Of a DNA stretch of 64,000 nt, positions 1 through 64,000 are shown in pieces. Location of the stretch: positions 310,001 through 374,000 of the forward strand of contig NZ_FNHL01000003.1 of NCBI RefSeq assembly GCF_900103715.1, given 5' to 3'. The DNA is from Halogranum gelatinilyticum. Its GTDB lineage: Archaea; Halobacteriota; Halobacteria; Halobacteriales; Haloferacaceae. Made by a program: the position numbers and the translations under genes. The notes beneath the pieces are model-generated. The model was not told the origin of the DNA and ran no database searches. It worked only from the letters and a program-made list of their open reading frames with translations. Every line of letters begins with the position of its first letter. The first letter of the stretch is position 1.

Positions 1-49
1 GCTATTCGCTACCGTTCGAGCAAGTGAATATAAAGACCGTTGGTTTCCG

Positions 50-907
50 TCACTCGATTTCGCGGTTCGGGTTCTGCCGGACGAGTCGCATCTCGCCGCT
101 GGCACGGACGGTCCCGTCGACGGTCGCACCCTCGTGAATCGTCAGGTCCGTACAGGAGACGTCTCCGAGGACCCGTGCGCCGTCCTCGACGGTGACCGCC
201 CCGTTACGGGTCGTCACGTCGCCGTGGACGCGCGTACCCGAGCCGACGGTGATGTCGCCGCGGGCGCGGAGACTGCCGAAGATGTTGTTGTCCTCGCCGA
301 CGTCGATCTCCGAGGCGCGGATGTTGCCGTGGAGCCGACAGCCATCGCCGACGGTCGCCGGCGTCGAGACGCGCCAGGCGTCGTCCGAGACGCTGCCGCC
401 GCGCGGGACGACGAGCGGGGCGCGGACCTCCTCGTCGTCGTCGCCGAGTGCCGACGCGAGTTCGTCGGCCGCGTCCTTCTCGCCGAGTCGGAGGAGCTGC
501 GAGAGGACGATGAAGTAGAAGACGAGCGTCGGTACCGGGTTGCGGATGACGATCCAGCCGTTGGCCTCGAAGCCCTCGGCGATGTCGACGTCGTCGCCGA
601 TGTCCAAATCGCCGGAGACCATGAGGCGGCCGTCGATAGAGACGCGCTCGCCGAGGTAGGCGTCGGCACCGACGAGGACGTTGCCAGCGACCGAACACCA
701 GACGTCGAGTCGGCAGTCACCCTCGGCCTCGATGCCGCCACCGAACTGGACGCGCTCGCCCGCGATGACGTTACGGCCGCGGACGCCGAACTCGACGGTC
801 CCCTGGCCGCCGACGATGACGTCGCCGTCGGTCACGAGGTCGTGTTCCTCGACGGTCGTCCCGTCGGGGATGCGCAGTTCGTCGAGAGGGTCCTGACCGA
901 GTGACAC
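50..907 (-). CDS. Polymer-forming (bactofilin-like) beta-helix protein
   Basis: This 285-residue protein is made mostly of short repeats rich in Gly, Val and Asp (for example VGSGTRVHGDV and VEDGARVLGDV). That is the pattern of right- or left-handed parallel beta-helices seen in bactofilin/polymer-forming cytoskeletal proteins and hexapeptide proteins. A hydrophobic stretch near residues 125-140 (PVPTLVFYFIVLSQLL) could dip into the membrane between two beta-helix blocks. The start is GTG, supported by a TATA-like element 24-31 bases upstream. A role as a membrane-associated scaffold is inferred from the fold only. It is transcribed divergently from the DUF5800 gene. Confidence 0.6.
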   Translation of the reverse strand: MSLGQDPLDELRIPDGTTVEEHDLVTDGDVIVGGQGTVEFGVRGRNVIAGERVQFGGGIEAEGDCRLDVWCSVAGNVLVGADAYLGERVSIDGRLMVSGDLDIGDDVDIAEGFEANGWIVIRNPVPTLVFYFIVLSQLLRLGEKDAADELASALGDDDEEVRAPLVVPRGGSVSDDAWRVSTPATVGDGCRLHGNIRASEIDVGEDNNIFGSLRARGDITVGSGTRVHGDVTTRNGAVTVEDGARVLGDVSCTDLTIHEGATVDGTVRASGEMRLVRQNPNREIE

Positions 908-930
908 AGAGCGAACCTGTGCGTCGGAGC

Positions 931-938
931 TATTAAAC
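931..938 (-). promoter_or_regulatory. TATA-like box of the beta-helix gene
   Basis: The minus strand reads TTTAATA here, 24-31 bases upstream of the GTG start. This is the spacing expected for a leaderless haloarchaeal transcript. Confidence 0.5.
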
Positions 939-1040
939 GGCGCGCAAGACGTCCGTCTGACGCTACCGTCCGACGCTGGGCGACCCCCTTCGGGGACCGA
1001 CGAGCGGGGCCGGACAGCTCGCGAGTCGCTGGTGATGGCC

Positions 1041-1050
1041 TTTTATATCA
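1041..1050 (+). promoter_or_regulatory. TATA box for the DUF5800 gene
   Basis: TTTTATATCA ends 19 bases before the ATG at 1070. The spacing implies a transcript starting at or next to the start codon, and supports ATG 1070 over the upstream in-frame GTG at 1055. Confidence 0.6.
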
Positions 1051-1069
1051 CGGTGTGCAAAGAGCGCGT

Positions 1070-1267
1070 ATGACTGCTCTCTCTTTCGACGACGACGGCG
1101 TCGACGTGGTCTACGAAGGCACCGAGTTCCGACTGGAGAAGGTGCTCATCGAGGAGGCAACCCAGAAATCCTACCCCGACGTCACCGACCACGACGTGCT
1201 GAAGATGGTCGAGAAGAACCCCGAACTGACCGGCGAGCCGCGACGGATTCAGGACATCCTGAAGTAA
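1070..1267 (+). CDS. DUF5800 family small protein
   Basis: A 65-residue acidic protein. The pattern VDVVYEGTEFRLEK followed by SYPDVTDHDVLKMV and GEPRRIQDIL matches the DUF5800 family of haloarchaea as I remember it. The function is unknown. The ATG at 1070 is preferred because a strong TATA box lies just upstream. A DUF5788 gene follows after 62 bases on the same strand, so co-transcription is possible. Confidence 0.75.
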   Translation: MTALSFDDDGVDVVYEGTEFRLEKVLIEEATQKSYPDVTDHDVLKMVEKNPELTGEPRRIQDILK

Positions 1268-1329
1268 CTGAAGAGACCCGCCCGCGGACTTTTTGTGCAG
1301 TCCGACCTGACATTCGAACAGAGAAATCA

Positions 1330-1761
1330 ATGAGCGAACACAAGCGGGCGGGGTTGAACGAACGTGAGCGCGAGCGGTTACTGGATCGACTGTCCCGCGG
1401 CAGCACGAGCGTCGGTGGGAGCGTCCCCGACACCGTCGACGTACAGGGCACGGAGGTGCCACTCCGGGAGTTCGTCTTCGAAATCAAGGACTTCGACGCC
1501 GTCCCCGAAGCTGAGCGCGAACGAGCCGACGAGATGGTCACGGCGTTGAGACGCGAACGGCTCCAACGACGGAACCGCCTCGCGAGCGACGACGACCTGA
1601 CCGCTGCGGAGGGCGAGCAACTCGTCGAGAGCATCGTCGGTCTCGACCGCGCCATCAACCCCCTGGACTCGCTGGACGCACGCGGGTTCGAGGAGCAGGC
1701 CCGCGAGCAGTGGCTCGACGAACAGAAGCGCTGGTCGGCGTTCCTCCATCGGATTCTCTAA
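1330..1761 (+). CDS. DUF5788 family protein
   Basis: A 143-residue charged protein. Its core, with VSxxVPDTVDVQGTEVPLREFVFEIK-like order and a following RRERLQRRNRL helix, matches the haloarchaeal DUF5788 family. The C-terminal half is helical (EQLVESIVGLDRAINPLDSL) and ends in EQKRWSAFLHRIL. No catalytic motif, signal peptide or membrane segment is visible. The function is unknown. Confidence 0.7.
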   Translation: MSEHKRAGLNERERERLLDRLSRGSTSVGGSVPDTVDVQGTEVPLREFVFEIKDFDAVPEAERERADEMVTALRRERLQRRNRLASDDDLTAAEGEQLVESIVGLDRAINPLDSLDARGFEEQAREQWLDEQKRWSAFLHRIL

Positions 1762-1836
1762 CCTCGCGGCGACGTCTTCGGCCGTTCTCGTCCATCTTAC
1801 CTCTCCGGACAGATTTCTGAAGAGCTATCTGAATAT

Positions 1837-1860
1837 ATGTCTGTAAATCTTTGCAGACAT
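1837..1860. promoter_or_regulatory. Inverted repeat ATGTCTG-N10-CAGACAT
   Basis: Perfect 7-bp arms (1837-1843 and 1854-1860) separated by 10 bases overlap an AT-rich TATA-like stretch (GAATATATG, 1831-1839). The position 120-145 bases ahead of the HTH_10 gene fits an operator, or the hairpin of a 5' leader. Confidence 0.35.
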
Positions 1861-1982
1861 CTTTCCATAGTATCGCAATCAGGGGCTGTGCTCGGTCAAC
1901 CACACGCATCTCCGCGGCCCAAAGCGGCTTACCGACGGTGGCCGAAGCGGTCGGCCGTGTACGACCACGGAGTGACACGTCG

Positions 1983-2678
1983 ATGACCGACGACGGCGTC
2001 CACGTCGAGTTGGCGGCGCGGCCGACGCGGGACTGCCCGGCCGCCGCACTCGCTCGCGACTACCCCGTCCGCGGGTTCGTCGACGGCGATGCGGGCAACG
2101 CCCCGCAGGTCGTCGTCGAGGCGTCGGCCGATGCGGACCTCGGTGAGCGGGCGGGCGTGACACCGGTTCTCGCAGCCGACGGCACCGTCGTCTGTCGCGT
2201 CCCCGCGCTCGCCGAGTCGGAGCCCGCTGGCTGCGACCACGGCCACTGTCTCTTTCGCGGACTCGGCTTTCTGCCCGTCCAACCCTACCGACGACAGTGG
2301 GTCGACGGCCGACTCCAGCTGAGTATCGCAGCGACCGACCGAGGGGCCGTCGCCGAGAGCGTCGCCCGGCTCGACGAGGCAGGGTTCGAGACGACGACGG
2401 AGCGGATCGTCCACAGCGACGCCCGCGCCGGAAGCGATACCGCCGTCGTCGACCTCGACACGCTGACCGACCGCCAGCGCGAGGTCGCCGACCTCGCCGC
2501 CGACTGCGGCTACTTCAGTTCCGACAGCCCCCCGGCAGACGACCTCGCAAGCAAACTTGGAATCAGCCGGGGAACCTTCTCGGGCCATCTCCGTGCCGCC
2601 GAGGCGACGCTGTTCGCGCAGGTGTTTGGCAACGAGAGTCGTGAGAACGACACTCACGATAGCGACGACGACACTTGA
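1983..2678 (+). CDS. Bat-like HTH_10 transcriptional regulator
   Basis: A 231-residue regulator of the haloarchaeal bacterio-opsin-activator (Bat) type. The N-terminal ~150 residues form an alpha/beta sensor-like region. The C-terminus carries the HTH_10 signature: DLDTLTDRQREVADLAADCGYF followed by the recognition region ASKLGISRGTFSGHLRAAEATLF. The ATG at 1983 is the first that begins the conserved-looking protein; the frame is open upstream to 1851 but that part has an Arg-rich, shadow-like composition. A His/Asp/Ser-rich tail follows the HTH. The target genes are unknown. Confidence 0.75.
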   Translation: MTDDGVHVELAARPTRDCPAAALARDYPVRGFVDGDAGNAPQVVVEASADADLGERAGVTPVLAADGTVVCRVPALAESEPAGCDHGHCLFRGLGFLPVQPYRRQWVDGRLQLSIAATDRGAVAESVARLDEAGFETTTERIVHSDARAGSDTAVVDLDTLTDRQREVADLAADCGYFSSDSPPADDLASKLGISRGTFSGHLRAAEATLFAQVFGNESRENDTHDSDDDT

Positions 2679-2745
2679 AAGGCCGAATAATTAGGCAGCA
2701 GCCCTACCCGAAAGGCGCGCCCAGCAAGGGGTGGAGGCAAACCCA

Positions 2746-3747
2746 ATGAGCGACCGCACAGACGTCAGTCGTCGAGGTGTACTGAAGGGAATCGGTGCAG
2801 CCGTCGCGACCGCCGGACTCTCCGGTGTCGGAGCCGCGGCAAGCTCGGACGACAGCCCGTGGCACGTCGCGGAGACGCCGACCGGGAACACCCTCCACGA
2901 CGTCGAGCCGACCGTCGGCGGTGCCTACGCCGTCGGCGGCGGTGGCGTCGTCATCGAGCAGGGGGCCGAAGGCTGGACGAAGACGCTCGACGGCGGCCCG
3001 ACCGGCAACGGCAACAGCCTCTACGGGGCCGCGACGACCGACGAGGGACGGACGCTCTGGATGGTCGGGTCCAGCGGAGCCATCGGCGAGTACGACGTCG
3101 AGACGGGCAACCTGAACGACCACTCCGCCCCGATGGACGTCACGAACAACTTCAACGACGTCGCCGTCACCGGGCCCGCGGGCGACGCCAACGTCTACGT
3201 CGCCGGCGACTCCGGGAAGATCTACTACAGCTTCGAGAACGGCGAGACGGGCACCTGGGACTACGTGACGCCGGGCAGCGGCGCGGCACTCCCCGCCATC
3301 GACTTCCACGGTCACCGGGCAGGCCACGTCGTCGACACCAACGGCAAGGTCTTCGCCACCGACGACGGCGCGACCTGGGAAGCCATCGGCATCGGCGACG
3401 CCAACGTCAACTTCTACGGCGTCGACAGCGACGCCGCGGACGACGTCACGGTCGTCGGCGGGGGCGGGATGGTCTTCCGCTACGACGGCGCGCAGTGGAC
3501 GCCGACCGACCTCGGCGACAAGTCGCTTCGAGCCGTGGCCTACGACGACGGCGACGGCTACACCGTCGGCGGCGGCGGGGCCGTCTTCGACGCTACCGGC
3601 GGCCGCTGGGACCGCGAGCAGACGCCGAGCGGCGGGAACTTGAAAGACGTCGCCGCCGGTGACGAGATGATGGAGTTCGACGGCGAGGGTATCGTCGTCG
3701 GCGACGCCGTCGCCGTCGGCGCGGGCGGGCTGGTCCTCGAACAGTAA
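2746..3747 (+). CDS. Tat-exported beta-propeller-like protein
   Basis: A 333-residue secreted protein. The N-terminus has a twin-arginine motif (SRRGVLKG) and a hydrophobic stretch ending near AAASS, so it should leave the cell folded through the Tat system. The mature part repeats blocks such as AVGGGGVVIEQ, WMVGSSGAIGEY, VAGDSGKIYYS and TVGGGGAVFD. This resembles the Ycf48/BNR-type propeller repeats. A GGAGG ribosome-binding site (2732-2736) lies before the ATG, which is why I reject the GTG at 2731. The ligand is unknown. Confidence 0.7.
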   Translation: MSDRTDVSRRGVLKGIGAAVATAGLSGVGAAASSDDSPWHVAETPTGNTLHDVEPTVGGAYAVGGGGVVIEQGAEGWTKTLDGGPTGNGNSLYGAATTDEGRTLWMVGSSGAIGEYDVETGNLNDHSAPMDVTNNFNDVAVTGPAGDANVYVAGDSGKIYYSFENGETGTWDYVTPGSGAALPAIDFHGHRAGHVVDTNGKVFATDDGATWEAIGIGDANVNFYGVDSDAADDVTVVGGGGMVFRYDGAQWTPTDLGDKSLRAVAYDDGDGYTVGGGGAVFDATGGRWDREQTPSGGNLKDVAAGDEMMEFDGEGIVVGDAVAVGAGGLVLEQ

Positions 3748-3811
3748 GCCGGTCCACGCAGCCCGGCGACCGATCTGATAGGCTACGGAGTCGCGTCGCT
3801 CAAACAGCTAT

Positions 3812-3826
3812 TTGACTCACAGTCAA
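3812..3826. promoter_or_regulatory. Inverted repeat TTGACT-CAC-AGTCAA
   Basis: Perfect 6-bp arms with a 3-base spacer lie 35-49 bases upstream of the surface-protein start, at the upstream edge of the expected TATA/BRE region. It is a candidate operator. Confidence 0.35.
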
Positions 3827-3860
3827 CACTTTTTGCGAGCCGTGTGACCGTCCACACGCG

Positions 3861-4415
3861 ATGCGAACGCACTCCCCGCATCGGTTCGTCGCTGCACTGC
3901 TCGCGCTGAGTCTCGTCGCCGTCGGCGGGGCAGCAGCGCTCACGGCCACCCCGGCCGGCAGTGCGGATGCAGCGGACCTCCAATCGGTTCAGTCGCAACG
4001 CTCACAGATGCAGGTAAACGCCTCCTTCGACGTCCAAGGTGACGCTGTCCGGCTCCCAGCGGTCGAGAACGCGACCGTCACTGGCCAGACGAATCTCTCG
4101 GCCGGGACCGAGGTGACGCTCCGGCTCCAGTCCGCCGGCGACGCCGAAAACCCGTTCCTGAAGTCGACGACGGCCACTGTCACCGAAGACGGCAGCTTCC
4201 GGGCGACAGTGAACCTCTCGAACGTCGAACCGTCGACCGACGCCGAACTGACGCTCCAGACGGCGGACGCCGGGACCGTTGCCGAAGCCGACGCACAGGT
4301 CGTCGCGGCCGACGCGACGACCGACTCGGAGACCGCGACCACCTCACCCGGCTTCGGTCTCGTCGCGGGCGGCTGTGCCCTGCTCGGTGCAGCCCTGCTC
4401 GCACGTCGTGACTGA
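3861..4415 (+). CDS. BGTF-domain surface protein with PGF-CTERM-like anchor
   Basis: A 184-residue cell-surface protein. It has a signal peptide (residues 1-27, hydrophobic FVAALLALSLVAVGGAAAL). The central beta-rich domain (GQTNLSAGTEVTLRLQSAG ... FRATVNLSNVEPST) fits the BGTF surface domain. The C-terminus has a Thr-rich linker, then SPGFG, a hydrophobic helix and ARRD, which matches a PGF-CTERM sorting signal. Known PGF-CTERM proteins are processed by archaeosortase A and lipid-anchored, so this is probably a small S-layer-associated protein. It ends two bases from the convergent glycosyltransferase. Confidence 0.75.
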   Translation: MRTHSPHRFVAALLALSLVAVGGAAALTATPAGSADAADLQSVQSQRSQMQVNASFDVQGDAVRLPAVENATVTGQTNLSAGTEVTLRLQSAGDAENPFLKSTTATVTEDGSFRATVNLSNVEPSTDAELTLQTADAGTVAEADAQVVAADATTDSETATTSPGFGLVAGGCALLGAALLARRD

Positions 4416-4417
4416 CG

Positions 4418-5101
4418 TCAGAACGAGAACCGCTCTTCGAGACAGACTTTGACGATAGACTTCGCGATCTCCGCCCCACCCTGAATCGGGTCGAGCTTCG
4501 TCTCTCCAGCGCGCTCACGGTAGGCGATTGGTACTTCCTTCACCTCGTAGTCGCGCATCACCGGCCGGATCAGCAGCTCCGCCGAGAGGCCCGTGTTCTC
4601 GGTCCACTCGATGTCGTGGAGGAGTTCGCGCCGGTAGGCGCGCATCCCCGTCGTCGTGTCGTGGACGCGCGTGCCCATCAGGACGCTCGCGATGGCCGCG
4701 AAGGTCGCGTTCCCGAAGCGGTTGAAGGCGGGCATCGCCTCCGCGCCGTGGTAGAGCCGGTCGCCGCTGACGACGTCCGCGCCGGCGTTGATTTCCTCCA
4801 AGAACTCCGGGAGCTGTTCCATCGGGTAGGTGTCGTCACAGTCTGTCGTGACGACGACCGGGCGATTGGGCGTCAGGACAGCCTCGCGGACGGCGACGCC
4901 GTAGCCCTGCGGCTGCTGGCGGACAACCGTTGCGCCGTGCTCGCGGGCGATTTCGGGGGTTCGGTCCGAGGAGCCGTCGACACAGACGACTTCCGCCTTC
5001 CCGTCGGTGACCTCGTCGATGTCCGAGAGGACCGTCCCGATGGCCTCCTCCTCGTTGTACGTGCCCATGACGACCGCGAGGTCGTCGAACGTGTAGCTCA
5101 T
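4418..5101 (-). CDS. Family 2 glycosyltransferase (dolichyl-phosphate sugar type)
   Basis: A 227-residue soluble GT-A enzyme. MGTYNEEEAI, VCVDGSSDRTPEIA and the DCDDTYP metal/nucleotide region are the hallmarks of DPM1/AglJ-type GT2 transferases, which move a sugar from a nucleotide to dolichyl phosphate at the cytoplasmic face. The acceptor-side region DTTTGMRAYRRE is also present. There are no membrane helices, unlike GtrB-type enzymes. A role in protein N-glycosylation is likely, but no other agl gene is nearby. Confidence 0.75.
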   Translation of the reverse strand: MSYTFDDLAVVMGTYNEEEAIGTVLSDIDEVTDGKAEVVCVDGSSDRTPEIAREHGATVVRQQPQGYGVAVREAVLTPNRPVVVTTDCDDTYPMEQLPEFLEEINAGADVVSGDRLYHGAEAMPAFNRFGNATFAAIASVLMGTRVHDTTTGMRAYRRELLHDIEWTENTGLSAELLIRPVMRDYEVKEVPIAYRERAGETKLDPIQGGAEIAKSIVKVCLEERFSF

Positions 5102-5175
5102 ACAGCGTCATTTTCGGCAGCCGTACTTGAGCTTTTAGGTTCGCCAAAAGTAGCCGAAATCGGTCGGCTGAGCGG

Positions 5176-5919
5176 TTACTTTGTCGTCACGAACGTTTCG
5201 TCGTGCAGTGACTCGCTGACGAGGTCCATGAGCGTCTGGAGGTTCTCGGTGTCTTCGCGGTTGTAGGAGACGAGCGTGTCGAGGGCAGTCTCGTCGCCGC
5301 GTTCGTACTGATGCCAGAGGCGAACCGCGTCCCGCCCCGAGATGTCCGGGCGGTCGCGGTCGATGCCGACGTCCTGCTCGATCTGCTTCAGTCCCCCAGA
5401 GAGGCCCAGTTGCTTGCAGGGATACATCAGGTCAATGTGGGGGACGTCGATTTCGAGGTCGAACGACTGTTCGAGGAAGGGGACGTCGAAGCGTTTGCCG
5501 TTGAACGTCGCGATGAGGTCCGCGGGAGCGAACTGTTCGCGGAGCGCGCCCGCAGTGAGGTTGTCTCCCTGCACGAGCGTCGTCGTCTCGCCGTCGCGGT
5601 AGAACGTGACCGTCGTGACGTCGTTGCGGCTGGCGTCGAGACCGGTCGTCTCGATGTCGAAGAAACACGTCGAGTCGCGGAAGTTCTCGTAGAGCCGCCA
5701 GCGTTCGTTGCTGGGAAAGCTCTCGTCGAAGAAGCGGGCGTCGCCGTCGGCGAGATGGGGACCTGCCTCGTCGACGAACTCGAAGATACGGTCGGCTGTC
5801 GTCGGGCCGACGACCGAGCCGTCGAAATCGTCCCAGTGGGTGATACCGTGTTCCCAGAGGCGGCGTTCGGTCTTCGCGCCGACGCCGCGGACCGGGATGA
5901 AGCTGTTCTCGATTCGCAC
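5176..5919 (-). CDS. RNase H-like 3'-5' exonuclease (YprB/COG3359 type)
   Basis: A 247-residue DEDDy-type nuclease. An N-terminal helix-hairpin-helix-like element (RGVGAKTERRLWEHGITHW) precedes the exonuclease core. ExoI is FDIETTGLD, ExoII is IATFNGKRFDVPF, and ExoIII is YNREDTENL, giving the Y-x3-D arrangement. The protein should remove nucleotides from DNA or RNA 3' ends with two metal ions; the true substrate is not known. It is transcribed toward the glycosyltransferase. Confidence 0.75.
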   Translation of the reverse strand: MRIENSFIPVRGVGAKTERRLWEHGITHWDDFDGSVVGPTTADRIFEFVDEAGPHLADGDARFFDESFPSNERWRLYENFRDSTCFFDIETTGLDASRNDVTTVTFYRDGETTTLVQGDNLTAGALREQFAPADLIATFNGKRFDVPFLEQSFDLEIDVPHIDLMYPCKQLGLSGGLKQIEQDVGIDRDRPDISGRDAVRLWHQYERGDETALDTLVSYNREDTENLQTLMDLVSESLHDETFVTTK

Positions 5920-6035
5920 GTCTGCAGTGGGCCGCCGGACGAACCTAAAGCCCTCGTAACTCGTTCGGCCACTCCGCCCGCACAGGCGTCGCCGCTCTCG
6001 GCGGTTTCATGTGGGCCGCCTACACAGGCCACTCT

Positions 6036-7226
6036 ATGACTGACGACTCCGAGGCCAGCCGTCGGCTGTGGCTCGTCGCCATCTCGTGGTTCGTCGCCGT
6101 CGACGCGCTCGGCTTCCAGCTCCGCGGGGCACTGCTCCCCGAACTCCAACGGGAGTTCACCGTCTCGGAGAGCCTCCTCGGCCTCGTCGCACCTGCAGGC
6201 ACACTCGGCTTTCTCGTCGTGCTGCTCGTCTTCGGTGCCGTCGCCGGACGGGTCGACCTCCGGAAGACGATGCTGGCGGGTGTGGTCTCGGTCGGCCTCG
6301 CCATCGCGACAATCGGCTTCGCGCCGACGTTCGGGGTCTTCCTCGTCGCGCTGCTCGTCCGCGGGATTCTTACGGGGCTGTTCCGCGGCGTCGACCGCCC
6401 GGTGTTGAGTCACCTCTACCCTGACGCACGAGGCCGCGTGTTCAACCTCTACGACCTCGCGTGGGCCGCTGGTGCGAGTGCCGGGCCCGTGCTCGCAATC
6501 GTCGCGCTTCGCCTCGGCAACTGGCGGTACGCCTACGCACTGCTCGCGGTGAGCCTGATTCCGGTCGCGCTCATCATCCTCCGGCTGGACCTCGACGACA
6601 TCGCCGGCAACGAACGGCCGCTCCGTCGTGATGAGCTCGCGGCGCTCCTCCGGCGACCCGAGATTCTCGGTGCCGCCGCAGTGATGATGCTCTCGGGCGG
6701 CATCGAAGGCGGGTTGTTCACCTGGCTTCCCTACTACGCCACCCAGACGCTCCCACAGGACGTGGCGAGTCTCACCCTCTCGGTGTTCCTCGTGGCCTAC
6801 GTCCCCGCCCGCTTGCTCTACAGCCGACTCGCCGAGCGGGTGGGCTATCTCCCGCTGGTCATCACGCTGACGGCACTGGCGATCCCGGTCGCTGCAATCA
6901 CTTTCCGATATCTCGACGGATACGCGTTCGTCGCCGGCATCGCCGTCTTCGGCTTCCTCTGGGCAGGAGTGTTTCCGACGGTCGCCGCGTTCAGCATCGA
7001 AGCTGCCCCCGCCTACAGCGGCCCGGTCAACGCCGTCGCGACGGGCGCGACGTATCTCGGGACCGGACTCGTCCCGGTCGTCATGGGTGTCGTCGCCGAC
7101 GAGTTCGACATCGGCCTGTCGATGCAGCTCTTGACCGTCCTCGTCGTCGGTACCGTCCTCCTCCTGCTCGCGACGAAGTCGGCCACCGCAGCCGCACGTG
7201 CAGGGTCGACGAGGAGCGACGCCTGA
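6036..7226 (+). CDS. MFS transporter
   Basis: A 396-residue major-facilitator protein with about 12 hydrophobic segments. The loop 2-3 region VAGRVDLRKTML resembles the MFS G-x3-D-R motif, and a basic/acidic cytoplasmic loop near residue 190 (LDLDDIAGNERPLRRDE) separates the two halves. The substrate cannot be predicted. ATG 6036 begins MTDDSEASRRLW just before the first helix; the earlier in-frame start would add a short non-conserved-looking extension. Confidence 0.8.
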   Translation: MTDDSEASRRLWLVAISWFVAVDALGFQLRGALLPELQREFTVSESLLGLVAPAGTLGFLVVLLVFGAVAGRVDLRKTMLAGVVSVGLAIATIGFAPTFGVFLVALLVRGILTGLFRGVDRPVLSHLYPDARGRVFNLYDLAWAAGASAGPVLAIVALRLGNWRYAYALLAVSLIPVALIILRLDLDDIAGNERPLRRDELAALLRRPEILGAAAVMMLSGGIEGGLFTWLPYYATQTLPQDVASLTLSVFLVAYVPARLLYSRLAERVGYLPLVITLTALAIPVAAITFRYLDGYAFVAGIAVFGFLWAGVFPTVAAFSIEAAPAYSGPVNAVATGATYLGTGLVPVVMGVVADEFDIGLSMQLLTVLVVGTVLLLLATKSATAAARAGSTRSDA

Positions 7227-7270
7227 CTCCCCGACCGCAGGCTTATGCCGACGCCGTCCGACTCTCAGCT

Positions 7271-7984
7271 ATGTGCGGACGGTACACGCTGTTCACCCGA
7301 CAGGATGTCCTCGAAGACCGGTTCGACGCCCACGCCGCCGAGCCGATGGAGCCACGGTACAACTGCGCGCCGGGCCAGCGACTCCCGGTCGTCACGGGTG
7401 ACGACCCCGACACGATTCAGACGCTGAAGTGGGGACTCGTCCCGTCGTGGGCGGAGAGTGAGTCGGTCGGTAACAAACTCATCAACGCCCGGGCGGAGAC
7501 TGTCCGCGAGAAGCGGAGTTTCGCCGACGCGTACGAACAGCGGCGGTGCCTCGTCCTCGCCGACGGCTTCTACGAGTGGGTCGAAGAGAGCGGGAACAAA
7601 CAGCCCTACCGCGTCGCGTTCGCCGACGACCGCCCCTTCGCGATGGCCGGACTCTGGGAGCGGTGGACGCCGCCACAGAAACAGACCGGTCTCGCCGACT
7701 TCGGTGGCGGGGCGACGCCCGACAGAGACCCCGACCCCGTCGAGACGTTCACCGTCATCACGACCGAGCCGAACGACCTCATCTCGACGCTCCACCACCG
7801 GATGGCCGTCGTCCTCGACGAGAGCGAGGAGAAGGCGTGGCTCACGGGCGACGCCGACGAAGTCGAATCCCTGTTGGACCCGTACCCGGACGACGCAATG
7901 GAGACCTATCCGGTCTCGACGCGAGTTAACAGCCCGGCCAACGACGGCCCGGAACTCATCGAAGAAGTCGAATCGTCAGCGTAA
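7271..7984 (+). CDS. SOS response-associated peptidase (SRAP/HMCES/YedK)
   Basis: A 237-residue SRAP protein. It begins MCGRYTLF, so Cys2 is the catalytic residue after Met removal. NARAETV, GFYEW and HHRMAV supply the other conserved positions. Family members crosslink to abasic sites in single-stranded DNA through Cys2 and protect them. The start is fixed by the need for Cys at position 2. It is the last gene before the AT-rich par-recombinase module. Confidence 0.9.
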   Translation: MCGRYTLFTRQDVLEDRFDAHAAEPMEPRYNCAPGQRLPVVTGDDPDTIQTLKWGLVPSWAESESVGNKLINARAETVREKRSFADAYEQRRCLVLADGFYEWVEESGNKQPYRVAFADDRPFAMAGLWERWTPPQKQTGLADFGGGATPDRDPDPVETFTVITTEPNDLISTLHHRMAVVLDESEEKAWLTGDADEVESLLDPYPDDAMETYPVSTRVNSPANDGPELIEEVESSA

Positions 7985-8000
7985 GAGGCGAGAGCGTTCA

Positions 8001-8300
8001 GATTTTGCCGAAAACGTTGCTGTCGAGAGACACAGCCAGCGGCCGAGATTCCATATAGCGATATGTGGTTTGTGTGTCGGCCGGTCGACGGAGGGGAACA
8101 CTCACGTTATCAGATGAATGTCAAAAAATGGAGAAATGAGGGGTGTGCACGAGCTGAGTCGAAGCTCAGCAAAGAGGCCACGGACACTGCGGCTGGACAG
8201 TGCCGTTCGTATCGTGGCCCAACCTGTCTTCGGGACGGCTCGCCCTGGAATCGTTCGGAAACCCGGTTTGAACGCTGTGGACGGACTGGTCCGACAGACT
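8001..8300 (+). repeat. Left inverted copy of a diverged non-coding repeat
   Basis: The 385-base gap 7985-8369 has no gene I can support. It holds a sequence homologous to the reverse complement of 11660-12002. TTTTGCCGA (8003) matches TTTTGACCGA. ATTCCATATAGCG plus the following bases (8048-8080) match 25 of 33 positions. GGCCCAACCTGTCT (8216-8229) matches 13 of 14. The first two blocks keep the same spacing in both copies. The gap also contains a GCTGAG-TCGAAG-CTCAGC hairpin (8153-8170). The outer limit is approximate. Confidence 0.6.
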
Positions 8301-8355
8301 AACAGAGGACAACCCATCTCGACGACGTGACTCCGGGGGTAAAGGGCATCAGGAC

Positions 8356-8369
8356 TCCCCTCGAGGGGA
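8356..8369. terminator. Palindrome directly after the recombinase stop
   Basis: TCCCCTCGAGGGGA is a perfect 14-base palindrome abutting the recombinase stop codon. It may act in termination or mRNA protection, or as a recombinase-related site. No T-run follows. Confidence 0.3.
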
Positions 8370-9431
8370 TTACTCCAAAAGCGAGTAGATGTTGGCTTCG
8401 TAGGTCTCTCGGACCTTGTCCCCCCAGTTGTGGGTGTAGGTGTCGATGATGTCGTCGGCGACGTCGCCGCGAAGATACTTGACGATACCACGGTCACCCG
8501 TCCGGTCACGGAGATGCGTCGTGAAGAAGTGCCGGAAGTAGTGGGGAGTGACGTTCTCGCTCGCCCCGCCGCCGGTTCGGTACCAGCCCCGTTCGCGGGC
8601 GTGGGTCTCGACGATGTGACGGACAGCTTCGGGGTCGAGTCGTTCCCCCCAGCCTTCGGAGGTCCCGAGGAACAGCGGTTCGGCCGGGGAGACCGCATCG
8701 GGGCGAATCGCTAGCCAGCGGACGAGTACCCGCTTCAGCTCTGCGTCGATGGGTACGACCGTCGCACGTTTTCGTTTGTTCGACGCCGTTCGTTCTTCAC
8801 CGTTCGACGTCTCACCGAAGGAGGGCTCGGGTGAGACGAAGATCGAGTCGGGGCGTCCGTCGAGTTCGCCGCGAGAGCCGAGATCGTACGCCTCGTTCGC
8901 ATCGGAATCCGAGAGTGCGACGTCCCGAAGGTCGAGGTTACAGGCCTCACCCACACGCATTCCGGTCTTCAACAGGGTGACGACGACAGCACGATGAAGC
9001 GGGTGGGTGAGCTCCGCGACGAAGGTTCGCATCGTCGGGACGTCGATCTCCCGTCGAGTCGGATCCTTGTCGATTGTCTCGTCCATCTCTTCCATGACGA
9101 GCGTCATCGGGTTCGACTCGAAGACGCCGACCTGTGTCATATAGGCGTAGAAGCGGTGGAGGTAGGCCGCGTAGGTGGCGACCGTGCTCGGTTCGACGTC
9201 GCCGCGGAGGGTGTGAACCCACGCCATACAGTGCCGGTGGGTGGCATCCACCGGCTGAATCGACCGGCCGAAGGGGTTCTCGTCGGCGTCCGCGAGAAAC
9301 GACTCGAATCGGCGGAGGACCCGTTCGTACGACTGCCGCGTCCGTTCGGTCTTTCCGTGGAAGACGAGGTCCTGCAGAAAGTAGCCGACCGGGTCGTCGG
9401 GATCGTCGCCGGTGGTCGTCTCAGTTGCCAT
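8370..9431 (-). CDS. Tyrosine recombinase / integrase (XerC/D-like)
   Basis: A 353-residue tyrosine recombinase with an N-terminal SAM-like core-binding domain (about 12-115) and a C-terminal catalytic domain. Visible catalytic residues are Arg159 (TGMRVGEACNL), a Lys at 219-221 (NKRKRATVVPI), His297-x-x-Arg300 (HYFRHFF) and the nucleophile Tyr332 (DTYTH). The usual second His/Trp before the tyrosine (LGH) reads RGD (Asp323). It overlaps the DUF5805 gene by 11 bases, so the two are translated together. No flanking tRNA or classical att pair is visible. Confidence 0.85.
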   Translation of the reverse strand: MATETTTGDDPDDPVGYFLQDLVFHGKTERTRQSYERVLRRFESFLADADENPFGRSIQPVDATHRHCMAWVHTLRGDVEPSTVATYAAYLHRFYAYMTQVGVFESNPMTLVMEEMDETIDKDPTRREIDVPTMRTFVAELTHPLHRAVVVTLLKTGMRVGEACNLDLRDVALSDSDANEAYDLGSRGELDGRPDSIFVSPEPSFGETSNGEERTASNKRKRATVVPIDAELKRVLVRWLAIRPDAVSPAEPLFLGTSEGWGERLDPEAVRHIVETHARERGWYRTGGGASENVTPHYFRHFFTTHLRDRTGDRGIVKYLRGDVADDIIDTYTHNWGDKVRETYEANIYSLLE

Positions 9432-9810
9432 CGTTCACCAGCGTATACCCCCCGTGTCGGCCACTGTACCGAATCCGGTTCTCTCCTTGCAGCTCACCGA
9501 GCGCGTCGTCGAGTCGGTCTTCCAAGTCGTCGGCGAGCGCGTCGACAAGTTGGTCCCACGACATGAACTCGTTCGATTCGAGCGTCGAGAGGAGGCGTGT
9601 TTCGAGGCCGTGACCCCCAGGGTCTACGGGGTCAGAACCACCCTCCTCGTCACCGAGATCGAACCCCTTTCGACCGGCCTGCACCATCGTTCGTACGAAC
9701 TCGCTTTGGCTCATTCCGAGTTCGTCGGCGTGGTCGCGCCACTCGTCTTTTTGATACGTGGGGACGTACGTCCTGACAGCAGCCCGACTCGTGTCCTGGC
9801 TCTCGCCCAT
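9421..9810 (-). CDS. DUF5805 family DNA-binding-like protein
   Basis: A 129-residue protein. The N-terminal part (RTYVPTYQKDEW ... GMSQSEFVRTMVQAGRKGF) resembles a ribbon-helix-helix region. The C-terminal ~60 residues (LLSTLESNEFMSWDQLVDAL ... RIRYSGRHGGYTLVN) look like a winged helix. This arrangement matches haloarchaeal DUF5805 proteins encoded beside tyrosine recombinases. ATG at 9810 is chosen over 9834 because it leaves the conserved start intact. It is probably a regulator or accessory factor of the recombinase and could bind the palindrome at 9853-9876. Confidence 0.65.
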   Translation of the reverse strand: MGESQDTSRAAVRTYVPTYQKDEWRDHADELGMSQSEFVRTMVQAGRKGFDLGDEEGGSDPVDPGGHGLETRLLSTLESNEFMSWDQLVDALADDLEDRLDDALGELQGENRIRYSGRHGGYTLVNDGN

Positions 9811-9852
9811 GGACGAGGGTCGGAGGCCACCCACTTTACTGTGTCCCCATCC

Positions 9853-9876
9853 ATCCGGATAAACTCACTTATCCGG
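9853..9876. promoter_or_regulatory. Palindrome TCCGGATAA-N6-TTATCCGGA
   Basis: Perfect 9-bp arms with a 6-base spacer lie 43-66 bases upstream of the DUF5805 start. A near-identical half-site, TTCGGATAA, occurs at 9987-9995. This is a strong candidate operator for the DUF5805-recombinase unit, or a recombination/partition site. Confidence 0.55.
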
Positions 9877-9900
9877 AATCTCAAGACTGCTTGGTGGCGG

Positions 9901-9918
9901 AATTGTGGGAATACAATT
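9901..9918. repeat. Inverted repeat AATTGT-GGGAAT-ACAATT in AT-rich spacer
   Basis: Perfect 6-bp arms sit in the 289-base gene-free spacer 9811-10099 between the two minus-strand units. The spacer is clearly richer in A and T than its surroundings and holds no credible gene. Confidence 0.35.
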
Positions 9919-10099
9919 TCGTATTAGTCTTCTAAGTGCCCTGTAATTCAGCATAGAAAACCCAAGTTCCCACGTAGGTCTACTATTTCGGATAAGTAAA
10001 CACGGCCAGTTCCGTTGTCGCAGAGTTGCGAGTAGTGTGTCGACTCGGGAGTACCAATCGATTGGAAGAGAGAACCGAAACACGAGCAGTCGAGAGCGG

Positions 10100-10591
10100 C
10101 TACTCGGAGAAACTGAACTGGATGTTTTCGAGACCGAAGCCCAGCGACTTCGCGGCCGCGTCGTAATCCTCTGCGTGGGCAAGCCCCGTCCGGAGGATGA
10201 TCTCCAACGCATCCGTCTCTGAGAGGTTCTCGTCGTCGTACTGTTTGACGAGTTCCGACACCGCATCCTGGAGTTCGAACCGTGTCTCTTTCAGCAGCTG
10301 GAACTGCTTTTGCTGGCGGTCGTCGGTGACTTTCGAACGGGCCATCGCGTAGGGTAATCCGCCACGAGTTACCAGGTCGAGCGCGCCGGACTCGCTGGAA
10401 ACGGAGTCGTTGGCGTCAGTAGACCCGGTTTCGGTTTCGGCCGAGGAAGTTGCCTCCTCTGTCGACGTCGGCTCGGACGTGTCGTCCGACTCACTCTCTC
10501 CGTTCGAGACGGCAGGCGAGTCGGCGTTTTTGAACGGGCTCGCCGAGTAGTCGGGGTCGCTGCCAGAGGCGTACTTGTCGTCGCGGGCCAT
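10100..10591 (-). CDS. ParA-linked accessory protein (possible partition partner)
   Basis: A 163-residue protein with a low-complexity acidic Ser/Thr/Glu N-terminal half (1-75) and a helical C-terminal half (RSKVTDDRQQKQFQLLKETRFELQ order, ending ENIQFSFSE). Its ATG overlaps the ParA stop (TGATG), so it is translationally coupled. Position and size fit a ParB-like or adaptor partner of ParA. No ParB or recognisable HTH motif is visible, so the role is inferred from context. Confidence 0.6.
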   Translation of the reverse strand: MARDDKYASGSDPDYSASPFKNADSPAVSNGESESDDTSEPTSTEEATSSAETETGSTDANDSVSSESGALDLVTRGGLPYAMARSKVTDDRQQKQFQLLKETRFELQDAVSELVKQYDDENLSETDALEIILRTGLAHAEDYDAAAKSLGFGLENIQFSFSE

Positions 10592-11451
10592 CAGTGTGCG
10601 ACCTCCGGTTCGGCGTCGACTGCATCGAGCGGTTTCCCTTCGACGAGGTCTGCGACGCCGTTGAAGGAGTCGAGAACGTCGAGTTGGTAGTCACGCAGTT
10701 CGTACTCGTCGTGATAGCGGAAGACGCTCATCCCCTCTCCCCAGGCGTCGCTGATCTTGCTCCGTTTGTAGACGACGAAGGGCGTGATGAGCCGGTCGCT
10801 GGCTTCGAGTTCCGCGAACACCTCCTGTTGCTTGTTTGTCTGGCGTTTGCGGACGCGGTTGGGGACGATGCCGAGAATCGAAAAGGAGACGTCGACACCG
10901 GGAATCCGGTCGAAACCACGCTCCATGGCGGCGAGTTCCTCTTCCAGTCCGCCGATGGCGGCGATTCCTTTGTCGGTCATCTCGGCGGGAGCGACCACGT
11001 TCTGCGTGGCGACCATCGCGTTCGAGACGAGCGTTCCCGTCGTCGCCGGTGGGTCGACGAGGACGTAATCGTACCGTTCGGTGAGATCGGCCATCTCGTG
11101 GTGGAGCAGCCAATGCTTGCTCCCAGAGTCGAGACCGTCGGCGGCTTCGACCTTCGACTCGATGTTTGCGAGGTCGTTGTGCGTCGGAATCAGGTCGAAC
11201 TCTTGGGTCTCGATGACGATCTCGTGCAGACGCTGTTCGTCGTCGACGAGGAGTTCGGCGATGTTCTCGTAGTCGTCGCGGCTGGCCCACTCGCCGTAAC
11301 CCATGTGGTCGGTCATCCCGGCGTTCTGCGGGTCGAAGTCGATTGCGAGCACGTCGTATCCGCGGCGAGAGAGCGCGGCAGCGGTGTTGACGGTGAACGT
11401 CGTCTTCCCCGTCCCCCCCGCTTCCGTCCAAAAGGTAACTGCCTTCGGCAT
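10591..11451 (-). CDS. parA: ParA family partition ATPase
   Basis: A 286-residue ParA/Soj-like ATPase. The P-loop reads TEAGGTGKTT, the switch region is IDFDPQNAG, and Walker B is YVLVDPPATTG. Classical ParA has KGGxGKT; here the signature lysine position is Ala while the second P-loop lysine is kept. Family members form dimers on DNA and segregate plasmids or chromosomes. A palindrome (11455-11467) lies between a TATA-like element (CTTTATTG, about 25 bases upstream) and the ATG, as expected for autoregulation. Confidence 0.85.
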   Translation of the reverse strand: MPKAVTFWTEAGGTGKTTFTVNTAAALSRRGYDVLAIDFDPQNAGMTDHMGYGEWASRDDYENIAELLVDDEQRLHEIVIETQEFDLIPTHNDLANIESKVEAADGLDSGSKHWLLHHEMADLTERYDYVLVDPPATTGTLVSNAMVATQNVVAPAEMTDKGIAAIGGLEEELAAMERGFDRIPGVDVSFSILGIVPNRVRKRQTNKQQEVFAELEASDRLITPFVVYKRSKISDAWGEGMSVFRYHDEYELRDYQLDVLDSFNGVADLVEGKPLDAVDAEPEVAH

Positions 11452-11454
11452 GGT

Positions 11455-11467
11455 TCACCCTGGGTGA
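11455..11467. promoter_or_regulatory. parA operator-like palindrome TCACCC-T-GGGTGA
   Basis: Perfect 6-bp arms around one base end four bases before the parA start codon and just downstream of a TATA-like box. A protein bound here would block transcription start. Confidence 0.45.
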
Positions 11468-11585
11468 CACTCCGCAATAAAGACACGTCAGACGTACGGT
11501 AGACACAGCCACCGAACAGGCACACTAACAGATGAACGACCCACACAAAGAACAAATACACGAGTGTGCCAGACAACTAAATGTG

Positions 11586-11615
11586 TGTCTAAATATATAG
11601 ATAGTTACTTAGACA
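11586..11615. repeat. Inverted repeat TGTCTAA-N16-TTAGACA
   Basis: Perfect 7-bp arms (11586-11592, 11609-11615) flank an AT-only-like core containing ATATATAG. It lies in the gene-free upstream region of parA, which also has several scattered AGACA/TGTGTC words. It could be a partition or replication-associated site. Confidence 0.35.
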
Positions 11616-11659
11616 AACTTTCTATATGATGAGTGGACAGTCGTAGTGGAACACGCCAA

Positions 11660-12002
11660 TCAAGCCACGAACGTCCAGTCCAGAGTGGCTCGGAGGCTTC
11701 GACGGCTGTGGCAGACAGGATGGGCCGTAGGATCGCTGCGTCCAACGCAAAGGGCTGGGAAACCGAACCTGGGTGGAAGGCCACGGATTCCGTCAGTCGG
11801 TGAGAGTTCGCTGTGACGGCTTCGTGTGCAGACAACGGCGAACGCTCACCCCTCGAATCACCCGAAGAAACGGTACACCTCCAACCGGTTGATCGAGTGA
11901 GCAACATTGAGGGCGGCCGCCCACCAACACGTAAATCTCATGCCGCTATATCGAATGCTGCGGCTACAGAACTAAAATTGGTCCGTGGATAATCGGTCAA
12001 AA
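11660..12002 (-). repeat. Right inverted copy of the diverged non-coding repeat
   Basis: The 619-base gap 11452-12070 has no gene I can support; an open frame at 11605-11907 lacks haloarchaeal codon bias and acidity. On the minus strand it matches the plus strand of 8001-8300 in ordered blocks: TTTTGACCGA (12002-11993), ATTCGATATAGCG plus following bases (11956-11924), and GGCCCATCCTGTCT (11726-11713). The two copies face each other across the par-recombinase module. Confidence 0.6.
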
Positions 12003-12070
12003 CCCGTTCGTCGGTCCCCGTACCCGGCACTGGCGGGAGCTATAACCTCATCTGTGTCGTCGTCTCTCGT

Positions 12071-12577
12071 GTGTCGGGATACGAGATCGTCGAAGGATAC
12101 AGGCCGGGTGTCGTCGGGAGGCTGACCGAGTTGCACGCGACGTACTACGGCAACCGCTGGGAACTCGGAACTCGCTTCGAGGTAGACATCGGAACGGGAA
12201 TCGCGGCGTTCGTCGGCCGGTACGACCCGTCACGTGACGGGCTGTGGACCGTCGTCGACGACGGGCGAGTGATGGGTGGCATCGTCATCGACAGCCGGAC
12301 CGACAGGGAGAACGTGGCTCAACTGCGGTATTTCATCCTCGACCCTGCACTTCACGGTCGGGGCTTCGGGCGCGGTCTCCTCGACGAGGCGATGGCCTTC
12401 TGTCGGGAGCAGGGATTCGACGAAGTGTTTCTCTGGACCGTCGACGAACTGGAAGCCGCAATCCACCTGTACCGCGACGCTGGCTTCGAAGCAACCGACG
12501 AGGTCGACCCCCACACAGAGTGGCGGACGACGGTTCCGTACCGACGGTTCGTGTGTGACCTGTCGGCCGTAGAGTGA
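12071..12577 (+). CDS. GNAT family N-acetyltransferase
   Basis: A 168-residue GNAT protein. The acetyl-CoA loop is HGRGFGRGLLDEA, preceded by the beta-strand LRYFILDPAL, and followed by IHLYRDAGFEATDEV, a typical GNAT end. The start is GTG; a TATA-like TATAACC at 12041 gives leaderless spacing. The substrate is unknown. The TFB-like or transport genes next to some GNATs are absent here. Confidence 0.8.
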   Translation: MSGYEIVEGYRPGVVGRLTELHATYYGNRWELGTRFEVDIGTGIAAFVGRYDPSRDGLWTVVDDGRVMGGIVIDSRTDRENVAQLRYFILDPALHGRGFGRGLLDEAMAFCREQGFDEVFLWTVDELEAAIHLYRDAGFEATDEVDPHTEWRTTVPYRRFVCDLSAVE

Positions 12578-12636
12578 GTTCGAGTGCCAGCCAGCCGATA
12601 GTAGTCTTTAATAATTGAGTGCGCCTGAGTTAATAC

Positions 12637-13065
12637 ATGACTGTCGTCAGCGTCTCCATGCCCGAAGAGCTGCTCAACCGTATCGACGAGTTCGCCGACG
12701 AGCACGGCTACACGGGGCGAAGTGAAGTGCTCCGAGAGGCGAGCCGAAACCTGCTCGGCGAGTTCGAGGACAAGCGGTTAGAGGACCGCGAGCTGATGGG
12801 CGTGGTGACCGTCCTCTTCGACTTCGAGACGACGAGCGTCGAGGAGCGGATGATGCGGCTCCGACACGAACACGAAGACCTCGTCGCCTCGAACTTCCAC
12901 AGCCACGTCGGCCACCACTACTGTATGGAACTGTTCGTCCTCGAAGGGTCGCTTGAGGAGATTTCGACGTTCGTCGGGAAGCTCCGGGCGACGAAAGACA
13001 CCCTGACCATCGACTACTCGGTCATTCCGGTCGACGACTTCGGACCGTTCAGCACGAGCGAATAA
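12637..13065 (+). CDS. nikR: NikR-like ribbon-helix-helix metalloregulator
   Basis: A 142-residue CopG/NikR-type repressor. The N-terminus ([20 protein letters not shown] ... [13 protein letters not shown]) is the ribbon-helix-helix. The C-terminal ACT-like domain contains [14 protein letters not shown], whose His and Cys residues match the nickel site of NikR. In the known family, nickel binding allows repression of nickel uptake genes. No nickel transporter is adjacent. A TATA-like CTTTAATAA (12606-12614) and a repeated TTAATA precede the ATG. Confidence 0.8.
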
Positions 13066-13965
13066 TCAGACCTGCAGGGCAGTCTCCAGTTCTTGCTCCG
13101 TGAGGAGTTCCTTCACCAGACCGGTCGGGCCGTCGGCCTCCGTCGGATTCTCCATCAGCACCGTCTCGCTCGGGAAGAGATGCTCGCCGAGGACGAGCCC
13201 GTAGTCGCGGGCCGTCGACCCAGTCACCGTCAGATAGACGCCGAGACCGGCGTCGGCGATGGCTGCCTCCTCTTCGGCGTCATCGGCCGACGGATAGGTG
13301 AACTCGAGATTCTCGAGCGCGTCGGTGCCGAGGACCGCCTCGACGAGTCGCTCGTAGCGCGGCGAGATACAGAGGTCGCCCTCGTAGCTGGTCACGAACT
13401 CGCGGTCGAGCTCCGCACCGGCCGGGAGGAGTTCGGGTTTCGCCATCAACGTGTGGTAGACCGTGTCACCGAGACCGGTGACGACGCGGACGTCGGACTC
13501 CCGCGGGTCGATGCGGGCGTTGACGTCGGCGAGACTGTCCAGTCCCTCGGGTCGTAGCGAGACGACCTCTTCGAGGACGAGGTCGGCACTGTCGAAGCCG
13601 AGCGCGAACTCGTGGGTCCGAAGCGACCGGAACGGTTCCTCGCGGCCGACGAGCCGAACGTCCACGTCGTCGGTCTCGATGGTGACGCTGTCGAAGACGA
13701 TGCGGCGGGGTTTGCCGTCGCGGTCGTCACGGAGGAGGGTGTATTCGGGTGCCGTCGGGTCGTCGAGGTCGCTGTAGTCGGCGAGCCGTTCGTACACGTC
13801 GCGGTCTGGCTGCTGGGACCCCTTGGTGACGGCTTTCTCGTACCGAAGCGTCGAGGAGACGTCGTCGGCGAGTGCATGGACGCCCGCGCCGGAGGCGAGA
13901 CGTTCGAGCACTGCTTCGAGGGGGCGCCCCTTCCGGGGCACGGCAACGCAGACCGTTTCTGTCAT
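13066..13965 (-). CDS. HisG-like protein of unknown function
   Basis: A 299-residue protein beginning CVAVPRKGRPLEAVLERL, like the start of ATP phosphoribosyltransferase (HisG: A-x-P-x-KGR). A middle part (FALGFDSADLVLEEVVSLRPEG; VVTGLGDTVYHTLM) resembles periplasmic-binding-type folds. The remaining sequence does not match HisG well, and no his gene is nearby. I treat it as a paralogue with unknown activity. ATG 13965 is chosen because sequence upstream in frame is only the reverse of the DUF502 gene. Confidence 0.5.
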   Translation of the reverse strand: MTETVCVAVPRKGRPLEAVLERLASGAGVHALADDVSSTLRYEKAVTKGSQQPDRDVYERLADYSDLDDPTAPEYTLLRDDRDGKPRRIVFDSVTIETDDVDVRLVGREEPFRSLRTHEFALGFDSADLVLEEVVSLRPEGLDSLADVNARIDPRESDVRVVTGLGDTVYHTLMAKPELLPAGAELDREFVTSYEGDLCISPRYERLVEAVLGTDALENLEFTYPSADDAEEEAAIADAGLGVYLTVTGSTARDYGLVLGEHLFPSETVLMENPTEADGPTGLVKELLTEQELETALQV

Positions 13966-14079
13966 TGTCGGAGGGTGGCGGTCACGAACTAAACCGGTTA
14001 CGTTTTCCCGAAGAATCGCACGGCACAGACTGTCACACTCCCCGTAACCACTAACACGCTCGTGGGTGTCACACGTGGT

Positions 14080-14916
14080 ATGGTACCCCGGCCGCGGCGA
14101 GAACACACCGAAACTGCGCGGAGAGCGGGACAGTCGGCCTACCGCACTGCCCTCGACGTCGTGTTGACTGGCGTCGCAGTCATCCTCCCAGCCGTCGTCA
14201 CGATCTACGTCCTCAAGGCTGCACTGGACATCCTCACGGACATCCTCCGCCCCGTCATCCTCGTGCTCGAACAGTTCAACGTCATCCAGAACGTCCGACA
14301 GAACTATCTCTTCGTCGACGTGCTCATCGACCTCGGCATCTACACCGACATCGCCTCGGTCATCTCCGAGCTGATCGCACTCACCCTCCTGGTCGTCCTC
14401 ATCGTCACCATCGGCTCCGTCGCGCGCTTTCAGTCCGGCGACCGCCTCATCGACTACTTCGACTACGTAATCACGCTCGTCCCCGGTATCGGCACCATCT
14501 ACAGCAGTTTCCGACGCATGGGCGATGCGATGTTGGAAGGCGACACCGACCAGTTCCGCTCGGTCAAGCTCGTCGAGTTCCCGCACGACGACACCTACGT
14601 CATCGGCTTCGAGACGGCCCGGTCGCCGCAGAGCATTCGCGAGGGCGCAGAGGCCGACGACATGGTGACGCTCTTCATCCCGCTCGCGCCCAACCCCGTG
14701 ATGGGCGGCTTTCTCACGCACGTCCCGACCGACCGCGTCAGCGACATCGACATGACCGTCGAAGCGGGCGTCAGAAGCATCATCACGAGCGGCATCGCGA
14801 CCGACGAGTCGACGGCGCAGGTCGAGACGTCGAACGGCGAGAAGGCGACGTTCGGCGTCAGCCCCGACGACCTGGAGTTTCCGGGGTCGTTCGACCGCCG
14901 CGAGAAGGAAGAGTAG
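14080..14916 (+). CDS. DUF502 family membrane protein
   Basis: A 278-residue protein with two or three N-terminal membrane helices (ALDVVLTGVAVILPAVVTIYVL near 20-45; LIALTLLVVLIVTIGSV near 100-120). The family-typical VPGIGTIYSSFRRM and FIPLAPNPVMGGFLTHVP follow; the latter corresponds to the conserved PTTPNPTSG-type segment of DUF502. The function is unknown. ATG 14080 is preferred to GTG 14062. Confidence 0.75.
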   Translation: MVPRPRREHTETARRAGQSAYRTALDVVLTGVAVILPAVVTIYVLKAALDILTDILRPVILVLEQFNVIQNVRQNYLFVDVLIDLGIYTDIASVISELIALTLLVVLIVTIGSVARFQSGDRLIDYFDYVITLVPGIGTIYSSFRRMGDAMLEGDTDQFRSVKLVEFPHDDTYVIGFETARSPQSIREGAEADDMVTLFIPLAPNPVMGGFLTHVPTDRVSDIDMTVEAGVRSIITSGIATDESTAQVETSNGEKATFGVSPDDLEFPGSFDRREKEE

Positions 14917-14939
14917 CCGAAGAGAGTGCTGTAACCGGC

Positions 14940-16847
14940 TCAGTTGCCGCCGAACGTGCTGGCCAGTCGGTCGCGGAACTCGTTGAGTTCCTCGATATCC
15001 GAGTGGACCGCTTCGAGGTCGTCTCGGAGTGCATCGATGTCGCCCCGCAGGTCCTCGCCGACATCCGCACGCAGCTCGTCCATCTCGGCTTCGAGTTCCT
15101 CGCGCGTCTCGACGATGTCGCCGTCGAGGTCGGCGAGGTCCGCGCGCACGTCACCCATCTCGTCGTCGAGCGAGTCGACCGACGCGGCCAGTTCGTCGAC
15201 GTCGTCGGTGACGCCCGAGAGTCCGTCGACCTCCTCGGAGAGCGTCGAGAGGTCCTCTTCCGTCGCCGCGACGCGGGCCTCCACGTCGTCGACGGCGGCG
15301 TCCACGCCCTCGACCTCGTGCCGGAGGTCCGCCCGGTCGGCCTCGGCACCGTCGACGGCGGCTTCCAGCGCGTCGACGGTCTCCGAGAGCGCGGAGACCT
15401 CCGAGCGGAACTCGCCGATGAGCTGTTCGCCCGTCCCCTCCTCGTCGATGAACTCCGCGAGCGCGTCGCTGTAGGCTTCGAGATCGTCCATCTGCGACTG
15501 GAGCCGGTGGATACGCACGTCGACGCTGTTCGGAACGCCGATGTCGAGTTCGCGCTTCAGGACCGCGAGGTCGTCGTCGTCGACGTTGCCCTCGCGAATC
15601 TCTGAGGCGAGAGCCGCCGCGATTCCACCCGCAGCGAGACCGCCAGCAGCAGCCGTCACGGTCCCTTCCTGACTATCGTCCGCCTGAGCGTCCGCGGGCG
15701 ACGGTTCCGAGTCGGCCACGGCCGCGTCGGCGTCGGGGTCGGCTGCGACTTCGGCAGCGGAGTCCGCCACCGCGTCGGCGGCATCGTCGGCGTCGACAGC
15801 GACGGTGTCGTCCGCCGAGACGTCCTGGCCGTCCTCGCTTTCGTCCGCTTCGTCCGCTTCCGCGACGCGCCGGTGGAGCGTCGCGCTCTCCGGGCGTTCG
15901 ACGACCGCCGAAAGCGTCTCGTCGCCGACCGTTCGAGGCTCGGGGACGTCCTCGGTCTCGTCGCTCTCGTCGCTCTCGCCGCTTCCGGCTTCCGCGGGGT
16001 CGTCGAGCACCAGCGGTTCCTCGGCGTCGGTCTCTTCGTCCGCCGACTCGTCGGGTTCGAGCGGTTCGTCGAGGTCGAGCGACTCGTCGGAATCTGTCTC
16101 TTCTTCGTCGTCGGCCAGCGGGTCGTCGAGCACCAGTGGTTCTTCGGCGTCGCTCTCTTCATCCGTCGACTCGTCGATATCGTCCATGTCGTCCAACTCG
16201 TCGATGTCTCCGAGGTCGCTGTCGATGTCCCCGAGGTCGTCGGCCTCGTCGAAGGACGGTTCGGATTCATCGGCAGCCAGCGGGTCCGCCGCGAGCGGCT
16301 CGGCACCGTCGTCGTCGGCCAGCGGCTCCTCCTCGAACTCCTCGTCGTAGGCGTCGGCGGGGTCGTCCATCCCCGGCACGGTGTCGCTCTCGCCCGAGAG
16401 CACGTCGCGGACGACCTCGTTGTTGTCCGCACCGACGATGTCCTCGACGCCCTCGGCCTCGGAGCCGCCGCTCTCGTCGGTCGACTGGAGGTCGAGATAC
16501 GGGACGTCAAGGAACGCCTCGGCGTCGACGTCGGCTTCGTCCAGCCGGATGCCGTAGACCGTCGTCAGCTCCTGGTGTGGTTCGAGTGTCCGGACGAACT
16601 CGACGCGGTGGTCCTGGTAGGCCGTCCAGTGGTCGTTGTCGTAGTCGGGATGGAAGCCCACGCAGTCCATCGGGAATGATTCCGGCACGCTGTCGGTCAG
16701 TCGGATGTCCACGGTCTCGTCGCTCTCGGAGCTGATGACGAACTTGATGGCCGGGACCGGGAACTCGTCGTCGACGAAGACCTTCTCGACGGAGATGTCA
16801 CCCGCCGAGACGGTGATAGGGTCGTGCATACCGGGGTCGTGACTCAT
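14940..16847 (-). CDS. Hyperacidic protein with C-terminal coiled coil
   Basis: A 635-residue protein in three parts. Residues 1-115 form a beta-rich domain (VEKVFVDDEFPVPAIKFVI). Residues 116-430 are extremely rich in Asp, Glu, Ser and Ala, with a repeated EEPLVLDDP motif. Residues 440-635 form a long coiled coil with Leu/Val heptads (SALSETVDALEAAVDGAEAD style). A short Ala/Gly-rich segment (AAGGLAAGGIAAALASEI) links the last two parts. There is no signal peptide. It may be a cytoplasmic scaffold. I do not recognise a named family. Confidence 0.65.
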   Translation of the reverse strand: MSHDPGMHDPITVSAGDISVEKVFVDDEFPVPAIKFVISSESDETVDIRLTDSVPESFPMDCVGFHPDYDNDHWTAYQDHRVEFVRTLEPHQELTTVYGIRLDEADVDAEAFLDVPYLDLQSTDESGGSEAEGVEDIVGADNNEVVRDVLSGESDTVPGMDDPADAYDEEFEEEPLADDDGAEPLAADPLAADESEPSFDEADDLGDIDSDLGDIDELDDMDDIDESTDEESDAEEPLVLDDPLADDEEETDSDESLDLDEPLEPDESADEETDAEEPLVLDDPAEAGSGESDESDETEDVPEPRTVGDETLSAVVERPESATLHRRVAEADEADESEDGQDVSADDTVAVDADDAADAVADSAAEVAADPDADAAVADSEPSPADAQADDSQEGTVTAAAGGLAAGGIAAALASEIREGNVDDDDLAVLKRELDIGVPNSVDVRIHRLQSQMDDLEAYSDALAEFIDEEGTGEQLIGEFRSEVSALSETVDALEAAVDGAEADRADLRHEVEGVDAAVDDVEARVAATEEDLSTLSEEVDGLSGVTDDVDELAASVDSLDDEMGDVRADLADLDGDIVETREELEAEMDELRADVGEDLRGDIDALRDDLEAVHSDIEELNEFRDRLASTFGGN

Positions 16848-16979
16848 GGGGAACACAAACCGTAGCCACTACATAAATCAACCGAGGGTCAAAAAGACGA
16901 TAACTCTGTCTGGTCGACGAGATTGTCTGGAGGTCGAGACTGTCTCGAAACCCGGACCGTGCGAGGCTGTGTCGCTCCC

Positions 16980-17813
16980 TCAGAGGTCGACGCGGTCGCC
17001 GATCTCGACCACTTCGAGCGACTCCGGATACTCGTAGCTCCGGGTGTGGTGGTGCAGGACCTTCGGGTCCGCGGTCATCCCCTTCCACATATCCCAGTGG
17101 CTGGGGAGCAGGCGGTCGAACTGGAGGTCGCTCGCGGCCTTGACGACCTCGTTCTCCGTGGAGTACCACTTCGTCCGGACCGGCTCGCCCGTCTCCTTGT
17201 CCGGAACGTTGCCGATGGCACCGAACGCGAGGATGCCGAGGTCGATGTCGTATTTCTCGCCCAGCTCGGGGAAGTCCTCGTGGGGCTTGGTGTCGCCGCC
17301 GTGGAAGATCGTTCCCGAGTCGTGCTCGAAGACGTAGCTCACCGGATGTGTCGAGTCGGGGTCGTGGGCGAACTCGACGTGGACGGTGAACTCGCCGAGT
17401 TCGAGCGTGTCGCCCTCTTCGACCTCGTGGAACTGGTCCGCCGAGACGTCCCAGTTGTCGGTCCACTGCTCGTCGTCGAAGGCGACGGCGAGGCTGTCGT
17501 CAGCACCGTAGAAGTCACAGCCCGTGTTCGCGAGGATGGGTGCCTGGCTCGGGCCGTGGGTGTGGTCGACGTGTTCGTGGGTCGCGAGAATCGCGTCGAC
17601 CTCCTCGACGTCCTCAGGGTCGAACGGAATCGGGACCATCCGAACGGTCCGCGGCGGGTCGCCCATCCCGACGTAGGGGTCGACGAAGAGGGTCGTCCCC
17701 TCGCTGCCTTTGATGATGAAGCCGTTGCAGCCGAGATACCAGACGGCGACGGTGTCGGGGTCCGCGTCCTCGACGGCCCGCGGGAGCCAGTCGCCCCAGT
17801 CACTCAGGGTCAT
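16980..17813 (-). CDS. MBL-fold metal-dependent hydrolase (UlaG-like)
   Basis: A 277-residue metallo-beta-lactamase-fold protein. The metal motif is THEHVDHTHG (HxHxDH). The later His/Asp ligands fit FHGGDTKPHED and the terminal LPSHWDMW. The glycine-rich start WYLGCNGFIIKG resembles the UlaG/RomA-like subgroup. The substrate is unknown. ATG 17813 gives the conserved-length protein; the longer frame upstream lacks coding character. Confidence 0.75.
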   Translation of the reverse strand: MTLSDWGDWLPRAVEDADPDTVAVWYLGCNGFIIKGSEGTTLFVDPYVGMGDPPRTVRMVPIPFDPEDVEEVDAILATHEHVDHTHGPSQAPILANTGCDFYGADDSLAVAFDDEQWTDNWDVSADQFHEVEEGDTLELGEFTVHVEFAHDPDSTHPVSYVFEHDSGTIFHGGDTKPHEDFPELGEKYDIDLGILAFGAIGNVPDKETGEPVRTKWYSTENEVVKAASDLQFDRLLPSHWDMWKGMTADPKVLHHHTRSYEYPESLEVVEIGDRVDL

Positions 17814-18007
17814 ACGCAGGTGTGCGAGGGCCGGGGGACTAAGCGTTGTGGACTCGGCAGGGCTTCGTCGACGGATACATCGGTTCGACCGACGACTGGG
17901 CGAATAGGACAACGAAACGGCCACGATAAAAAGAAAACCGACACAAACGTCCACAATATCTGAGCGGACCCCAAAGTATTCAATCCCAGGGTGTGCATTG
18001 TGACAAC

Positions 18008-18118
18008 ATGGCCCACGAACCAGCCCGCAGCCGAACCGTGAGCTACGCCGAGATGATCCGGAACATCCGCGCGTCGACGCCGACGAGCGACGCCCTCACG
18101 GCCTCTACAGAGTACTGA
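18008..18118 (+). CDS. Small conserved-looking protein (36 aa)
   Basis: An ATG frame of 36 codons ending TGA encodes MAHEPARSRTVSYAEMI and then NIRASTPTSDALTASTEY. A TATA-like AAAGTATTCAA (17973-17983) lies 25-35 bases upstream, as in leaderless genes. Third positions are G/C-rich. No function can be given. Confidence 0.45.
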   Translation: MAHEPARSRTVSYAEMIRNIRASTPTSDALTASTEY

Positions 18119-18121
18119 CCG

Positions 18122-18277
18122 TCACGCGAGTTCGGTCGCTTCGAGCGCGCCGCCCTCTTCTGCCGACCCGAGACCGGCCGTCCAGCCGGAGGCGTCGGCG
18201 ACTTGCCGGACACGAACTCCCAGGGACACACCGTCGGTCGACACGCCGACCGATGGATCGACCGGTCGGCAGTTCAT
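18122..18277 (-). CDS. Possible small protein (51 aa)
   Basis: A minus-strand frame from ATG 18277 has haloarchaeal codon use and reads like a folded fragment (VSLGVRVRQVADASGWTAG, then acidic residues to the TGA). It ends three bases from the small gene on the other strand. It could be real or a chance reading frame. No promoter is obvious. Confidence 0.35.
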   Translation of the reverse strand: MNCRPVDPSVGVSTDGVSLGVRVRQVADASGWTAGLGSAEEGGALEATELA

Positions 18278-18329
18278 CCGGAGCCGGGACGACCGAAACG
18301 GTTGACAGACGGGACCGTGAGATGGACGT

Positions 18330-18776
18330 ATGCGCATCAGTGTCATCGGCGGAAGTACGATCAGTCCCGACGTCGAGGAGACGGCCGTCGACGTCGGACG
18401 GCTCGTCGCCCAACGCGGCCACACGCTCGTCTGTGGCGGTCTCGGCGGCGTCATGCTCGCGGCCTGTCGCGGCGCGAAGGACGCCGGCGGGCAGACGGTC
18501 GGTATTCTCCCCGGCGACGACCACGGCCGCGCGAACGAGTACGTCGACGTCGCGGTCGCGACGGGGCTGGGACACGCCCGGAACGCGCTCGTCGCGATGA
18601 ACGGCGATGCCGTCGTCGCCATCGACGGCGGCAACGGAACCCTCTCGGAGATCGGCTTCTCGTTCGTCTTCGACCGGCCGATAGCCGGTCTCGGGACGCA
18701 CGACGTGGACGGAATCGTGGCCTGCGAGACGCCCGAAGACGCGGTTCGCTCGGTCGAAGAACGCGTAGACCGTTAG
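18330..18776 (+). CDS. TIGR00725/LOG-like nucleotide-binding protein
   Basis: A 148-residue Rossmann-like protein. It starts MRISVIGGSTISPDVEETA, followed by LVCGGLGGVMLAACRGAKD and the DGGNGTLSEIGF loop. These correspond to the GGxxGxM and GGxGTxxE positions of the SLOG/lysine-decarboxylase-like superfamily (TIGR00725). The substrate is unknown; the superfamily binds nucleotides. It overlaps the convergent membrane-protein gene by four bases. Confidence 0.8.
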   Translation: MRISVIGGSTISPDVEETAVDVGRLVAQRGHTLVCGGLGGVMLAACRGAKDAGGQTVGILPGDDHGRANEYVDVAVATGLGHARNALVAMNGDAVVAIDGGNGTLSEIGFSFVFDRPIAGLGTHDVDGIVACETPEDAVRSVEERVDR

Positions 18777-19378
18777 ACGTCGCTCGCGCCGCCCGAGTCG
18801 GCCGGTCGCTGGCGGTCGTTCCCTTTGTTCTCCTGTCGCTTGGTCCAGTAGCGGTTGACGACCGCACCGATGCCGAGCGTGCCGACGACGAAGTTGACCA
18901 CCCCGCCGAGGATGGGGACCAGACTCAAGAGCGACGAGACGACGACGCCGACGCCGAGTCCGAGATGGAGGCTCGCGTCGGTCACGCGGTCGGCGAGGAC
19001 CTCGCCGAGTGCGACCATCCCGACCACGCCGCCGACGAGGGCGACGACGAACGCGACCGGAATCCCGACGAAAAGGCCGATGATCGTGATGGCGAGGATG
19101 ACGAGTGCGATCAGCCCACCGATGGCGGCGATGAGTCCCCAGACGAACGCCACAGCCGGGTCGTCGCGGATGTCGTCGACCAGTGCCTGGGTGTAGTCAG
19201 GTGCGAAAGCGACGATCAGGAGACCGAGGACACCGTTGACCGCGAGTGCGATGGTGAGTCTGAGCAGCGGTGACAGCTGTGGTGTCTCCGGCGGCGTCTG
19301 CGCGGCGGCGACGCCAGCCAACGAGAGGAGTGCGAGAAGCGAGACGAACGGGGTCAGCAGTCGCTTGGAGGGGACCAT
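18773..19378 (-). CDS. Polytopic membrane protein of unknown function
   Basis: A 201-residue protein with a cleavable-looking signal (LLTPFVSLLALLSLAGVAAAQ), then about four hydrophobic helices rich in Gly, Val and Ile (residues 40-165). The soluble tail (RYWTKRQENKG ...) is polar. Glycine-rich helices recall bactofilin-linked or DUF-type haloarchaeal membrane proteins. No motif suggests an activity. Confidence 0.6.
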   Translation of the reverse strand: MVPSKRLLTPFVSLLALLSLAGVAAAQTPPETPQLSPLLRLTIALAVNGVLGLLIVAFAPDYTQALVDDIRDDPAVAFVWGLIAAIGGLIALVILAITIIGLFVGIPVAFVVALVGGVVGMVALGEVLADRVTDASLHLGLGVGVVVSSLLSLVPILGGVVNFVVGTLGIGAVVNRYWTKRQENKGNDRQRPADSGGASDV

Positions 19379-19461
19379 GTTCGGCCGTCGTCAGGACTAC
19401 GGTAAGTGCTTTGGGGGCCACCACCACGAAGCATATATCGGCTCGACCGAACGTCGAGACG

Positions 19462-20469
19462 ATGCGACGACGTGCCCTCCTCTCGACACTCGGTGTCGGC
19501 CTGCTCGGCGGCTGCGTCGCCGACGGTCCCGGCGGCAGCGACGGCGGCTCGACGACCGACCGGACGACAGCACCGACGACAGACGAACCGACTGCGGACG
19601 ACTCCACGACGACGACCACACCGAGGACTCCCGACGTCGGCGTTCCGGCCAGCGAGACCGCGGGACCGCCGTGGGGCGACGACGTGATGCGGGTGGTCGC
19701 CTGGCCCGACGTGACCGACGGGACGCCGATTGCTATGCGGCCCGCGACGCAGGAAGCCTCGCTGCCGACGGCGATGGTCGACATCACGCTGGCGAACGAG
19801 ACCGACGTCCGGTTCGACACCAACTTCCACCACTGGGGACTGTGGAAACGCGTCGACGGCGAGTGGTTCTATCTCGCGCCGCAGTACTGGCCGGAGCCGG
19901 CAATGTCACTCGACACTGGCGAGTCGCACACGTGGACGCTCTCGGTCGACAACACGCAGCTCGACGGCAACGTGATTCAGAACGGCGGGTCGAAGGACGA
20001 CATCTCGCTCGTCGGACTCGGCGGTGGGACGTACGCCTTCACCACACACGGGAACTTCGCGACCGAGGACTACGAACACGCCCACGGCTTCGCCGCCCGC
20101 GTCGACCTGGCTGGTGAACCCGTAGAACTGGTGCCGACGAGCGACGTGACGGCGACGATCCGCGACGGCGACGCCATCGTGGTGGAGGTCGACCGCGGTG
20201 ACGACGGTGGGAGTGAGGAGGTAGCCTACACCGTTCGGCGACTCGCAGACGACGCGGTAGTCGATGCGGAACCACGCCGGATCGTCACCGAACAGGCACT
20301 CCGGAGCCGCGTGCTCCGGGACACGCTGTCGTTCTTCGAGGAGGGCGTAGAGCGGGTCCACCTGCGGGGCTTAGAGACCCACCTGAACCCCTTCGGCTTC
20401 GACGCCGAGGAGCCACAGGTCCTCGCGTACGCGGGTCGGCGGTATCGGATCACGAGCGAGACAGCCTAG
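19462..20469 (+). CDS. Secreted lipoprotein of unknown function
   Basis: A 335-residue exported protein. The N-terminus RRRALLSTLGVGLLGGC combines Arg residues, a hydrophobic core and a lipobox (LGGC), so lipid attachment at Cys18 is expected. A Thr/Asp-rich linker (20-65) follows. The rest is beta-rich with a MVDITLANETDVRFDTNFHHWGLWKR-type immunoglobulin-like region, an order seen in many haloarchaeal lipoproteins. It ends four bases inside the convergent CBS gene. Confidence 0.65.
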   Translation: MRRRALLSTLGVGLLGGCVADGPGGSDGGSTTDRTTAPTTDEPTADDSTTTTTPRTPDVGVPASETAGPPWGDDVMRVVAWPDVTDGTPIAMRPATQEASLPTAMVDITLANETDVRFDTNFHHWGLWKRVDGEWFYLAPQYWPEPAMSLDTGESHTWTLSVDNTQLDGNVIQNGGSKDDISLVGLGGGTYAFTTHGNFATEDYEHAHGFAARVDLAGEPVELVPTSDVTATIRDGDAIVVEVDRGDDGGSEEVAYTVRRLADDAVVDAEPRRIVTEQALRSRVLRDTLSFFEEGVERVHLRGLETHLNPFGFDAEEPQVLAYAGRRYRITSETA

Positions 20470-20909
20470 TCGGCGACGCGGGGAACGGGCAGCTCCGGCG
20501 GCGTGAACGGTTCGCCTCCCCACTCGATGCCGAGCCGTCGCCGTGAGACGTAGGGTGCGAGGTCGGTCACGCTGACGAGACCGCAGCAGGTCCCGTCCTC
20601 GACGACCGGGAGATGCTTGACGCCCGCCTCGCGCATCCGGTCGGCCGCGGCGTCGACGGTCGTCTCCGGCGGCGTCGTCACGGGCGGCGTCGACATGAAC
20701 GCCGAGACGGTGAGGTCGGTCCGGTCCTCGGCGACGAGCGCGACGAGGTCCGATTCGGTGACGAGACCGACCACGGTACCGCCGTCGACGACGACGAGCG
20801 CGGCGATGTCGGGGTCGCGGACGCGCTGGGCGGCCTCGGTGGCCGACGTCGACGGCGAGATGGTCGGTGGGCTGTTCCGGAGGAGCGTGGCGACACGGGT
20901 TCTGATCAT
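20466..20909 (-). CDS. CBS-domain pair protein
   Basis: A 147-residue protein made of two CBS motifs (about 15-60 and 75-125), each ending in the typical VVDGGTVVGLVTESDL and VVEDGTCCGLVSVTDL. CBS pairs bind adenosine nucleotides and sense energy state. No partner domain is present. A perfect inverted repeat (20913-20933) lies between the start codon and a TATA-like element. Confidence 0.85.
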   Translation of the reverse strand: MIRTRVATLLRNSPPTISPSTSATEAAQRVRDPDIAALVVVDGGTVVGLVTESDLVALVAEDRTDLTVSAFMSTPPVTTPPETTVDAAADRMREAGVKHLPVVEDGTCCGLVSVTDLAPYVSRRRLGIEWGGEPFTPPELPVPRVAD

Positions 20910-20912
20910 CTA

Positions 20913-20933
20913 CCGTGGTGATTGTGACCACGG
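20913..20933. promoter_or_regulatory. Operator-like repeat CCGTGGT-N7-ACCACGG
   Basis: Perfect 7-bp arms with a 7-base spacer lie 4-24 bases upstream of the CBS gene start. A TATA-like ACTACTATGG sits just further upstream on the minus strand, so a bound protein would cover the transcription start. Confidence 0.4.
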
Positions 20934-21055
20934 ACCATAGTAGTTTTCCACAGAGAGACAACGATTCCTAGTATTCCTAGTAGAATTTCGCTCAGGAACG
21001 GACAGACGACTCTCGTTCAGGCAATCGAGTCGCCCACTTCTTGACGAGTACGCAG

Positions 21056-21088
21056 AAAGAGAGTAGAGAGTAGAGAGTAGTGAGAGAA
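21056..21088. repeat. Short AGAGAGT tandem repeat
   Basis: AAAGAGAGTAGAGAGTAGAG and the following bases repeat an 8-base purine-rich unit about four times, just after the dph2 stop codon in an otherwise empty spacer. Confidence 0.4.
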
Positions 21089-21103
21089 GCGAGTGACCGC
21101 GGC

Positions 21104-22150
21104 TTACCAGGTGCCGTGGAACGTGTCGAACTCGAGGTTCTCCAGCGGTTCCTCGCCGATGGCGATCTTGTACTCCTGCGGCGTCAGCATCGGCTTGTGG
21201 AAGCGCGGCCCGTCGTCGGTCGTGATGCGCGGACAGCCCGTGTTGACGAAGGCGTCCATGTCGAAGTTCCGGAGTCGGTCGGGGGTGACCTCGTCCATCG
21301 TGATGAGGTAGGCGTTCTCGTTGTTCTCGACGATCTCCTCGGCGATCTCCCAGCGACCTTGGCCGATTTTCGTGCAGAAGATGACGCCCCACTTGTCGGC
21401 GTCCATCGCGCGGTGGACCGCGCCGTAGCGCTGCTTCATGAACTTCTCCGTGTCGGCGACCTTGACGACGTTGTTGACGGGGTCGGCGATGACGACCTTC
21501 TTATCGGGATGCTCCATCGCGAGGCCGAGTGGGTGGAACTTCCCGCCGCCGACGTACATGATCTGGTCAGCGTCGATGTCCGCGGAGGCGTAGTTGCAGC
21601 CGAGCACCTGTCCCTCGTAGGTGAGGCGGTCGTCGCCCTTGCGGGTGTGGACGTCGTAGCCGCGGTCTTCCAGCCACTCGACCATGTCGCCGAAGAGGTT
21701 CATGTGCTGGGCGGTCGTGACGAGACCGACGTTCGGGTCGTCGTCGGGGTCTTCGAACTCCTCCAGCGACTCCTCCATGATGGGGTAGGGGTCGACGTTG
21801 GAGAACAGCGGCACGTAGATGATCTTGTCCGACTCCTTCATCGGCGAGTGGCCGAAGTGGACGAAGACGTCCGTCCGGCGCATCAGATAGGTGTCGAGGT
21901 CGCAGGCACCGTAGCAGGGCTGTCCCGACAGGAGGAAGGTGACGTCGTCGTCACACCGCTCGCGGAGGTCGTCGGCGACGGCCGGGCCGCGGCGTTTCAG
22001 TCCCTCGGGGAACTGCAGGCCGACCTTCTTCGCGTCGCGCTCTTCGACTTCTTCGACGATGCGCTCGAGTTCGTAGTCCCACTCCCGGTCGTGTCTGAGC
22101 GACATCCCGGTGTTCCGGAGGTCACCCTCGGAGGTAGCGTCCTGACTCAT
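21104..22150 (-). CDS. dph2: Diphthamide biosynthesis enzyme Dph2
   Basis: A 348-residue archaeal Dph2. This non-classical radical-SAM enzyme moves the aminocarboxypropyl group from SAM to the histidine of EF2, the first step of diphthamide synthesis. The three cluster cysteines are visible: Cys83 (QPCYGACDLD), Cys185 (VLGCNYAS) and Cys306 (NTGCPRI). LQFPEGL near the N-terminus is also typical. The length equals the archaeal family. A SAM synthetase is encoded 6 kb away, not in the operon. Confidence 0.9.
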   Translation of the reverse strand: MSQDATSEGDLRNTGMSLRHDREWDYELERIVEEVEERDAKKVGLQFPEGLKRRGPAVADDLRERCDDDVTFLLSGQPCYGACDLDTYLMRRTDVFVHFGHSPMKESDKIIYVPLFSNVDPYPIMEESLEEFEDPDDDPNVGLVTTAQHMNLFGDMVEWLEDRGYDVHTRKGDDRLTYEGQVLGCNYASADIDADQIMYVGGGKFHPLGLAMEHPDKKVVIADPVNNVVKVADTEKFMKQRYGAVHRAMDADKWGVIFCTKIGQGRWEIAEEIVENNENAYLITMDEVTPDRLRNFDMDAFVNTGCPRITTDDGPRFHKPMLTPQEYKIAIGEEPLENLEFDTFHGTW

Positions 22151-22216
22151 TGCACAGGCCTATCCAGTCAGGACGTTTAACCTCGGCGTTTCTCGAAGCG
22201 TCGCGGGCGACGTCGG

Positions 22217-23005
22217 TTAGGGCGACTCGTAGCCGTCGAGCCAGCCGGTAACCGCGCCCCGAAGCGCGCCCGTGGTGCTTCCGAGATTTACCAGCTGGTA
22301 GCCCGCTCGGACCTTCTCGTTGACGTCGTCCATACCGAAGCCGAGACCACCGACGGGGACGCCCGCCTCGGTCGCCTTCTGACGGACTGTCTCGACCGCC
22401 TCGGCGACGTCGGGATGGTCCAACTCGTCGGGATGGCCGAGCGAGACCGAGAGGTCGAGCGGGCCGATGAAGACGAAGCCCAGTTCGGGAACCGCGAGAA
22501 TCTCGTCGAGATTGTCGACGGCCGCTTGCGTCTCGATGGTCACGCCGACGAGTGCCTCTTCGTCCTCGGTGGCGACGTAGTCGTCTTTGAGTCCCCAGCG
22601 ACGGGCGCGGGGGCCGGCGAGACCGCGGTCGCCGGGACCGCCGTCGTAGCGGAAGTGCGCAGCCTTGACCGCCCGTTCGACCTCCTCGGCGGACTCGACG
22701 CGTGGGAGGAACATCGCGCGGACGCCCGCGTCTCGGAGCTTCCGGACGACGCTCGGGTCGGTGCTGGGCAGGCGAACGAGGGGTTCGATGCCCGTGCGCT
22801 CGGCCGCGCGGAGCAGCCCCTCGACGGCTGGGGCGTCCCACGGACTCGGTCCCGCGTGTTCAAGGTCGAGCCAGACGAAGTCCAGCCCCAGTTCACCGTA
22901 GAGTTCGACGAGCGAGGGGTCGTACGTGTTGTCGAGAACGCCGAGGAGGACCTCGTCGTTGGCGAGTCGTGCACGTGGATGGTCGGGACGGTCAGACGGA
23001 GCCAT
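22217..23005 (-). CDS. HpcH/HpaI family aldolase
   Basis: A 262-residue class II pyruvate aldolase of the HpcH/HpaI family. FVWLDLEHAGPSPWDAPAV holds the metal-binding/catalytic region. LVRLPSTDP, VTIETQAAVDNLDEIL (the metal-ligand Glu region) and GFVFIGPLDLSVSLGHP are the other conserved blocks. It should cleave or form 4-hydroxy-2-oxo acids. The physiological substrate is unclear. ATG 23005 is used because upstream residues are not family-like. Confidence 0.8.
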   Translation of the reverse strand: MAPSDRPDHPRARLANDEVLLGVLDNTYDPSLVELYGELGLDFVWLDLEHAGPSPWDAPAVEGLLRAAERTGIEPLVRLPSTDPSVVRKLRDAGVRAMFLPRVESAEEVERAVKAAHFRYDGGPGDRGLAGPRARRWGLKDDYVATEDEEALVGVTIETQAAVDNLDEILAVPELGFVFIGPLDLSVSLGHPDELDHPDVAEAVETVRQKATEAGVPVGGLGFGMDDVNEKVRAGYQLVNLGSTTGALRGAVTGWLDGYESP

Positions 23006-23137
23006 GGTTCCTGATGGACCGCCGAGAGGATAACGGTGTGGTCCGCCGAAGGACCTCGACGACGACACTCCGACACGGAACCGGTTACATCCGCGTCACT
23101 CGGGTATTGAAACGCCTGCGCGCCAAAGGGGAGAGCA

Positions 23138-23794
23138 ATGAGTGCAGACCTGCCGTTGACGCACGTCCACGTCGAACCGTCGGAAGCCACCGAAGGGCCT
23201 GCCCCGGCCGTCGTCGTCCTGCACGGCCGCGGTGCCGACGAAGAAGACCTCCTCCCCGTCGCCAAACAGCTTCCGGACGACCTGCACGTCCTCAGCCTGC
23301 GTGCACCCGACCGGCTCCAGGGTGGCTACACCTGGTACGAACTGGATATGTCCGGGGGCGGTCTCCACCAGAGCCAGCCCGACGCCGAGGACTTCCGCCG
23401 GAGTCTCGACCTCGTCTCCGAGACTATCGAGTCGGCCATCGAGGCCTACGACCTCGACGCCGACCGCATCGGCCTCCTCGGCTTCAGCCAGGGCTGTATC
23501 ACCAGCCTCTCGACGCTCTTGGAAGGCCCGGACCGGTTCGCGTGGGTCGTCGGTCTCCACGGCTACCTCGCGGAGTCACACGCGGACCTCGACCCCGACG
23601 GCATCGAGAACAAGCCGGTCTTCCTCGGCGCGGGTGCAGCTGACCGCATCATCCCCGCCCAGCGCGTCGAGCGCGCCGCCGACCGCTTCGAGGAACTCGG
23701 AGCCGACGTCCATTTCGACGTCTATCAGGCTCCCCACGGCGTCGGCCAGCAGGAGTTACAGGAACTCGTCGCGTTCGTCGAAGACAACTACTGA
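23138..23794 (+). CDS. Phospholipase/carboxylesterase family hydrolase
   Basis: A 218-residue alpha/beta hydrolase of the carboxylesterase/phospholipase type (PF02230). The nucleophile lies in GLLGFSQGCITS, the acid in GAADRIIP and the histidine in QAPHGVGQQE. The oxyanion region is VLHGRGADEEDLL. It probably cleaves short-chain acyl esters. It has no signal peptide, so it acts in the cytoplasm. Confidence 0.85.
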   Translation: MSADLPLTHVHVEPSEATEGPAPAVVVLHGRGADEEDLLPVAKQLPDDLHVLSLRAPDRLQGGYTWYELDMSGGGLHQSQPDAEDFRRSLDLVSETIESAIEAYDLDADRIGLLGFSQGCITSLSTLLEGPDRFAWVVGLHGYLAESHADLDPDGIENKPVFLGAGAADRIIPAQRVERAADRFEELGADVHFDVYQAPHGVGQQELQELVAFVEDNY

Positions 23795-23885
23795 GCCGTC
23801 ACAGCCACGTCGCCCGCTTCGGCGCGGTGTGCCAACGACTCTCGCTATTCGGCAAGCCTAAACGAGTCCAGTCCTAAGCGTGGCT

Positions 23886-24260
23886 ATGAGCGTCGAGACA
23901 ACCTCGCTGGAGTCGATGGGCCGCGAACTCGGAAACGCCATCGCGGAGTCCCCCGAATACGAGCGGTTCGAGGAAGCCCGACAGGCCGTCGAAGACGACG
24001 ACGAAGCCCAGGAGAAGATCGAGGAGTTCGAACAGCTCCGCCAGGAGTTCATGATGGCCCGCCAGACCGGGCAGGCCAGCCAGGACAGTATGCGAGAGGT
24101 CCAGCGCGCACAGGAGCAGCTCCACCGACTGCCCGTGATGTCGGAGTATCTCGAAGCCAAGTCCGAACTCGAAGGCCGGCTCGAAGCCATCAACATGGCC
24201 ATCTCGGAGCCGCTCTCCGTCGACTTCGGCGGCGAAGCTGGCGGCTGCTGTCAGGATTAA
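23886..24260 (+). CDS. YlbF family regulator
   Basis: A 124-residue all-helical protein (YlbF/YmcA family, formerly DUF964) with the typical AIAESPEYERFEEARQAVEDD and EEFEQLRQEFMMARQTGQ helices. The C-terminus ends GGEAGGCCQD; paired cysteines fit the cluster-binding of some YlbF proteins, but this is inference. In Bacillus the family affects mRNA decay; the archaeal role is unknown. Strong hairpins follow its stop codon. Confidence 0.8.
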   Translation: MSVETTSLESMGRELGNAIAESPEYERFEEARQAVEDDDEAQEKIEEFEQLRQEFMMARQTGQASQDSMREVQRAQEQLHRLPVMSEYLEAKSELEGRLEAINMAISEPLSVDFGGEAGGCCQD

Positions 24261-24267
24261 ATACGAC

Positions 24268-24325
24268 CTTTTTCTCCGGGGGGTTCGCGAGCGCCTTCGG
24301 CGCTCGCTCAACCCCCGGTAAAAAG
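24268..24325. terminator. Large compound hairpin after ylbF
   Basis: An inner perfect 9-bp stem with a TTC loop (24287-24295, 24299-24307) sits within an outer stem CCGGGGGGTT/AACCCCCGG (24276-24285, 24310-24318). Flanking TTTTT and AAAAA runs extend the pairing. It may terminate transcription or stabilise the 3' end. Confidence 0.5.
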
Positions 24326-24339
24326 CTCGAGCAAAAAGG

Positions 24340-24373
24340 CCGCGAGACTCGGCTCTTCGAGCCTCGCTCGCGG
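24340..24373. repeat. Second hairpin CCGCGAG...CTCGCGG
   Basis: Outer 7-bp arms (24340-24346, 24367-24373) enclose an inner GGCTC-TTC-GAGCC hairpin. Together with the previous element it fills the spacer ahead of the tandem array. Confidence 0.45.
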
Positions 24374-24387
24374 TACAGTGTGCTTGA

Positions 24388-24475
24388 CCGCACAGCAACT
24401 GCACGACAACTGCACGACAACTGCACAGCGACCCCACAGCGACCGCACCGCGACCCCACAGCGACTGTACCGCCA
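24388..24475. repeat. Eight tandem copies of an 11-bp unit (iteron-like)
   Basis: Units such as CTGCACGACAA, CTGCACAGCGA and CCCCACAGCGA repeat every 11 bases eight times, ending 54 bases before the MinD-like gene. The period is not a multiple of three and matches about one helical turn, so protein binding on one DNA face is more likely than coding. Confidence 0.7.
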
Positions 24476-24528
24476 CTACGGCGACCACCAGCCGAACCCT
24501 CAAATACGAGAACGGGGCCACCGACGGT

Positions 24529-25173
24529 ATGCTCGCAATCGCCGGAGGCAAGGGTGGCAGTGGGAAGACGACGACGACACTCGGGCTAGCGGCGGCACTC
24601 GACGGCCCGACGCTCGTCGTCGACGCCGACTGCGATATGCCGAACCTCCACGGGCTGGCCGGGGTCGACCGGACGCCCACGCTCGCCGCCGTCGCTGACG
24701 CCGACCCCGAGAGCGTCGCACACGACCACCCCGACGAGCCGGGAGTGACGGTGATACCCGCGCCGCGAAGTGACGAGGACGTGAGCGACATCGAACCGCT
24801 GTTGTCGCGGGCGGCGAGTGCCGAGAGGACGACGCTCGTCGACTGCCCCGCGGGAGCCAGCCCCGACGCGGTCGCGCCGCTCCGGGCGGCCGACGGCGTG
24901 CTCCTCGTCTCGCCGCTGTGTGCGGCCGCGTTGCGCGACACGGCGAAGACGGCCGCGATGTCCCGTGAGTTGGGGACGCCCGTCGTCGGCGCGGTTCTGA
25001 CGCGGACCCGGCTGAAACCGGACGGCGTGAGCGACCTGTTGGGCTGTCGAATCCTCGCGGCGGTGCCGTCGGTTCGGCCGCCGGTTCTGCAGACAGCTGT
25101 CGTGCGCTCGGCGTACGCGCGGCTTGCGTCCGCACTTCCTGTGGAGGAAGACCTAATACGCGCCACCGTTTAG
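24529..25173 (+). CDS. MinD/ParA-like ATPase
   Basis: A 214-residue deviant-Walker ATPase. The P-loop is AGGKGGSGKTTTT with the signature lysine, followed by VVDADCDMPNLHGL (switch I region) and TTLVDCPAGASPDAV (Walker B). It lacks a clear C-terminal amphipathic membrane-targeting helix, so MinD-type membrane cycling is not assured. It is nine bases ahead of a RecA-fold gene on the same strand, forming a two-gene unit behind the iteron-like array. Confidence 0.8.
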   Translation: MLAIAGGKGGSGKTTTTLGLAAALDGPTLVVDADCDMPNLHGLAGVDRTPTLAAVADADPESVAHDHPDEPGVTVIPAPRSDEDVSDIEPLLSRAASAERTTLVDCPAGASPDAVAPLRAADGVLLVSPLCAAALRDTAKTAAMSRELGTPVVGAVLTRTRLKPDGVSDLLGCRILAAVPSVRPPVLQTAVVRSAYARLASALPVEEDLIRATV

Positions 25174-25182
25174 CACGGACGT

Positions 25183-25809
25183 ATGGCTAACCGCCTGCCG
25201 ACCGGGATCACGGTACTCGACCGACGGCTCGGTGGCGGTATCCCGCCCGGCAGTATCGTCCTCCTCGAAGCCCCTCCCGCGAGCCAGTCGGAACTGTTCC
25301 TCTACGAGTTCACGGCGACCAGAGGGACGCTCTACATGACGACGGTTCGCTCGCAGGCAGCCGTGTCGGACGCGTTCGACCGCGCGAACACCCGCGTCGG
25401 CAGTCCGACGATCCGCGACATCGGCAGCGACGCCCCGTTGGACCACGCCAACCGACTCGTGGGCGCGCTCCCCGACAGCGCGAACCTCATCGTCGACGTG
25501 GCGGACGTGCTCGAACGGTCCGAGCCGGCACGGTACAGAAGCTTCCTCAACGAACTCCAGACACAGATGGTCAACACCGGCGGGCTCGCCGTCTTACACG
25601 CGATGAAGGGCCACCACCCGCCCGAGAACCGCGATGTCACCCGCCACATGGCCGACGTCGTGTTCGACCTGCAGACGGACATTCAGGGCCAAGAGATCAT
25701 CAACCGCCTCGCCGTCCCGAAGTTCCGTGGCGGGGCTGCGATGGACGAGACCATCAAGCTCAAACTCGGCGAGCAGGTCACCGTCGACACCAGCCGCGAC
25801 ATCGCCTGA
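25183..25809 (+). CDS. RAD55/KaiC-like RecA-fold protein lacking the P-loop
   Basis: A 208-residue RecA-superfamily protein. PTGITVLDRRLGGGIPPGSIV is the classical KaiC/RadA opening. The following Walker A, normally GPPGTGKT, reads APPASQSE (residues 30-37), so the nucleotide-binding lysine and Ser/Thr are gone. A Walker-B-like LIVDVADVLE remains. It probably does not hydrolyse ATP in the usual way and may act as an adaptor for the MinD-like ATPase upstream. I recall similar 'HTR-like' proteins in haloarchaea. Confidence 0.7.
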   Translation: MANRLPTGITVLDRRLGGGIPPGSIVLLEAPPASQSELFLYEFTATRGTLYMTTVRSQAAVSDAFDRANTRVGSPTIRDIGSDAPLDHANRLVGALPDSANLIVDVADVLERSEPARYRSFLNELQTQMVNTGGLAVLHAMKGHHPPENRDVTRHMADVVFDLQTDIQGQEIINRLAVPKFRGGAAMDETIKLKLGEQVTVDTSRDIA

Positions 25810-25817
25810 TTTGGGTT

Positions 25818-26090
25818 TTAGAGCGCGACGTAGCCGAGCACCGCGAGCGTTGTCACGACGATGAGCGCGGCCCACGTCCGCACCGCCGCCAGCGGGCTGC
25901 CCTCGACGCTCTTCTTCACGAAGAGGTAGACGAAGTACGGAGCGATGGGGACGAGTCGGACGACGACACTCGTCGACTGTCCCAGACCGAACCGGAGGAC
26001 GAGCGAGAGACCGATGGTGCAGGCGGCGGCGACGAGCGCGACCCAGAGGTCGTCGGGAATCGCGAGTTCGGTGTCCGTGTCGGTATCCAT
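25818..26090 (-). CDS. Small membrane protein (three helices)
   Basis: A 90-residue protein with an acidic N-terminus and three hydrophobic helices (LWVALVAAACTIGLSLVL, LVPIAPYFVYLFV, WAALIVVTTLAVLGYVAL). No motif suggests a function. It is convergent with the RecA-fold gene. Confidence 0.6.
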   Translation of the reverse strand: MDTDTDTELAIPDDLWVALVAAACTIGLSLVLRFGLGQSTSVVVRLVPIAPYFVYLFVKKSVEGSPLAAVRTWAALIVVTTLAVLGYVAL

Positions 26091-26165
26091 ATCTACGGCT
26101 GCTCGGGTGACGCTAAAGAAAACAGTGATTGGGAGTCGCGCGTCGAGCGCGTCGAAGGGACCGAG

Positions 26166-27116
26166 TTACTCTTCGGTCTCGTCGAGTTCGTCGACGATCT
26201 CGTCGGCGTCGATGTCGACGTCGTCGAGGGCGTCCTCGATGTCGCCTGCGCCAGCACCGCCGGCGCCGCCCATCATACCGCCCATGCCGCCCATCATGCC
26301 GCCGGAGCCGTCGATGGTCTCCTGAACGATGACGCGGTCGACACCCAGCCGCTGGATGACGTCCTGCGCGATCTGCTGCTTGGAGAACATCCACTGCTGG
26401 TTCATCGTCATCTGCGGCGTGGCCTCGATGTAGAGCGTCTCCTTCTCGACGATGACGGTCTCGATCTCGTCCTCTCCGTCCTCGTCGTCGGATTCGACGA
26501 GCTGCTCCTCTTCGACCTCGTCCGTGTCGATCCAGACCTCCGGCGACTGCTGGAGGTACATCCCGAGCAGACCCTGGGCCTGCTCCTCGCGGTCGTCGAC
26601 GATCTCGACGATCTCGTAGTCGTATTCGAGGTCCTCACCCGCGAGCGGGTGGTTGAAGTCGACGCGTGCGCGGCCGCCGATGATGGTCTCCAGTCGACCC
26701 TGCTCGCCGTCGATCTGGACCTGGGCACCGGGGTAGCGGTCGTCTTCCGCGATCTTGTCGGCGGCGACCGTCTTCACGTCGTCCGAGTCGAACTCGCCGA
26801 AGGCTTCCTCGGCGGGGATGTCGACGGTACCGGAGTCGCCGACGTCCTTGCCGATCAGGTCCTCGTCGACGCCCGGGAAGACGTGTCCTGCACCGACGAC
26901 GATGACGCGCGGGGCGAACTCGTAGTCGTCGTCGTCGATTCCGGCTTCCTCGGCGACGTCCTTCTTCGTCGTGTCGACGACGGTTTCGTCGTCTTTCGTA
27001 CGGACCGTGTAGTCCAGCTTGACGAAGTCGCCGTCCTGGATACCCGATTCTGTTGCTTCGACCTCTTCCTCGGCGTCCGGCGCGTCGGCCGTCTCCGCCT
27101 GCTGTTCGTCACTCAT
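26166..27116 (-). CDS. FKBP-type peptidyl-prolyl isomerase (SlyD-like, extended)
   Basis: A 316-residue prolyl isomerase/chaperone. After an acidic N-terminal extension, FVKLDYTVRTKDDETVVDTT begins the FKBP domain. VIVGAGHVFPGVDEDLIGKDVG and the insert-in-flap (IPAEEAFGEFDSDDV, RVDFNHPLAGEDLEYDYEI) are the SlyD-type features. A C-terminal ~130-residue archaeal extension ends with a Met/Gly-rich segment (GGMMGGMGGMMGG) and an acidic tail. The Met-rich stretch could bind hydrophobic clients or metal. Confidence 0.85.
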   Translation of the reverse strand: MSDEQQAETADAPDAEEEVEATESGIQDGDFVKLDYTVRTKDDETVVDTTKKDVAEEAGIDDDDYEFAPRVIVVGAGHVFPGVDEDLIGKDVGDSGTVDIPAEEAFGEFDSDDVKTVAADKIAEDDRYPGAQVQIDGEQGRLETIIGGRARVDFNHPLAGEDLEYDYEIVEIVDDREEQAQGLLGMYLQQSPEVWIDTDEVEEEQLVESDDEDGEDEIETVIVEKETLYIEATPQMTMNQQWMFSKQQIAQDVIQRLGVDRVIVQETIDGSGGMMGGMGGMMGGAGGAGAGDIEDALDDVDIDADEIVDELDETEE

Positions 27117-27330
27117 AGTTGCTATGTCTCTCGTGCTACCCTTAAGAATCACGTTTCGGACCGCCCGTACGGGTGGCGTCGCTGGCGCGGAAACAGCGGG
27201 GTGAGCGGCGGCGACGACGCGGAAAACTGATGGGTGGCCGGCAGCAGCGACGCCGACGCCGACAGTCGGAGCGACCGGCCGTAGCGGACCGAAGGCCACG
27301 TTTTTCCCGCGGCGTCGCCTCCGCCGAGAT

Positions 27331-27885
27331 ATGTACGAGGTCGAAGTGAAGCTCCGTGCGGACCACGACGACGTCCGGGCGCGGCTGAGGGAGTTGGACG
27401 CCGACCACGTCGCCAGCGTCGAACAGGTCGACACCTACTACGACGCGCCGCACCGGGATTTCGCCGAGACGGACGAGGCCCTGCGGCTGCGACGGGAGAC
27501 CGACACCGAGACGGGCGAGACGACGACCAAGGTCACCTACAAGGGACCGCTCGTCGACAGCGAGTCGAAGACGCGACAGGAGTTCGAGACGGGCGTCGCC
27601 GACGACGAGGCGATGGGCGGCGTCTTCGACGGGCTGGGCTTCGAACCTGCCGCCGTCGTCGAGAAAGAGCGCGACTTCTACGCTGTTGACGGCTACACCG
27701 TGACTCTCGACCACGTCTCGGGACTCGGCGAGTTCGCCGAAGTCGAACGCGAGGTCGAGGAGAGTGAACTGGACGAGGCGCGCGAGGGTGCCTTCGCCGT
27801 CCTCCGCGACCTCGGGCTGGATCCCGACGAGCAAATCAGGACCTCCTATCTCGGCCTGTTGCTGGCCGAGAATGCCCCACAGTAA
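27331..27885 (+). CDS. cyaB: CYTH domain protein (CyaB / class IV adenylate cyclase type)
   Basis: A 184-residue CYTH (triphosphate tunnel metalloenzyme) protein. The ExExK signature is at the very N-terminus (YEVEVKLRA). DTYYDAPHRDFAETDEALRLR, TYKGPLVDSESKTRQEFE and VTLDHVSGLGEFAEVE are the other tunnel blocks. Archaeal members may hydrolyse inorganic or organic triphosphates; cAMP formation is unproven. Confidence 0.85.
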   Translation: MYEVEVKLRADHDDVRARLRELDADHVASVEQVDTYYDAPHRDFAETDEALRLRRETDTETGETTTKVTYKGPLVDSESKTRQEFETGVADDEAMGGVFDGLGFEPAAVVEKERDFYAVDGYTVTLDHVSGLGEFAEVEREVEESELDEAREGAFAVLRDLGLDPDEQIRTSYLGLLLAENAPQ

Positions 27886-27944
27886 TTACTCGGGCGTCAG
27901 GTGTTTCCGCAAGTTATAGCACCTCCCCTCACCAAGCGCGAGTA

Positions 27945-29177
27945 ATGACCGAGCGGAACATCCAAGTCGCGGAACTCGACCGCCGCGCCGTCGAAGACCA
28001 AGAGGTCGAAATCGTCGAGCGAAAGGGTATCGGCCATCCGGACTCCATCTGTGACGGCATCGCCGAACACGTCTCGAAGGCTATCGCACAGGCCTATCTC
28101 GACCGCGTCGGCAAAGTCCTCCACTACAACACCGACGAGACGCAGCTCGTCGCCGGGACAGCGTACCAGGAGTGGGCCGAAACGGGCCAGCCCGGAGCCG
28201 AGAAGGGCGGCGAGGTCATCGAACCCATCTACATCCTCGTCGTCGGCCGCGCGACGAAGGAGTACCAGGGCACGAACATCCCCGTCGACTCCATCGCGCT
28301 CAAGGCCGCCCGCGAGTATCTCGGCGAGCACTTCCCCGCGCTCGACCTCGAGACGGACGTCATCATCGACGTCAAACTCGGCGAGGGCAGCGGCGACCTC
28401 CAGACCGTCTTCGGCGAGGAAGGCACCCAAATTCCGATGGCCAACGACACGAGTTTCGGCGTCGGCCACGCCCCTCTCACCGAGACCGAGCAGATCGTCT
28501 ACAACGCCGAACGCGAACTGAACACGACCTTCCACGAGTCCCACCCCGCACTCGGCCAGGACGTGAAGATCATGGGCAAGCGCGAGGGCGACGAGATCGA
28601 CATCACCGTCGCCGCCGCGATGGTCGACCAGCATCTCTCCGGCATCGAGGAGTACGCAGAGACGGTCGAGGCCGTCCGCGAGTTCGTCACCGACCTCGCA
28701 CAGACCTACACCGACCGCAAGGTCACCGTCGAGGTCAACACCGCCGACGACCTCGAAAACGAGTCCTACTATCTGACCCACACCGGCACGTCCGCCGAGC
28801 AGGGTGACGACGGCTCCGTCGGCCGCGGCAACCGTGCCAACGGCCTCATCACGCCGAACCGGCCGATGAGCATGGAAGCGACGTCGGGCAAGAACCCCGT
28901 CAACCACATCGGGAAGATCTACAACCTCCTCTCGACCGACATCGCCGAGACCGTCGTCAGCGAGGTCGACGGCATCCGCGACCTCCAGGTCCGGCTCTTG
29001 AGTCAGATCGGCCGCCCCATCGACGAGCCGCACGTCGCCGACGCGCAGGTCATCACCGAGGAGGGCGTCGCCGTCTCGGACGTCGAAGCCGAAATCCGCG
29101 AAGTCGTCGACGAGAAACTCGCGAACGTCACCGACGTGACCCGACAGGTCATCGAGGGCGACATCTCGACGTTCTAA
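27945..29177 (+). CDS. mat: Archaeal S-adenosylmethionine synthetase
   Basis: A 410-residue archaeal-type methionine adenosyltransferase, which makes SAM from methionine and [42 protein letters not shown] and [23 protein letters not shown]-like segments are characteristic. It differs from bacterial MetK and has the family length. It is followed after 25 bases by thiI on the same strand. Confidence 0.95.
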
Positions 29178-29202
29178 GTACCCCAACCGACTTCTCTCCG
29201 GT

Positions 29203-30381
29203 ATGGAACACGGCCGGGGCACCGTGCTCGTCCGCTACGGCGAGATCGGGACCAAGAGTTCGAAGGTCCGCATCGACATGGAGCGGCTGCTCCGCGACAA
29301 CCTCGAATCGATGCTCGCCTCACGCGGCGTCGACGCGACGGTCGACCACGAGTGGTCGCGGCTGCTCGTCCGTACCGACAGCCCCGACAAGACCGACGCC
29401 GCCTGCGACGCCGCTTGCGACACCTTCGGCGTCGTCTCGGCCAGTCCGGCCCGGAGCGTCGCGCCGACGGCCGAGACCATCTACGACGCGCTCCGCGACG
29501 CCGCGGCCGACCACCCCGACGGCGCGACGTTCGCCGTGCGGGCGAAGCGCGCCGGAACCGAGGACGAACATCCGTTCACCAGCCGCGACCTCGAACGCGA
29601 GGGCGGAAGCGTCGTCGAAGCCGAGACGGGAGCAGGGGTGGACCTCGACGACCCCGACCGGACCTACTACGTCGAGTGCCGCGCCGAGGAGGCGTTCGTC
29701 TTCACGGAGAAACGCTCGGGACCGGGCGGGCTTCCGCTCGGGACGCAGGGGACCGCGGTCGTCCTTCTCAGCGGCGGACTCGACTCGCCGGTCGCTGCCT
29801 GGGAGATGATGAAACGCGGCTGTTCGATTATTCCCGTCTACGTCGACCTCGGCGAGTACGGCGGCGTCGACCACCAGGCGCGGGCACTGTCGACGGTCGG
29901 CGAACTCGCTCGCTACGCGCCGGAGCGCGACCTCTCGTTGCGCATCGCGCCCGCGGGCGACATCGTCGAGACGCTGATGAGCGAGGTCGGTGCGACGCGG
30001 ATGCTCTCCCTGCGGCGCGTCATGCTCCGCATCGGCGAAGCCGTCGCCCGCGAGGTCGGCGCGCACTCGGTCGTCACAGGCGAGTCGCTCGGACAGAAGT
30101 CGAGTCAGACGGGAGGCAACCTCGCGGCGACCGACGTCGCCGTCGATCTGCCGGTCCACCGGCCGCTGCTCACGCGGGACAAGACCGACATCGTCGACCA
30201 GGCGCGGGAGATCGGAACGTTCGACGACTCGACGATCACCGTCGGCTGCGAGCAGGTCGCCCCCTCCCATCCCGAGACGAACGCGACGCCCGAGGAGGTC
30301 GCGGCCGCCGAGCCGGCAGACCTACTGGCGCGTGCCGACGCTGTCGGGCGAACCGTCGAGGTCGTCGCGCCGGACAGATAG
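29203..30381 (+). CDS. thiI: tRNA 4-thiouridine synthase ThiI
   Basis: A 392-residue ThiI. The order is an N-terminal ferredoxin-like/THUMP region (1-165, LVRYGEIGTKSSKVRIDMERLL) and then a PP-loop pyrophosphatase domain (LLSGGLDSPVAAWEMMKRG). The C-terminal rhodanese domain of E. coli ThiI is absent, as in most archaea. It activates uridine-8 of tRNA for sulfur transfer and may serve thiamine thiazole formation. Two TenA genes lie 18 kb away. Confidence 0.9.
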   Translation: MEHGRGTVLVRYGEIGTKSSKVRIDMERLLRDNLESMLASRGVDATVDHEWSRLLVRTDSPDKTDAACDAACDTFGVVSASPARSVAPTAETIYDALRDAAADHPDGATFAVRAKRAGTEDEHPFTSRDLEREGGSVVEAETGAGVDLDDPDRTYYVECRAEEAFVFTEKRSGPGGLPLGTQGTAVVLLSGGLDSPVAAWEMMKRGCSIIPVYVDLGEYGGVDHQARALSTVGELARYAPERDLSLRIAPAGDIVETLMSEVGATRMLSLRRVMLRIGEAVAREVGAHSVVTGESLGQKSSQTGGNLAATDVAVDLPVHRPLLTRDKTDIVDQAREIGTFDDSTITVGCEQVAPSHPETNATPEEVAAAEPADLLARADAVGRTVEVVAPDR

Positions 30382-30438
30382 CGAAGACGGACTGTCTGCC
30401 CCAAAACTATTTAGACTAGTGTGTTAACTGTTGTCACC

Positions 30439-30696
30439 ATGTCGAAATCGAGTCGCGGGAAGCGGGTCCGTCATCTGGGACCCGACTGGACCGTCCAACA
30501 GGTCGCAAAGCGTTCGCTCAGCGGAGACGAGACCGAGCCGTGCAGCCAGTGTGGCACGCCGGTCGTCCTCAGAGAGCCGCACCACCGCGTCGACGTCGCC
30601 CGAGACGTCGACCTGATGGGTCGGCGGCTCCGGTCGGAACACCAACAGCTCACCTTCTGCGACGCCGACTGTGCCGACGACTGGCTCGGCCGCTAA
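30439..30696 (+). CDS. Small zinc-finger-like protein
   Basis: An 85-residue protein with two cysteine pairs: CSQCG near residue 35 and FCDADCADDW near the C-terminus. The arrangement fits a treble-clef-like zinc site common among small haloarchaeal proteins. TATA-like ACTATTTAG (30406-30414) gives leaderless spacing to ATG 30439. The function is unknown. Confidence 0.65.
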   Translation: MSKSSRGKRVRHLGPDWTVQQVAKRSLSGDETEPCSQCGTPVVLREPHHRVDVARDVDLMGRRLRSEHQQLTFCDADCADDWLGR

Positions 30697-30747
30697 GCTG
30701 ACCCCCGACCCGCAACCCCTTTAGCACGGCCTGCCGACACTCAGTGC

Positions 30748-31197
30748 GTGACGCGGGTCTGTCTCGTCGGCGCGGCTGACGTCGACCTCAAATACGAACT
30801 GCTCTCCAGAGAGACTGCCCGTGCGGCACTCTCGACCTACGACCTCTCGGAACCCTTCGCCAACTCGCTGGCACTCGACACCGTGAGCGTCGGCGCGGCG
30901 GTCTCGCTGCTCAACGACCTCAACTGGTATCTCGTCCGCTACGTCGACACCGCGCTCGTCCGCGAGCCGAGCATCGACGGCGACGAGTGGCTCTCGCGGA
31001 CACTCGCGACGGCGATTCGGGAAGGCGAGGTCGACGCCGCAGAGACCGGCACTCTGCTCAAGGTCTACGGCGTCGTCGACGACGAACTCGTCGAGCCGAT
31101 GTTCCTCACGCGCGTCGACGGCGAGATTCCCGACTACGACCTCCGCGACGTCGACGACACCGTCGTCGTCCGCGTGACCGAAGAAGAGTTTCGATAG
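30748..31197 (+). CDS. DUF5804 family protein
   Basis: A 149-residue protein whose opening (MTRVCLVGAADVDLKYELLSRETAR) and LLNDLNWYLVRYV segment match the haloarchaeal DUF5804 family as I recall it. The start codon is GTG. The function is unknown. It converges on cysK, ending one base from its stop. Confidence 0.65.
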   Translation: MTRVCLVGAADVDLKYELLSRETARAALSTYDLSEPFANSLALDTVSVGAAVSLLNDLNWYLVRYVDTALVREPSIDGDEWLSRTLATAIREGEVDAAETGTLLKVYGVVDDELVEPMFLTRVDGEIPDYDLRDVDDTVVVRVTEEEFR

Positions 31198-31198
31198 C

Positions 31199-32119
31199 TT
31201 AGTCGAACAGCCCGGTCGACATATACCGCTCGCCGGAGTCCCAGTAGACCGTGACGACGAGCGGTTCTTCCGCTCTCTCCGAGCCGACGCCGTCCTCGAC
31301 CAGCCGCCCGGCGACCTGCTTGGCCGCGAGGTTCGACGCGCCGCTGGACTGGCCGACGAGGATACCCTCCTCGCGGGCGAGGCGACGACACTCTTCTTCG
31401 GCCTCGTCGATGGAGACGGTTATCACGTCGTCGAGCAGGTCGCGCTCGAGGTTCGGGCTGACGAAGCCCGGACCCATCCCCTGGAAGCTGTCGCCCTCCG
31501 GCTCTCGGCCGGAGAGGACCGCGCTGTCCTCGGGTTCGACGGCGACGATTTCGAGCTCCGGGAACTCCTCGCGCAGCCGACGGCCGATGCCCGAGATGGT
31601 GCCGCCGGTACCGACGCCCGCGACGAGCGCGTCGACCGTGCGGTCGCCGACCTGCTCGACGATCTCTTCGCCCGTCGTCCGGTAGTGTGCCTCCGGGTTG
31701 GCGGGGTTTTCGAACTGCCGGAGCTGGACCGCGCCCTCTCCTTCCTCGATCTCGTCGGCGCGGTCTTTCGCGTCGGAGATGTCGCCCTCGACGAGCACCA
31801 GTTCCGCGCCGTAGGCCTTCATGATCTCCCGACGCTCGGGTGACTTCGAGGCGGGCATGACGATTTTCACGTCGTAACCCTTCGCCGCGCCGACGACCGA
31901 GATCCCGATGCCCGTGTTGCCGCTCGTCGGTTCGACGATGGTGTCGCCCGGCTGGAGTGTCCCGTCGCGTTCGGCCGTCTCGACCATCCACATCGCCGGG
32001 CGGTCCTTCGCGGACCCGCCGGGGTTCTTCGACTCGATCTTCGCGGCGACCGTCGCGCCCTCCGGTGCGTCCACCTGTACCAGCGGAGACCCGATGGCGT
32101 CGAGGATGCTCTCGTCCAT
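31199..32119 (-). CDS. cysK: Cysteine synthase (O-acetylserine sulfhydrylase family)
   Basis: A 306-residue fold-type II PLP enzyme. The PLP lysine is in NPGGSAKDRPA, the substrate loop is EPTSGNTGIG, and the phosphate-binding loop is GVGTGGTISGIG. QSSGASNLAAKQ holds the conserved Ser near the pyridine nitrogen. It should make cysteine from O-acetylserine (or phosphoserine) and sulfide. It is convergent with the DUF5804 gene and divergent from a thioredoxin-like gene. Confidence 0.85.
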   Translation of the reverse strand: MDESILDAIGSPLVQVDAPEGATVAAKIESKNPGGSAKDRPAMWMVETAERDGTLQPGDTIVEPTSGNTGIGISVVGAAKGYDVKIVMPASKSPERREIMKAYGAELVLVEGDISDAKDRADEIEEGEGAVQLRQFENPANPEAHYRTTGEEIVEQVGDRTVDALVAGVGTGGTISGIGRRLREEFPELEIVAVEPEDSAVLSGREPEGDSFQGMGPGFVSPNLERDLLDDVITVSIDEAEEECRRLAREEGILVGQSSGASNLAAKQVAGRLVEDGVGSERAEEPLVVTVYWDSGERYMSTGLFD

Positions 32120-32246
32120 TGCCTCTCGCTATTCGGTCGAGACTGAAAGCCGTAGCGACCCCGACGAAGTTTGGTGTGTGGACACGAAGCGGAGAAACGT
32201 CGCCGCCAACGCTCGGTTTTTCAGCGGGCGTCACGAAGGGAGGGCA

Positions 32247-32612
32247 ATGACGCTCGAAACGATGCAGCCGAACCAGACGTGGGACCCCGTCGCCTACGAG
32301 GACGCCGTCGCAACGCTCGGTGAGAAGGAGTACGTGTTCAAGGTCTGGGGCGGCGACTGGTGTAAGGACTGCCGCGCACAGCTGCCCGACTTCGCGGCCG
32401 CGCTCGACGCCGCTGGCGTCCCCGAGACGCGCATCGAGCACTTCCCCGTAGAGAAGGAAGACGACGGCTCGAAGACCGGTCCCGGCGTCGAAGAGTACGA
32501 CATCGAACTCATCCCGACGGTCGTCGTCGAGTTAGACGGAGAAGAAGTCGCCCGCTTCGTCGAGGAAGAGGACCTCCCCATCTCGGTCTATCTCGCCGAA
32601 CAGCTGGAGTAA
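32247..32612 (+). CDS. Thioredoxin-like protein with WCKDC active site
   Basis: A 121-residue thioredoxin-fold protein. The active site VWGGDWCKDCRAQLPDF replaces the usual WCGPC, and the cis-Pro loop is ELIPTVVVELDG. This KD dipeptide is unlike classical thioredoxin and suggests a different redox potential or partner. The AGGGAGGGC stretch before ATG 32247 could be a ribosome-binding site. Confidence 0.8.
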   Translation: MTLETMQPNQTWDPVAYEDAVATLGEKEYVFKVWGGDWCKDCRAQLPDFAAALDAAGVPETRIEHFPVEKEDDGSKTGPGVEEYDIELIPTVVVELDGEEVARFVEEEDLPISVYLAEQLE

Positions 32613-32648
32613 TTCGGGTCTCGCAGTTCTCGCAGACGAATCATCTTT

Positions 32649-33041
32649 TCACGGCGCGACCAGTGCCTCGCCGTAGAGCGGAACCGTCGCCAGCGTGAGG
32701 AGTGCGGCGACCACGAGCACGAGAGCCGTCGCGAGACCCGTGCGGCGGTCGGTCGGCCGCGAGTAGACGGCGTAGCCAGCGATGACGAGCAGGCCGACCT
32801 GCACGAGGAGTTCGACGTAGGAGGCGGTGAGTCCGAGACCGCCCGGCCGGAGGACGGAGACCGTCACGACCGCCGAGAGAGCCGTTCCTCCGGCGAGTAT
32901 CTTCGTCGCGACCGCGGCGGAACCGGCGACGCGGGCGACGAGGAGAGTCAACGAACTGTTCGCGAGGACCCGGAGACCGACGAAGACCGCGATGGCGAGG
33001 GGGTCCGACCAGGTGGGGAAGAGCCAGTCGAAGGGGGACAC
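32649..33041 (-). CDS. Membrane protein of unknown function
   Basis: A 130-residue protein with four hydrophobic helices (AIAVFVGLRVLANSSLTLLV, AGGTALSAVVTVSVL, ASYVELLVQVGLLVIAGYAV, LVLVVAALLTLATVPL). The GTG at 33041 is chosen because ACTATTGCGC, a TATA-like element on the minus strand, is about 25 bases upstream; the frame is open to 33131. No family is recognised. Confidence 0.55.
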   Translation of the reverse strand: MSPFDWLFPTWSDPLAIAVFVGLRVLANSSLTLLVARVAGSAAVATKILAGGTALSAVVTVSVLRPGGLGLTASYVELLVQVGLLVIAGYAVYSRPTDRRTGLATALVLVVAALLTLATVPLYGEALVAP

Positions 33042-33158
33042 GGTTGGTTCGCTCTCGCCAGCGCGCAATAGTCGTTGTGGCGACAGATTCGGAACGGAAG
33101 TCGAGGGCGTATCGAAGCGGCCGGAACGCACCGGGGACTCGGTACGTCGACGGCGACG

Positions 33159-35285
33159 TCAATCCTGTTCGAGCCAGTCGAGCGCCTGCCGGATGTCGGT
33201 CTCGGGGGGCGAGCAGGTGAAGGCCTCGCAGGCGTAGACGGTCGGGTCGCCGTCCTGACTCTCGCGACCGGCCCAGATGGGCGGTACGTCGTCGAGGTCG
33301 AGGATGTCGAGCCACTCGTCGAGGTCGTCGTCCGTGGGCGGGCGTTGGGAGACGACCGCGCCGGGCAGGAACCGGCTGGCGAGCACGTCCCACCACTCCT
33401 CGGGCAATTCGTCGGCGGCGAGCGTCAGTTCGACGGTGCCGCGAGCGTGCTTCTCGGCGGCGAGCGCGAGCGAGACGTGTTCGAGCGGGCTGCCACGGAT
33501 GCGGTCGGCGTGTGTCTTGAGCACCGTGTCGGCGACGTCGCCGAAGCCCGCGTCGGGAGCGAAGTGGTCGAGGTCGAGCAGCAGGTCGGTCGCGACGCCG
33601 ATGCTCGACGGCGTCGACGAGTCGTGCAGTTCCTGCGGCCGCGTGACGAGCGTCTCGCCGCTCTGCGGGGTGAAGTAGAGCGTTCCCCGGTCTTCATCCC
33701 AGAACTCCTCTTCGATGACGCGGGCGAGGTCGAGCGCGAACGCGAGCTGGTCCACGTCACCGGTCGCCTGATAACAGTCGAACGCGCCGCGAGCGAGGAA
33801 GGCGTAGTCTTCGAGGTAGCCGTCGCCCTTCACGTCCCCGTCTTTGTACCGGCGAGCCAGTCGGCCAGCGTCGGCGTCCCACAGCTGCTCGCGGACGAAC
33901 GAGAGGGCTGCTTCGGCCTGTGCGGTGAGTGCGGGGTCGAGGACGCGTGCTCCGCGGGCGAACGCCGAAATCATGAGACCGTTCCACCCGGCGAGGACCT
34001 TCTCGTCGCGGGGCGGATGCGGCCGACCCTCGCGGACTTCGAACAGTTCGACGCGGGCGTCCATCAGCCGCTGGTGGACCTCCTCGGTGTCGAAGTCGTA
34101 CGTGTCGGCGAGGTTGTCGACCGAGGTGGCGACGTTGAGAACCGTCGTTCCGTGCTCGAAGTTGCCGCCCGCCTTGATGCCGTAGCGGTCACAGACGAGC
34201 CCGGCGTCCGGCTCACACAACACCTCGCGAACCTGGTCGGGCGTCCAGACGTAGAACGCCCCCTCCTCGCGCTCGCCGTCGCCCCCGGGGGACTCGCTCT
34301 GGGCGTCGAGCGTGCTGTAGAAGCCCCCGTCGGGATGCGTGAGTTCGCGCTCGACGAACGCGAACGTCTCCTGGGCGACCTGGGCGTACCGCGACTCGCC
34401 GGTCAGCTGGTAGGCCGAGAGGAAGACCTTCGGCAACTCGGCGTTGTCGTACAGCATCTTCTCGAAGTGCGGGACGGTCCACTTCCGGTCGACCGTATAG
34501 CGGTGGAAGCCGCCGCCGACGTGGTCGTACAGCCCGCCGTCGGCCATCGCGTCGAGCGTCTCGGTGGCGACGTTCAGTGCCTCGCCGCGGCCGGAGTGGT
34601 CGTACGTGCGGAGCAGCATCTCGACGCGACCCGGCTGGGGGAACTTCGGCCCGTCGCCGCCGAAGCCGCCGAACTCGCGGTCCGCGCCGCGGAGTGCCGC
34701 CTGTGCGGCCGTCCCGAGCACGTCGATGTCGGGTGCCTCGGTCGCCGGTTCCGGCGTCTCCTCCAGCTCGTTGGTCAGTGCGTTGGTCCACTGGTCGGCG
34801 CGGTTCTCCATCTCCGACCGCTGCTCGGGGTCGTTCCACGAGTTGGTGATATCGGTCAGGAGCTGTTGGAAGCCCGGCGCGCCCTGTTGCGGTTCGGGCG
34901 GGAAGTACGTGCCGACGTAGAAGGGCTTGCCCTCGGGCGTCAGCCAGACGGAGAGGGGCCAGCCGCCGCGGCCGGAGACGAGCTGGCAGATGGTCTGGTA
35001 GACGCGGTCGAGGTCGGGGCGTTCCTCGCGGTCGACCTTGACCGGGACGAAGTTCTCGTTGAGGAGTTCGGCGACGGCCTCGTCCTCGAAGCTCTCGTCG
35101 GCCATGACGTGACACCAGTGACACGCCGAGTAGCCGATAGAGAGGAAGATCGGCACGTCACGCTCCCGTGCCGCTTCGAGTGCGGCGTCGTCCCACGGCT
35201 GCCAGTCGACAGGGTTGTCTGCGTGCTGCCGGAGATACGGGCTCTGCTCCTCGTCGAGACGGTTGCGACCCGTAGGATTGCTCAT
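33159..35285 (-). CDS. YyaL/SSP411-type thioredoxin-domain protein
   Basis: A 708-residue protein with an N-terminal DUF255 thioredoxin domain (1-160) and a long alpha/alpha-barrel domain. YSACHWCHVMADESF is the redox motif, and SPYLRQHADNPVDWQPW the typical start. VGGGFHRYTVDRKWTVPHFEKMLYDNA-type and DEKVLAGWNGLMISA segments belong to the barrel. Length and order match the SSP411/YyaL family, whose substrate is unknown. ATG 35285 starts this conserved block. Confidence 0.9.
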   Translation of the reverse strand: MSNPTGRNRLDEEQSPYLRQHADNPVDWQPWDDAALEAARERDVPIFLSIGYSACHWCHVMADESFEDEAVAELLNENFVPVKVDREERPDLDRVYQTICQLVSGRGGWPLSVWLTPEGKPFYVGTYFPPEPQQGAPGFQQLLTDITNSWNDPEQRSEMENRADQWTNALTNELEETPEPATEAPDIDVLGTAAQAALRGADREFGGFGGDGPKFPQPGRVEMLLRTYDHSGRGEALNVATETLDAMADGGLYDHVGGGFHRYTVDRKWTVPHFEKMLYDNAELPKVFLSAYQLTGESRYAQVAQETFAFVERELTHPDGGFYSTLDAQSESPGGDGEREEGAFYVWTPDQVREVLCEPDAGLVCDRYGIKAGGNFEHGTTVLNVATSVDNLADTYDFDTEEVHQRLMDARVELFEVREGRPHPPRDEKVLAGWNGLMISAFARGARVLDPALTAQAEAALSFVREQLWDADAGRLARRYKDGDVKGDGYLEDYAFLARGAFDCYQATGDVDQLAFALDLARVIEEEFWDEDRGTLYFTPQSGETLVTRPQELHDSSTPSSIGVATDLLLDLDHFAPDAGFGDVADTVLKTHADRIRGSPLEHVSLALAAEKHARGTVELTLAADELPEEWWDVLASRFLPGAVVSQRPPTDDDLDEWLDILDLDDVPPIWAGRESQDGDPTVYACEAFTCSPPETDIRQALDWLEQD

Positions 35286-35443
35286 ACCGGTGGTAAGAGC
35301 ACCAGGCGTTAAAGCCTGTAGGCCTGCGGAGAACTGGGCACGCCCCATGCTGTCGTGAAACACACAAACATAGGCGCGTTCGTGTATACTCTCTCCTGCT
35401 CCAAGAGTAACCTTTACACCGATGTGCGCACCCACCTCCGAGT

Positions 35444-36727
35444 ATGACAGAGACCGTACTCCTCGTCGGTGGCGGCGGTCGCGAGCACGCCATCGCCCGT
35501 GCGCTCGCGGACGACTGCGACCTCTACGCCTGCGCCAGCAACCGGAACCCCGGCATCGACGCCCTCGCCGACGGCTTCGAGACCGTCGACGAGACGGCCA
35601 GTGACGAGATCGTCGCCTACGCCGAGGACGTGGGTGCGACGCTCGCAATCGTCGGTCCCGAGTCGGGTCTCGCCGCCGGTGTCGCCGACGCCCTCGACGA
35701 GGCGGGCGTCTACACCTTCGGCCCGCACGCCGAGGAGGCCCGCATCGAGACGGACAAGGCGTTCCAGCGACGGTTCATGGACGAGCACGACGTCCCCGGC
35801 AACCCGGACTTCGCGACCTTCGACGACACCGAGGCCGCCTGCGACTACATCGACGCCTACGACGGCGACCTCGCAGTCAAGCCCGCCGGGCTCACGGGCG
35901 GGAAGGGCGTGAAGGTCATCGGCGACCAGGTGGACAAGGAGGGCGCGAAGGCCTATCTCCGCGAGGAGGAGTACGACCGCATCGTCCTCGAAGAGCGACT
36001 GGTCGGCGAGGAGTTCACCGTCCAGGCCTTCGTCGCCAACGGCGAACTCGTAACGACTCCGGCCGTCCAGGACCACAAGCGCGCCTACGAGGGCGACGAG
36101 GGACCGAACACCGGCGGCATGGGCAGCTACACCGACACGACGTTCGAACTGCCGTTCATGAGCGAGGGCGACTACGACGACGCCGTCGAGGTCATCGAAT
36201 CGGTCGTCGAGGCACTCGACGGCTACAAGGGTATCCTCTACGGTCAGTTCATGCTCACGAGCGAGGGACCGAAGGTTATCGAGTTCAACGCCCGCTTCGG
36301 CGACCCGGAGGCGATGAACACGCTGCCCGTCCTCGAGACGCCGTTCCTCGACGTGCTCGTCGCCGCCCGCGAGGGCGAGTCGCTGCCCGAACTCGAATTC
36401 GCCGGGAAGGCGACGGTCTGTAAGTACGCCGTCCCCGAGGGCTATCCGACGGACCCCAAAGCGGGCGCGGAGATCGAAGTCGACGAGGACGCCGCGGGCG
36501 ACGCACTCCTGTTCTACGCCAGCGTCGACGCCCGCGAGGACGGCCTCTACACGACCACGTCGCGCTCCTTCGCGGTCGTCGGCGTCGCCGACAGCATCAG
36601 CGCGGCCGAAGAGCAAGCAGAGAGCGCGCTCGCCGCGGCGGGTGAGGGCTTCCACATCCGCCACGACATCGGGAAGGCAGACCTGGTCCAGCAGCGCGTC
36701 GACCACATGAACGAACTGCGCAAGTAG
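35444..36727 (+). CDS. purD: Phosphoribosylamine-glycine ligase
   Basis: A 427-residue ATP-grasp enzyme that joins glycine to phosphoribosylamine in purine synthesis. LLVGGGGREHAIARAL, GPESGLAAGVADALDEAG, VKPAGLTGGKGVKV, GGMGSYTDT and EFNARFGDPEAMNTLP are the PurD landmarks. The length fits. No other pur gene is adjacent. Confidence 0.95.
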   Translation: MTETVLLVGGGGREHAIARALADDCDLYACASNRNPGIDALADGFETVDETASDEIVAYAEDVGATLAIVGPESGLAAGVADALDEAGVYTFGPHAEEARIETDKAFQRRFMDEHDVPGNPDFATFDDTEAACDYIDAYDGDLAVKPAGLTGGKGVKVIGDQVDKEGAKAYLREEEYDRIVLEERLVGEEFTVQAFVANGELVTTPAVQDHKRAYEGDEGPNTGGMGSYTDTTFELPFMSEGDYDDAVEVIESVVEALDGYKGILYGQFMLTSEGPKVIEFNARFGDPEAMNTLPVLETPFLDVLVAAREGESLPELEFAGKATVCKYAVPEGYPTDPKAGAEIEVDEDAAGDALLFYASVDAREDGLYTTTSRSFAVVGVADSISAAEEQAESALAAAGEGFHIRHDIGKADLVQQRVDHMNELRK

Positions 36728-36773
36728 CGTTCGATAACGCGTCGTTCTTCCGTCGCTCTCCCCTCTCGACACC

Positions 36774-37079
36774 ATGACCGAGACAGTGCAGGGTGACGTC
36801 CTCCACGTCATCCCGCCGGAGGAGGTGGGGAGCCACGACTTGGAACCGGATCTCCGAACGCTCGCCGAGTCCCGCTACGTCGTCGTCGTCCGCGAGGGAG
36901 GCCATCCCTCGATACTGGATCTCATCGTCGCGTTCGTCCGTCGCAAACCCATCGAGGTCGTGACAGTCGTGACCGACCAGCCCGTCGCCGAGGACGACGA
37001 GGTGACGCTGACGGTCGAGCCGACGGAGATGGAAGGCGTCTACGTCGCGCAGGCGTCGGAGTCGGACGCGTCCGAGTGA
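36774..37079 (+). CDS. Haloarchaeal protein of unknown function
   Basis: A 101-residue acidic protein. The core (VLHVIPPEEVGSHDL ... RYVVVVREGGHPSILDLIV) alternates strands and helices, with a beta-rich C-terminus (VTVVTDQPVAEDDEVTLTVE). It shows no Cys, signal or membrane helix. It follows purD by 46 bases and may be co-transcribed. I do not recognise a named family. Confidence 0.6.
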   Translation: MTETVQGDVLHVIPPEEVGSHDLEPDLRTLAESRYVVVVREGGHPSILDLIVAFVRRKPIEVVTVVTDQPVAEDDEVTLTVEPTEMEGVYVAQASESDASE

Positions 37080-37158
37080 GTGCCGGTCCCGTTACCGCTG
37101 GAGCGGAGTCGGACCGCCGTCGTCGGGAGTTTTAGTCCCCGCCGCCCAACCCCCAGTC

Positions 37159-37707
37159 GTGACTGACGACACCGACGCGACCTCCCGACACGACCGGGTG
37201 ACGAGCCATCCGACGCCCGGCCCGCGCAACTCTCTGCAGTCGTGGCCGAGCGCCCGCTCGCCGGTCATCGTCGCCCGCAACTATCTGTTCGTCTGGCTCA
37301 TCCGAATCTCGCCGAGTCTCCGCCTGAAGAACTTCCTCTTGGGTCTCATCGGCGTCACCGTCGGCACGGGCGTCTCGTGGGGGCTGGAAGCCACCCCGGA
37401 CGTCTTCTGGCCGAACCTCATCACGCTCGAAGACGACGCCATCGTCGGCTACGATGCCACGCTACTCTGCCACGAGTTCCTGCAGGACGAGTACCGCACG
37501 GGCGAGGTCGTCGTCGGCGAACGCGCCATGATCGGCGCGGGGGCAATCGTCCTCCCCGGCGTCGAGATCGGTGCCGACGCACAGGTCGCGGCCAACTCGC
37601 TCGTGACGCAGGACGTCCCGCCGGGTGCGACGGTCGCAGGGGTCCCCGCACGGGAGATGGGCGACGCGGAGGACCGCAGCGAGAGCGACGGCGAACGACG
37701 GGAGTAG
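37159..37707 (+). CDS. Hexapeptide-repeat acyltransferase
   Basis: A 182-residue left-handed beta-helix protein. ARNYLFVWLIRISPSLRLKNFLL forms an N-terminal helical part. GERAMIGAGAIVLPGVEIGADAQVAANSLV-type hexapeptides end in PPGATVAGVPAREM, the usual C-terminus of sugar O-acetyltransferases. A His in LLCHEFLQDEYRTG could be catalytic. The start is GTG 37159. Confidence 0.8.
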   Translation: MTDDTDATSRHDRVTSHPTPGPRNSLQSWPSARSPVIVARNYLFVWLIRISPSLRLKNFLLGLIGVTVGTGVSWGLEATPDVFWPNLITLEDDAIVGYDATLLCHEFLQDEYRTGEVVVGERAMIGAGAIVLPGVEIGADAQVAANSLVTQDVPPGATVAGVPAREMGDAEDRSESDGERRE

Positions 37708-37721
37708 CCCGAAATTGTGGA

Positions 37722-38537
37722 TCAGGAGAATGCGAGGACCGAAACCACGGTAGCGGCTGCTGCCGCCACGAGATAGACGCCGTAGGTGAGTGCCCGACGC
37801 CGAAGACTGCGGCGAACTGCGTCGATGCCGCCGTCGGAGACGAAGAGCGGCGTGTCGTTGGTCCCCTGGATGGTCGGCGGCCCGGGACCGACCGACAGCT
37901 CGCCGTGGACCGTCAGTCGCGAGCCCTCAACGACGGCCTTCGACAGGAAGGAGTCGTCGCCGAGGTCGATCTCCGGGTCGTCGTCGACGACGGCGCGGAG
38001 CCGTTCGAGCGACATCTCGGTCGGATGCTCGCTCAACTCGACGTACGGGGAGTTCCAGAGGTAGACGTGCCACGTCCGACTCGGGAGAAAGCCGACCGGC
38101 TGTACCTCCGACAGTTTGTCGGCATCGTGCGCCGCTCGGAGCCAACTCGGGTCGACCCGGACGTCCCCGTTCTCGGTTGCGACGCTGAACGAGCCGTATT
38201 CGACACCGGAGGCGAAGGTCGCCCTCGCCTGTCTCGTCGTCCGGTTCTCGAAGTCGATCACTCGCTGTCCGCTCCGCGGAAACGCCGCCTGCCAGACGTA
38301 CATCCCGACCGGGGACGCCAGTCCGTCGGTCGCACGGTCGCTTGCGGGTGCCTCCTCGTCGACTGTGACGACTCCCTCGATTGTCACCCGTTGGCCGTCG
38401 ACGACGGCGGGCGAACGCTCGGGAGAGACGCCCCGCAACGAGTAGGACAGGCGCGCCGTGTTCGCCAGCCGATATGCGTAGTACAGACACAGCAGTGTGA
38501 GCGCGCCACCCACTACGACGGCCGCTACGGAGACCAT
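37722..38537 (-). CDS. Membrane-anchored GIDE-like domain protein
   Basis: A 271-residue protein with one helix at each end (VSVAAVVVGGALTLLCLYYAYRL; TYGVYLVAAAAATVVSVLAF). The middle reads like the GIDE/BAM domain of MULAN-type proteins (VVDGQRVTIEGVVTV ... VGMYVWQAAFPRSGQ ... SRLTVHGELSVG). Such domains lie between two membrane helices. The archaeal function is unknown. TATA-like CTTAATATT (38559-38567) supports ATG 38537. Confidence 0.65.
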   Translation of the reverse strand: MVSVAAVVVGGALTLLCLYYAYRLANTARLSYSLRGVSPERSPAVVDGQRVTIEGVVTVDEEAPASDRATDGLASPVGMYVWQAAFPRSGQRVIDFENRTTRQARATFASGVEYGSFSVATENGDVRVDPSWLRAAHDADKLSEVQPVGFLPSRTWHVYLWNSPYVELSEHPTEMSLERLRAVVDDDPEIDLGDDSFLSKAVVEGSRLTVHGELSVGPGPPTIQGTNDTPLFVSDGGIDAVRRSLRRRALTYGVYLVAAAAATVVSVLAFS

Positions 38538-38663
38538 TGATTCAGACTGTCTATCGTCTAATATTAAGCGTGGCGGATGACCTGGACCGTCAGTGACTTC
38601 GGTAGCCCACGTCCCGCACACGCGAGTCAAATCACGACACCACACCGCCCGTGACACCGTATC

Positions 38664-39491
38664 TCAGAGTTCGGGCGGCATGACGGTCCCGCTCACATTG
38701 GCCGTGAACGGTAAGCAGTACGAGCAGGTGAATCCGGGGCACGGGTCCGCGCAGGCCCGAAGCGTGAGTCCTGCAGTGACCTCGACAGCATCGCCTGGTC
38801 CGTCTGCGAGCGAGAAGTTCCCACAGATTTCGAAGTCGAGTTCGCGAAGGACTGAGTGCTTGAATCCGAAGGGGAAGCAGAGTCCGTTTTCCGTCAGTCC
38901 GTAGCCGAGCGAGAAACTGGAGAGGGCAATCGACCCCGAAAAAGACCCGTATTCGAGGTAGACGTCGACGGAGAGCGTCGCTGAGACGCCGATACTGTAG
39001 TTACCGTGTATCCTGGCACCGAGACCGATACCGACCGTCAGATCCTTTCCACCGACCTTCTGAGTGCCGACGTCCTCCTGCAGATACAGGTCTTCGAGTG
39101 CTCCACCAACTGCTGCGGTTCCAACGCTTCCGGATTGTTGGAACACCGGCTCGAATCCCGGAGGCGCGGTACGCGCGAAATACTCGTCGGAGCCTTCGAC
39201 AGCGTACGGCTTGTCACCGGGGACCGAAGCGGTTTGGTACTCACCGATGAGAATCTGGAAGTCTTCGGGGAGATCAGTCACCTGTGACTGCGTCATGACC
39301 TCATCGTTGGAGGCTTGGGGACCCGCTTCCATAGTGACGAACAGCTTTTCCAGTTCTTCTTCGGTCAGCTTGTCTTCCTTTTTCTTCCCGCCCGCAGCCG
39401 CTGCCGACGCTGGCATCCCGACCAACGCGCCGCCGAGAGCACTAGAAGTAGCGAGCAACTTCCGTCGCGAGATATCTTTGTTATTAGACAT
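38664..39491 (-). CDS. Tat-exported Cys-rich protein, atypical composition
   Basis: A 275-residue exported protein. ISRRKLLATSS is the twin-arginine signal. A charged stretch (GKKKEDKLTEEELEKL) and a glycine-rich, beta-stranded body follow. The C-terminal part has clustered cysteines (ACADPCPGFTCSYC) plus earlier LCFPFG and EICGNF. Codon use is less G/C-biased than its neighbours and the promoter is very AT-rich, suggesting transfer. The domain order recalls secreted precursor proteins such as halocins, but I see no sequence match. Confidence 0.6.
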   Translation of the reverse strand: MSNNKDISRRKLLATSSALGGALVGMPASAAAAGGKKKEDKLTEEELEKLFVTMEAGPQASNDEVMTQSQVTDLPEDFQILIGEYQTASVPGDKPYAVEGSDEYFARTAPPGFEPVFQQSGSVGTAAVGGALEDLYLQEDVGTQKVGGKDLTVGIGLGARIHGNYSIGVSATLSVDVYLEYGSFSGSIALSSFSLGYGLTENGLCFPFGFKHSVLRELDFEICGNFSLADGPGDAVEVTAGLTLRACADPCPGFTCSYCLPFTANVSGTVMPPEL

Positions 39492-39777
39492 CAAATTACC
39501 AATTATATCCACTTGTTAAAAATGTTTTGTGGGAAGGTTGAACCAACCAAGATATGCCTGAGATAAAATTCGGTTGGAGACCGGTTGGTCTACTGTGCCC
39601 GAAGAAGCCGACCGACAGCGACTGGACGTTGTGACTGTCTTACTGGAGTATCAATCCTACTGCAGAGGGGCGCACGGACAGGCTCACGGGGACTGAAGCA
39701 TCACGTGCCGCCGAGTCCACGAGGAACAATGCTTCGAACGGAAGTCTGTAGAAGACAGTGGAACAGCGAAGTGGCTC

Positions 39778-40548
39778 TCACCGAATCCGGGCGATTCCCT
39801 GCTGGAACACCTTGCGGTTCGGGACGATATACTCCTCCTCGTCGCTCTCGATGTGGGTGACGAAGACGTCGATCTCCTGGACGATGCCGCGGTGGTCACC
39901 GATGCGGACCTCGTCGCCGATGCCGTACGCCTGCGTGAGAAGCAGATAGGTGCCCGCGGCCGCCGACTGGAGCATCGGCCAGAGGGCGACGAGGCTGAAG
40001 GCGACGAGTGCCAGCGCGTAGACGCCGAGGAGGACGATGAGCGCGAGCGTGGCGACGCCGATCTGACTCAGCGCGATGAGGACGGCGACGTAGAAGACGC
40101 TGTACTTCGCGAGTTTCGGCAGGACGTTGACCTCCGGCAGCTTGATTCCTCTGAGTTGTTCTTGGACGAGCAGTTGGGTCTTGTCACCGACGACGATGCC
40201 GACGATGAGGATGATGGCCGCGACGAACAGTTTGGGGATGAAGCCGACGAGGTCGTCCCAGAAGACGGCGGTATACTGGATGTTCGCGACCGTGAGCGCG
40301 ACGAAGACGGTCAGGACGAAGACGAAATAGCCGCTCAGTTTCGCGACGATGGCGACCGTCGACGAGCCGAGTTCGCGGGCCATCCGCTCGAAGGCGGTGC
40401 CTTCGATGAGGTTCGGGACACCCGCTCGCGCGAGGAGTCGGCGGTTGACGACGACGACGACGTAGCTCAACACGAGACCGATGAGGAGGACGCCGAGCGC
40501 GAGCCACCAGCGTGTCGGGATACCGGCGAGCAGCCGCTCGATCTGCAT
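39778..40548 (-). CDS. MscS-like small-conductance channel protein
   Basis: A 256-residue MscS-family membrane protein with about five hydrophobic helices. The pore-to-beta-domain transition is LLTQAYGIGDEVRIGDHRGIVQEI, followed by EEEYIVPNRKVFQQG, the usual MscS beta-domain ending. The protein stops shortly after, so the large cytoplasmic cage is missing. Its ATG lies one base after the dacZ stop, so the two are co-transcribed. A role in osmotic adaptation is inferred. The 286-base gap behind its 3' end (39492-39777) shows no gene. Confidence 0.8.
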   Translation of the reverse strand: MQIERLLAGIPTRWWLALGVLLIGLVLSYVVVVVNRRLLARAGVPNLIEGTAFERMARELGSSTVAIVAKLSGYFVFVLTVFVALTVANIQYTAVFWDDLVGFIPKLFVAAIILIVGIVVGDKTQLLVQEQLRGIKLPEVNVLPKLAKYSVFYVAVLIALSQIGVATLALIVLLGVYALALVAFSLVALWPMLQSAAAGTYLLLTQAYGIGDEVRIGDHRGIVQEIDVFVTHIESDEEEYIVPNRKVFQQGIARIR

Positions 40549-40549
40549 C

Positions 40550-41359
40550 TCAGTAATCCTCCGGGTCGATTTCGAGGATGAGCTTGCCACCCTTGAACGC
40601 CCGGACGAGCCCGTCCGATTCCGAGAGGACGATAGCTGTCGCGTTGGTGTCGCGCGTGATGGCCCCCCCAGCCATGTGTCGCGCACCGAGACCCTTCGGG
40701 ATGTCGACGCCCTCCGCGGAGGGTTCGAGATAGCGGTAGGCCGAGACGATGCGGCCCGAGTCGCTGACGATGAACGCGCCGTCGAGCCGCGAGAACTCCT
40801 TGAGCATCACGTTGACGATGGGGTCGCCGACGTGGACGTGAGATTTCTCGAAGGGGTTGTACGACAGCGGCCGGGACTTGTTCATCACCTTGCCCGCGTC
40901 GCCGACGACGAACAGCGCGCCGACCGGCTTGCCCTTCTGTCCCTTCTTTCCGAGTTCGATAGCGACCTCGAAGACGTCGCGGATGACGCCGGGGTCGGCA
41001 CGGGAGTTGACGAAGAGGTCGTAGACGCCCGAGCGCATCGACTCGCCGACACGCACGCGGACGGCCGTGTCGGTGTCGCCGCCGAACGTCGAGGCGGCAC
41101 ACAGAACAGTGTCACCCTCCTCGAACAGGCCGCGCTCCATCGACCCCTCGATTCCGAACTTGACACGGTCTCGGACGTTCTCGAACTCCAGCGGAAGCTC
41201 GACGAACGTCTCGGCACCGACGGTGTTCTCCGGGGCGACGACGACGAGTTCCTCCTCGATGTCCGCGAACTGCTCGTAGTACGAGCCACTCGGAGAGAAG
41301 AGAAACACGCCGTCGACGTCCACTACCAGATCGTCGAGAAGTTCACTCAGCGTCGCCAT
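40550..41359 (-). CDS. dacZ: Diadenylate cyclase DacZ
   Basis: A 269-residue archaeal diadenylate cyclase making c-di-AMP from two ATP. The DAC domain motifs are FSRLDGAFIVSDSGRIV (DGA) and GLGARHMAGGAITRDTNATA (RHxxA). An N-terminal alpha/beta domain (about 1-115) is of the archaeal DacZ type. In Haloferax, DacZ is known to be essential and linked to osmotic balance. The following MscS gene starts one base after its stop. Confidence 0.9.
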   Translation of the reverse strand: MATLSELLDDLVVDVDGVFLFSPSGSYYEQFADIEEELVVVAPENTVGAETFVELPLEFENVRDRVKFGIEGSMERGLFEEGDTVLCAASTFGGDTDTAVRVRVGESMRSGVYDLFVNSRADPGVIRDVFEVAIELGKKGQKGKPVGALFVVGDAGKVMNKSRPLSYNPFEKSHVHVGDPIVNVMLKEFSRLDGAFIVSDSGRIVSAYRYLEPSAEGVDIPKGLGARHMAGGAITRDTNATAIVLSESDGLVRAFKGGKLILEIDPEDY

Positions 41360-41626
41360 TGCTATTTAAAAAACGGGGGACGGGGAAAAAGGTTTGTGAG
41401 CAGACAAGCACGGCCCCGTCGTAACCGAGTCTCACACTGTCACAGTTTCATCCCGGGACCAGGGATGTTTTCGAGACGTTGTCGGCCGTGTGAACAGTAC
41501 AGCTGTACAGAAATAACACTACTCGGACAAACGTTTATTTCAGTCCACGCCGAAGTTTTCTTGACTCTCTCTTGTACCGAACGGCTCGTCGAGACGGCCG
41601 CTCGTGTCGGAGAGCCGGAGCCACCA

Positions 41627-42403
41627 ATGACGAGAGACCCTACGACGACGACCGGTATCGCCCGCCGACAGCTCCTCCGAAGTATCGGCCTCCTGGGCTT
41701 GGGGGCGACACTCGCAGGTCCCGTCCGTGCGGACGAGGGCCGACGCTTCCCACTGGACTCGGTTCCAGTCTACTTCACCGTCTACGCGGGCGTCGGCGAC
41801 GACCCAGGGACGTTCAGATATCCGGACTCCCCCGGTGAGTTCCGCGGGTTCGACCCGGCCGGTGCCCTGTTCGACGCGAGCGAACTGGTCAAGTCGGCCA
41901 ACGGCAAGACGATCTACTACGACTTCCATTTCACGCCCGACAACAGCATCGTCGGCCCGGTGCGACCCTACGTGCTCGTCCACGAGCGGGACGGTCGTTA
42001 CACCTCACGGGAGCAGGAGGCGACCTTCGACGTGTCGACGGTCCCGGAGCTGTTCCCCTTCTTGCAGCCCGGAACGTGGCGGGCGGTCGGCCGTGACGTG
42101 GTGAAACTCGACCGGAAGGGCGGTGAACTCGACTGGGCCATCACCCGTGTCGACTTCTACCGCGTGGACGGTGAGACGCAGACGTATCAGCTGTCGCTTC
42201 TCTACCTCATCTGGCGCGAGGGGTTCGGTCCGTCCGTGGCGGACCCCCAGAACCCACAGGCGGACATCCCGTCCGCCGTCGACGAGGCGGCCCGCGAACT
42301 CGTCGCCGCCGGCGTGGCAGCCGAACCGACACCGTTGTCCGACCGGGAAGCGATTCACGTTGCCGACGAGTTCGAGTTCTACTCCTCTTCGTCGTCGGAC
42401 TGA
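41627..42403 (+). CDS. Tat-exported protein of unknown function
   Basis: A 258-residue protein. ARRQLLRSIGLLGLGATLAG is a Tat signal with cleavage likely after residue 35. The mature part (FTVYAGVGDDPGTFRYPDSP ... LELDWAITRVDFYRVDG-like) is beta-rich with no known motif. It ends 25 bases inside the convergent histidine-kinase gene. The upstream 267-base spacer from dacZ shows no gene. Confidence 0.6.
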   Translation: MTRDPTTTTGIARRQLLRSIGLLGLGATLAGPVRADEGRRFPLDSVPVYFTVYAGVGDDPGTFRYPDSPGEFRGFDPAGALFDASELVKSANGKTIYYDFHFTPDNSIVGPVRPYVLVHERDGRYTSREQEATFDVSTVPELFPFLQPGTWRAVGRDVVKLDRKGGELDWAITRVDFYRVDGETQTYQLSLLYLIWREGFGPSVADPQNPQADIPSAVDEAARELVAAGVAAEPTPLSDREAIHVADEFEFYSSSSSD

Positions 42404-43416
42404 CGCCGCAGGTGGAAGGTGAAGACTGCCCCGCGCGGGTCGTTCGCTTCGACGGAGATACGGCCGCTGTACTCCGCCAGTAGCTCGTAGACGAAGAAGA
42501 GGTCGATGCCCTCACCGTGGTAGATCTGACTGCGTTCGTCGAGGCTGAAGACGTGCGGCAGATCTTCTTGCTTGATTCCGGGGCCGTTGTCGGCGATAGT
42601 GACACGGACGGTCCGGTCGTCGGGTTCCATCCCGACGACGACTCGGGGGACGTCCGAATCGTTGTGTTCGACGGCGTTTTCCAAGACGGCGTCGAACGCC
42701 GTCGCCAGCGCGGGACCCGCTGCGACGGAGGCCGGCACGAGCTCGTCGACGACGAACTCGACGGATTCGTACTGGTCGCGGGCGGTCTCGACCGCGTCAC
42801 GGAGGAGTTCGTCGACGCGAATCGGTTCGACCTGTGGATCGGAGTCGACCGAGATGAGGTCTTCGAGTTCACGGGCCGTCTCCGCGCGGTCCAGTAGCCG
42901 GTTGATCCGCGCCTCGACGATGGCCACGCTCTCCTCCATCGCCTCGTCTTCGGCCTGTTCACGCAGCAAGTCCAGATGACCGAGGATGACGTTCGCGTCG
43001 TTCCGCAGGTTGTGCCGGAGGACGCGGTTGAGGATGCGGGTCGTCTGCTCTGCACGTCGCTCGCGGGTGATGTCGATGAAGACGCCGGCGTAGGCGATGA
43101 TTCCGTCGTCGTCGAACAGGGGCGTGGCGGCCCCGTAGCCGTACCGAAACCGGTCGTCTTTGGCCTTCAGTTCGAAGCTCCCGAGCCACGGGTTCTCGAC
43201 GGCGAGCGCCGGGGCGACTTCGCCGAAGAAGACCGCCGGGTCGGTGAAGAGAACGTCCGGCGTCTCGCCGACGAGTTCGTCACGCTCGTATCCGGTGAAC
43301 CGGAGGCAGGCGTCGTTGACGTCGCGGATGACGAAGTCCGGGCCTGCCAGAATCGACGGGTTCGGCGTCTCTCTGAACGCCCGTTTGTACGCGACCGGAT
43401 CGATGTCCTCAACCAT
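42379..43416 (-). CDS. PAS-domain histidine kinase
   Basis: A 345-residue cytoplasmic sensor kinase. A PAS domain (10-125: PNPSILAGPDFVIRDVNDAC ... IAYAGVFIDITRER) is followed by the H-box NRVLRHNLRNDANVILGHL and a HATPase domain with N-box ENAVEHND and G1 box IADNGPGI. No receiver or output domain is attached, so the partner is unknown. ATG 43416 is supported by a GCTTATACG element upstream. It diverges from the terpene-synthase-like gene with only 129 bases between. Confidence 0.85.
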   Translation of the reverse strand: MVEDIDPVAYKRAFRETPNPSILAGPDFVIRDVNDACLRFTGYERDELVGETPDVLFTDPAVFFGEVAPALAVENPWLGSFELKAKDDRFRYGYGAATPLFDDDGIIAYAGVFIDITRERRAEQTTRILNRVLRHNLRNDANVILGHLDLLREQAEDEAMEESVAIVEARINRLLDRAETARELEDLISVDSDPQVEPIRVDELLRDAVETARDQYESVEFVVDELVPASVAAGPALATAFDAVLENAVEHNDSDVPRVVVGMEPDDRTVRVTIADNGPGIKQEDLPHVFSLDERSQIYHGEGIDLFFVYELLAEYSGRISVEANDPRGAVFTFHLRRQSDDEEE

Positions 43417-43545
43417 CCATCTTTCCGAGGGCTTCGCTCGATACACGTATAAGCATTTTCGACAATCGGACAAGAGGATAACAATATCTTCAGCTTGATA
43501 TTACTATACTGTTAACATCGGACAACGTATAGGACAGAGTAAATA

Positions 43546-44544
43546 ATGACGCGAACATCGCTCGAAGCCTTAGAGAGAGAACTCGGTGTGGACGCGGTCA
43601 CCGTCGAGGCGAGGCTGAACGGTGACGACGTCGCTCTTTCGGAGCCACTCGTCGCGGCCGTCGAACAGTACGAGGCAGTCGTCGGGACACGGGACCCCTA
43701 CCTCTGGCACTGGCTGTCGGCAATCTTCCCCCTGTTCCGGCTCTCGTGTGTCCCGACAGCGTCCCACGACCGGGTGCTCGAACAGAAGGTGCTGCTCACG
43801 ATGTTCATCACACTCCTCGACGACGTCGCCGAACGCGACGGTGACCGGGCGACGTTCGAAGAGGCGCGGAAGGTCCCCTTCCCGGCCGAGCAAGTCGACA
43901 CCGACCGCGACGACGTCGACGGCGAGCTCGTCGAGTTCGCCCAGTGGCTCTGGGACCGCCTCGAGGAGGGTCTCCGCGCCGCTCCACGGTACGAGGAGTT
44001 CGTCCACGTCCTCCGGTTCGACCTCCGGCAAGCGCTCAACGCCATCGACTACAGCCTGCTCGTCAACGAGTGTCTCGACGTCGCGACCCTCGGCGGCTGC
44101 GAGCAGTACGACGTCCACAACATGGTCGTCTTCAGCTACGTCGATATCGACCTGCTGCACTCGCCGGACTTCGACCGGCGAGACAACGGCGAGCTCCGCG
44201 AAGCCGTGTGGGACGCCCAGATGATGGCCCGCATCGGCAACTGGGTCACCACGTGGGAACGCGAACTCGGCGAGGGCGACTACTCCTCAGGGATCGTCGT
44301 CTACGCCCTCCGCAACGGCATCGTCGATATCGACGAACTCCGCGGCGACGAGCCGACGGTCGAGGAACTGGCCGACAGGATTCGCAACCACGGTGTCGAG
44401 GAGTACTTCCTCACCGAGTGGGAGACGCGCTACGGCGGGCTAAAGGCCGGACGACTCGACGCTCACTCGGTGGACCTCGATGCGTTCGTCGAGGGGATGC
44501 GACGGGTGATGGCCTACCACCTCGCGAGTCGCGGCAAGAAGTGA
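43546..44544 (+). CDS. Class I terpene-synthase-like protein
   Basis: A 332-residue all-helical protein. LLDDVAERD (Asp92-Asp93-x-x-Glu96) matches the Mg-binding DDxx(D/E) motif. NWVTTWERE (Asn232, Thr236, Glu240) fits the NSE triad N-x3-(S/T)-x3-E, spaced about 140 residues later as in bacterial terpene synthases. An RY pair (Arg295-Tyr296) follows. The usual effector Arg about 46 residues before the triad is not evident. A cyclase or related prenyl-diphosphate enzyme is likely; the product is unknown. AT-rich promoter DNA precedes it. Confidence 0.6.
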   Translation: MTRTSLEALERELGVDAVTVEARLNGDDVALSEPLVAAVEQYEAVVGTRDPYLWHWLSAIFPLFRLSCVPTASHDRVLEQKVLLTMFITLLDDVAERDGDRATFEEARKVPFPAEQVDTDRDDVDGELVEFAQWLWDRLEEGLRAAPRYEEFVHVLRFDLRQALNAIDYSLLVNECLDVATLGGCEQYDVHNMVVFSYVDIDLLHSPDFDRRDNGELREAVWDAQMMARIGNWVTTWERELGEGDYSSGIVVYALRNGIVDIDELRGDEPTVEELADRIRNHGVEEYFLTEWETRYGGLKAGRLDAHSVDLDAFVEGMRRVMAYHLASRGKK

Positions 44545-44714
44545 CTACGCGTCCACGAGGAGACGTCCGACCGCGGTGACAGCCGCTTCGAACGCGTCGG
44601 CCTCCATTCTGTCCGTCGTCAAGAGGACGCCGTGGTCACCCTCGATGGTATCGGCGGTGAGACAGTCGACACCGACGAAGAGCGGTTGCAGTCGACAGTG
44701 AACGTGTGTCGGAA
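44545..44714 (-). pseudogene. 5'-truncated gene remnant beside tRNA-Leu
   Basis: The minus strand encodes a protein-like C-terminus, VDCLTADTIEGDHGVLLTTD and then MEADAFEAAVTAVGRLLVDA, ending at TAG just after the terpene-synthase-like stop. Upstream there is no start codon before the duplicated tRNA end at 44715, where the reading frame becomes Arg/Ser junk. It looks like the last ~54 codons of a gene cut at the repeat. The family is unknown. Confidence 0.4.
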
Positions 44715-44738
44715 AATGCGTGGGACCGGATTTGAACC
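44715..44738. repeat. Duplicate of the tRNA-Leu 3' end (att-like)
   Basis: Twenty-four bases beginning AATGCGTGGGACCGG are repeated exactly at 44814-44837, which covers the 3' end and T-arm of the tRNA. The copy lies 99 bases away in the same orientation, as left by tyrosine-integrase insertion. Confidence 0.6.
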
Positions 44739-44779
44739 ACGGTCGCTCACTCCGTTCGCTCCCTGATTCAAACCCGCTC

Positions 44780-44798
44780 GTGAGCATTCGCTGCTCAC
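44780..44798. terminator. Hairpin downstream of tRNA-Leu
   Basis: GTGAGCA-TTCGC-TGCTCAC is a perfect 7-bp stem located 18 bases beyond the tRNA 3' end on the minus strand, inside the short segment between the two att-like repeats. Confidence 0.3.
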
Positions 44799-44813
44799 TG
44801 TCGTTCGCAGCAG

Positions 44814-44837
44814 AATGCGTGGGACCGGATTTGAACC
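44814..44837. repeat. att-like repeat within tRNA-Leu 3' end
   Basis: The second copy of the 24-base repeat seen at 44715-44738; it includes the tRNA acceptor end and part of the T-arm. Confidence 0.6.
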
Positions 44838-44899
44838 GGCGGACCTCTATAGGACAGCGTCCTAAGCGCTGCGCCTTTTCCTGGCTTGGCTACCCACGC
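44816..44899 (-). tRNA. tRNA-Leu (anticodon UAG)
   Basis: The minus strand folds as a class II tRNA of 84 bases. The acceptor stem is GCGTGGG/CCCACGC, and the anticodon stem-loop is CAGCG-CTTAGGA-CGCTG, giving UAG. The variable arm is long and the T-loop is GGTTCAAATCC. There is no intron and no encoded CCA. Its 3' end is duplicated at 44715-44738. Confidence 0.95.
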
Positions 44900-44988
44900 G
44901 CGCAGTCCGTGCTACAGGAAACACGAGTAAGAAGGTATCGTTCGCTCTGGCGCCGACGGTTTATATTCCCCCACGCCAACGACCGAGT

Positions 44989-45297
44989 ATGTACCGCGCC
45001 CGCGACCAGGTCGACAACGAGGAGTGGCTCGCCGCCATCGACCGCGCGAGCGACAGCCTCGAACTGGGTTCGGAAGCCCGCACCAACGCCACCGACCTCT
45101 TCTTGACGCACGTCCCCGACGCCGACCGCTCGAAGCCCGCCACCGCCGCCGCGAGCCTCTACGCGGCCGCACTCATCGCTGGCGAGGAACGCTCACAGAC
45201 CGCCGTCGCCGACGCGATGGGCGTGACGCGACTCAGCGTCCAGAAACGGTGGAAGGATATCCTCGAAGACGCCGGGTTCCGGCCGCCGAGTTGGTAA
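44989..45297 (+). CDS. Single-cyclin-repeat TFB-like protein
   Basis: A 102-residue protein equivalent to one cyclin repeat of TFB/TFIIB (LFLTHVPDADRSKPATAAASLYAAAL) followed by a helix-turn-helix (SQTAVADAMGVTRLSVQKRW). It lacks the N-terminal zinc ribbon, B-finger and second cyclin repeat, so it is not a full initiation factor. It may modulate transcription. A TATA-like TTTATATTCC lies about 28 bases upstream of the ATG. Confidence 0.75.
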   Translation: MYRARDQVDNEEWLAAIDRASDSLELGSEARTNATDLFLTHVPDADRSKPATAAASLYAAALIAGEERSQTAVADAMGVTRLSVQKRWKDILEDAGFRPPSW

Positions 45298-45324
45298 GAG
45301 CGAGAGAGCGAGAGAGTGAGAGAT

Positions 45325-45825
45325 TCAGTCGACGCGGGTCCTCTCACGGCCGTCGCGTTCGGGCGTGAGATTGCCGTGTTCGTCGATCTCGCCCATGACG
45401 ATGCGCGTCGAGGAGATGCGTTCGCCGTCCGCCGCGGGGACGTGGTCGACGACTTCGAGTCGGAGCGACGGCAGTCCTTTCTCCGCGCGAATCTCGTTGA
45501 TACGCTCGCCGCCGTCCTGCGTCTCGGGGGAGACGATGAGCGCGTCGAACCCCGCCTCGGTGGCGATGCCGGTCGGTTCGGTGAGTTCGCGGACTGAGAA
45601 ATCGCGGTCGCGGTCGGTGTCGGCGGCGACGGCCGAGAGTTCGGCTTCGAGGTCCCGCTTTCGCTCGGCGAACGGCCGGACGTAGCGGTCGACGTGTCTC
45701 GTCTTCGGAGCCAACTCGTCGGAGGTGAGACCGACCGTCACGTCACCGAGTTCGAACGCTCGGGCGAACAGCGCGCGGTGACCGTCGTGAATGGGGTCGA
45801 AGGTCCCGCCGAGCGCGACGTTCAT
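45325..45825 (-). CDS. coaD: Archaeal phosphopantetheine adenylyltransferase
   Basis: A 166-residue nucleotidyltransferase that adds AMP to 4'-phosphopantetheine in CoA synthesis. The catalytic motif is GGTFDPIHDGHRALF and the second is ISSTRI. The length and the VGLTSDELAPKTRHVDRYV segment fit the archaeal (COG1019) group. A GAGA-rich simple repeat separates it from the convergent TFB-like gene. Confidence 0.9.
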   Translation of the reverse strand: MNVALGGTFDPIHDGHRALFARAFELGDVTVGLTSDELAPKTRHVDRYVRPFAERKRDLEAELSAVAADTDRDRDFSVRELTEPTGIATEAGFDALIVSPETQDGGERINEIRAEKGLPSLRLEVVDHVPAADGERISSTRIVMGEIDEHGNLTPERDGRERTRVD

Positions 45826-45872
45826 ATCTCGGCGTCGCCGCGACGGGACTTAAACCGGTCGGGTGACGGTGC

Positions 45873-46412
45873 TCAGTCGTCGCTCTCGCTGACCGAGACG
45901 GGCGGCTCGTCGCCGTGGACCGTAATCGTCACCGGCTCGGCGCGCTCGTCGTCGGCCTCGTCGGCGAGCTGCTGGTCGAGGTTGAACACCGTGTTGAGCT
46001 GCTGTTGGACCTGTTCGGCCGCGCCACGGACGAGGTCGCTCGGCGCGATCGCCTCGTACTCGTAGGGGTTGTTGCCCGCACCGGCACTCTCGCGTTTCTG
46101 CCGGGAGACGACCTCTTCGTCGTGGAGTTCCGCGAGTGCCTCACGGACGGTCGAGGGATACAACCCCGTCCCGTCGGCGACCTCCTCGCTCGTGCTCTGG
46201 GGGTTCGCACGGAGGTAGATGTAGATGCGTGCACGCGTCTCCGTGTCGAGGAGCCACGCGAGCAGGTCGACGACGCTCTGGTCGAACTCCTCGACCGCGT
46301 GGTCGGCGGTTTCTTCGAGCCGTTCGCGCGCCGTGCGCCCGTCGTCGCCCCGTGTCCCCTCGCCAGAATCCGTGTCCTCGGTGGGGGACTCTTGGGTGTC
46401 ATCTGCTGCCAT
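45873..46412 (-). CDS. Winged-helix transcriptional regulator
   Basis: A 179-residue regulator. The acidic N-terminus (1-45) is followed by a winged helix: LAWLLDTETRARIYIYLRAN, SEEVADGTGLYPSTVREALAEL and a wing with VSRQKRESAG. The C-terminus is helical and acidic. It resembles haloarchaeal ArsR/TrmB-like proteins. It is transcribed in line with gshA (78 bases downstream of the gshA-side start region, same strand). Confidence 0.75.
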   Translation of the reverse strand: MAADDTQESPTEDTDSGEGTRGDDGRTARERLEETADHAVEEFDQSVVDLLAWLLDTETRARIYIYLRANPQSTSEEVADGTGLYPSTVREALAELHDEEVVSRQKRESAGAGNNPYEYEAIAPSDLVRGAAEQVQQQLNTVFNLDQQLADEADDERAEPVTITVHGDEPPVSVSESDD

Positions 46413-46489
46413 GTGTTCTGTCTGGCAGGTCAGAACTTAACGCGGAAAAACGTTTGCTTGGCAGAGAACGAATCGGCCTTCGAGGGTGC

Positions 46490-47572
46490 TTAAGACGACA
46501 GCAACACCGATTCGCAGAGCGCGTCGAGTCCGTCCTCGTCGCGGACCCGACGCTGACGGTCCGCCCCGCTCTCGCGGTCGAAGACGTCGCGGAGTCCCGA
46601 GACGCCGAGGCGGTCGCACTCGTCGTCGACGAACGTCGCGAGGTCGACCGTCTCCTCCGCCGAGCGGTCGATGAAGCTCGCGTCGTGACCGTACCGCATC
46701 GCCCGCCACTTGTTCTCGTCGAGCAGCTCCCGGCGGAGGTCTGTGCCGGACTCGCCGTCCTCGTACCGCTCGGCGAGGTCGAGCACGAGCGCGTGGACGT
46801 ACTCGACGAACGCCAGCACGACCGCGGAATCCGACTGACCGTCCGGCGTCCGCACTTCGACCGTCCCGTGGCCGGTGTGCGGCCGGACGTCGTACCAGAG
46901 TTCGCCGCGGTCGTTGATCGAGCCGAGTTCGACCATCCGCCGCTCGAACCGTTGGAACGCCTCGAAATCCTCGAACGCCGTCGGCATCCCGGTGTTCGGG
47001 AGGGCTTCGAATATCTTCGCGCGTGCGGACTCCAGCCCGGTGTCGAAACCGTTCCAGTACGGCGAGTTCGCCGACAGGGCGAGCATGGGCGGGAGATACC
47101 ACCGTAGTTCGTTGGCGATCCACGTCGCCTTGTCCGCGTCGTCGACGCCGACGTGGACGTGGAGACCCGCAGTCGTGTTGCGGTGCTGGGGATACCGTAT
47201 CCGGTCGAGCTGTGCCCGGTAGCGGGGCTTTTCGGCGTGTTCGAGTTCGCGCCACTTCGCCGTCGGATGCAGCCCCGCACCGGCGATCTGATAGCCGTGG
47301 TTCGCGGCGTGTTCGACGAGCGCGTCGCGGACGGCGCGAACGTGCTCGGCTGCGTCCTCGGGGCGTTCGATGAGCGGCGTCTGCGTCTCGATGGTGAACT
47401 GGAACAGTTCGTGGTCGAGGCGGCCTGCGAGCGGTTCCGGCGGGTCGTCGTCCCCGTAGACGAGGTCGTCGATGCCCGAGGTCGGCCGTCCCGCGTCGTC
47501 GACGATGTAGAACTCCTCTTCGACTCCGAGTGTTCCGAGTCGCGTGAACGACTCCGGCGACCCTAACTCCAT
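46490..47572 (-). CDS. gshA: Glutamate-cysteine ligase GshA
   Basis: A 360-residue GCS2-type ligase making gamma-glutamylcysteine, the main small thiol of haloarchaea. [38 protein letters not shown] and [13 protein letters not shown] are the conserved blocks of the family. [17 protein letters not shown] matches the usual C-terminal part. It is divergent from an SDR gene. Confidence 0.9.
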
Positions 47573-47713
47573 TGCCCGCTCCTTCGAGACGCCTCTTTAA
47601 ATAGGTCTTGCATGGCGAAGGCTGTGCATACGGAGACAGCACAGCCGTAGACGCCGCGAACCACTGTCTCGCGTAACGATACGGCTATGGCCGATTGCGG
47701 CCAACTGGAGGCA

Positions 47714-48736
47714 ATGATTCTCGTCGTCGGGGCAACGGGGCAGGTCGGAACGGCAGTCGTACGCAGACTCGTCGCACGCGACGAGACGGTCCGGGCACTC
47801 GTCCGGCCGACCGCGGACCACGAGACGTTGACGCGACTCGGCGTCGACCTCGCCTTCGGCGACCTCCGCGACGAGGCGAGCGTCCGCGCGGCCTGCGAGG
47901 GCGTCGACGTCGTCGTCGCCACCGCCAGTGCCGCCGTCCCCCGCCGCGGCGACGACCTGGCCGCGGTCGAGGACGCGGGCTACCGAAACCTGTTCGACGC
48001 CTGCGAGGCCGCGGGTGTCGAACAGGTGGTCTACCTGTCGGTCCCCGAATCGCCGGTCGAGGGGCGGGCGGCGACGACGCGGTACAAGCGGCGCAACGAG
48101 GTGCGCCTGCTCGACAGCGGCCTCACCTACACCGTCGTCCGCGCGGCCCCGTTCATGGACACCTGGTTCGCCGCCATCGGCAGTTCGATCCCCCTCCGCG
48201 GGGCTGAACACGCCACGCTCGACCGCCCGTTCTGGGGGACTCGCCTCACACGACGGCTCACGGGAACCCTCGTCGAGAACCGCGGTCTCGCGCTGGTGCC
48301 GGGAGCCGCCGACCGACGGCACGCCTTCGTCAGCGTCGACGACGTCGCCGCGTTTCTCGTGGCGTGCATCGGCCACGCCGACGCCGAGAACGCCGTCCTC
48401 GACTTCGGTGGGCCGGAAGCCGTCTCCTGGCGCGAGGTCGTCGAGACATACGAGGAGGTACTGGGACGCGATGTGCGGGCGGTCTACGTTCCGACCGTCG
48501 TCCTCGCCGCCCTCCAGCGGACGGTCGGTCTCGTCCTGCCTACGGCGGGCAACCTCCTCGGGATGGCGCGGTTCGTCGCCGCGAGCGACACCGACGCCGA
48601 CCCCGAGACGACCGACGCAATCGTGTCGGTCCCGCGGACGAGCGTCGAACAGTTCCTCCGCGAGCGGGCGGAGCTACCGGACTACGACGAGATGCACATC
48701 AAGCGTGACCCCGCGGTCGGGACGGGCGCGGCCTGA
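47714..48736 (+). CDS. NAD(P)-binding SDR/NmrA-like protein
   Basis: A 340-residue atypical short-chain dehydrogenase. MILVVGATGQVGTAVVRRLV is the nucleotide-binding start, VRALVRPTADHETL the NADP-type Arg region and VYLSVPESPVEGRAATTRYK the core. The catalytic Tyr-x3-Lys is weak, so it may be a sensor- or isomerase-like NmrA protein. The CTGGAGGC site before ATG 47714 decides the start over 47687. Confidence 0.75.
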   Translation: MILVVGATGQVGTAVVRRLVARDETVRALVRPTADHETLTRLGVDLAFGDLRDEASVRAACEGVDVVVATASAAVPRRGDDLAAVEDAGYRNLFDACEAAGVEQVVYLSVPESPVEGRAATTRYKRRNEVRLLDSGLTYTVVRAAPFMDTWFAAIGSSIPLRGAEHATLDRPFWGTRLTRRLTGTLVENRGLALVPGAADRRHAFVSVDDVAAFLVACIGHADAENAVLDFGGPEAVSWREVVETYEEVLGRDVRAVYVPTVVLAALQRTVGLVLPTAGNLLGMARFVAASDTDADPETTDAIVSVPRTSVEQFLRERAELPDYDEMHIKRDPAVGTGAA

Positions 48737-48765
48737 ACGGAAACGACTCACTGGTTCACCTCTCG

Positions 48766-49455
48766 TCACTCTTCTCCGCCGTACGCGGCGTCGAAGAACG
48801 CCACCTCCAGCGAGACGGCCCGGTCGAACAACGCCGCGACCTCCTGCTGGCGACGCGGCGACAGCGTCGGCCCGACCTCGTCCAGTTCCTCGCGGAGCCA
48901 GCCGACGAACGCGGCGAATTCGGGGTTGTCGTGGAGTTCGACCCACTCGCGGTAGTAGAACGGTTCCTCCGGAGTCCCGACCGACTCGGCCCACGTCAGA
49001 TAGACCCACTCCACAGGCAGGAGAACGGCGAGCGTCTCTGCGTAGCCGCCCGTCGTCGCTGCACGGCCGAGCAGGTCCCGCATGGCCGCGGTCGGCTCGG
49101 CGAGCGCGACGGCGTCGGGGTTCTCGTACACCGCGGGCGGGACGTCGAGCGCCTCGAACGACCGGAGGAAGTAGTCGTCCTCGTCGTCGGTGACGGTGTC
49201 GAGGAATTCGACGAGCCGACGCTTCTGGCCCATCGTCGGTGCCTGCCCGACGCCGTAGCCGACGAGGCTCACGAGCGAGCCGACGAAGGCGTAATCCTGG
49301 ACGAGATAGTCGACGAAGGCCGCCTCGTCGAGCGTGGCGTCACCCAACTCGCGGGTGAACCGGTGGGTCGTCGCCGCCGACCAGACCGGTTCCGACCGCT
49401 CACGCAGCCAGTCGGTGAAGCGGTCGTGGTCGCTCTCGGCGAAGGGTTCGGTCAT
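48766..49455 (-). CDS. TenA-like protein without the active-site cysteine (TenA_E type)
   Basis: A 229-residue all-helical TenA-family protein. It aligns with the neighbouring paralogue (VDYLVQDYAFVGSL vs YWLRQDYVYLVDY). Where that copy has LLPCMWGF this one has LLPVEWVYL, so the catalytic Cys is absent while a Glu (VSLEVAFFDAAY) remains. This is the TenA_E pattern, linked to salvage of aminopyrimidine derivatives. Its ATG overlaps the preceding stop by four bases. Confidence 0.8.
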   Translation of the reverse strand: MTEPFAESDHDRFTDWLRERSEPVWSAATTHRFTRELGDATLDEAAFVDYLVQDYAFVGSLVSLVGYGVGQAPTMGQKRRLVEFLDTVTDDEDDYFLRSFEALDVPPAVYENPDAVALAEPTAAMRDLLGRAATTGGYAETLAVLLPVEWVYLTWAESVGTPEEPFYYREWVELHDNPEFAAFVGWLREELDEVGPTLSPRRQQEVAALFDRAVSLEVAFFDAAYGGEE

Positions 49456-50117
49456 ACGGACCACTCCTCCTGTCGCCAGGCGGCGTCCCAGAACTCGTAC
49501 TCGTAGCGCGCCGAGGTGAGAAACAGGTCGCGGTAGCGTTCCCGGTCGGCCGCCATCGACGACGCGGCGATATCGTCCATCAGGTCCTTGCACCAGTCGG
49601 TGAGTTCGGTGAACTCGTCGCTGCTGTAGGTGCGTATCCACTCGGCGTAGCGCTCCTCGTCGGGCAGCCCGTCGTCGAGCAGTCGCAGGCCAGTGTCGTT
49701 GAAGCCCCACATACAGGGCAAGAGCGCGGCGACGATGTCGCCGAAGGAACCCGTCGACGCGACCCGGACGAGAAAGTCCGTGTAGGCTCGCGTCGTCGGC
49801 GACGGCTCCGTCGCCTCCAACTCGGCCTCGGTGATACCGAAATCGGCGGCGTATTCGCGGTGGAGGTCCATCTCGGTGTGGAGCGTCTCGGAGAGGAGGT
49901 TCGCGAAGGTGCCCATCCGCTCCAGCGTCGGAGCCTGTGCCGCCCCGAGCGCGAACAGGCGACAGTAGTCGACGAGATAGACGTAGTCCTGCCGGAGCCA
50001 GTAGCGGAAGCGGTCCTCGTCCAGTGTCCCGTCGCCGATGCCTGCGACCATCGGATGCTCGTAGATGGCCGTCCAGACGGTGTCGGCGTCGTCTCGGAGG
50101 CTGTCGGTGAACGACAT
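49452..50117 (-). CDS. tenA: Thiaminase II / TenA (cysteine type)
   Basis: A 221-residue TenA with the catalytic Cys in AALLPCMWGFND and the acidic residue in ARYEYEFWDAAW. FRYWLRQDYVYLVDYCRLFALG is the conserved aromatic pocket helix. It hydrolyses aminopyrimidines in thiamine salvage. It overlaps the TenA_E-type gene by four bases, so the two are translated together. Confidence 0.85.
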   Translation of the reverse strand: MSFTDSLRDDADTVWTAIYEHPMVAGIGDGTLDEDRFRYWLRQDYVYLVDYCRLFALGAAQAPTLERMGTFANLLSETLHTEMDLHREYAADFGITEAELEATEPSPTTRAYTDFLVRVASTGSFGDIVAALLPCMWGFNDTGLRLLDDGLPDEERYAEWIRTYSSDEFTELTDWCKDLMDDIAASSMAADRERYRDLFLTSARYEYEFWDAAWRQEEWSV

Positions 50118-50177
50118 AGCTGGCTCTCCGATGCCGACCACCAAAATACCACTAGATGATACAACCAGAGAATCAGA

Positions 50178-50876
50178 TTACTTCGGGCGGGCGACGACAC
50201 CGAGATGGTCGTCGTGGAACCGGTCGAGTCGCTGGGTCTCCAGGATTTCGTACGTCGCTTCCAACTCCGCGACGACCTCGTCGAACACGTCCGCCGGGTC
50301 GGCGGTCACGTCCTCGCTGCGGGCCTTGATCGCCGCGAGCAGGCGGCCGTCCTCGCGGAGGAACGCCGCGTTGTCGGCGGCGACTTTGGCCTGTCCGCGC
50401 GTGGCGACGTCCTGCACGAGGACGTCGACGTCGGCCTCGACGACGTGGGCGTAGGTCTCGGGCTTCCGGGCGTCCTTCAGCAGCGGAAACAGGTTCTCGC
50501 GGTCCTCGGCGACGCCGACGAGGTCACGGACGGGCCGCGGCGCGAACTCGACGGCGTAGGTCGGCCCGGCGAAGTCGGCAACGTGCGAGACGGTCGTCCC
50601 GCTGGCCGCGCCGAGGTAGAGCACGGTCTCGTCGCCGACGAGTCCCGTATCCATTCCCAGCTCCAGCATCGCGCCGAGCTTCGAGCGGCCGGCGTCCCAG
50701 ACGCGCCAGTCGCCGTCTGTCGGCTCGCCGTAGACCGGCGGTCCCTGCGTGGCGAGGCGTTCTCGGTCGTCGAAGGTGTGGCGTTCGACGCCCGTTGGCA
50801 GCGACTCGCCGCTCGGCTCGTCGCTCGTTTCGTCGCTCGTCTCGTCGCTCGTCTCGTCGCTCGTCTCGTCGCTCAT
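50178..50876 (-). CDS. flpA: Fibrillarin-like rRNA/tRNA 2'-O-methyltransferase
   Basis: A 232-residue fibrillarin. The SAM-binding motif is VLYLGAASGTTVSHVADF, followed by YAVEFAPRPVRDLV and VEADVDVLVQDVA. It methylates rRNA/tRNA ribose guided by box C/D RNA. The N-terminus is extended by tandem SDET repeats encoded by a 12-bp repeat. It overlaps nop5 by four bases. Confidence 0.95.
   Translation of the reverse strand: MSDETSDETSDETSDETSDEPSGESLPTGVERHTFDDRERLATQGPPVYGEPTDGDWRVWDAGRSKLGAMLELGMDTGLVGDETVLYLGAASGTTVSHVADFAGPTYAVEFAPRPVRDLVGVAEDRENLFPLLKDARKPETYAHVVEADVDVLVQDVATRGQAKVAADNAAFLREDGRLLAAIKARSEDVTADPADVFDEVVAELEATYEILETQRLDRFHDDHLGVVARPK
50819..50876. repeat. 12-bp tandem repeat in the fibrillarin start
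   Basis: The unit TCGCTCGTCTCG is repeated about four times with one variant copy. It is in frame and encodes tetrapeptide SDET repeats directly after the start codon. Confidence 0.75.
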
Positions 50877-51718
50877 TCGTCGTCACCCCCTTCGGCTCGC
50901 GCCTGAATCGTCTCGATTCGCTCGTCGAGGTCGTCGTGGAGTTCCTGTTTGAACTCGCCGCCGTAGTGGTCGACGCGGGCGGCGAGCGTCAGTTTCCCGG
51001 CGAAGGCGCGGGCGGCGGAGCCGCGGTCCTCGGGGCGGGTGCCGCGGACGTACTCGTGGGTGAAGATGACGCCGTGTTTCGGCGAGGTGCCGCGACCGGC
51101 GAGATGGGCGAACAGGGCGTCCTCCGCTCCGAGCACCTGGACCGTGCCGCTGGGTTTCTTCGCCAGCGCGTCGAGACCGCCCGCGAGCGAGATGAGCCGC
51201 GTGGCGAGGACCGGTCCGGCCATCTCGGCGAGGTTGGGCGCGACGTCGGGCGCGCGGCGTTCGATGAACTCTCGCAGCTCGTCGGCCTCGTCGGCGAGGT
51301 CGGCGACGCGACCGGCGAAGGAGATGACGGGCTGTTCGGCGGGCGTCTCCGGGTCGCGTTCGGCCAACTGGCGGGCGTAGCCGACGCCGGAGCCGGCGTC
51401 GTCGAAGAGCGTCCCGGCCCACTCCGAGAGCCGTTCGGCCAGTTCGTTGGCCGTGCGCTCGGCGTCGTCCATCGCGCGGACGGCGTGGAGCAGCTGTTTG
51501 TCGTCGGCGCGTTCGCGTTCGGCGACCGCAGTCCGAGCGGCGGTGATAGTCGCCTCGCGGAGTGCGACGTAATACGCCTCCTCGTCGGCGGCGAAGCCCG
51601 ACTCGACGGCCGCGGCGGGCCAATCGGCGGGCGCGTCGGCGCGGCCCTCGCGGATGCGCGCGACTGCCTCGTCGGTGTCGCCGGAAGCGAGGTCGGCGAA
51701 CCAGGCGTCGGTTGTCAT
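50873..51718 (-). CDS. nop5: Nop5/Nop56 box C/D RNP scaffold
   Basis: A 281-residue Nop5. The N-terminal fibrillarin-binding domain is followed by a coiled-coil and the Nop domain (PNLAEMAGPVLATRLISLAG; QVLGAEDALFAHLAGRG; GVIFTHEYVRG). It bridges fibrillarin and the L7Ae-bound guide RNA. Its stop overlaps the fibrillarin start. Confidence 0.95.
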   Translation of the reverse strand: MTTDAWFADLASGDTDEAVARIREGRADAPADWPAAAVESGFAADEEAYYVALREATITAARTAVAERERADDKQLLHAVRAMDDAERTANELAERLSEWAGTLFDDAGSGVGYARQLAERDPETPAEQPVISFAGRVADLADEADELREFIERRAPDVAPNLAEMAGPVLATRLISLAGGLDALAKKPSGTVQVLGAEDALFAHLAGRGTSPKHGVIFTHEYVRGTRPEDRGSAARAFAGKLTLAARVDHYGGEFKQELHDDLDERIETIQARAEGGDDE

Positions 51719-51872
51719 ACGTAGCCATCTCGCCGCCCCGATTAAACGTGTGGCGTTCGCTCTCCGAGGCACGTGCAGTCCCCCGGAGACGACGGAGGTC
51801 CTTGGAGAGATATTAACTCCGAAGGGGCCACTTAGGGCGAGGCTTATCCGTCCGGAGAGGCGAGTGGAGGCG

Positions 51873-52211
51873 ATGACTCCATCCGAGTCACGGTCCCCAC
51901 GACCCCCCGGAGCAGCCCCCCGAAAGGGGACGCTGTTCTGCCCGGACTGTGCGCACGCCAGTTCGTTCGACGGCGACTGGGACGTCGCCGAGACGAGCGA
52001 GTTCGTCACCTACAACTGTCCCGAGTGCGGGACGTGCATCCAAGAGCGGCCCGTGTTCGACCCGGAGACGACAGTGCCACGGCCCAACGCGACGGTGACA
52101 CCCGCCCCGCGGTTCGGCCTGTCGCCGACGGCGGTCGAACGCTGGCGACGGGCGTGGGCCTCGTGGACGACGGCGTGGGCGCGGTTCGTCGAGGGTGCAC
52201 GGAGTCGGTGA
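51873..52211 (+). CDS. Zinc-ribbon protein of unknown function
   Basis: A 112-residue protein. FCPDCAH and YNCPECGTCIQER supply a four-Cys zinc ribbon in residues 20-62. A Pro-rich linker and a Trp-rich amphipathic helix (RWRRAWASWTTAWARFVEG) close the chain. TATA-like GGCTTATCC at about 51841 supports ATG 51873. The function is unknown. Confidence 0.65.
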   Translation: MTPSESRSPRPPGAAPRKGTLFCPDCAHASSFDGDWDVAETSEFVTYNCPECGTCIQERPVFDPETTVPRPNATVTPAPRFGLSPTAVERWRRAWASWTTAWARFVEGARSR

Positions 52212-52308
52212 CGAATGCGGCCCAGTAGCTGCCCAGTCGTCGTCCTCGACAACGGTCTGCTGGCTCTCGGCGGCCGATAACGCAGAAAAGTGGACCTCGG
52301 TTGTGTGG

Positions 52309-52479
52309 CTATCCGAACTTCTCGAACGGCTGCTCACAGCCGTTACAGAAGTGCATCGACCGGCAGAGTCCCGGTCCCTTCGGATGTTCCCGAACCGTCT
52401 CCGTCGAGCCGCAGTAGGGACATTCGGCTCCTTCCGTGTCCCCGCTGGTCGAGATCGACGGGTCGAATCCTCGTTTCAT
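52309..52479 (-). CDS. Detached PaaD-type zinc ribbon protein
   Basis: A 56-residue protein with ECPYCGSTETVREHPKGPG and then CRSMHFCNGCEQPFEKF. This matches the C-terminal zinc ribbon that bacterial PaaD carries fused to its DUF59 domain. Here it is a separate gene starting two bases after the paaD stop. It should work with PaaD in the phenylacetyl-CoA epoxidase complex. Confidence 0.75.
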   Translation of the reverse strand: MKRGFDPSISTSGDTEGAECPYCGSTETVREHPKGPGLCRSMHFCNGCEQPFEKFG

Positions 52480-52481
52480 GA

Positions 52482-52898
52482 TCAGACACTCAGCCCGAAC
52501 TCTCGCAGCTGTTCGCGGCCCTGTTCGGTGACCATGTTGACGTTCCACGGCGGGTTGTACCGAAGCTCGACATCGGCGTCGTCGATGCCGGGCGCGGTCA
52601 TCGCCGCACACCGGACGTCGTTGAGGATCATGTCCCGCGCGGGACAGCCGGTGTAGGTCAGCGTCATCTCGACGCGGGCCGTCGACCCCTCTACTTCGAC
52701 GTTGTAGATGAGGCCGAGGTCGACGACGCTGACGGGCATCTCGGGGTCTTCCACCTCGTAGAGCGCCTTCCAGATGTCGGCCTCGACGCCCGTCGCGCCC
52801 TCGCCGGTCTTCGGGAAGTCCTCGGGTTTCTCGCCCGCGGCGTAGTCGGTGTAGGCGCAGGCGTCCGAGCCGAGCGGCGCGCCCGAGTCCATGCTCAT
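52482..52898 (-). CDS. paaD: Phenylacetyl-CoA epoxidase subunit PaaD (DUF59 part)
   Basis: A 138-residue DUF59/MIP18-family protein. DPEMPVSVVDLGLIYNVEVEG and LTYTGCPARDMILNDVRCA are the core motifs; the Cys in TGCP is typical. PaaD is thought to help metal-cluster maturation of the epoxidase. It overlaps paaC by four bases. Confidence 0.85.
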   Translation of the reverse strand: MSMDSGAPLGSDACAYTDYAAGEKPEDFPKTGEGATGVEADIWKALYEVEDPEMPVSVVDLGLIYNVEVEGSTARVEMTLTYTGCPARDMILNDVRCAAMTAPGIDDADVELRYNPPWNVNMVTEQGREQLREFGLSV

Positions 52899-53707
52899 CC
52901 TTCACCCCGGAGCCGGATCGGCTCTTCCAACTCGAGTTCGTGGTAGGTGTGGGTGAACTCCGACTGGAGGTCGAACCACGCGTCGGTGTGGCTGCCGTCG
53001 CGGCCCGTCGCCTCGGGCAGGTCGACCTCGTCCGGTTCCGGAACGACGACGTCGAGCGATTCGAGGAACGGCACGACGATGTCGAGCCACTCCTCGCGGA
53101 GGTCTGCCAATCTCTCCGTCCGTAATTCGAGCGAGACGATGTCCTCCTCGTGCGGGCCAGCCGCGAAGAGCGTCAGCGCGTAGGGGAACAGCCGGTCGAC
53201 GGCGGCCTGGAGCTTCTCGTGGTGTTCGCCGCCGGAGAGCCGTTCGAGCCAGCTCTGGGCGTGTTCGCGGTGGTAGCGCTCTTCGGCGAGTACCTTCGCG
53301 ACGCGGTCGGCGATGGGCGGATACGACGAGTCGACGAGCACCTCCATCCGGAGGTTCTCGGCGACGTCGTAGAGGTAGCTGCGGACGATGACGTCCGCCC
53401 AGTCGCCCTCGTCGAAGGGCTGTTCGACGAGCGTGGAGTGGGTCCAGGCCTTGGGGTCGCGCTCCCAGAGACACTCCTGTTCGGTGTAGCCCATGTCCTG
53501 CAGGAGGTCGTACCAGAGCCGCGCGTGGCCGAACTCGTCCTGGGCGATGTTGGAGATGGCGAGATCGGATTCGAGCGTCGGCGCGTAGATTTGCCACTCG
53601 ATGTAGCGCTCGGCGACGACGTACTCGTCGTCGGCCATGCGGAACAGCAGTTCTTCGACCGCCGCCTGCTCGCGGTCGGTCAGACTGTCGGGACCGTCGA
53701 GGCTCAC
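52895..53707 (-). CDS. paaC: Phenylacetyl-CoA epoxidase subunit PaaC
   Basis: A 270-residue ferritin-like structural subunit. ISNIAQDEFGHARLWYDLLQ and LAEERYHREHAQSWLERL resemble the ExxH helices of PaaA but PaaC is known not to hold the active diiron centre. It binds PaaA in the complex. It overlaps both neighbours by four bases. Confidence 0.9.
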   Translation of the reverse strand: MSLDGPDSLTDREQAAVEELLFRMADDEYVVAERYIEWQIYAPTLESDLAISNIAQDEFGHARLWYDLLQDMGYTEQECLWERDPKAWTHSTLVEQPFDEGDWADVIVRSYLYDVAENLRMEVLVDSSYPPIADRVAKVLAEERYHREHAQSWLERLSGGEHHEKLQAAVDRLFPYALTLFAAGPHEEDIVSLELRTERLADLREEWLDIVVPFLESLDVVVPEPDEVDLPEATGRDGSHTDAWFDLQSEFTHTYHELELEEPIRLRGEG

Positions 53708-54042
53708 GAGTCGGCCTCCTCGGAGGCGGCTTCGCGTTTCTTCGCGGCGGCCGCCTGCTCCTTCTCGGACTCGACGACCTCTTTGATGCCGCTGGCGTCG
53801 ACGCGGTTGTACGTCATCGCCCAGCGGTAGGCCTTGTCGGTCGTGCCGCCGAAGGAGGTCTCCTCGTCGTCGACTTCGGAGATCTCGTCCTGCGGAGCCA
53901 CCCAGATGCTGTGGGTCTGCATCCGGCGGCCGTGCTGAATCTGTGCGAACAGCTTCGCCATCTCGCGGTCCGGTGCGTGGACGTTACCCACGTGTCGGTG
54001 GTAGTCGCCCGCCTTGTCCTGTCGGAATACTTCCCAAATCAT
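53704..54042 (-). CDS. paaB: Phenylacetyl-CoA epoxidase subunit PaaB
   Basis: A 112-residue PaaB. WEVFRQDKAGDYHRHVGNVHAPDREMAKLFAQIQ-type residues and IWVAPQDEISEVD match the family. A charged Ala/Glu-rich C-terminal tail is longer than in E. coli. It lies five bases after paaA. Confidence 0.9.
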   Translation of the reverse strand: MIWEVFRQDKAGDYHRHVGNVHAPDREMAKLFAQIQHGRRMQTHSIWVAPQDEISEVDDEETSFGGTTDKAYRWAMTYNRVDASGIKEVVESEKEQAAAAKKREAASEEADS

Positions 54043-54046
54043 TGTC

Positions 54047-54991
54047 TTAGTCGGCCGCCTGCGGGGCGGTGCCGGTGTGTGCGGTCTCGTAGCTGTCCAT
54101 CTGTTCGCGGACCCACGCGACTGCCTCCTGGCGGTCGCGGCGGGAACCGATCTGCTCGTAGCTGCCGTCGTAGTCGTTCTTCGCGATGGTCCAGAACTGG
54201 TCCCAGTCGAGGTCCTCCTCGACGACCTCGTAGCGGCCCTCGTCCTCGTGGTAGATAATCTCCGGCGTGTCCGGAATCTCCAGCCCGTACCGCTCGGCCT
54301 TCGGGACGTAGGTGTTGAGGAAGGCCTGCCGGAGTTCGTCGTTACTCTTGGTCTTCAGGCCGACCTCCGCCGCGAAGCCGTGGTGGGTGCTCTGGTCGTT
54401 GACCGGGCCGAAGAACTGGATGATGCGGGGCCACCACATCTCGAACGCCTCTTGGGTGCGCTCCTGGTTGGCCTTCGAGGAGGTCATCAACTCACGCAGC
54501 ATATCCTCGCCGTGTTTGACGTGGAAGCCCTCCTCGAAGCACACCTTGTCCATCGCGTGCGCGTAGGGTTCCCACGACGTGCTCTTCAGCGTCGCCTGCC
54601 GCCGCATGGCCGCGCCGTCGACGAAAAAGCCGATCATCGGCACCTCGTACCACGAGTCCATCGGATAGTGGAAGCAGTTGAGGAACTTCCCCTTGCCCTC
54701 GGCCAGCTCGTCGAGCATCTCGTCGCGGGTCTTCACACCCAGCGACTCGGCCGCTCGATAGAGGAGTTGCGCGTGGCCGATCTCGTCCTGCACCTTCGCG
54801 GAGAAGGCGAGCTTTCGGTCCAAACTCGGCGCTTGGCGGATGAACGGCTTCTCGAGGTAGCCACCCATCACCTCCGAGTTGGCGTGGAACTGGATCATCC
54901 GCGTCGCGGCCTCGCGATACTCCTTGGGCATATCGTCTTTGGGACTGAACTGGCGCGGGCCAGCGCGTTCCTTGACGGTGTCGAGGTCCAT
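54047..54991 (-). CDS. paaA: Phenylacetyl-CoA epoxidase catalytic subunit PaaA
   Basis: A 314-residue diiron oxygenase subunit. KVQDEIGHAQLLYRAAESLG and VCFEEGFHVKHGEDMLREL are the two ExxH-type metal helices. The complex inserts one oxygen atom into the ring of phenylacetyl-CoA. It begins the paaABCD operon. The PaaE reductase and PaaK ligase are not in the window. Confidence 0.95.
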   Translation of the reverse strand: MDLDTVKERAGPRQFSPKDDMPKEYREAATRMIQFHANSEVMGGYLEKPFIRQAPSLDRKLAFSAKVQDEIGHAQLLYRAAESLGVKTRDEMLDELAEGKGKFLNCFHYPMDSWYEVPMIGFFVDGAAMRRQATLKSTSWEPYAHAMDKVCFEEGFHVKHGEDMLRELMTSSKANQERTQEAFEMWWPRIIQFFGPVNDQSTHHGFAAEVGLKTKSNDELRQAFLNTYVPKAERYGLEIPDTPEIIYHEDEGRYEVVEEDLDWDQFWTIAKNDYDGSYEQIGSRRDRQEAVAWVREQMDSYETAHTGTAPQAAD

Positions 54992-55080
54992 GGACGATAA
55001 TTATAGATACGACCACATACCGATTGGGCCGCCCATAGACGGGATTTATATACTCTGTCGGCCTCTAGACGTGAGAGACC
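54992..55080. promoter_or_regulatory. Divergent paaA / regulator promoter region
   Basis: An 89-base spacer holds GATTTATATACTC (about 55043-55055), 28-36 bases before the regulator GTG. On the minus strand the same region reads TATATAAATCC, and CTATAATTATCG lies closer to paaA. The two promoters overlap, so regulator binding could affect both. Confidence 0.55.
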
Positions 55081-55728
55081 GTGATAGACGAGTGCTTGGT
55101 GGTGGAGTTCCGTGTGACCGGCGACGACTGTCCGTTGGCGGCGGCGTCGAAAGCGGCGGGCGTCACTATCGAGTCCCAACCCCCGCAACTCCGCGACGAC
55201 GGCAACGCCCTCCTGCGGTTCGGCGCGCCCGAGAGCGACGCCCTCGCGAGTGTGCTCGATAAGGATGCCCGCATCCGGTATCTCCACCGCTCGTCGGGCG
55301 AGGACCGGCCGGACCGCGACGAGTACCGCTGTCTGTCGAAACAGCCCTGTGTCGTCCACGAGCTGACGGACGCGGGCTTCATGGCCGAGACGCTGACCTA
55401 CCGCGACGGCGAGGAACGGTACACGGGTGCCGTGGTGGGCTACGACGTGTTGCAGGGTGTGCTGGAGGCCGCGGGCGCGACGGTCGGGGTGACGCTCGAA
55501 CGCATCTACCCGCTCGGGCCGGAGGGCGAGACGTCGACGACGGGCCGCTGGGACGTGACGGGCGCGCAGGAGGCTGCGATTCGGACCGCGTTGCGGATGG
55601 GCTACTTCGCGGTGCCGAAGCAGGTGACGGCGACGGAGGTCGGGGAGGAACTGGGAATCAGCAAGTCGGCGTTTCTGGAGCGGTTGCGACGCGGGCAGAA
55701 GGGGTTGTTCTCGCAAATTTTCGGGTGA
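55081..55728 (+). CDS. HTH_10 regulator, likely controlling the paa operon
   Basis: A 215-residue Bat-type regulator. It has an N-terminal sensor-like domain with several cysteines (CPLAAASK, CLSKQPCVVHEL) and a C-terminal HTH_10: DVTGAQEAAIRTALRMGYF and GEELGISKSAFLERLRRGQK. The GTG start follows a strong TATA box. Its divergent position next to paaA suggests it senses phenylacetyl-CoA or a related ligand; this is inference. Confidence 0.8.
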   Translation: MIDECLVVEFRVTGDDCPLAAASKAAGVTIESQPPQLRDDGNALLRFGAPESDALASVLDKDARIRYLHRSSGEDRPDRDEYRCLSKQPCVVHELTDAGFMAETLTYRDGEERYTGAVVGYDVLQGVLEAAGATVGVTLERIYPLGPEGETSTTGRWDVTGAQEAAIRTALRMGYFAVPKQVTATEVGEELGISKSAFLERLRRGQKGLFSQIFG

Positions 55729-55792
55729 GGAGTCGGAGAAGGCATCTATTTCGCCAGCACGGACTCCGAACCGGAGACCACCTCGAAAGCCC

Positions 55793-55876
55793 ACGCGCTC
55801 TCGACTCCCGCGGCTTGTTGTGCTCCTCGGCTTACAGCCTGCGGTGCTTACCGCGCCGGGGTCGTCGAGAGCGCGT
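55793..55876. ncRNA. Branched inverted-repeat element (possible structured RNA)
   Basis: The 393-base gap 55729-56121 has no gene. It contains a perfect 12-bp outer stem, ACGCGCTCTCGA (55793-55804) with TCGAGAGCGCGT (55865-55876). The 60-base interior holds two smaller hairpins, GGCT-TAC-AGCC and GCGGT-GCTT-ACCGC, so a branched fold is possible. A separate CAAGAGC-TTC-GCTCTTG hairpin lies at 55978-55994. It may be RNA, a DNA repeat or both. Confidence 0.4.
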
Positions 55877-56121
55877 CCCCTTTCAGCCCCACCCGCAGCA
55901 GCCACGTCCTCCCCAACCGACTCCTTCGCTCGTGACACTCGCTCAGTCGTCCCTCGCATGAGTGGCTCGCGGCGACGCAAGAGCTTCGCTCTTGCTGGCT
56001 TCCGCTCGGTTCCCTCGCGGAAACGATGAAACGCCGCGAAGCCACGCGCCGAAGAGAATAGCCGATTACCGTCGCACGGGTGGGAGTCGCATTTACGTCC
56101 CCCCGCGCCGACTTCCCGGCC

Positions 56122-56883
56122 ATGCGTATCACTGACAGCGAGGGAGTTCGCACGATCACCTTCGACCGGCCCGAGGCGATGAACGCGATGACAACCCACA
56201 TCGCGTCGGACCTCGCGGACGCCTTCGAGTCGCTCGACCCCGAGGAGCACGACGCCTGCGTCCTCACGGGCGAGGGGAAGGCGTTCTCCGCCGGCGGCGA
56301 CATCCAGATGATGGCCGAGCGCGACTGGAACGCCGACGAGTCCTACGAGGTCATGACCTCGACGTTCGGCCGCGTCGCCGAGTCGGCCATCGAGTCTTCG
56401 GTGCCCATCGTCGCGAAGGTCAACGGCGACGCCGTCGGCGCGGGGATGGCGGTCACGCTCGTCGCCGACTTCGCCATCTCGGTCGACACCGCCCGCTTCG
56501 GCGCGGGCTTCGTCAAGGTCGGTCTCGTCCCCGACACGGGCGGGACGTTCCTCCTCCCGCAGATGCTGGGGCTGCGCACGGCGAAGGATCTCGCCATCAC
56601 GGGACGGCTCGTCAGTGCCGAAGAAGCCGCCGAGATGGGAATCGTGAACGAGTCGGTCGCGGCCGAGGAACTGGACGCCGCCGTCGACGACCTCGTGGCA
56701 ACGTTGAAAGAGCGACCGACACGCACCATCGGCCTCATTAAGGAGGGCATCCACGGCAACACGGGCCGCGGGTGGGCGGACGCACTGGACCGCGAGGCGA
56801 TGCTGCAGGCCCGCGCGTACGACACCCCCGAACACACGGAGGGCGTCAGTGCCTTCTTGGAGAAGCGCGACCCCGAGTTCTGA
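56122..56883 (+). CDS. Enoyl-CoA hydratase/isomerase family protein
   Basis: A 253-residue crotonase. FDRPEAMNAMTTHIASDLADA, TGEGKAFSAGGDIQMM and VAKVNGDAVGAGMAVTLV form the oxyanion region; FVKVGLVPDTGGTFLLP holds the second conserved segment. In paa clusters such enzymes (PaaF/PaaG) act on the oxepin or open-chain CoA esters. TATA-like CATTTACG at 56090 supports ATG 56122. Confidence 0.85.
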   Translation: MRITDSEGVRTITFDRPEAMNAMTTHIASDLADAFESLDPEEHDACVLTGEGKAFSAGGDIQMMAERDWNADESYEVMTSTFGRVAESAIESSVPIVAKVNGDAVGAGMAVTLVADFAISVDTARFGAGFVKVGLVPDTGGTFLLPQMLGLRTAKDLAITGRLVSAEEAAEMGIVNESVAAEELDAAVDDLVATLKERPTRTIGLIKEGIHGNTGRGWADALDREAMLQARAYDTPEHTEGVSAFLEKRDPEF

Positions 56884-56892
56884 GCGGTCGGC

Positions 56893-57774
56893 TCACAGAC
56901 CGAGGAACGCCTCGGCGTTCTCCCAGAGGATCTTCCGCTGAACCTCCTCCGGGTAGTCGGTGTACTCGGCGAACTGCTGGAGCCACTTCTCGGGGCGAAT
57001 CATCGGATAGTCGGTGCCGAACATCACCTTGTCCTTGAGCACCGTCCCGGCGTAGTGCAACACCTGGTCGTCGATATACTTCGGCAGCCAGCCCGAGAGG
57101 TCCATGTAGACGTTACCCTTCTGCTGGCAGATGGCGAGCTGTTGTTTCTCCCACGGGAACGCCGGATGAGCGATGAGAATCTGGAGGTCCGGATGGTCGG
57201 CGGCGACGTCGTCGATGAGCATCGGGTCGCCGTACTTGACCTTCAAGCCTCTCCCGCCCGGGCTGCCCGCGCCGAGCGTCGAGTTGCCGCCGTGGAAGAC
57301 GACCGGGACGCCGAGGTCCTCGATTGTCGAAAAGAGCTGCTCGTGTTCGGGGTCGTTGGGGGCGAAGCCCTGGGCGATCTGCTGGAACTTGAACCCCGAG
57401 AGACCGAGGTCCTCGACGCAGCGTTCGGCCTCCTCGACGCAGTCCGGCTTGAGCGGGTCGACGCTCCCGAAGCCGACGAGGAAGTCCGGATAGTCGTCGC
57501 GCACTTCGGCGACGTAGTCGTTCGGCACGGGCGGATTGCCCGTGTTGGTCTCGGCGTCCCAGCCGAGCATGACCGCGCGGCCGATGCCGGTCTCGTGGTA
57601 CTCCTCCAGCATCGCGTCGTAGTCCCAGGTGTGGATGTCGGTGCCGAATTTCTTTGCGGCGTCCTGCATCATTTCACCGCCAGCGTCTTTCAGGAACTCG
57701 GCGGTCGGCTGGTGGGCGTGTGTGTCGATAGCGCGGGGACTGTCCTCGGCGGCGAGGACGGGTATATGTGCCAT
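56893..57774 (-). CDS. Amidohydrolase-family (TIM-barrel) protein
   Basis: A 293-residue amidohydrolase_2 protein. AIDTHAHQP is the N-terminal HxH metal site; VVFHGGNST and LIAHPAFPWEKQ supply His, and FGTDYPMIRPE the late Asp. The class includes decarboxylases and lactonases of aromatic degradation. Between crotonase and MaoC genes, a role in CoA-ester or aromatic metabolism is likely. Confidence 0.8.
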   Translation of the reverse strand: MAHIPVLAAEDSPRAIDTHAHQPTAEFLKDAGGEMMQDAAKKFGTDIHTWDYDAMLEEYHETGIGRAVMLGWDAETNTGNPPVPNDYVAEVRDDYPDFLVGFGSVDPLKPDCVEEAERCVEDLGLSGFKFQQIAQGFAPNDPEHEQLFSTIEDLGVPVVFHGGNSTLGAGSPGGRGLKVKYGDPMLIDDVAADHPDLQILIAHPAFPWEKQQLAICQQKGNVYMDLSGWLPKYIDDQVLHYAGTVLKDKVMFGTDYPMIRPEKWLQQFAEYTDYPEEVQRKILWENAEAFLGL

Positions 57775-57864
57775 ACGTTCGTGATAGACTGGCGGCGAGA
57801 AAAGCGTATCCCGGCGAGGGTCGGGTCACCGGGAGGTCAGTCGTGGAGGGTCGCGTCGAGTCGG

Positions 57865-58335
57865 CTACTCCTCGCCCGCGCGGGTCTTGATGAGGAACTT
57901 CATGTCGCCTTCAAGGACGACCGTGCCGTCCTGCTTCGTCGTCGTGCAGTCGATGACGACGAGTCCGGCGTCGTCGCGGCTGCTCAACTCCTTCTGCTCG
58001 GTGACGACCATCTCCTGGGTGATGGTGTCGCCGACGAAGACGGGGTTCGGGAGGTCCATGTAGTTCATCCCGAGGAAGGCGAGGGCCGTCCGTTCGACGA
58101 TGCCCGAGCGGTAGACGAAGCCCGTCGCCTGCACGAACGTCATCGGGCCGTGGGCGATGCGCTGGCCGAACTGGGTGTCCTCGGCGTACTCCTTGTTGGT
58201 GTGGAGTTCGGTCCAGTCACCCGAGAGCGCGGAGTGCATGACGAAGTCGGCCTCGGTCACGGTGCGGCCGACGCTCTCGAACTCGGTGCCGACGGTGAAG
58301 TCTTCGAAGTAGTGTGGCTCGTAACTGTAGGCCAT
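57865..58335 (-). CDS. MaoC-family (R)-hydratase
   Basis: A 156-residue hot-dog-fold hydratase. EDFTVGTEFESVGRTVTEAD starts the fold; FVMHSALSGDWTELHTNKEYA holds the catalytic Asp/His, and FGQRIAHGPMTFVQATG the conserved glycine-rich helix. It hydrates trans-2-enoyl-CoA. It belongs with the CoA-ester genes around it. Confidence 0.85.
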   Translation of the reverse strand: MAYSYEPHYFEDFTVGTEFESVGRTVTEADFVMHSALSGDWTELHTNKEYAEDTQFGQRIAHGPMTFVQATGFVYRSGIVERTALAFLGMNYMDLPNPVFVGDTITQEMVVTEQKELSSRDDAGLVVIDCTTTKQDGTVVLEGDMKFLIKTRAGEE

Positions 58336-58431
58336 AGCGCACCTACCCACAACAATGATAAAAGTTTGTGTACTTTCCGAGGGGGTGGGCTACGGTAAGG
58401 TTTAACAATGTGAGAAGCGATGGCACACGTG

Positions 58432-58548
58432 ATGGAACGACGCCCGTTCGTGTGTCGAGACTGTAAGGAGCGCGTGAGTTCGATGGCCTACCGGTCCTCT
58501 TGCCCGGACTGCGGCGGCGGACTCAAACCGTGGCGGGCGACAGGGTAG
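58432..58548 (+). CDS. Rubrerythrin-like zinc-ribbon microprotein (38 aa)
   Basis: A 38-residue protein. FVCRDCKERV and SSCPDCGGGLKPW form a CxxC/CxxC ribbon like the rubredoxin-type domain of rubrerythrin. Haloarchaeal genomes encode several such microproteins. A TATA-like GTTTAACA lies at 58400. In-frame starts at 58420 and 58429 would add up to four residues. Confidence 0.7.
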   Translation: MERRPFVCRDCKERVSSMAYRSSCPDCGGGLKPWRATG

Positions 58549-58680
58549 TCGGCAGCGACCGAGCAGCCACACCGTCTCGACGGAGGAGTGTGACGAGCGG
58601 CCGGCTGTGTCACACCGCGAACAGTCCGGCCAACCCGCAGGCGTCTTATCGGCGGCGTCCGTATCCACCGAGTGACTACT

Positions 58681-59127
58681 ATGAGTGACGAACAGGGGGA
58701 AGTCGGTGGGCCGGACCCGGCGTCGATTCGGTCGATCGCGGTGACCGCCGAGGACGTGATTTCGGCTGTCGAAGCCGCCGAACGGGGCCGTGAGCGAGTC
58801 GTCCTGCGCATCACTCCGCCGTTCTACGGCCGGATGCGCGCACGGATCCATCTCGAAGGCGGCGAGGGCGAGTACGACGGCGACGTCGCTCCCATCCATC
58901 TCGGGCCGGAGGCGTTCGTCGACGACGACGCTCCCGCGTATCCCGACGTCGACGAGACCGAAGACCGGTTGCGCGAGCGCGGCGAGTACGACGTCGAGAC
59001 ACACCGCGAGGCACACGAGGCGGCCGTCGAGGAGTGGCGGACGGCCCTCCGTCGACACGTCGTCGACGCTGTGACGCTCGAAACGGCGGACGGCTCACAC
59101 CGTATCGACGTCAAGCTGCTCGGATAG
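58681..59127 (+). CDS. Haloarchaeal protein of unknown function
   Basis: A 148-residue acidic protein. It has a short alpha/beta core (VTAEDVISAVEAAERGRERVVLRITPPFYGRMRARIHL split over several strands) and a C-terminal helix-strand unit (WRTALRRHVVDAVTLETADG). HLGPEAFVDDDAP contains a cluster of Asp. No named family is recognised. Confidence 0.6.
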   Translation: MSDEQGEVGGPDPASIRSIAVTAEDVISAVEAAERGRERVVLRITPPFYGRMRARIHLEGGEGEYDGDVAPIHLGPEAFVDDDAPAYPDVDETEDRLRERGEYDVETHREAHEAAVEEWRTALRRHVVDAVTLETADGSHRIDVKLLG

Positions 59128-59219
59128 AAGTCGTCGCGAGAACGCACGTCGACAGCGCGGCCGCTCGCCGGGTGAAAAACACGAAAAGTCGTCTAGTGCC
59201 GATGCCTCAGGGTCCGGCC

Positions 59220-59414
59220 TTACAGCCGCTGAAGGTTCTTCGCGCGCGGGCCCTTGTCGGCCTGCTCGATGTCGAATTCGACTTCCTGGCCCTCTTCGAG
59301 GTCAGGACCGCCGACGTCTTCCATGTGGAAGAACACGTCGTCGTCCGCGTCGTCAGTCTCGATGAAACCGTAACCGCCTGTGTCGTTAAAGAAAGCGACC
59401 TTACCTTTTGCCAT
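59220..59414 (-). CDS. cspA: Cold-shock domain protein
   Basis: A 64-residue CspA-type nucleic-acid-binding protein. KGKVAFFNDTGGYGFIETDD contains RNP1 (GYGFI) and VFFHMEDV RNP2. Haloarchaeal CSPs bind single-stranded nucleic acid. ATG 59414 begins MAKGKVAFF; the upstream Met-Arg is unlikely to be used. Confidence 0.95.
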   Translation of the reverse strand: MAKGKVAFFNDTGGYGFIETDDADDDVFFHMEDVGGPDLEEGQEVEFDIEQADKGPRAKNLQRL

Positions 59415-59524
59415 TCGCAATTACTCCATCCCCTAGTCAGACGGTCGGCCGTATATACCTGTGGGTTCGGTTCGCAACCCGCGTAGACCCCGAACGTTAA
59501 CCGCACAGACCCGAACACGCACGT

Positions 59525-60382
59525 ATGCGACGGCGAGCGGTTCTCAGGGTGGCCCTCGACCTCGTCGTCCTCGTCGCCGTGGCCGGGCTCCTCGTCGCGG
59601 TCCACGAACTGCTGCCCGCGGCGACGCAGACACAGCTTGCGTTCGACCACGGCGCGCCCCGACCGCTCACGCTCGTCACGGCGGCCTACGTCCACGCCGA
59701 CGACGCCCATCTCCTCGGCAATCTGCTCGGCTACGGCACGATGACGGCAGTCACGTATCTCGTGACCAGCCATCTCGGTCGCAGACGCTGGTTCTGGTGG
59801 ACGAGCCTCTGTCTGTTCCTCCTCGTCCCCGTGCTCGTCAACCTCGCGAACTACGCGGTACTGTTGACGTGGTTTCCGGGTCTCACCCCGACCAACCGTG
59901 GCTTCTCGGGTGTCGTCGCCAGCTTCGGCGGCTTCCTCTTCGTCGCTGCCGCGGTCTTCGTCGGCGACGAGTACGGCCGCTCGGTCGGCGTCTACGTCGG
60001 CGAAGCAGCGGGTCTCCTCGTGCTCGCGTTGGTCACCGCGCGCGCCTCGGGGACGGTCTCGGTGCTCTCGGCAGGGCTGGTCGTCATCGGACTCGTCGCT
60101 GCGGTCTTCGGTGTCCGGCTGGAGCTCAAACGTGGTGGCGTCTCCGCCGCGGCCGACCGCCCCCGTCGACGCGTGTTGGCCGACGCTCTCTTCGCGGGGT
60201 CGCTGTTCGCCCTCGTAGGCATCCTCGTCTACGGTCTCGTCCCGACCACCGTCGTCGTCGACGGCCGGTTGACGAACGTCTTCGCGCACGCCGTCGGCTT
60301 CGCCTTCGGCGTCGTGCTCGCGCTCGCCACCGCCGCCCTCGACGGGCGAGTTGGTGCGGACGCTGGCTGGCCGAGACGGTGA
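59525..60382 (+). CDS. Rhomboid-family intramembrane serine protease
   Basis: A 285-residue membrane protein with about seven hydrophobic helices. VHADDAHLLGNLLGY is the HxxN-type oxyanion region, NRGFSGVVASFGGFLF holds the catalytic Ser (GxSG), and VFAHAVGFAFGVV the catalytic His. It cuts membrane proteins inside the bilayer. The substrate is unknown. Confidence 0.8.
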   Translation: MRRRAVLRVALDLVVLVAVAGLLVAVHELLPAATQTQLAFDHGAPRPLTLVTAAYVHADDAHLLGNLLGYGTMTAVTYLVTSHLGRRRWFWWTSLCLFLLVPVLVNLANYAVLLTWFPGLTPTNRGFSGVVASFGGFLFVAAAVFVGDEYGRSVGVYVGEAAGLLVLALVTARASGTVSVLSAGLVVIGLVAAVFGVRLELKRGGVSAAADRPRRRVLADALFAGSLFALVGILVYGLVPTTVVVDGRLTNVFAHAVGFAFGVVLALATAALDGRVGADAGWPRR

Positions 60383-60454
60383 GTGGGTGACGGCGCGTCG
60401 GAGCCAACGCGGCGGCGTCGAACCGTTTTTGCCGCGACGGCTGTACGGACCCGT

Positions 60455-60877
60455 ATGGACAGCTACCGGCGTGGCAAGCAGGTCGACCGGAACAACGTCC
60501 GGGCGCGCGTCCGGGCACCGTACCGCGGCGTGCTGCCGCTCATCTGGGCCATCGGAGCCGTCTTGTTGCTCGTCGTGTCGCTCTTCGTCGGGCCGGACGG
60601 CGCGCTCGCCGTCGTCTTCGTGATGCATCTGTTCTTCGCGGGCATCATCCATCTCGACATCAAAGTCCAGCGCCGTCAGGGGCTGGAGTGGGGACTCTGG
60701 CGACATCTCTGGTTCGGGGCGGCCGTCGTCTTCCCGCTCGTCGCGCTCGTCTACTACCTCTACAGCGGGCGGAAGGTCCGCGCGGAGAACGAGCGACGGA
60801 ACACGGGCGACGCTGACACCGGCGAGAGCGAGGGCGACGTCGACGAATCCGACGAGATCGACGAGACCGACGAGTGA
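60455..60877 (+). CDS. Small membrane protein with acidic tail
   Basis: A 140-residue protein with a basic N-terminus (YRRGKQVDRNNVRARVR), three hydrophobic helices (about 28-50, 52-68, 80-105) and a very acidic C-terminal tail of 35 residues. No motif suggests an activity. ATG 60455 is chosen because upstream in-frame residues are Arg-rich and non-conserved in character. Confidence 0.55.
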   Translation: MDSYRRGKQVDRNNVRARVRAPYRGVLPLIWAIGAVLLLVVSLFVGPDGALAVVFVMHLFFAGIIHLDIKVQRRQGLEWGLWRHLWFGAAVVFPLVALVYYLYSGRKVRAENERRNTGDADTGESEGDVDESDEIDETDE

Positions 60878-60943
60878 CGCGCCGTGCGAACGCCGCTCAG
60901 ACCCAGCGGGAACGTTAATACTGTTGTGCAGCGAACATGAACC

Positions 60944-61342
60944 ATGTCCGAACAGTGCGTTCGCCGACTGAGCTCGTTCTGCGGCGAACGGGTCGGCAGC
61001 GGCTTTCTCGGGTCGGTCTTCTACACCGACTCGGGGTTCACGAAGGTCCACAGCTCGCCCGAAATCCGGGCGGCGTTCTCCGCCGAGGAAGTCACCCGGC
61101 TCGTCGCACGTGCGCGAGCGATCCACCGGGCACTCGTCGAGGCGAGTCAGATCGGAAGCAGTCTCGGCGAGCCACAGTCGGTCGTGACGCAGTTCGAGCA
61201 GTTCTTCACCATCCAGCTGCCGATATCCGACTGCGACGGCGTCGTCCTCCTCTTCTCGCGTGACGTCGGACGCAACCTCTCGACGTTCGTCGACGAGTGT
61301 CGTTCCTTCGTCGGCGACGACGCCGACTCGATGGCGGTGTAA
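60944..61342 (+). CDS. Hypothetical protein, Roadblock-like outline
   Basis: A 132-residue soluble protein. The order VFYTDSGFTKVHSSPEIRAAF, a long helix (EEVTRLVARARAIHRALVEA), then strands (FFTIQLPISDCDGVVLLFSR) and a closing helix recalls roadblock/longin-type sensors. No function can be assigned. TTAATACTG at about 60915 could be its TATA box. Confidence 0.55.
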   Translation: MSEQCVRRLSSFCGERVGSGFLGSVFYTDSGFTKVHSSPEIRAAFSAEEVTRLVARARAIHRALVEASQIGSSLGEPQSVVTQFEQFFTIQLPISDCDGVVLLFSRDVGRNLSTFVDECRSFVGDDADSMAV

Positions 61343-61390
61343 GCCGACGGCCGAAGACCGGTTGGCGGGAGTCATGGGAGTCCAGTGGCG

Positions 61391-61435
61391 CGGACGGGAC
61401 GAGATGGAACGAGATGGAACGAGACGGGACGGAAC
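61391..61435. repeat. 10-bp tandem repeat
   Basis: The unit GAGATGGAAC or GAGACGGGAC is repeated four times with small changes. It lies between the hypothetical gene and the thiolase promoter, ending about 14 bases before the thiolase TATA box. Confidence 0.5.
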
Positions 61436-61479
61436 GACAGACCACGAGCTATATCACGAACGACCCGGTAGGTTTCGCC

Positions 61480-62715
61480 ATGTCTCGTTCAGCCCGTGGT
61501 GGTAGCAGTGCCATCCCGGACGTCTATCTCGTCGGTGCCGGACAGTCCGACTACGGCGCGTTCCCCGACGAGAGCTACCGCTCGCTCTTTCGGACCGCGT
61601 ACGAAGCCGCCGTCGAGAGTGCGGGCGGCGTCGACCCCGGCGACGTCGACGAAGCGGTACTCGGCACGCTCGGCGTCGGCGGCCGCCAACTCGGCCTTCC
61701 CGGTCCCGCCGTCACCGAACACGTCGGCCTCCACGGCGTCACCTGCACGCGCGTCGAGAACGCCTGTGCGGCGTCGGGCTACGCGCTCCGACAGGCCGTA
61801 ATGGCCGTCAAGAGCGGCATGGCCGACCTCGTGTTGGCAGGCGGCGTCGAAGTCATGACCGATATGTCGACGGAGGCGACGAAATACTGGCTCGGCGTCA
61901 GCGGCGAGACTGAGTGGGAGCGGCTGGCCGGGACGACCTTCTCTGGCGTCTACGCCCAGATGGCAGACGCCTACCTCCGCGAGTACGACGTCCCGCGCGA
62001 AGCAATGTCGCACGTCGCCGTCAAGAGCCACGCCAACGGCGCGAAGAACCCGCACGCGCATCTCCGCTTCACCTGCACCGTCGACGACGCCGAGTCGGGC
62101 ACCGTCGTCGCCGACCCGCTCACGCTCTATCACTGCTGTCCGACCTCCGACGGTGCGGCCGCGGTCTTCGTCGCCAGCGAGGAGGTCGCCCAGTCGTACG
62201 ACGACAAGGTGAAGATCACCGGTGTCGGCGCGGCGAGCGACCGTGTGGGGCTGTTCCAACGGGACTCCTACACGTCGGTCCCGGCCTCGAAAGCCGCGGG
62301 CGACGAGGCCTACGAGATGGCCGGAATCAGCCCAGGCGACCTCGACTTCGCGGAGGTCCACGACTGCTTCTCCATCGCCGAACTGCTCGCCTACGAGGAC
62401 CTCGGCTTCTGCGAGCGTGGCGAGGCGGGTGACCTCGCGCTCTCGGGGACGACCGCTATCGACGGCGAGTTGCCAGTGAACACCTCCGGCGGCCTCAAGT
62501 CGAAGGGCCACCCCATCGGCGCGACGGGTGCGGGCCAGGCCGTCGAGGCGTTCAAGCAGTTGACGGGCGGGGCGGGCGAGCGACAGCTGGACGACCCCCA
62601 GCGCGGGCTGACGCACAACGTCGGCGGCAGCGGCGGCGCGGCCGTCGTCCACGTCTTCGAGCGCGAGGACGCGGAGCCTGCTGGGAGCACGGACGGCGCG
62701 GAGGGCGGAGAATGA
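61480..62715 (+). CDS. Thiolase-family acetyltransferase (SCP2 type)
   Basis: A 411-residue thiolase. Cys96 (VENACAASGYALR) is the acylation residue, and GGLKSKGHPIGATGAGQ contains the conserved His. DFAEVHDCFSIAELLAYEDLGF fits the SCP2/archaeal group. A TATA box at 61449-61456 supports ATG 61480. The stop overlaps the next gene by four bases. In archaea this thiolase type forms a complex with HMG-CoA synthase and a DUF35 protein, mirrored by the following fusion. Confidence 0.85.
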   Translation: MSRSARGGSSAIPDVYLVGAGQSDYGAFPDESYRSLFRTAYEAAVESAGGVDPGDVDEAVLGTLGVGGRQLGLPGPAVTEHVGLHGVTCTRVENACAASGYALRQAVMAVKSGMADLVLAGGVEVMTDMSTEATKYWLGVSGETEWERLAGTTFSGVYAQMADAYLREYDVPREAMSHVAVKSHANGAKNPHAHLRFTCTVDDAESGTVVADPLTLYHCCPTSDGAAAVFVASEEVAQSYDDKVKITGVGAASDRVGLFQRDSYTSVPASKAAGDEAYEMAGISPGDLDFAEVHDCFSIAELLAYEDLGFCERGEAGDLALSGTTAIDGELPVNTSGGLKSKGHPIGATGAGQAVEAFKQLTGGAGERQLDDPQRGLTHNVGGSGGAAVVHVFEREDAEPAGSTDGAEGGE

Positions 62716-64000
62716 CCGACGGGCGCGGCAGCGCGGTCGGTATCGCGGGTATCGGGGTCTACCTCCCGCGGGCCCGTATCGACGCCGAGACCGTCCGCGA
62801 GGCGTGGGGGCAGTTCTCGGCTGCAGGGGTGCAGTCGAAGGCCGTCGCCGGTGCGGACGAGGACAGCCTGACCATGGCCGCCGACGCGGCCGAACGGGCA
62901 CTCGACGCTGCCGGTGTCGACGCGACCGCTCTCGAACAGCTCGTGCTCGCGACGACGACCCCGCCGTTGGCCGAGGAGGACCCGACGGCGCGACTCGGCG
63001 AGTTCCTCGGTGTCGACGCCGCGACACCGCGTCGCTTCTTCACCGGCAGTACCCGCGCCGGGACGCAGGCACTCGGGACGGCCGAACCGGGCGAGACGCC
63101 CGCGCTCGTCGTCGCCGCCGACTGCCCGCGGGGGGAGCCGAACAGCCCCGAGGACCACGCCGCCGGTGCGGGAGCGGCGGCGTTCGTCCTGAGCGAGGCT
63201 GGAGCGGCGAAGTTCGTCGACCACGCCGAGTACGCCGTCGACTATCCGGGGACGCGGTTCCGTAGACAGGGGAGCGAGCGGGTCGAAGGTCTCGGCGTGA
63301 GTGCCTACGACCGCCAGGCGTTCGTCGAGTGCGTCGCGGGGGCGGTCAGCGGTCTCGACAGCGACCCCAATCCGTCCGCCGTCGCCCTCCAGGCACCGGA
63401 CGGCAAGCTGCCGTACCGCGTGACCGGCGCGCTCGGCGTCGACGCGGAGGCTATCTCCTCCGTCACACCGATCCACGAGTTCGGCGACCTCGGGGCGGCC
63501 AGCCCGCTCGTCGCGCTCGCGACGGCACTCGACGCTGGCCACGAGCGCGTGTTGACCGTCGGCTACGGGGGCGGCGCGGGTGCTGACGCGCTGGTCGTCG
63601 CCTGTGAGGCCGACGGCCCCGACGACTTCCCGCCCGTCGAAACGAGCGACACCGAGGGAGTACAGGTCAGCTACGCTGAGTATCTGCGACTCCGGGGCGA
63701 ACTCACCGGCGAGCCACCGGCGGGCGGCGGGGCCGCGGTCTCTGTGCCCTCGTGGCGACGGACGCACGAGGCGCGGTACCGCCTCGTCGCGGGCAAGTGC
63801 GCCGAGTGCGGCGCGCTCACCTTCCCGCCGGAGGGTGCCTGTCGCGCGTGCCACGCGCTCGACGAGTTCGAGCGCGTCGAGTTGCCCCGAGAGGGAGAGA
63901 TAGAGACGGTGACGACCGTCTCGCCCGGTGGCGCGCCGCCGGAGTTCGCGCAGTTCGGCGCGCGCGGCGGCGACTTCGCGGTCGCGCTCGTCGCCTTCGA
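62712..64000 (+). CDS. HMG-CoA-synthase-like domain fused to DUF35 zinc ribbon/OB-fold (incomplete)
   Basis: At least 429 residues; the 3' end lies beyond the window. Residues 1-310 follow the thiolase/HMG-CoA-synthase fold: VGIAGIGVYLPRARID, FTGSTRAGTQALGTA, LQAPDGKLPYRVTGALG, GDLGAASPLVALATALD. Aligned to HMG-CoA synthase, the catalytic Cys, His and Asn positions are Thr114, Gln227 and Asp259. Residues ~350-429 are a DUF35 module with a zinc ribbon (Cys363, Cys366, Cys377, Cys380) and the start of an OB-fold. It overlaps the thiolase stop (ATGA). Confidence 0.75.
   Translation, partial: MTDGRGSAVGIAGIGVYLPRARIDAETVREAWGQFSAAGVQSKAVAGADEDSLTMAADAAERALDAAGVDATALEQLVLATTTPPLAEEDPTARLGEFLGVDAATPRRFFTGSTRAGTQALGTAEPGETPALVVAADCPRGEPNSPEDHAAGAGAAAFVLSEAGAAKFVDHAEYAVDYPGTRFRRQGSERVEGLGVSAYDRQAFVECVAGAVSGLDSDPNPSAVALQAPDGKLPYRVTGALGVDAEAISSVTPIHEFGDLGAASPLVALATALDAGHERVLTVGYGGGAGADALVVACEADGPDDFPPVETSDTEGVQVSYAEYLRLRGELTGEPPAGGGAAVSVPSWRRTHEARYRLVAGKCAECGALTFPPEGACRACHALDEFERVELPREGEIETVTTVSPGGAPPEFAQFGARGGDFAVALVAF

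Follow-up and report, generated by a model that had tools for sequence, protein, structure and literature searches.

A probable self-inverting and exchangeable cassette around a core Xer-like recombinase gene of haloarchaea, bounded by inverted dif-like sites

The locus described here is a 4-kb segment within a 64,000-nt stretch of haloarchaeal DNA (the window; coordinates are positions within it). The segment encloses the minus-strand genes named in the initial annotation, namely those for ParA, its partner, a DUF5805 protein and a tyrosine recombinase, and has the following features and neighbours:

7271..7984, plus strand: SRAP gene, left flank outside the cassette; this flank is conserved in the genus and in g11
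8048..8073, plus strand: left 26-bp site, ATTCCATATAGCGATATGTGGTTTGT, facing inward, about 300 bp past the recombinase stop codon
8370..9431, minus strand: Xer-like tyrosine recombinase, 353 aa (Phage_integrase, PF00589), universal in haloarchaea
9421..9834, minus strand: DUF5805 protein, obligatory partner of the recombinase
9835..10099, no strand: AT-rich non-coding spacer upstream of the DUF5805 gene
10100..10591, minus strand: ParA partner, 163 aa, in the cassette only in the genus of the window
10591..11451, minus strand: plasmid-like ParA-type ATPase, in the cassette only in the genus of the window
11452..11930, no strand: AT-rich non-coding stretch within the cassette, adjoining the right site
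11931..11956, minus strand: right 26-bp site, ATTCGATATAGCGGCATGAGATTTAC, facing inward, about 480 bp ahead of the ParA start codon
12071..12577, plus strand: GNAT acetyltransferase gene, right flank outside the cassette
12637..13065, plus strand: NikR-type regulator gene, right flank outside the cassette, conserved in the genus
13066..13965, minus strand: anchor gene, 299 aa, always directed at the cassette and used as orientation marker in 45 genomes

The two ends of the segment had been described as inverted copies of about 300 bases sharing several ordered blocks. The central match of that description was confirmed: 8048-8080 (plus strand) against 11956-11924 (minus strand), a 33-nt pairing with 76% complementarity. 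The 5 kb contain no longer inverted repeat, and this match is also the top local alignment of both end regions (score 28 against a shuffled mean of 19.3, with 2 of 500 shuffles as high); the inward orientation of both copies was verified. The genuine likeness is limited to about 30 bases, corresponding to one 26-bp site at each end. With this core masked, the 13/14 block GGCCCAACCTGTCT is the best remaining match, yet it is reached by 26 of 500 shuffles, and at 171 equivalent sites in other genomes the proposed block TTTTG(N)CCGA was never found in the outer 60 nt. Long homologous ends of about 300 bp are accordingly rejected by shuffled alignment and by conservation, and the ends are not duplicated long mobile ends but two copies of a 26-bp recombination-type site. 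A structured RNA at the ends was also rejected, as Rfam gave no credible match in 7000-13000.

Of 293 haloarchaeal genomes, 207 contain the site consensus ATTCGATATAGCGRYATATGATTTAY; the controls gave no match, and all 64 exact matches in a search of 84,980 species genomes were in haloarchaea; the window's own genome holds 10 sites at two mismatches or fewer. Conservation is nearly nil in the columns beyond the 26-bp core, except for a few inner-side bases at recombinase loci, where the sites form a distinct subtype with A at position 10 and G at position 29. The conserved 26-29 bp contain an inner ATATA/TATAT dyad but an asymmetric outer right arm; an Xer site spans 28 bp, with imperfect inverted arms of 11 bp and a 6-bp spacer. 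The left arm (ATTCGATATA) is identical at 9 of 10 positions to that of Pyrococcus abyssi dif (ATTGGATATA; PMC2958812). A viral origin of the site or the recombinase was rejected, since a search of viral contigs and phages gave no match to either.

All 97 good haloarchaeal genomes carry the recombinase, in nearly every case as a single copy, and the DUF5805 gene adjoins it at 93 of 93 loci. Across an alignment of 94 recombinase sequences R159, K219, H297, R300 and Y332 are invariant, and the position of the Xer catalytic His/Trp aligns with an equally invariant D323. The predicted structure resembles XerA, and XerA structures are among the nearest folds. The DUF5805 protein is modelled as a ribbon-helix-helix plus winged helix and is probably a DNA-binding helper; a search of the PDB with this fold returned no significant match. 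A plasmid home for the recombinase was rejected, as only two records of megaplasmid scale were found. The ParA gene and its partner lie inside the cassette in the three genomes of the window's genus (3/3) and are absent from the cassette at other loci, which removes ParA as a defining part of the cassette. For this reason, and given the short sites at the ends, the proposal of a segregation module that arose when a mobile end was duplicated is not supported.

The recombinase and DUF5805 genes are flanked by inward-facing sites, with the upstream site on the plus strand in 75 of 76 cases and the downstream site on the minus strand in 81 of 81; such sites also flank the recombinase in eight additional loci. 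Nearly all of 93 further recombinase loci carry the pair of 26-bp cores, which places it far beyond chance expectation, and a reversed-sequence control gave zero sites. The initial annotation had named a dispersed repeat without association to the module as its refutation. This is half borne out: the motif does occur elsewhere, but the pair is near-obligatory and of a distinct subtype at the recombinase locus, and is absent from the control gene priL (0 sites in 30 loci). At the recombinase locus, paired sites agree in their central bases and not in their arms: bases 11-14 are matched within pairs (z 5.0 overall, 3.5 when shuffled within families), a block that was picked after inspection and for which the wider block 10-15, shuffled within families, gives p 0.02. 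Shuffling within genera weakens the matching to p 0.07, and the window's own pair is mismatched at position 14. We infer that the Xer-like recombinase acts on these paired sites. With inversely oriented sites and matched centres at its bounds, the recombinase locus has the form of a dif module; it is not a DDE transposon or insertion sequence, as the enclosed enzyme is a tyrosine recombinase and not a transposase.

Comparison between genomes revealed cassettes in opposite orientations between flanks that remain collinear, and the breakpoints fall close to the sites. The anchor gene lies upstream (U+) in 25 genomes and downstream (D-) in 20, with no other state; genome pairs fall into UU+/DD+ (267) versus UD-/DU- (194), and cassette orientation has switched at least six times on the tree. 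Clean inversions with both flanks collinear were found in G136/G089, G106/G063 and G186/G092, and homology on one side ends 36-92 bp from the site in the latter two pairs. For G136/G089 and G186/G092, similarity between the inverted cassettes is roughly that between the flanks, consistent with inversion in place. The genomes compared represent one per species, and the observed inversions are all between species. The locus thus resembles an inverton, having inverted flanking sites and both orientations within the same flanks, between species and within one genus.

The locus has also seen replacement of one divergent cassette allele by another, with broken remnants left behind. In the genus g44 the flank genes form one tight clade and the recombinases two deep clades, and a frameshifted old copy is retained beside the new one in two genomes (G144 and G158); part of the orientation change in this genus can stem from differential loss in such a composite cassette. 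The recombinase tree by itself does not allow horizontal transfer to be claimed in g44, since the AU test did not reject a single-clade origin (p 0.385). The suggestion that the segment is a compact mobile or invertible element is supported, as it has been inverted or replaced between related genomes with both flanks collinear.

We consider it likely that the 4-kb segment is an Xer cassette, bounded by dif-like sites, that inverts itself and can be exchanged, and that it is the genus version of a near-universal haloarchaeal cassette. The recombinase would bind the arms of both sites, the DUF5805 protein might aid assembly of the synapse, and strand exchange would occur in the central GC-containing bases. 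Recombination between the inverted pair of sites at a single locus would flip the cassette, recombinase gene included; the historical inversions are observed, and this enzyme is their presumed agent. A second DNA bearing such a cassette could lead to insertion or exchange, by which divergent alleles would swap at the same chromosomal place, as the observed replacements suggest. ParA and its partner would be cargo acquired in the genus, perhaps from a plasmid.

The cassette could instead be a former transposon or integrative element with the 26-bp sequences as terminal inverted repeats. Such an element would move mostly by horizontal insertion into one and the same spot, either way round, and not by inversion in place. 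Allele replacement with remnants of old copies, the extra cassettes lying between nested sites in G163 and G092, and a GC content below that of the flanks in 73 of 74 cases are in line with such an origin, which we nevertheless regard as rather unlikely given the near-universal single-copy presence, the comparable similarity of cassette and flanks in G136/G089 and G186/G092, and the lack of a match in phage and viral collections, the phage collection holding no homologue of the recombinase. Less probable still is that the motif brackets transcription units and is bound by a regulator or by a protein that organises the chromosome, with the recombinase locus as one of the targets and the inversions arising from other processes. 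Inward pairs of the same motif do bracket RIO2, NifU/D5783 and other genes, and no inversion was seen there. At RIO2 both sites are present in 32 of 36 loci, the upstream site often 56-59 bp ahead of the start codon; no flip was found in 290 collinear flank comparisons, the pairs show no matching of central bases, and within one genome the centre bases of the recombinase sites are not shared by the RIO2 sites. NifU/D5783 occurs in unchanged gene order both with and without sites. A regulatory role leaves unexplained the breakpoints near sites, the pair-matched centres found at the recombinase locus only, and the A10/G29 subtype there.

It is possible that the sites double as the haloarchaeal dif for chromosome dimer resolution. 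That this is their primary role, the inverted pair being a by-product of duplication, we think doubtful. A universal core Xer-like gene, the dif-like left arm, the finding that no other gene of the window's genome exceeds the cut-off of the archaeal XerA family model (NF040815), and the fact that a haloarchaeal dif is still to be identified (PMC7776575) speak for it; two inverted copies at the gene and several elsewhere, instead of one site, and a recombinase score of 98 bits against that model's cut-off of 220 speak against it. More speculative still is a combined reading, in which the paired sites would be the missing haloarchaeal dif, the universal Xer would flip and exchange its own cassette so that a core gene is both kept and renewed, and the related pairs at RIO2, NifU and other core genes would belong to a network across the genome that the same machinery reads.

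Among the closest known systems is archaeal XerA/dif of P. abyssi (PMC2958812), which likewise involves a core chromosomal tyrosine recombinase of XerA-like fold and a short site with a similar left arm. The haloarchaeal enzyme differs in scoring below the XerA family cut-off, in its invariant Asp where Xer has His/Trp, and in its obligatory DUF5805 partner, and its gene has two inverted sites around itself and others in the genome, with a right arm unlike dif, whereas in Xer/dif systems each chromosome has a single site, located near the terminus. The invertible region of the haloarchaeal virus phiCh1 (ORF34-ORF35-ORF36; PMC4284463) also carries its recombinase gene inside the inverting segment, but it is viral and swaps tail-fibre ends, while the cassette holds a chromosomal core gene and flank genes were not seen to be altered by the flip. 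Plasmid dif modules of Acinetobacter (pdif; PMC13141974) are units with inversely oriented Xer sites at their bounds; they are plasmid-borne cargo moved by host XerCD encoded elsewhere, in contrast to a near-universal chromosomal cassette whose cargo is the recombinase itself. The SNJ2 integrase with its helper proteins (PMC8371274) is of a type that serves mobile elements and viruses and is not a core gene between its own inverted sites.

A core chromosomal gene residing inside its own invertible, replaceable segment is unusual, and the cassette offers a natural archive of how site-specific inversion and the exchange of alleles have proceeded in archaea over deep time. Haloferax volcanii has 12 XerC/D-like genes and no known site, and cells remained viable after deletion of four of these genes (reviewed in PMC7776575). 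One XerC/D-like gene now stands out as universal, with a precise candidate site beside it nearly everywhere examined, making the question of dimer resolution directly testable in H. volcanii.

Within the haloarchaeal chromosomal DNA of the window (genome G000, contig C3, 310001-374000), the longest inverted repeat in the interval 7500-12500 pairs 8048-8080 with 11924-11956 at 76% over 33 nt, bearing out the inverted pair of the initial annotation. That annotation had extended the pair into diverged inverted copies of about 300 bases, and alignment with shuffled controls upheld the short core block but not the further similarity. Aligned locally, the two intergenic regions reach a best score of 28 against a shuffled mean of 19.3 (2/500 shuffles reach 28), over only ~41 bases; the proposed match GGCCCAACCTGTCT is the best remaining after masking of the core block, yet is equalled by 26/500 shuffles, and the TTTTG(A)CCGA element described with it lies outside 0 of 171 equivalent sites in other genomes. 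Long diverged inverted ends are rejected on these grounds, the rest of the alignment being at shuffle level, and the masked-block shuffles and the absent element identify the real feature as a short site.

Sites and genes referred to in the text (window positions unless a contig of G000 is named; L numbers are loci)
8048-8073, plus strand: left 26-bp site
8370-9431, minus strand: tyrosine recombinase, enclosed by the site pair
11931-11956, minus strand: right 26-bp site
C1:630370-631281: RIO2-type kinase locus (other genomes: L261, L325-L356)
C1:175479-176191: NifU/D5783 locus (L059, L365; relatives L366-L393)

Aligned instances give the consensus ATTCGATATAGCGRYATATGATTTAY, 26 bp long with sharp borders, next to no conservation beyond them and an ATATA/TATAT dyad in the middle. 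The left part is identical at 9/10 positions to the P. abyssi dif arm (oligonucleotide in PMC2958812). An exact-site scan of 84,980 species, one genome per species, recovered 64 stretches, all 64 haloarchaeal; allowing at most one mismatch, a degenerate form is present in 207/293 haloarchaeal genomes and the reversed control pattern in 0/293. No description of the site or of DUF5805 was found in the literature searched.

The arrangement of a recombinase and DUF5805 between inward-facing sites is nearly universal. Across many genera (85 recombinase loci), the closest site on the upstream side faces inward in 75 of 76 cases and the closest on the downstream side in 81 of 81, the latter mostly 7-170 bp past the end of the recombinase match, and an inward pair is present at all eight additional loci, which include the two remaining genomes of the window's genus. 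The control core gene priL has 0 sites at 30 loci and reversed sequence has 0; no site was detected at the recombinase loci of genomes G042 and G094 at the thresholds applied. Single sites also adjoin other tyrosine integrases in the window's genome (C7:80915, L067; C8:26931, L068), and mobile elements may therefore carry the site or make use of it.

The recombinase is present in 97/97 good haloarchaeal genomes, nearly always as a single copy, with the DUF5805 gene directly upstream on the same strand at 93/93 loci. R159, K219, H297, R300 and Y332 are invariant among 94 recombinase sequences, as is D323, which aligns with the His/Trp position of Xer enzymes. The structural model (mean pLDDT 85) resembles XerA and other tyrosine recombinases, and the score against the archaeal XerA model is 98 bits, well under the cut-off of 220, which none of the genes in this genome passes. 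The predicted DUF5805 structure, which starts with a pair of short helices and continues with further helices and a beta wing, gave no significant match in a fold search and may be read as ribbon-helix-helix plus winged helix. PDB 9i5v chain 14, labelled RaiA, matches tyrosine recombinases across both domains, and this label looks wrong. The core cassette, anchor gene and dph2 are carried by CP031304.1 (L363; Natrinema thermotolerans plasmid unnamed6, 987 kb), which, though labelled plasmid, may be part of the chromosome.

The cassette has been inverted in the past, with breakpoints near the sites. If only the cassette inverts, some outer-flank matches should fall on the swapped side and opposite strand, and an all-genome comparison gave 194 of these beside 267 on the same side and strand, the pairs not being independent of each other. 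In 45 genomes the anchor gene (13066-13965) points toward the cassette, from its upstream side in 25 and from its downstream side in 20, with no other state, and at least six orientation switches are required on the recombinase tree. Three genome pairs (G136/G089, G106/G063, G186/G092) have an inverted cassette between collinear flanks. Homology stops on one side 36 and 92 bp from the site in G106/G063 and 58 and 60 bp from it in G186/G092; on the opposite side it restarts ~100 bp to 3 kb past the site, or past the outermost site. In G136/G089 and G186/G092 the inverted cassettes match each other roughly as well as the flanks do, which fits inversion in place.

Tyrosine recombinases require matching crossover bases. 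Within recombinase site pairs, bases 11-14 agree beyond expectation (z 5.0 overall; shuffled within families, z 3.5, p 0.0005; within genera, z 1.6, p 0.07), although this block was picked after inspection; for the spacer block 10-15 the within-family p is 0.02. The site arms show no within-pair agreement at these loci. Matched spacers have been reported for Acinetobacter dif modules (PMC13141974), and the pair-matched centre bases may be read as a signature of recombination.

Site pairs around the RIO2-type kinase gene serve as an internal contrast. The gene lies between an inward pair in 32/36 haloarchaeal loci, often with the upstream site at a constant distance of 56-59 bp ahead of the start codon, but these sites lack both A10 and G29, which mark recombinase sites, their centre bases are not matched, and 216 + 74 collinear comparisons contain 0 flips. 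In families f9 and f11, with divergent recombinases, RIO2 lies ~1 to 18 kb from the recombinase (G045 C116, G071 C100, G058 C37, G043 C10), perhaps by ancestral linkage. With RIO2 and recombinase loci excluded, 28/33 neighbouring site pairs at most 5 kb apart face inward, and the genes they bracket include NifU/D5783, a glyoxalase and a zinc-ribbon gene. Around NifU/D5783, sites are present in some genomes and missing in others although the gene order is otherwise much alike, so such pairs need not be mobile cassettes. Inward pairs come and go around and beside this gene; the adjacent pair encloses the glyoxalase in G000 and G001, and in G002 has no glyoxalase match. The 78-aa zinc-ribbon gene (G000 C2:356292-356945, L065) has a degenerate inward pair and lies between alcohol dehydrogenase and gcvP.

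Alleles have also been replaced at the cassette locus. Genus g44 has its anchor genes in a single tight clade and its recombinases in two deep groups of ~70% DNA identity; G208 and G144 are 87.6% identical in the flank, yet have different recombinases in opposite orientation. In G144 (L214) and G158 (L324) a frameshifted recombinase of the other group, with its DUF5805 region, adjoins the working copy in the opposite orientation relative to the anchor-side reading, and these loci are regarded as snapshots of cassette replacement. The AU test (p 0.385) does not reject one common origin for all g44 recombinases, which leaves differential loss from an old double cassette possible beside horizontal replacement. 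Nested sites with additional DNA in between occur in G163 and G092, and GC is lower in the cassette than in the flanks in 73/74 comparisons. ParA and its partner are cargo, as indicated by their presence within the cassette in the window's genus only (3/3 genomes) and by plasmid relatives at ~40% identity. In G005 (L361) the SRAP gene, which flanks the cassette in the window's genus, sits between the sites, and cassette contents thus vary.

In the mechanism we favour, the recombinase would act on the 26-bp sites with the assistance of DUF5805, and exchange with incoming DNA would be the same reaction. Two defining features of Xer/dif, a single site and a score passing the family cut-off, are lacking in the haloarchaeal cassette. 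Its working is likened to that of the recombinase-bearing, self-inverting segment of virus phiCh1 (PMC4284463) and of dif modules (PMC13141974), but the haloarchaeal cassette is a core chromosomal locus.
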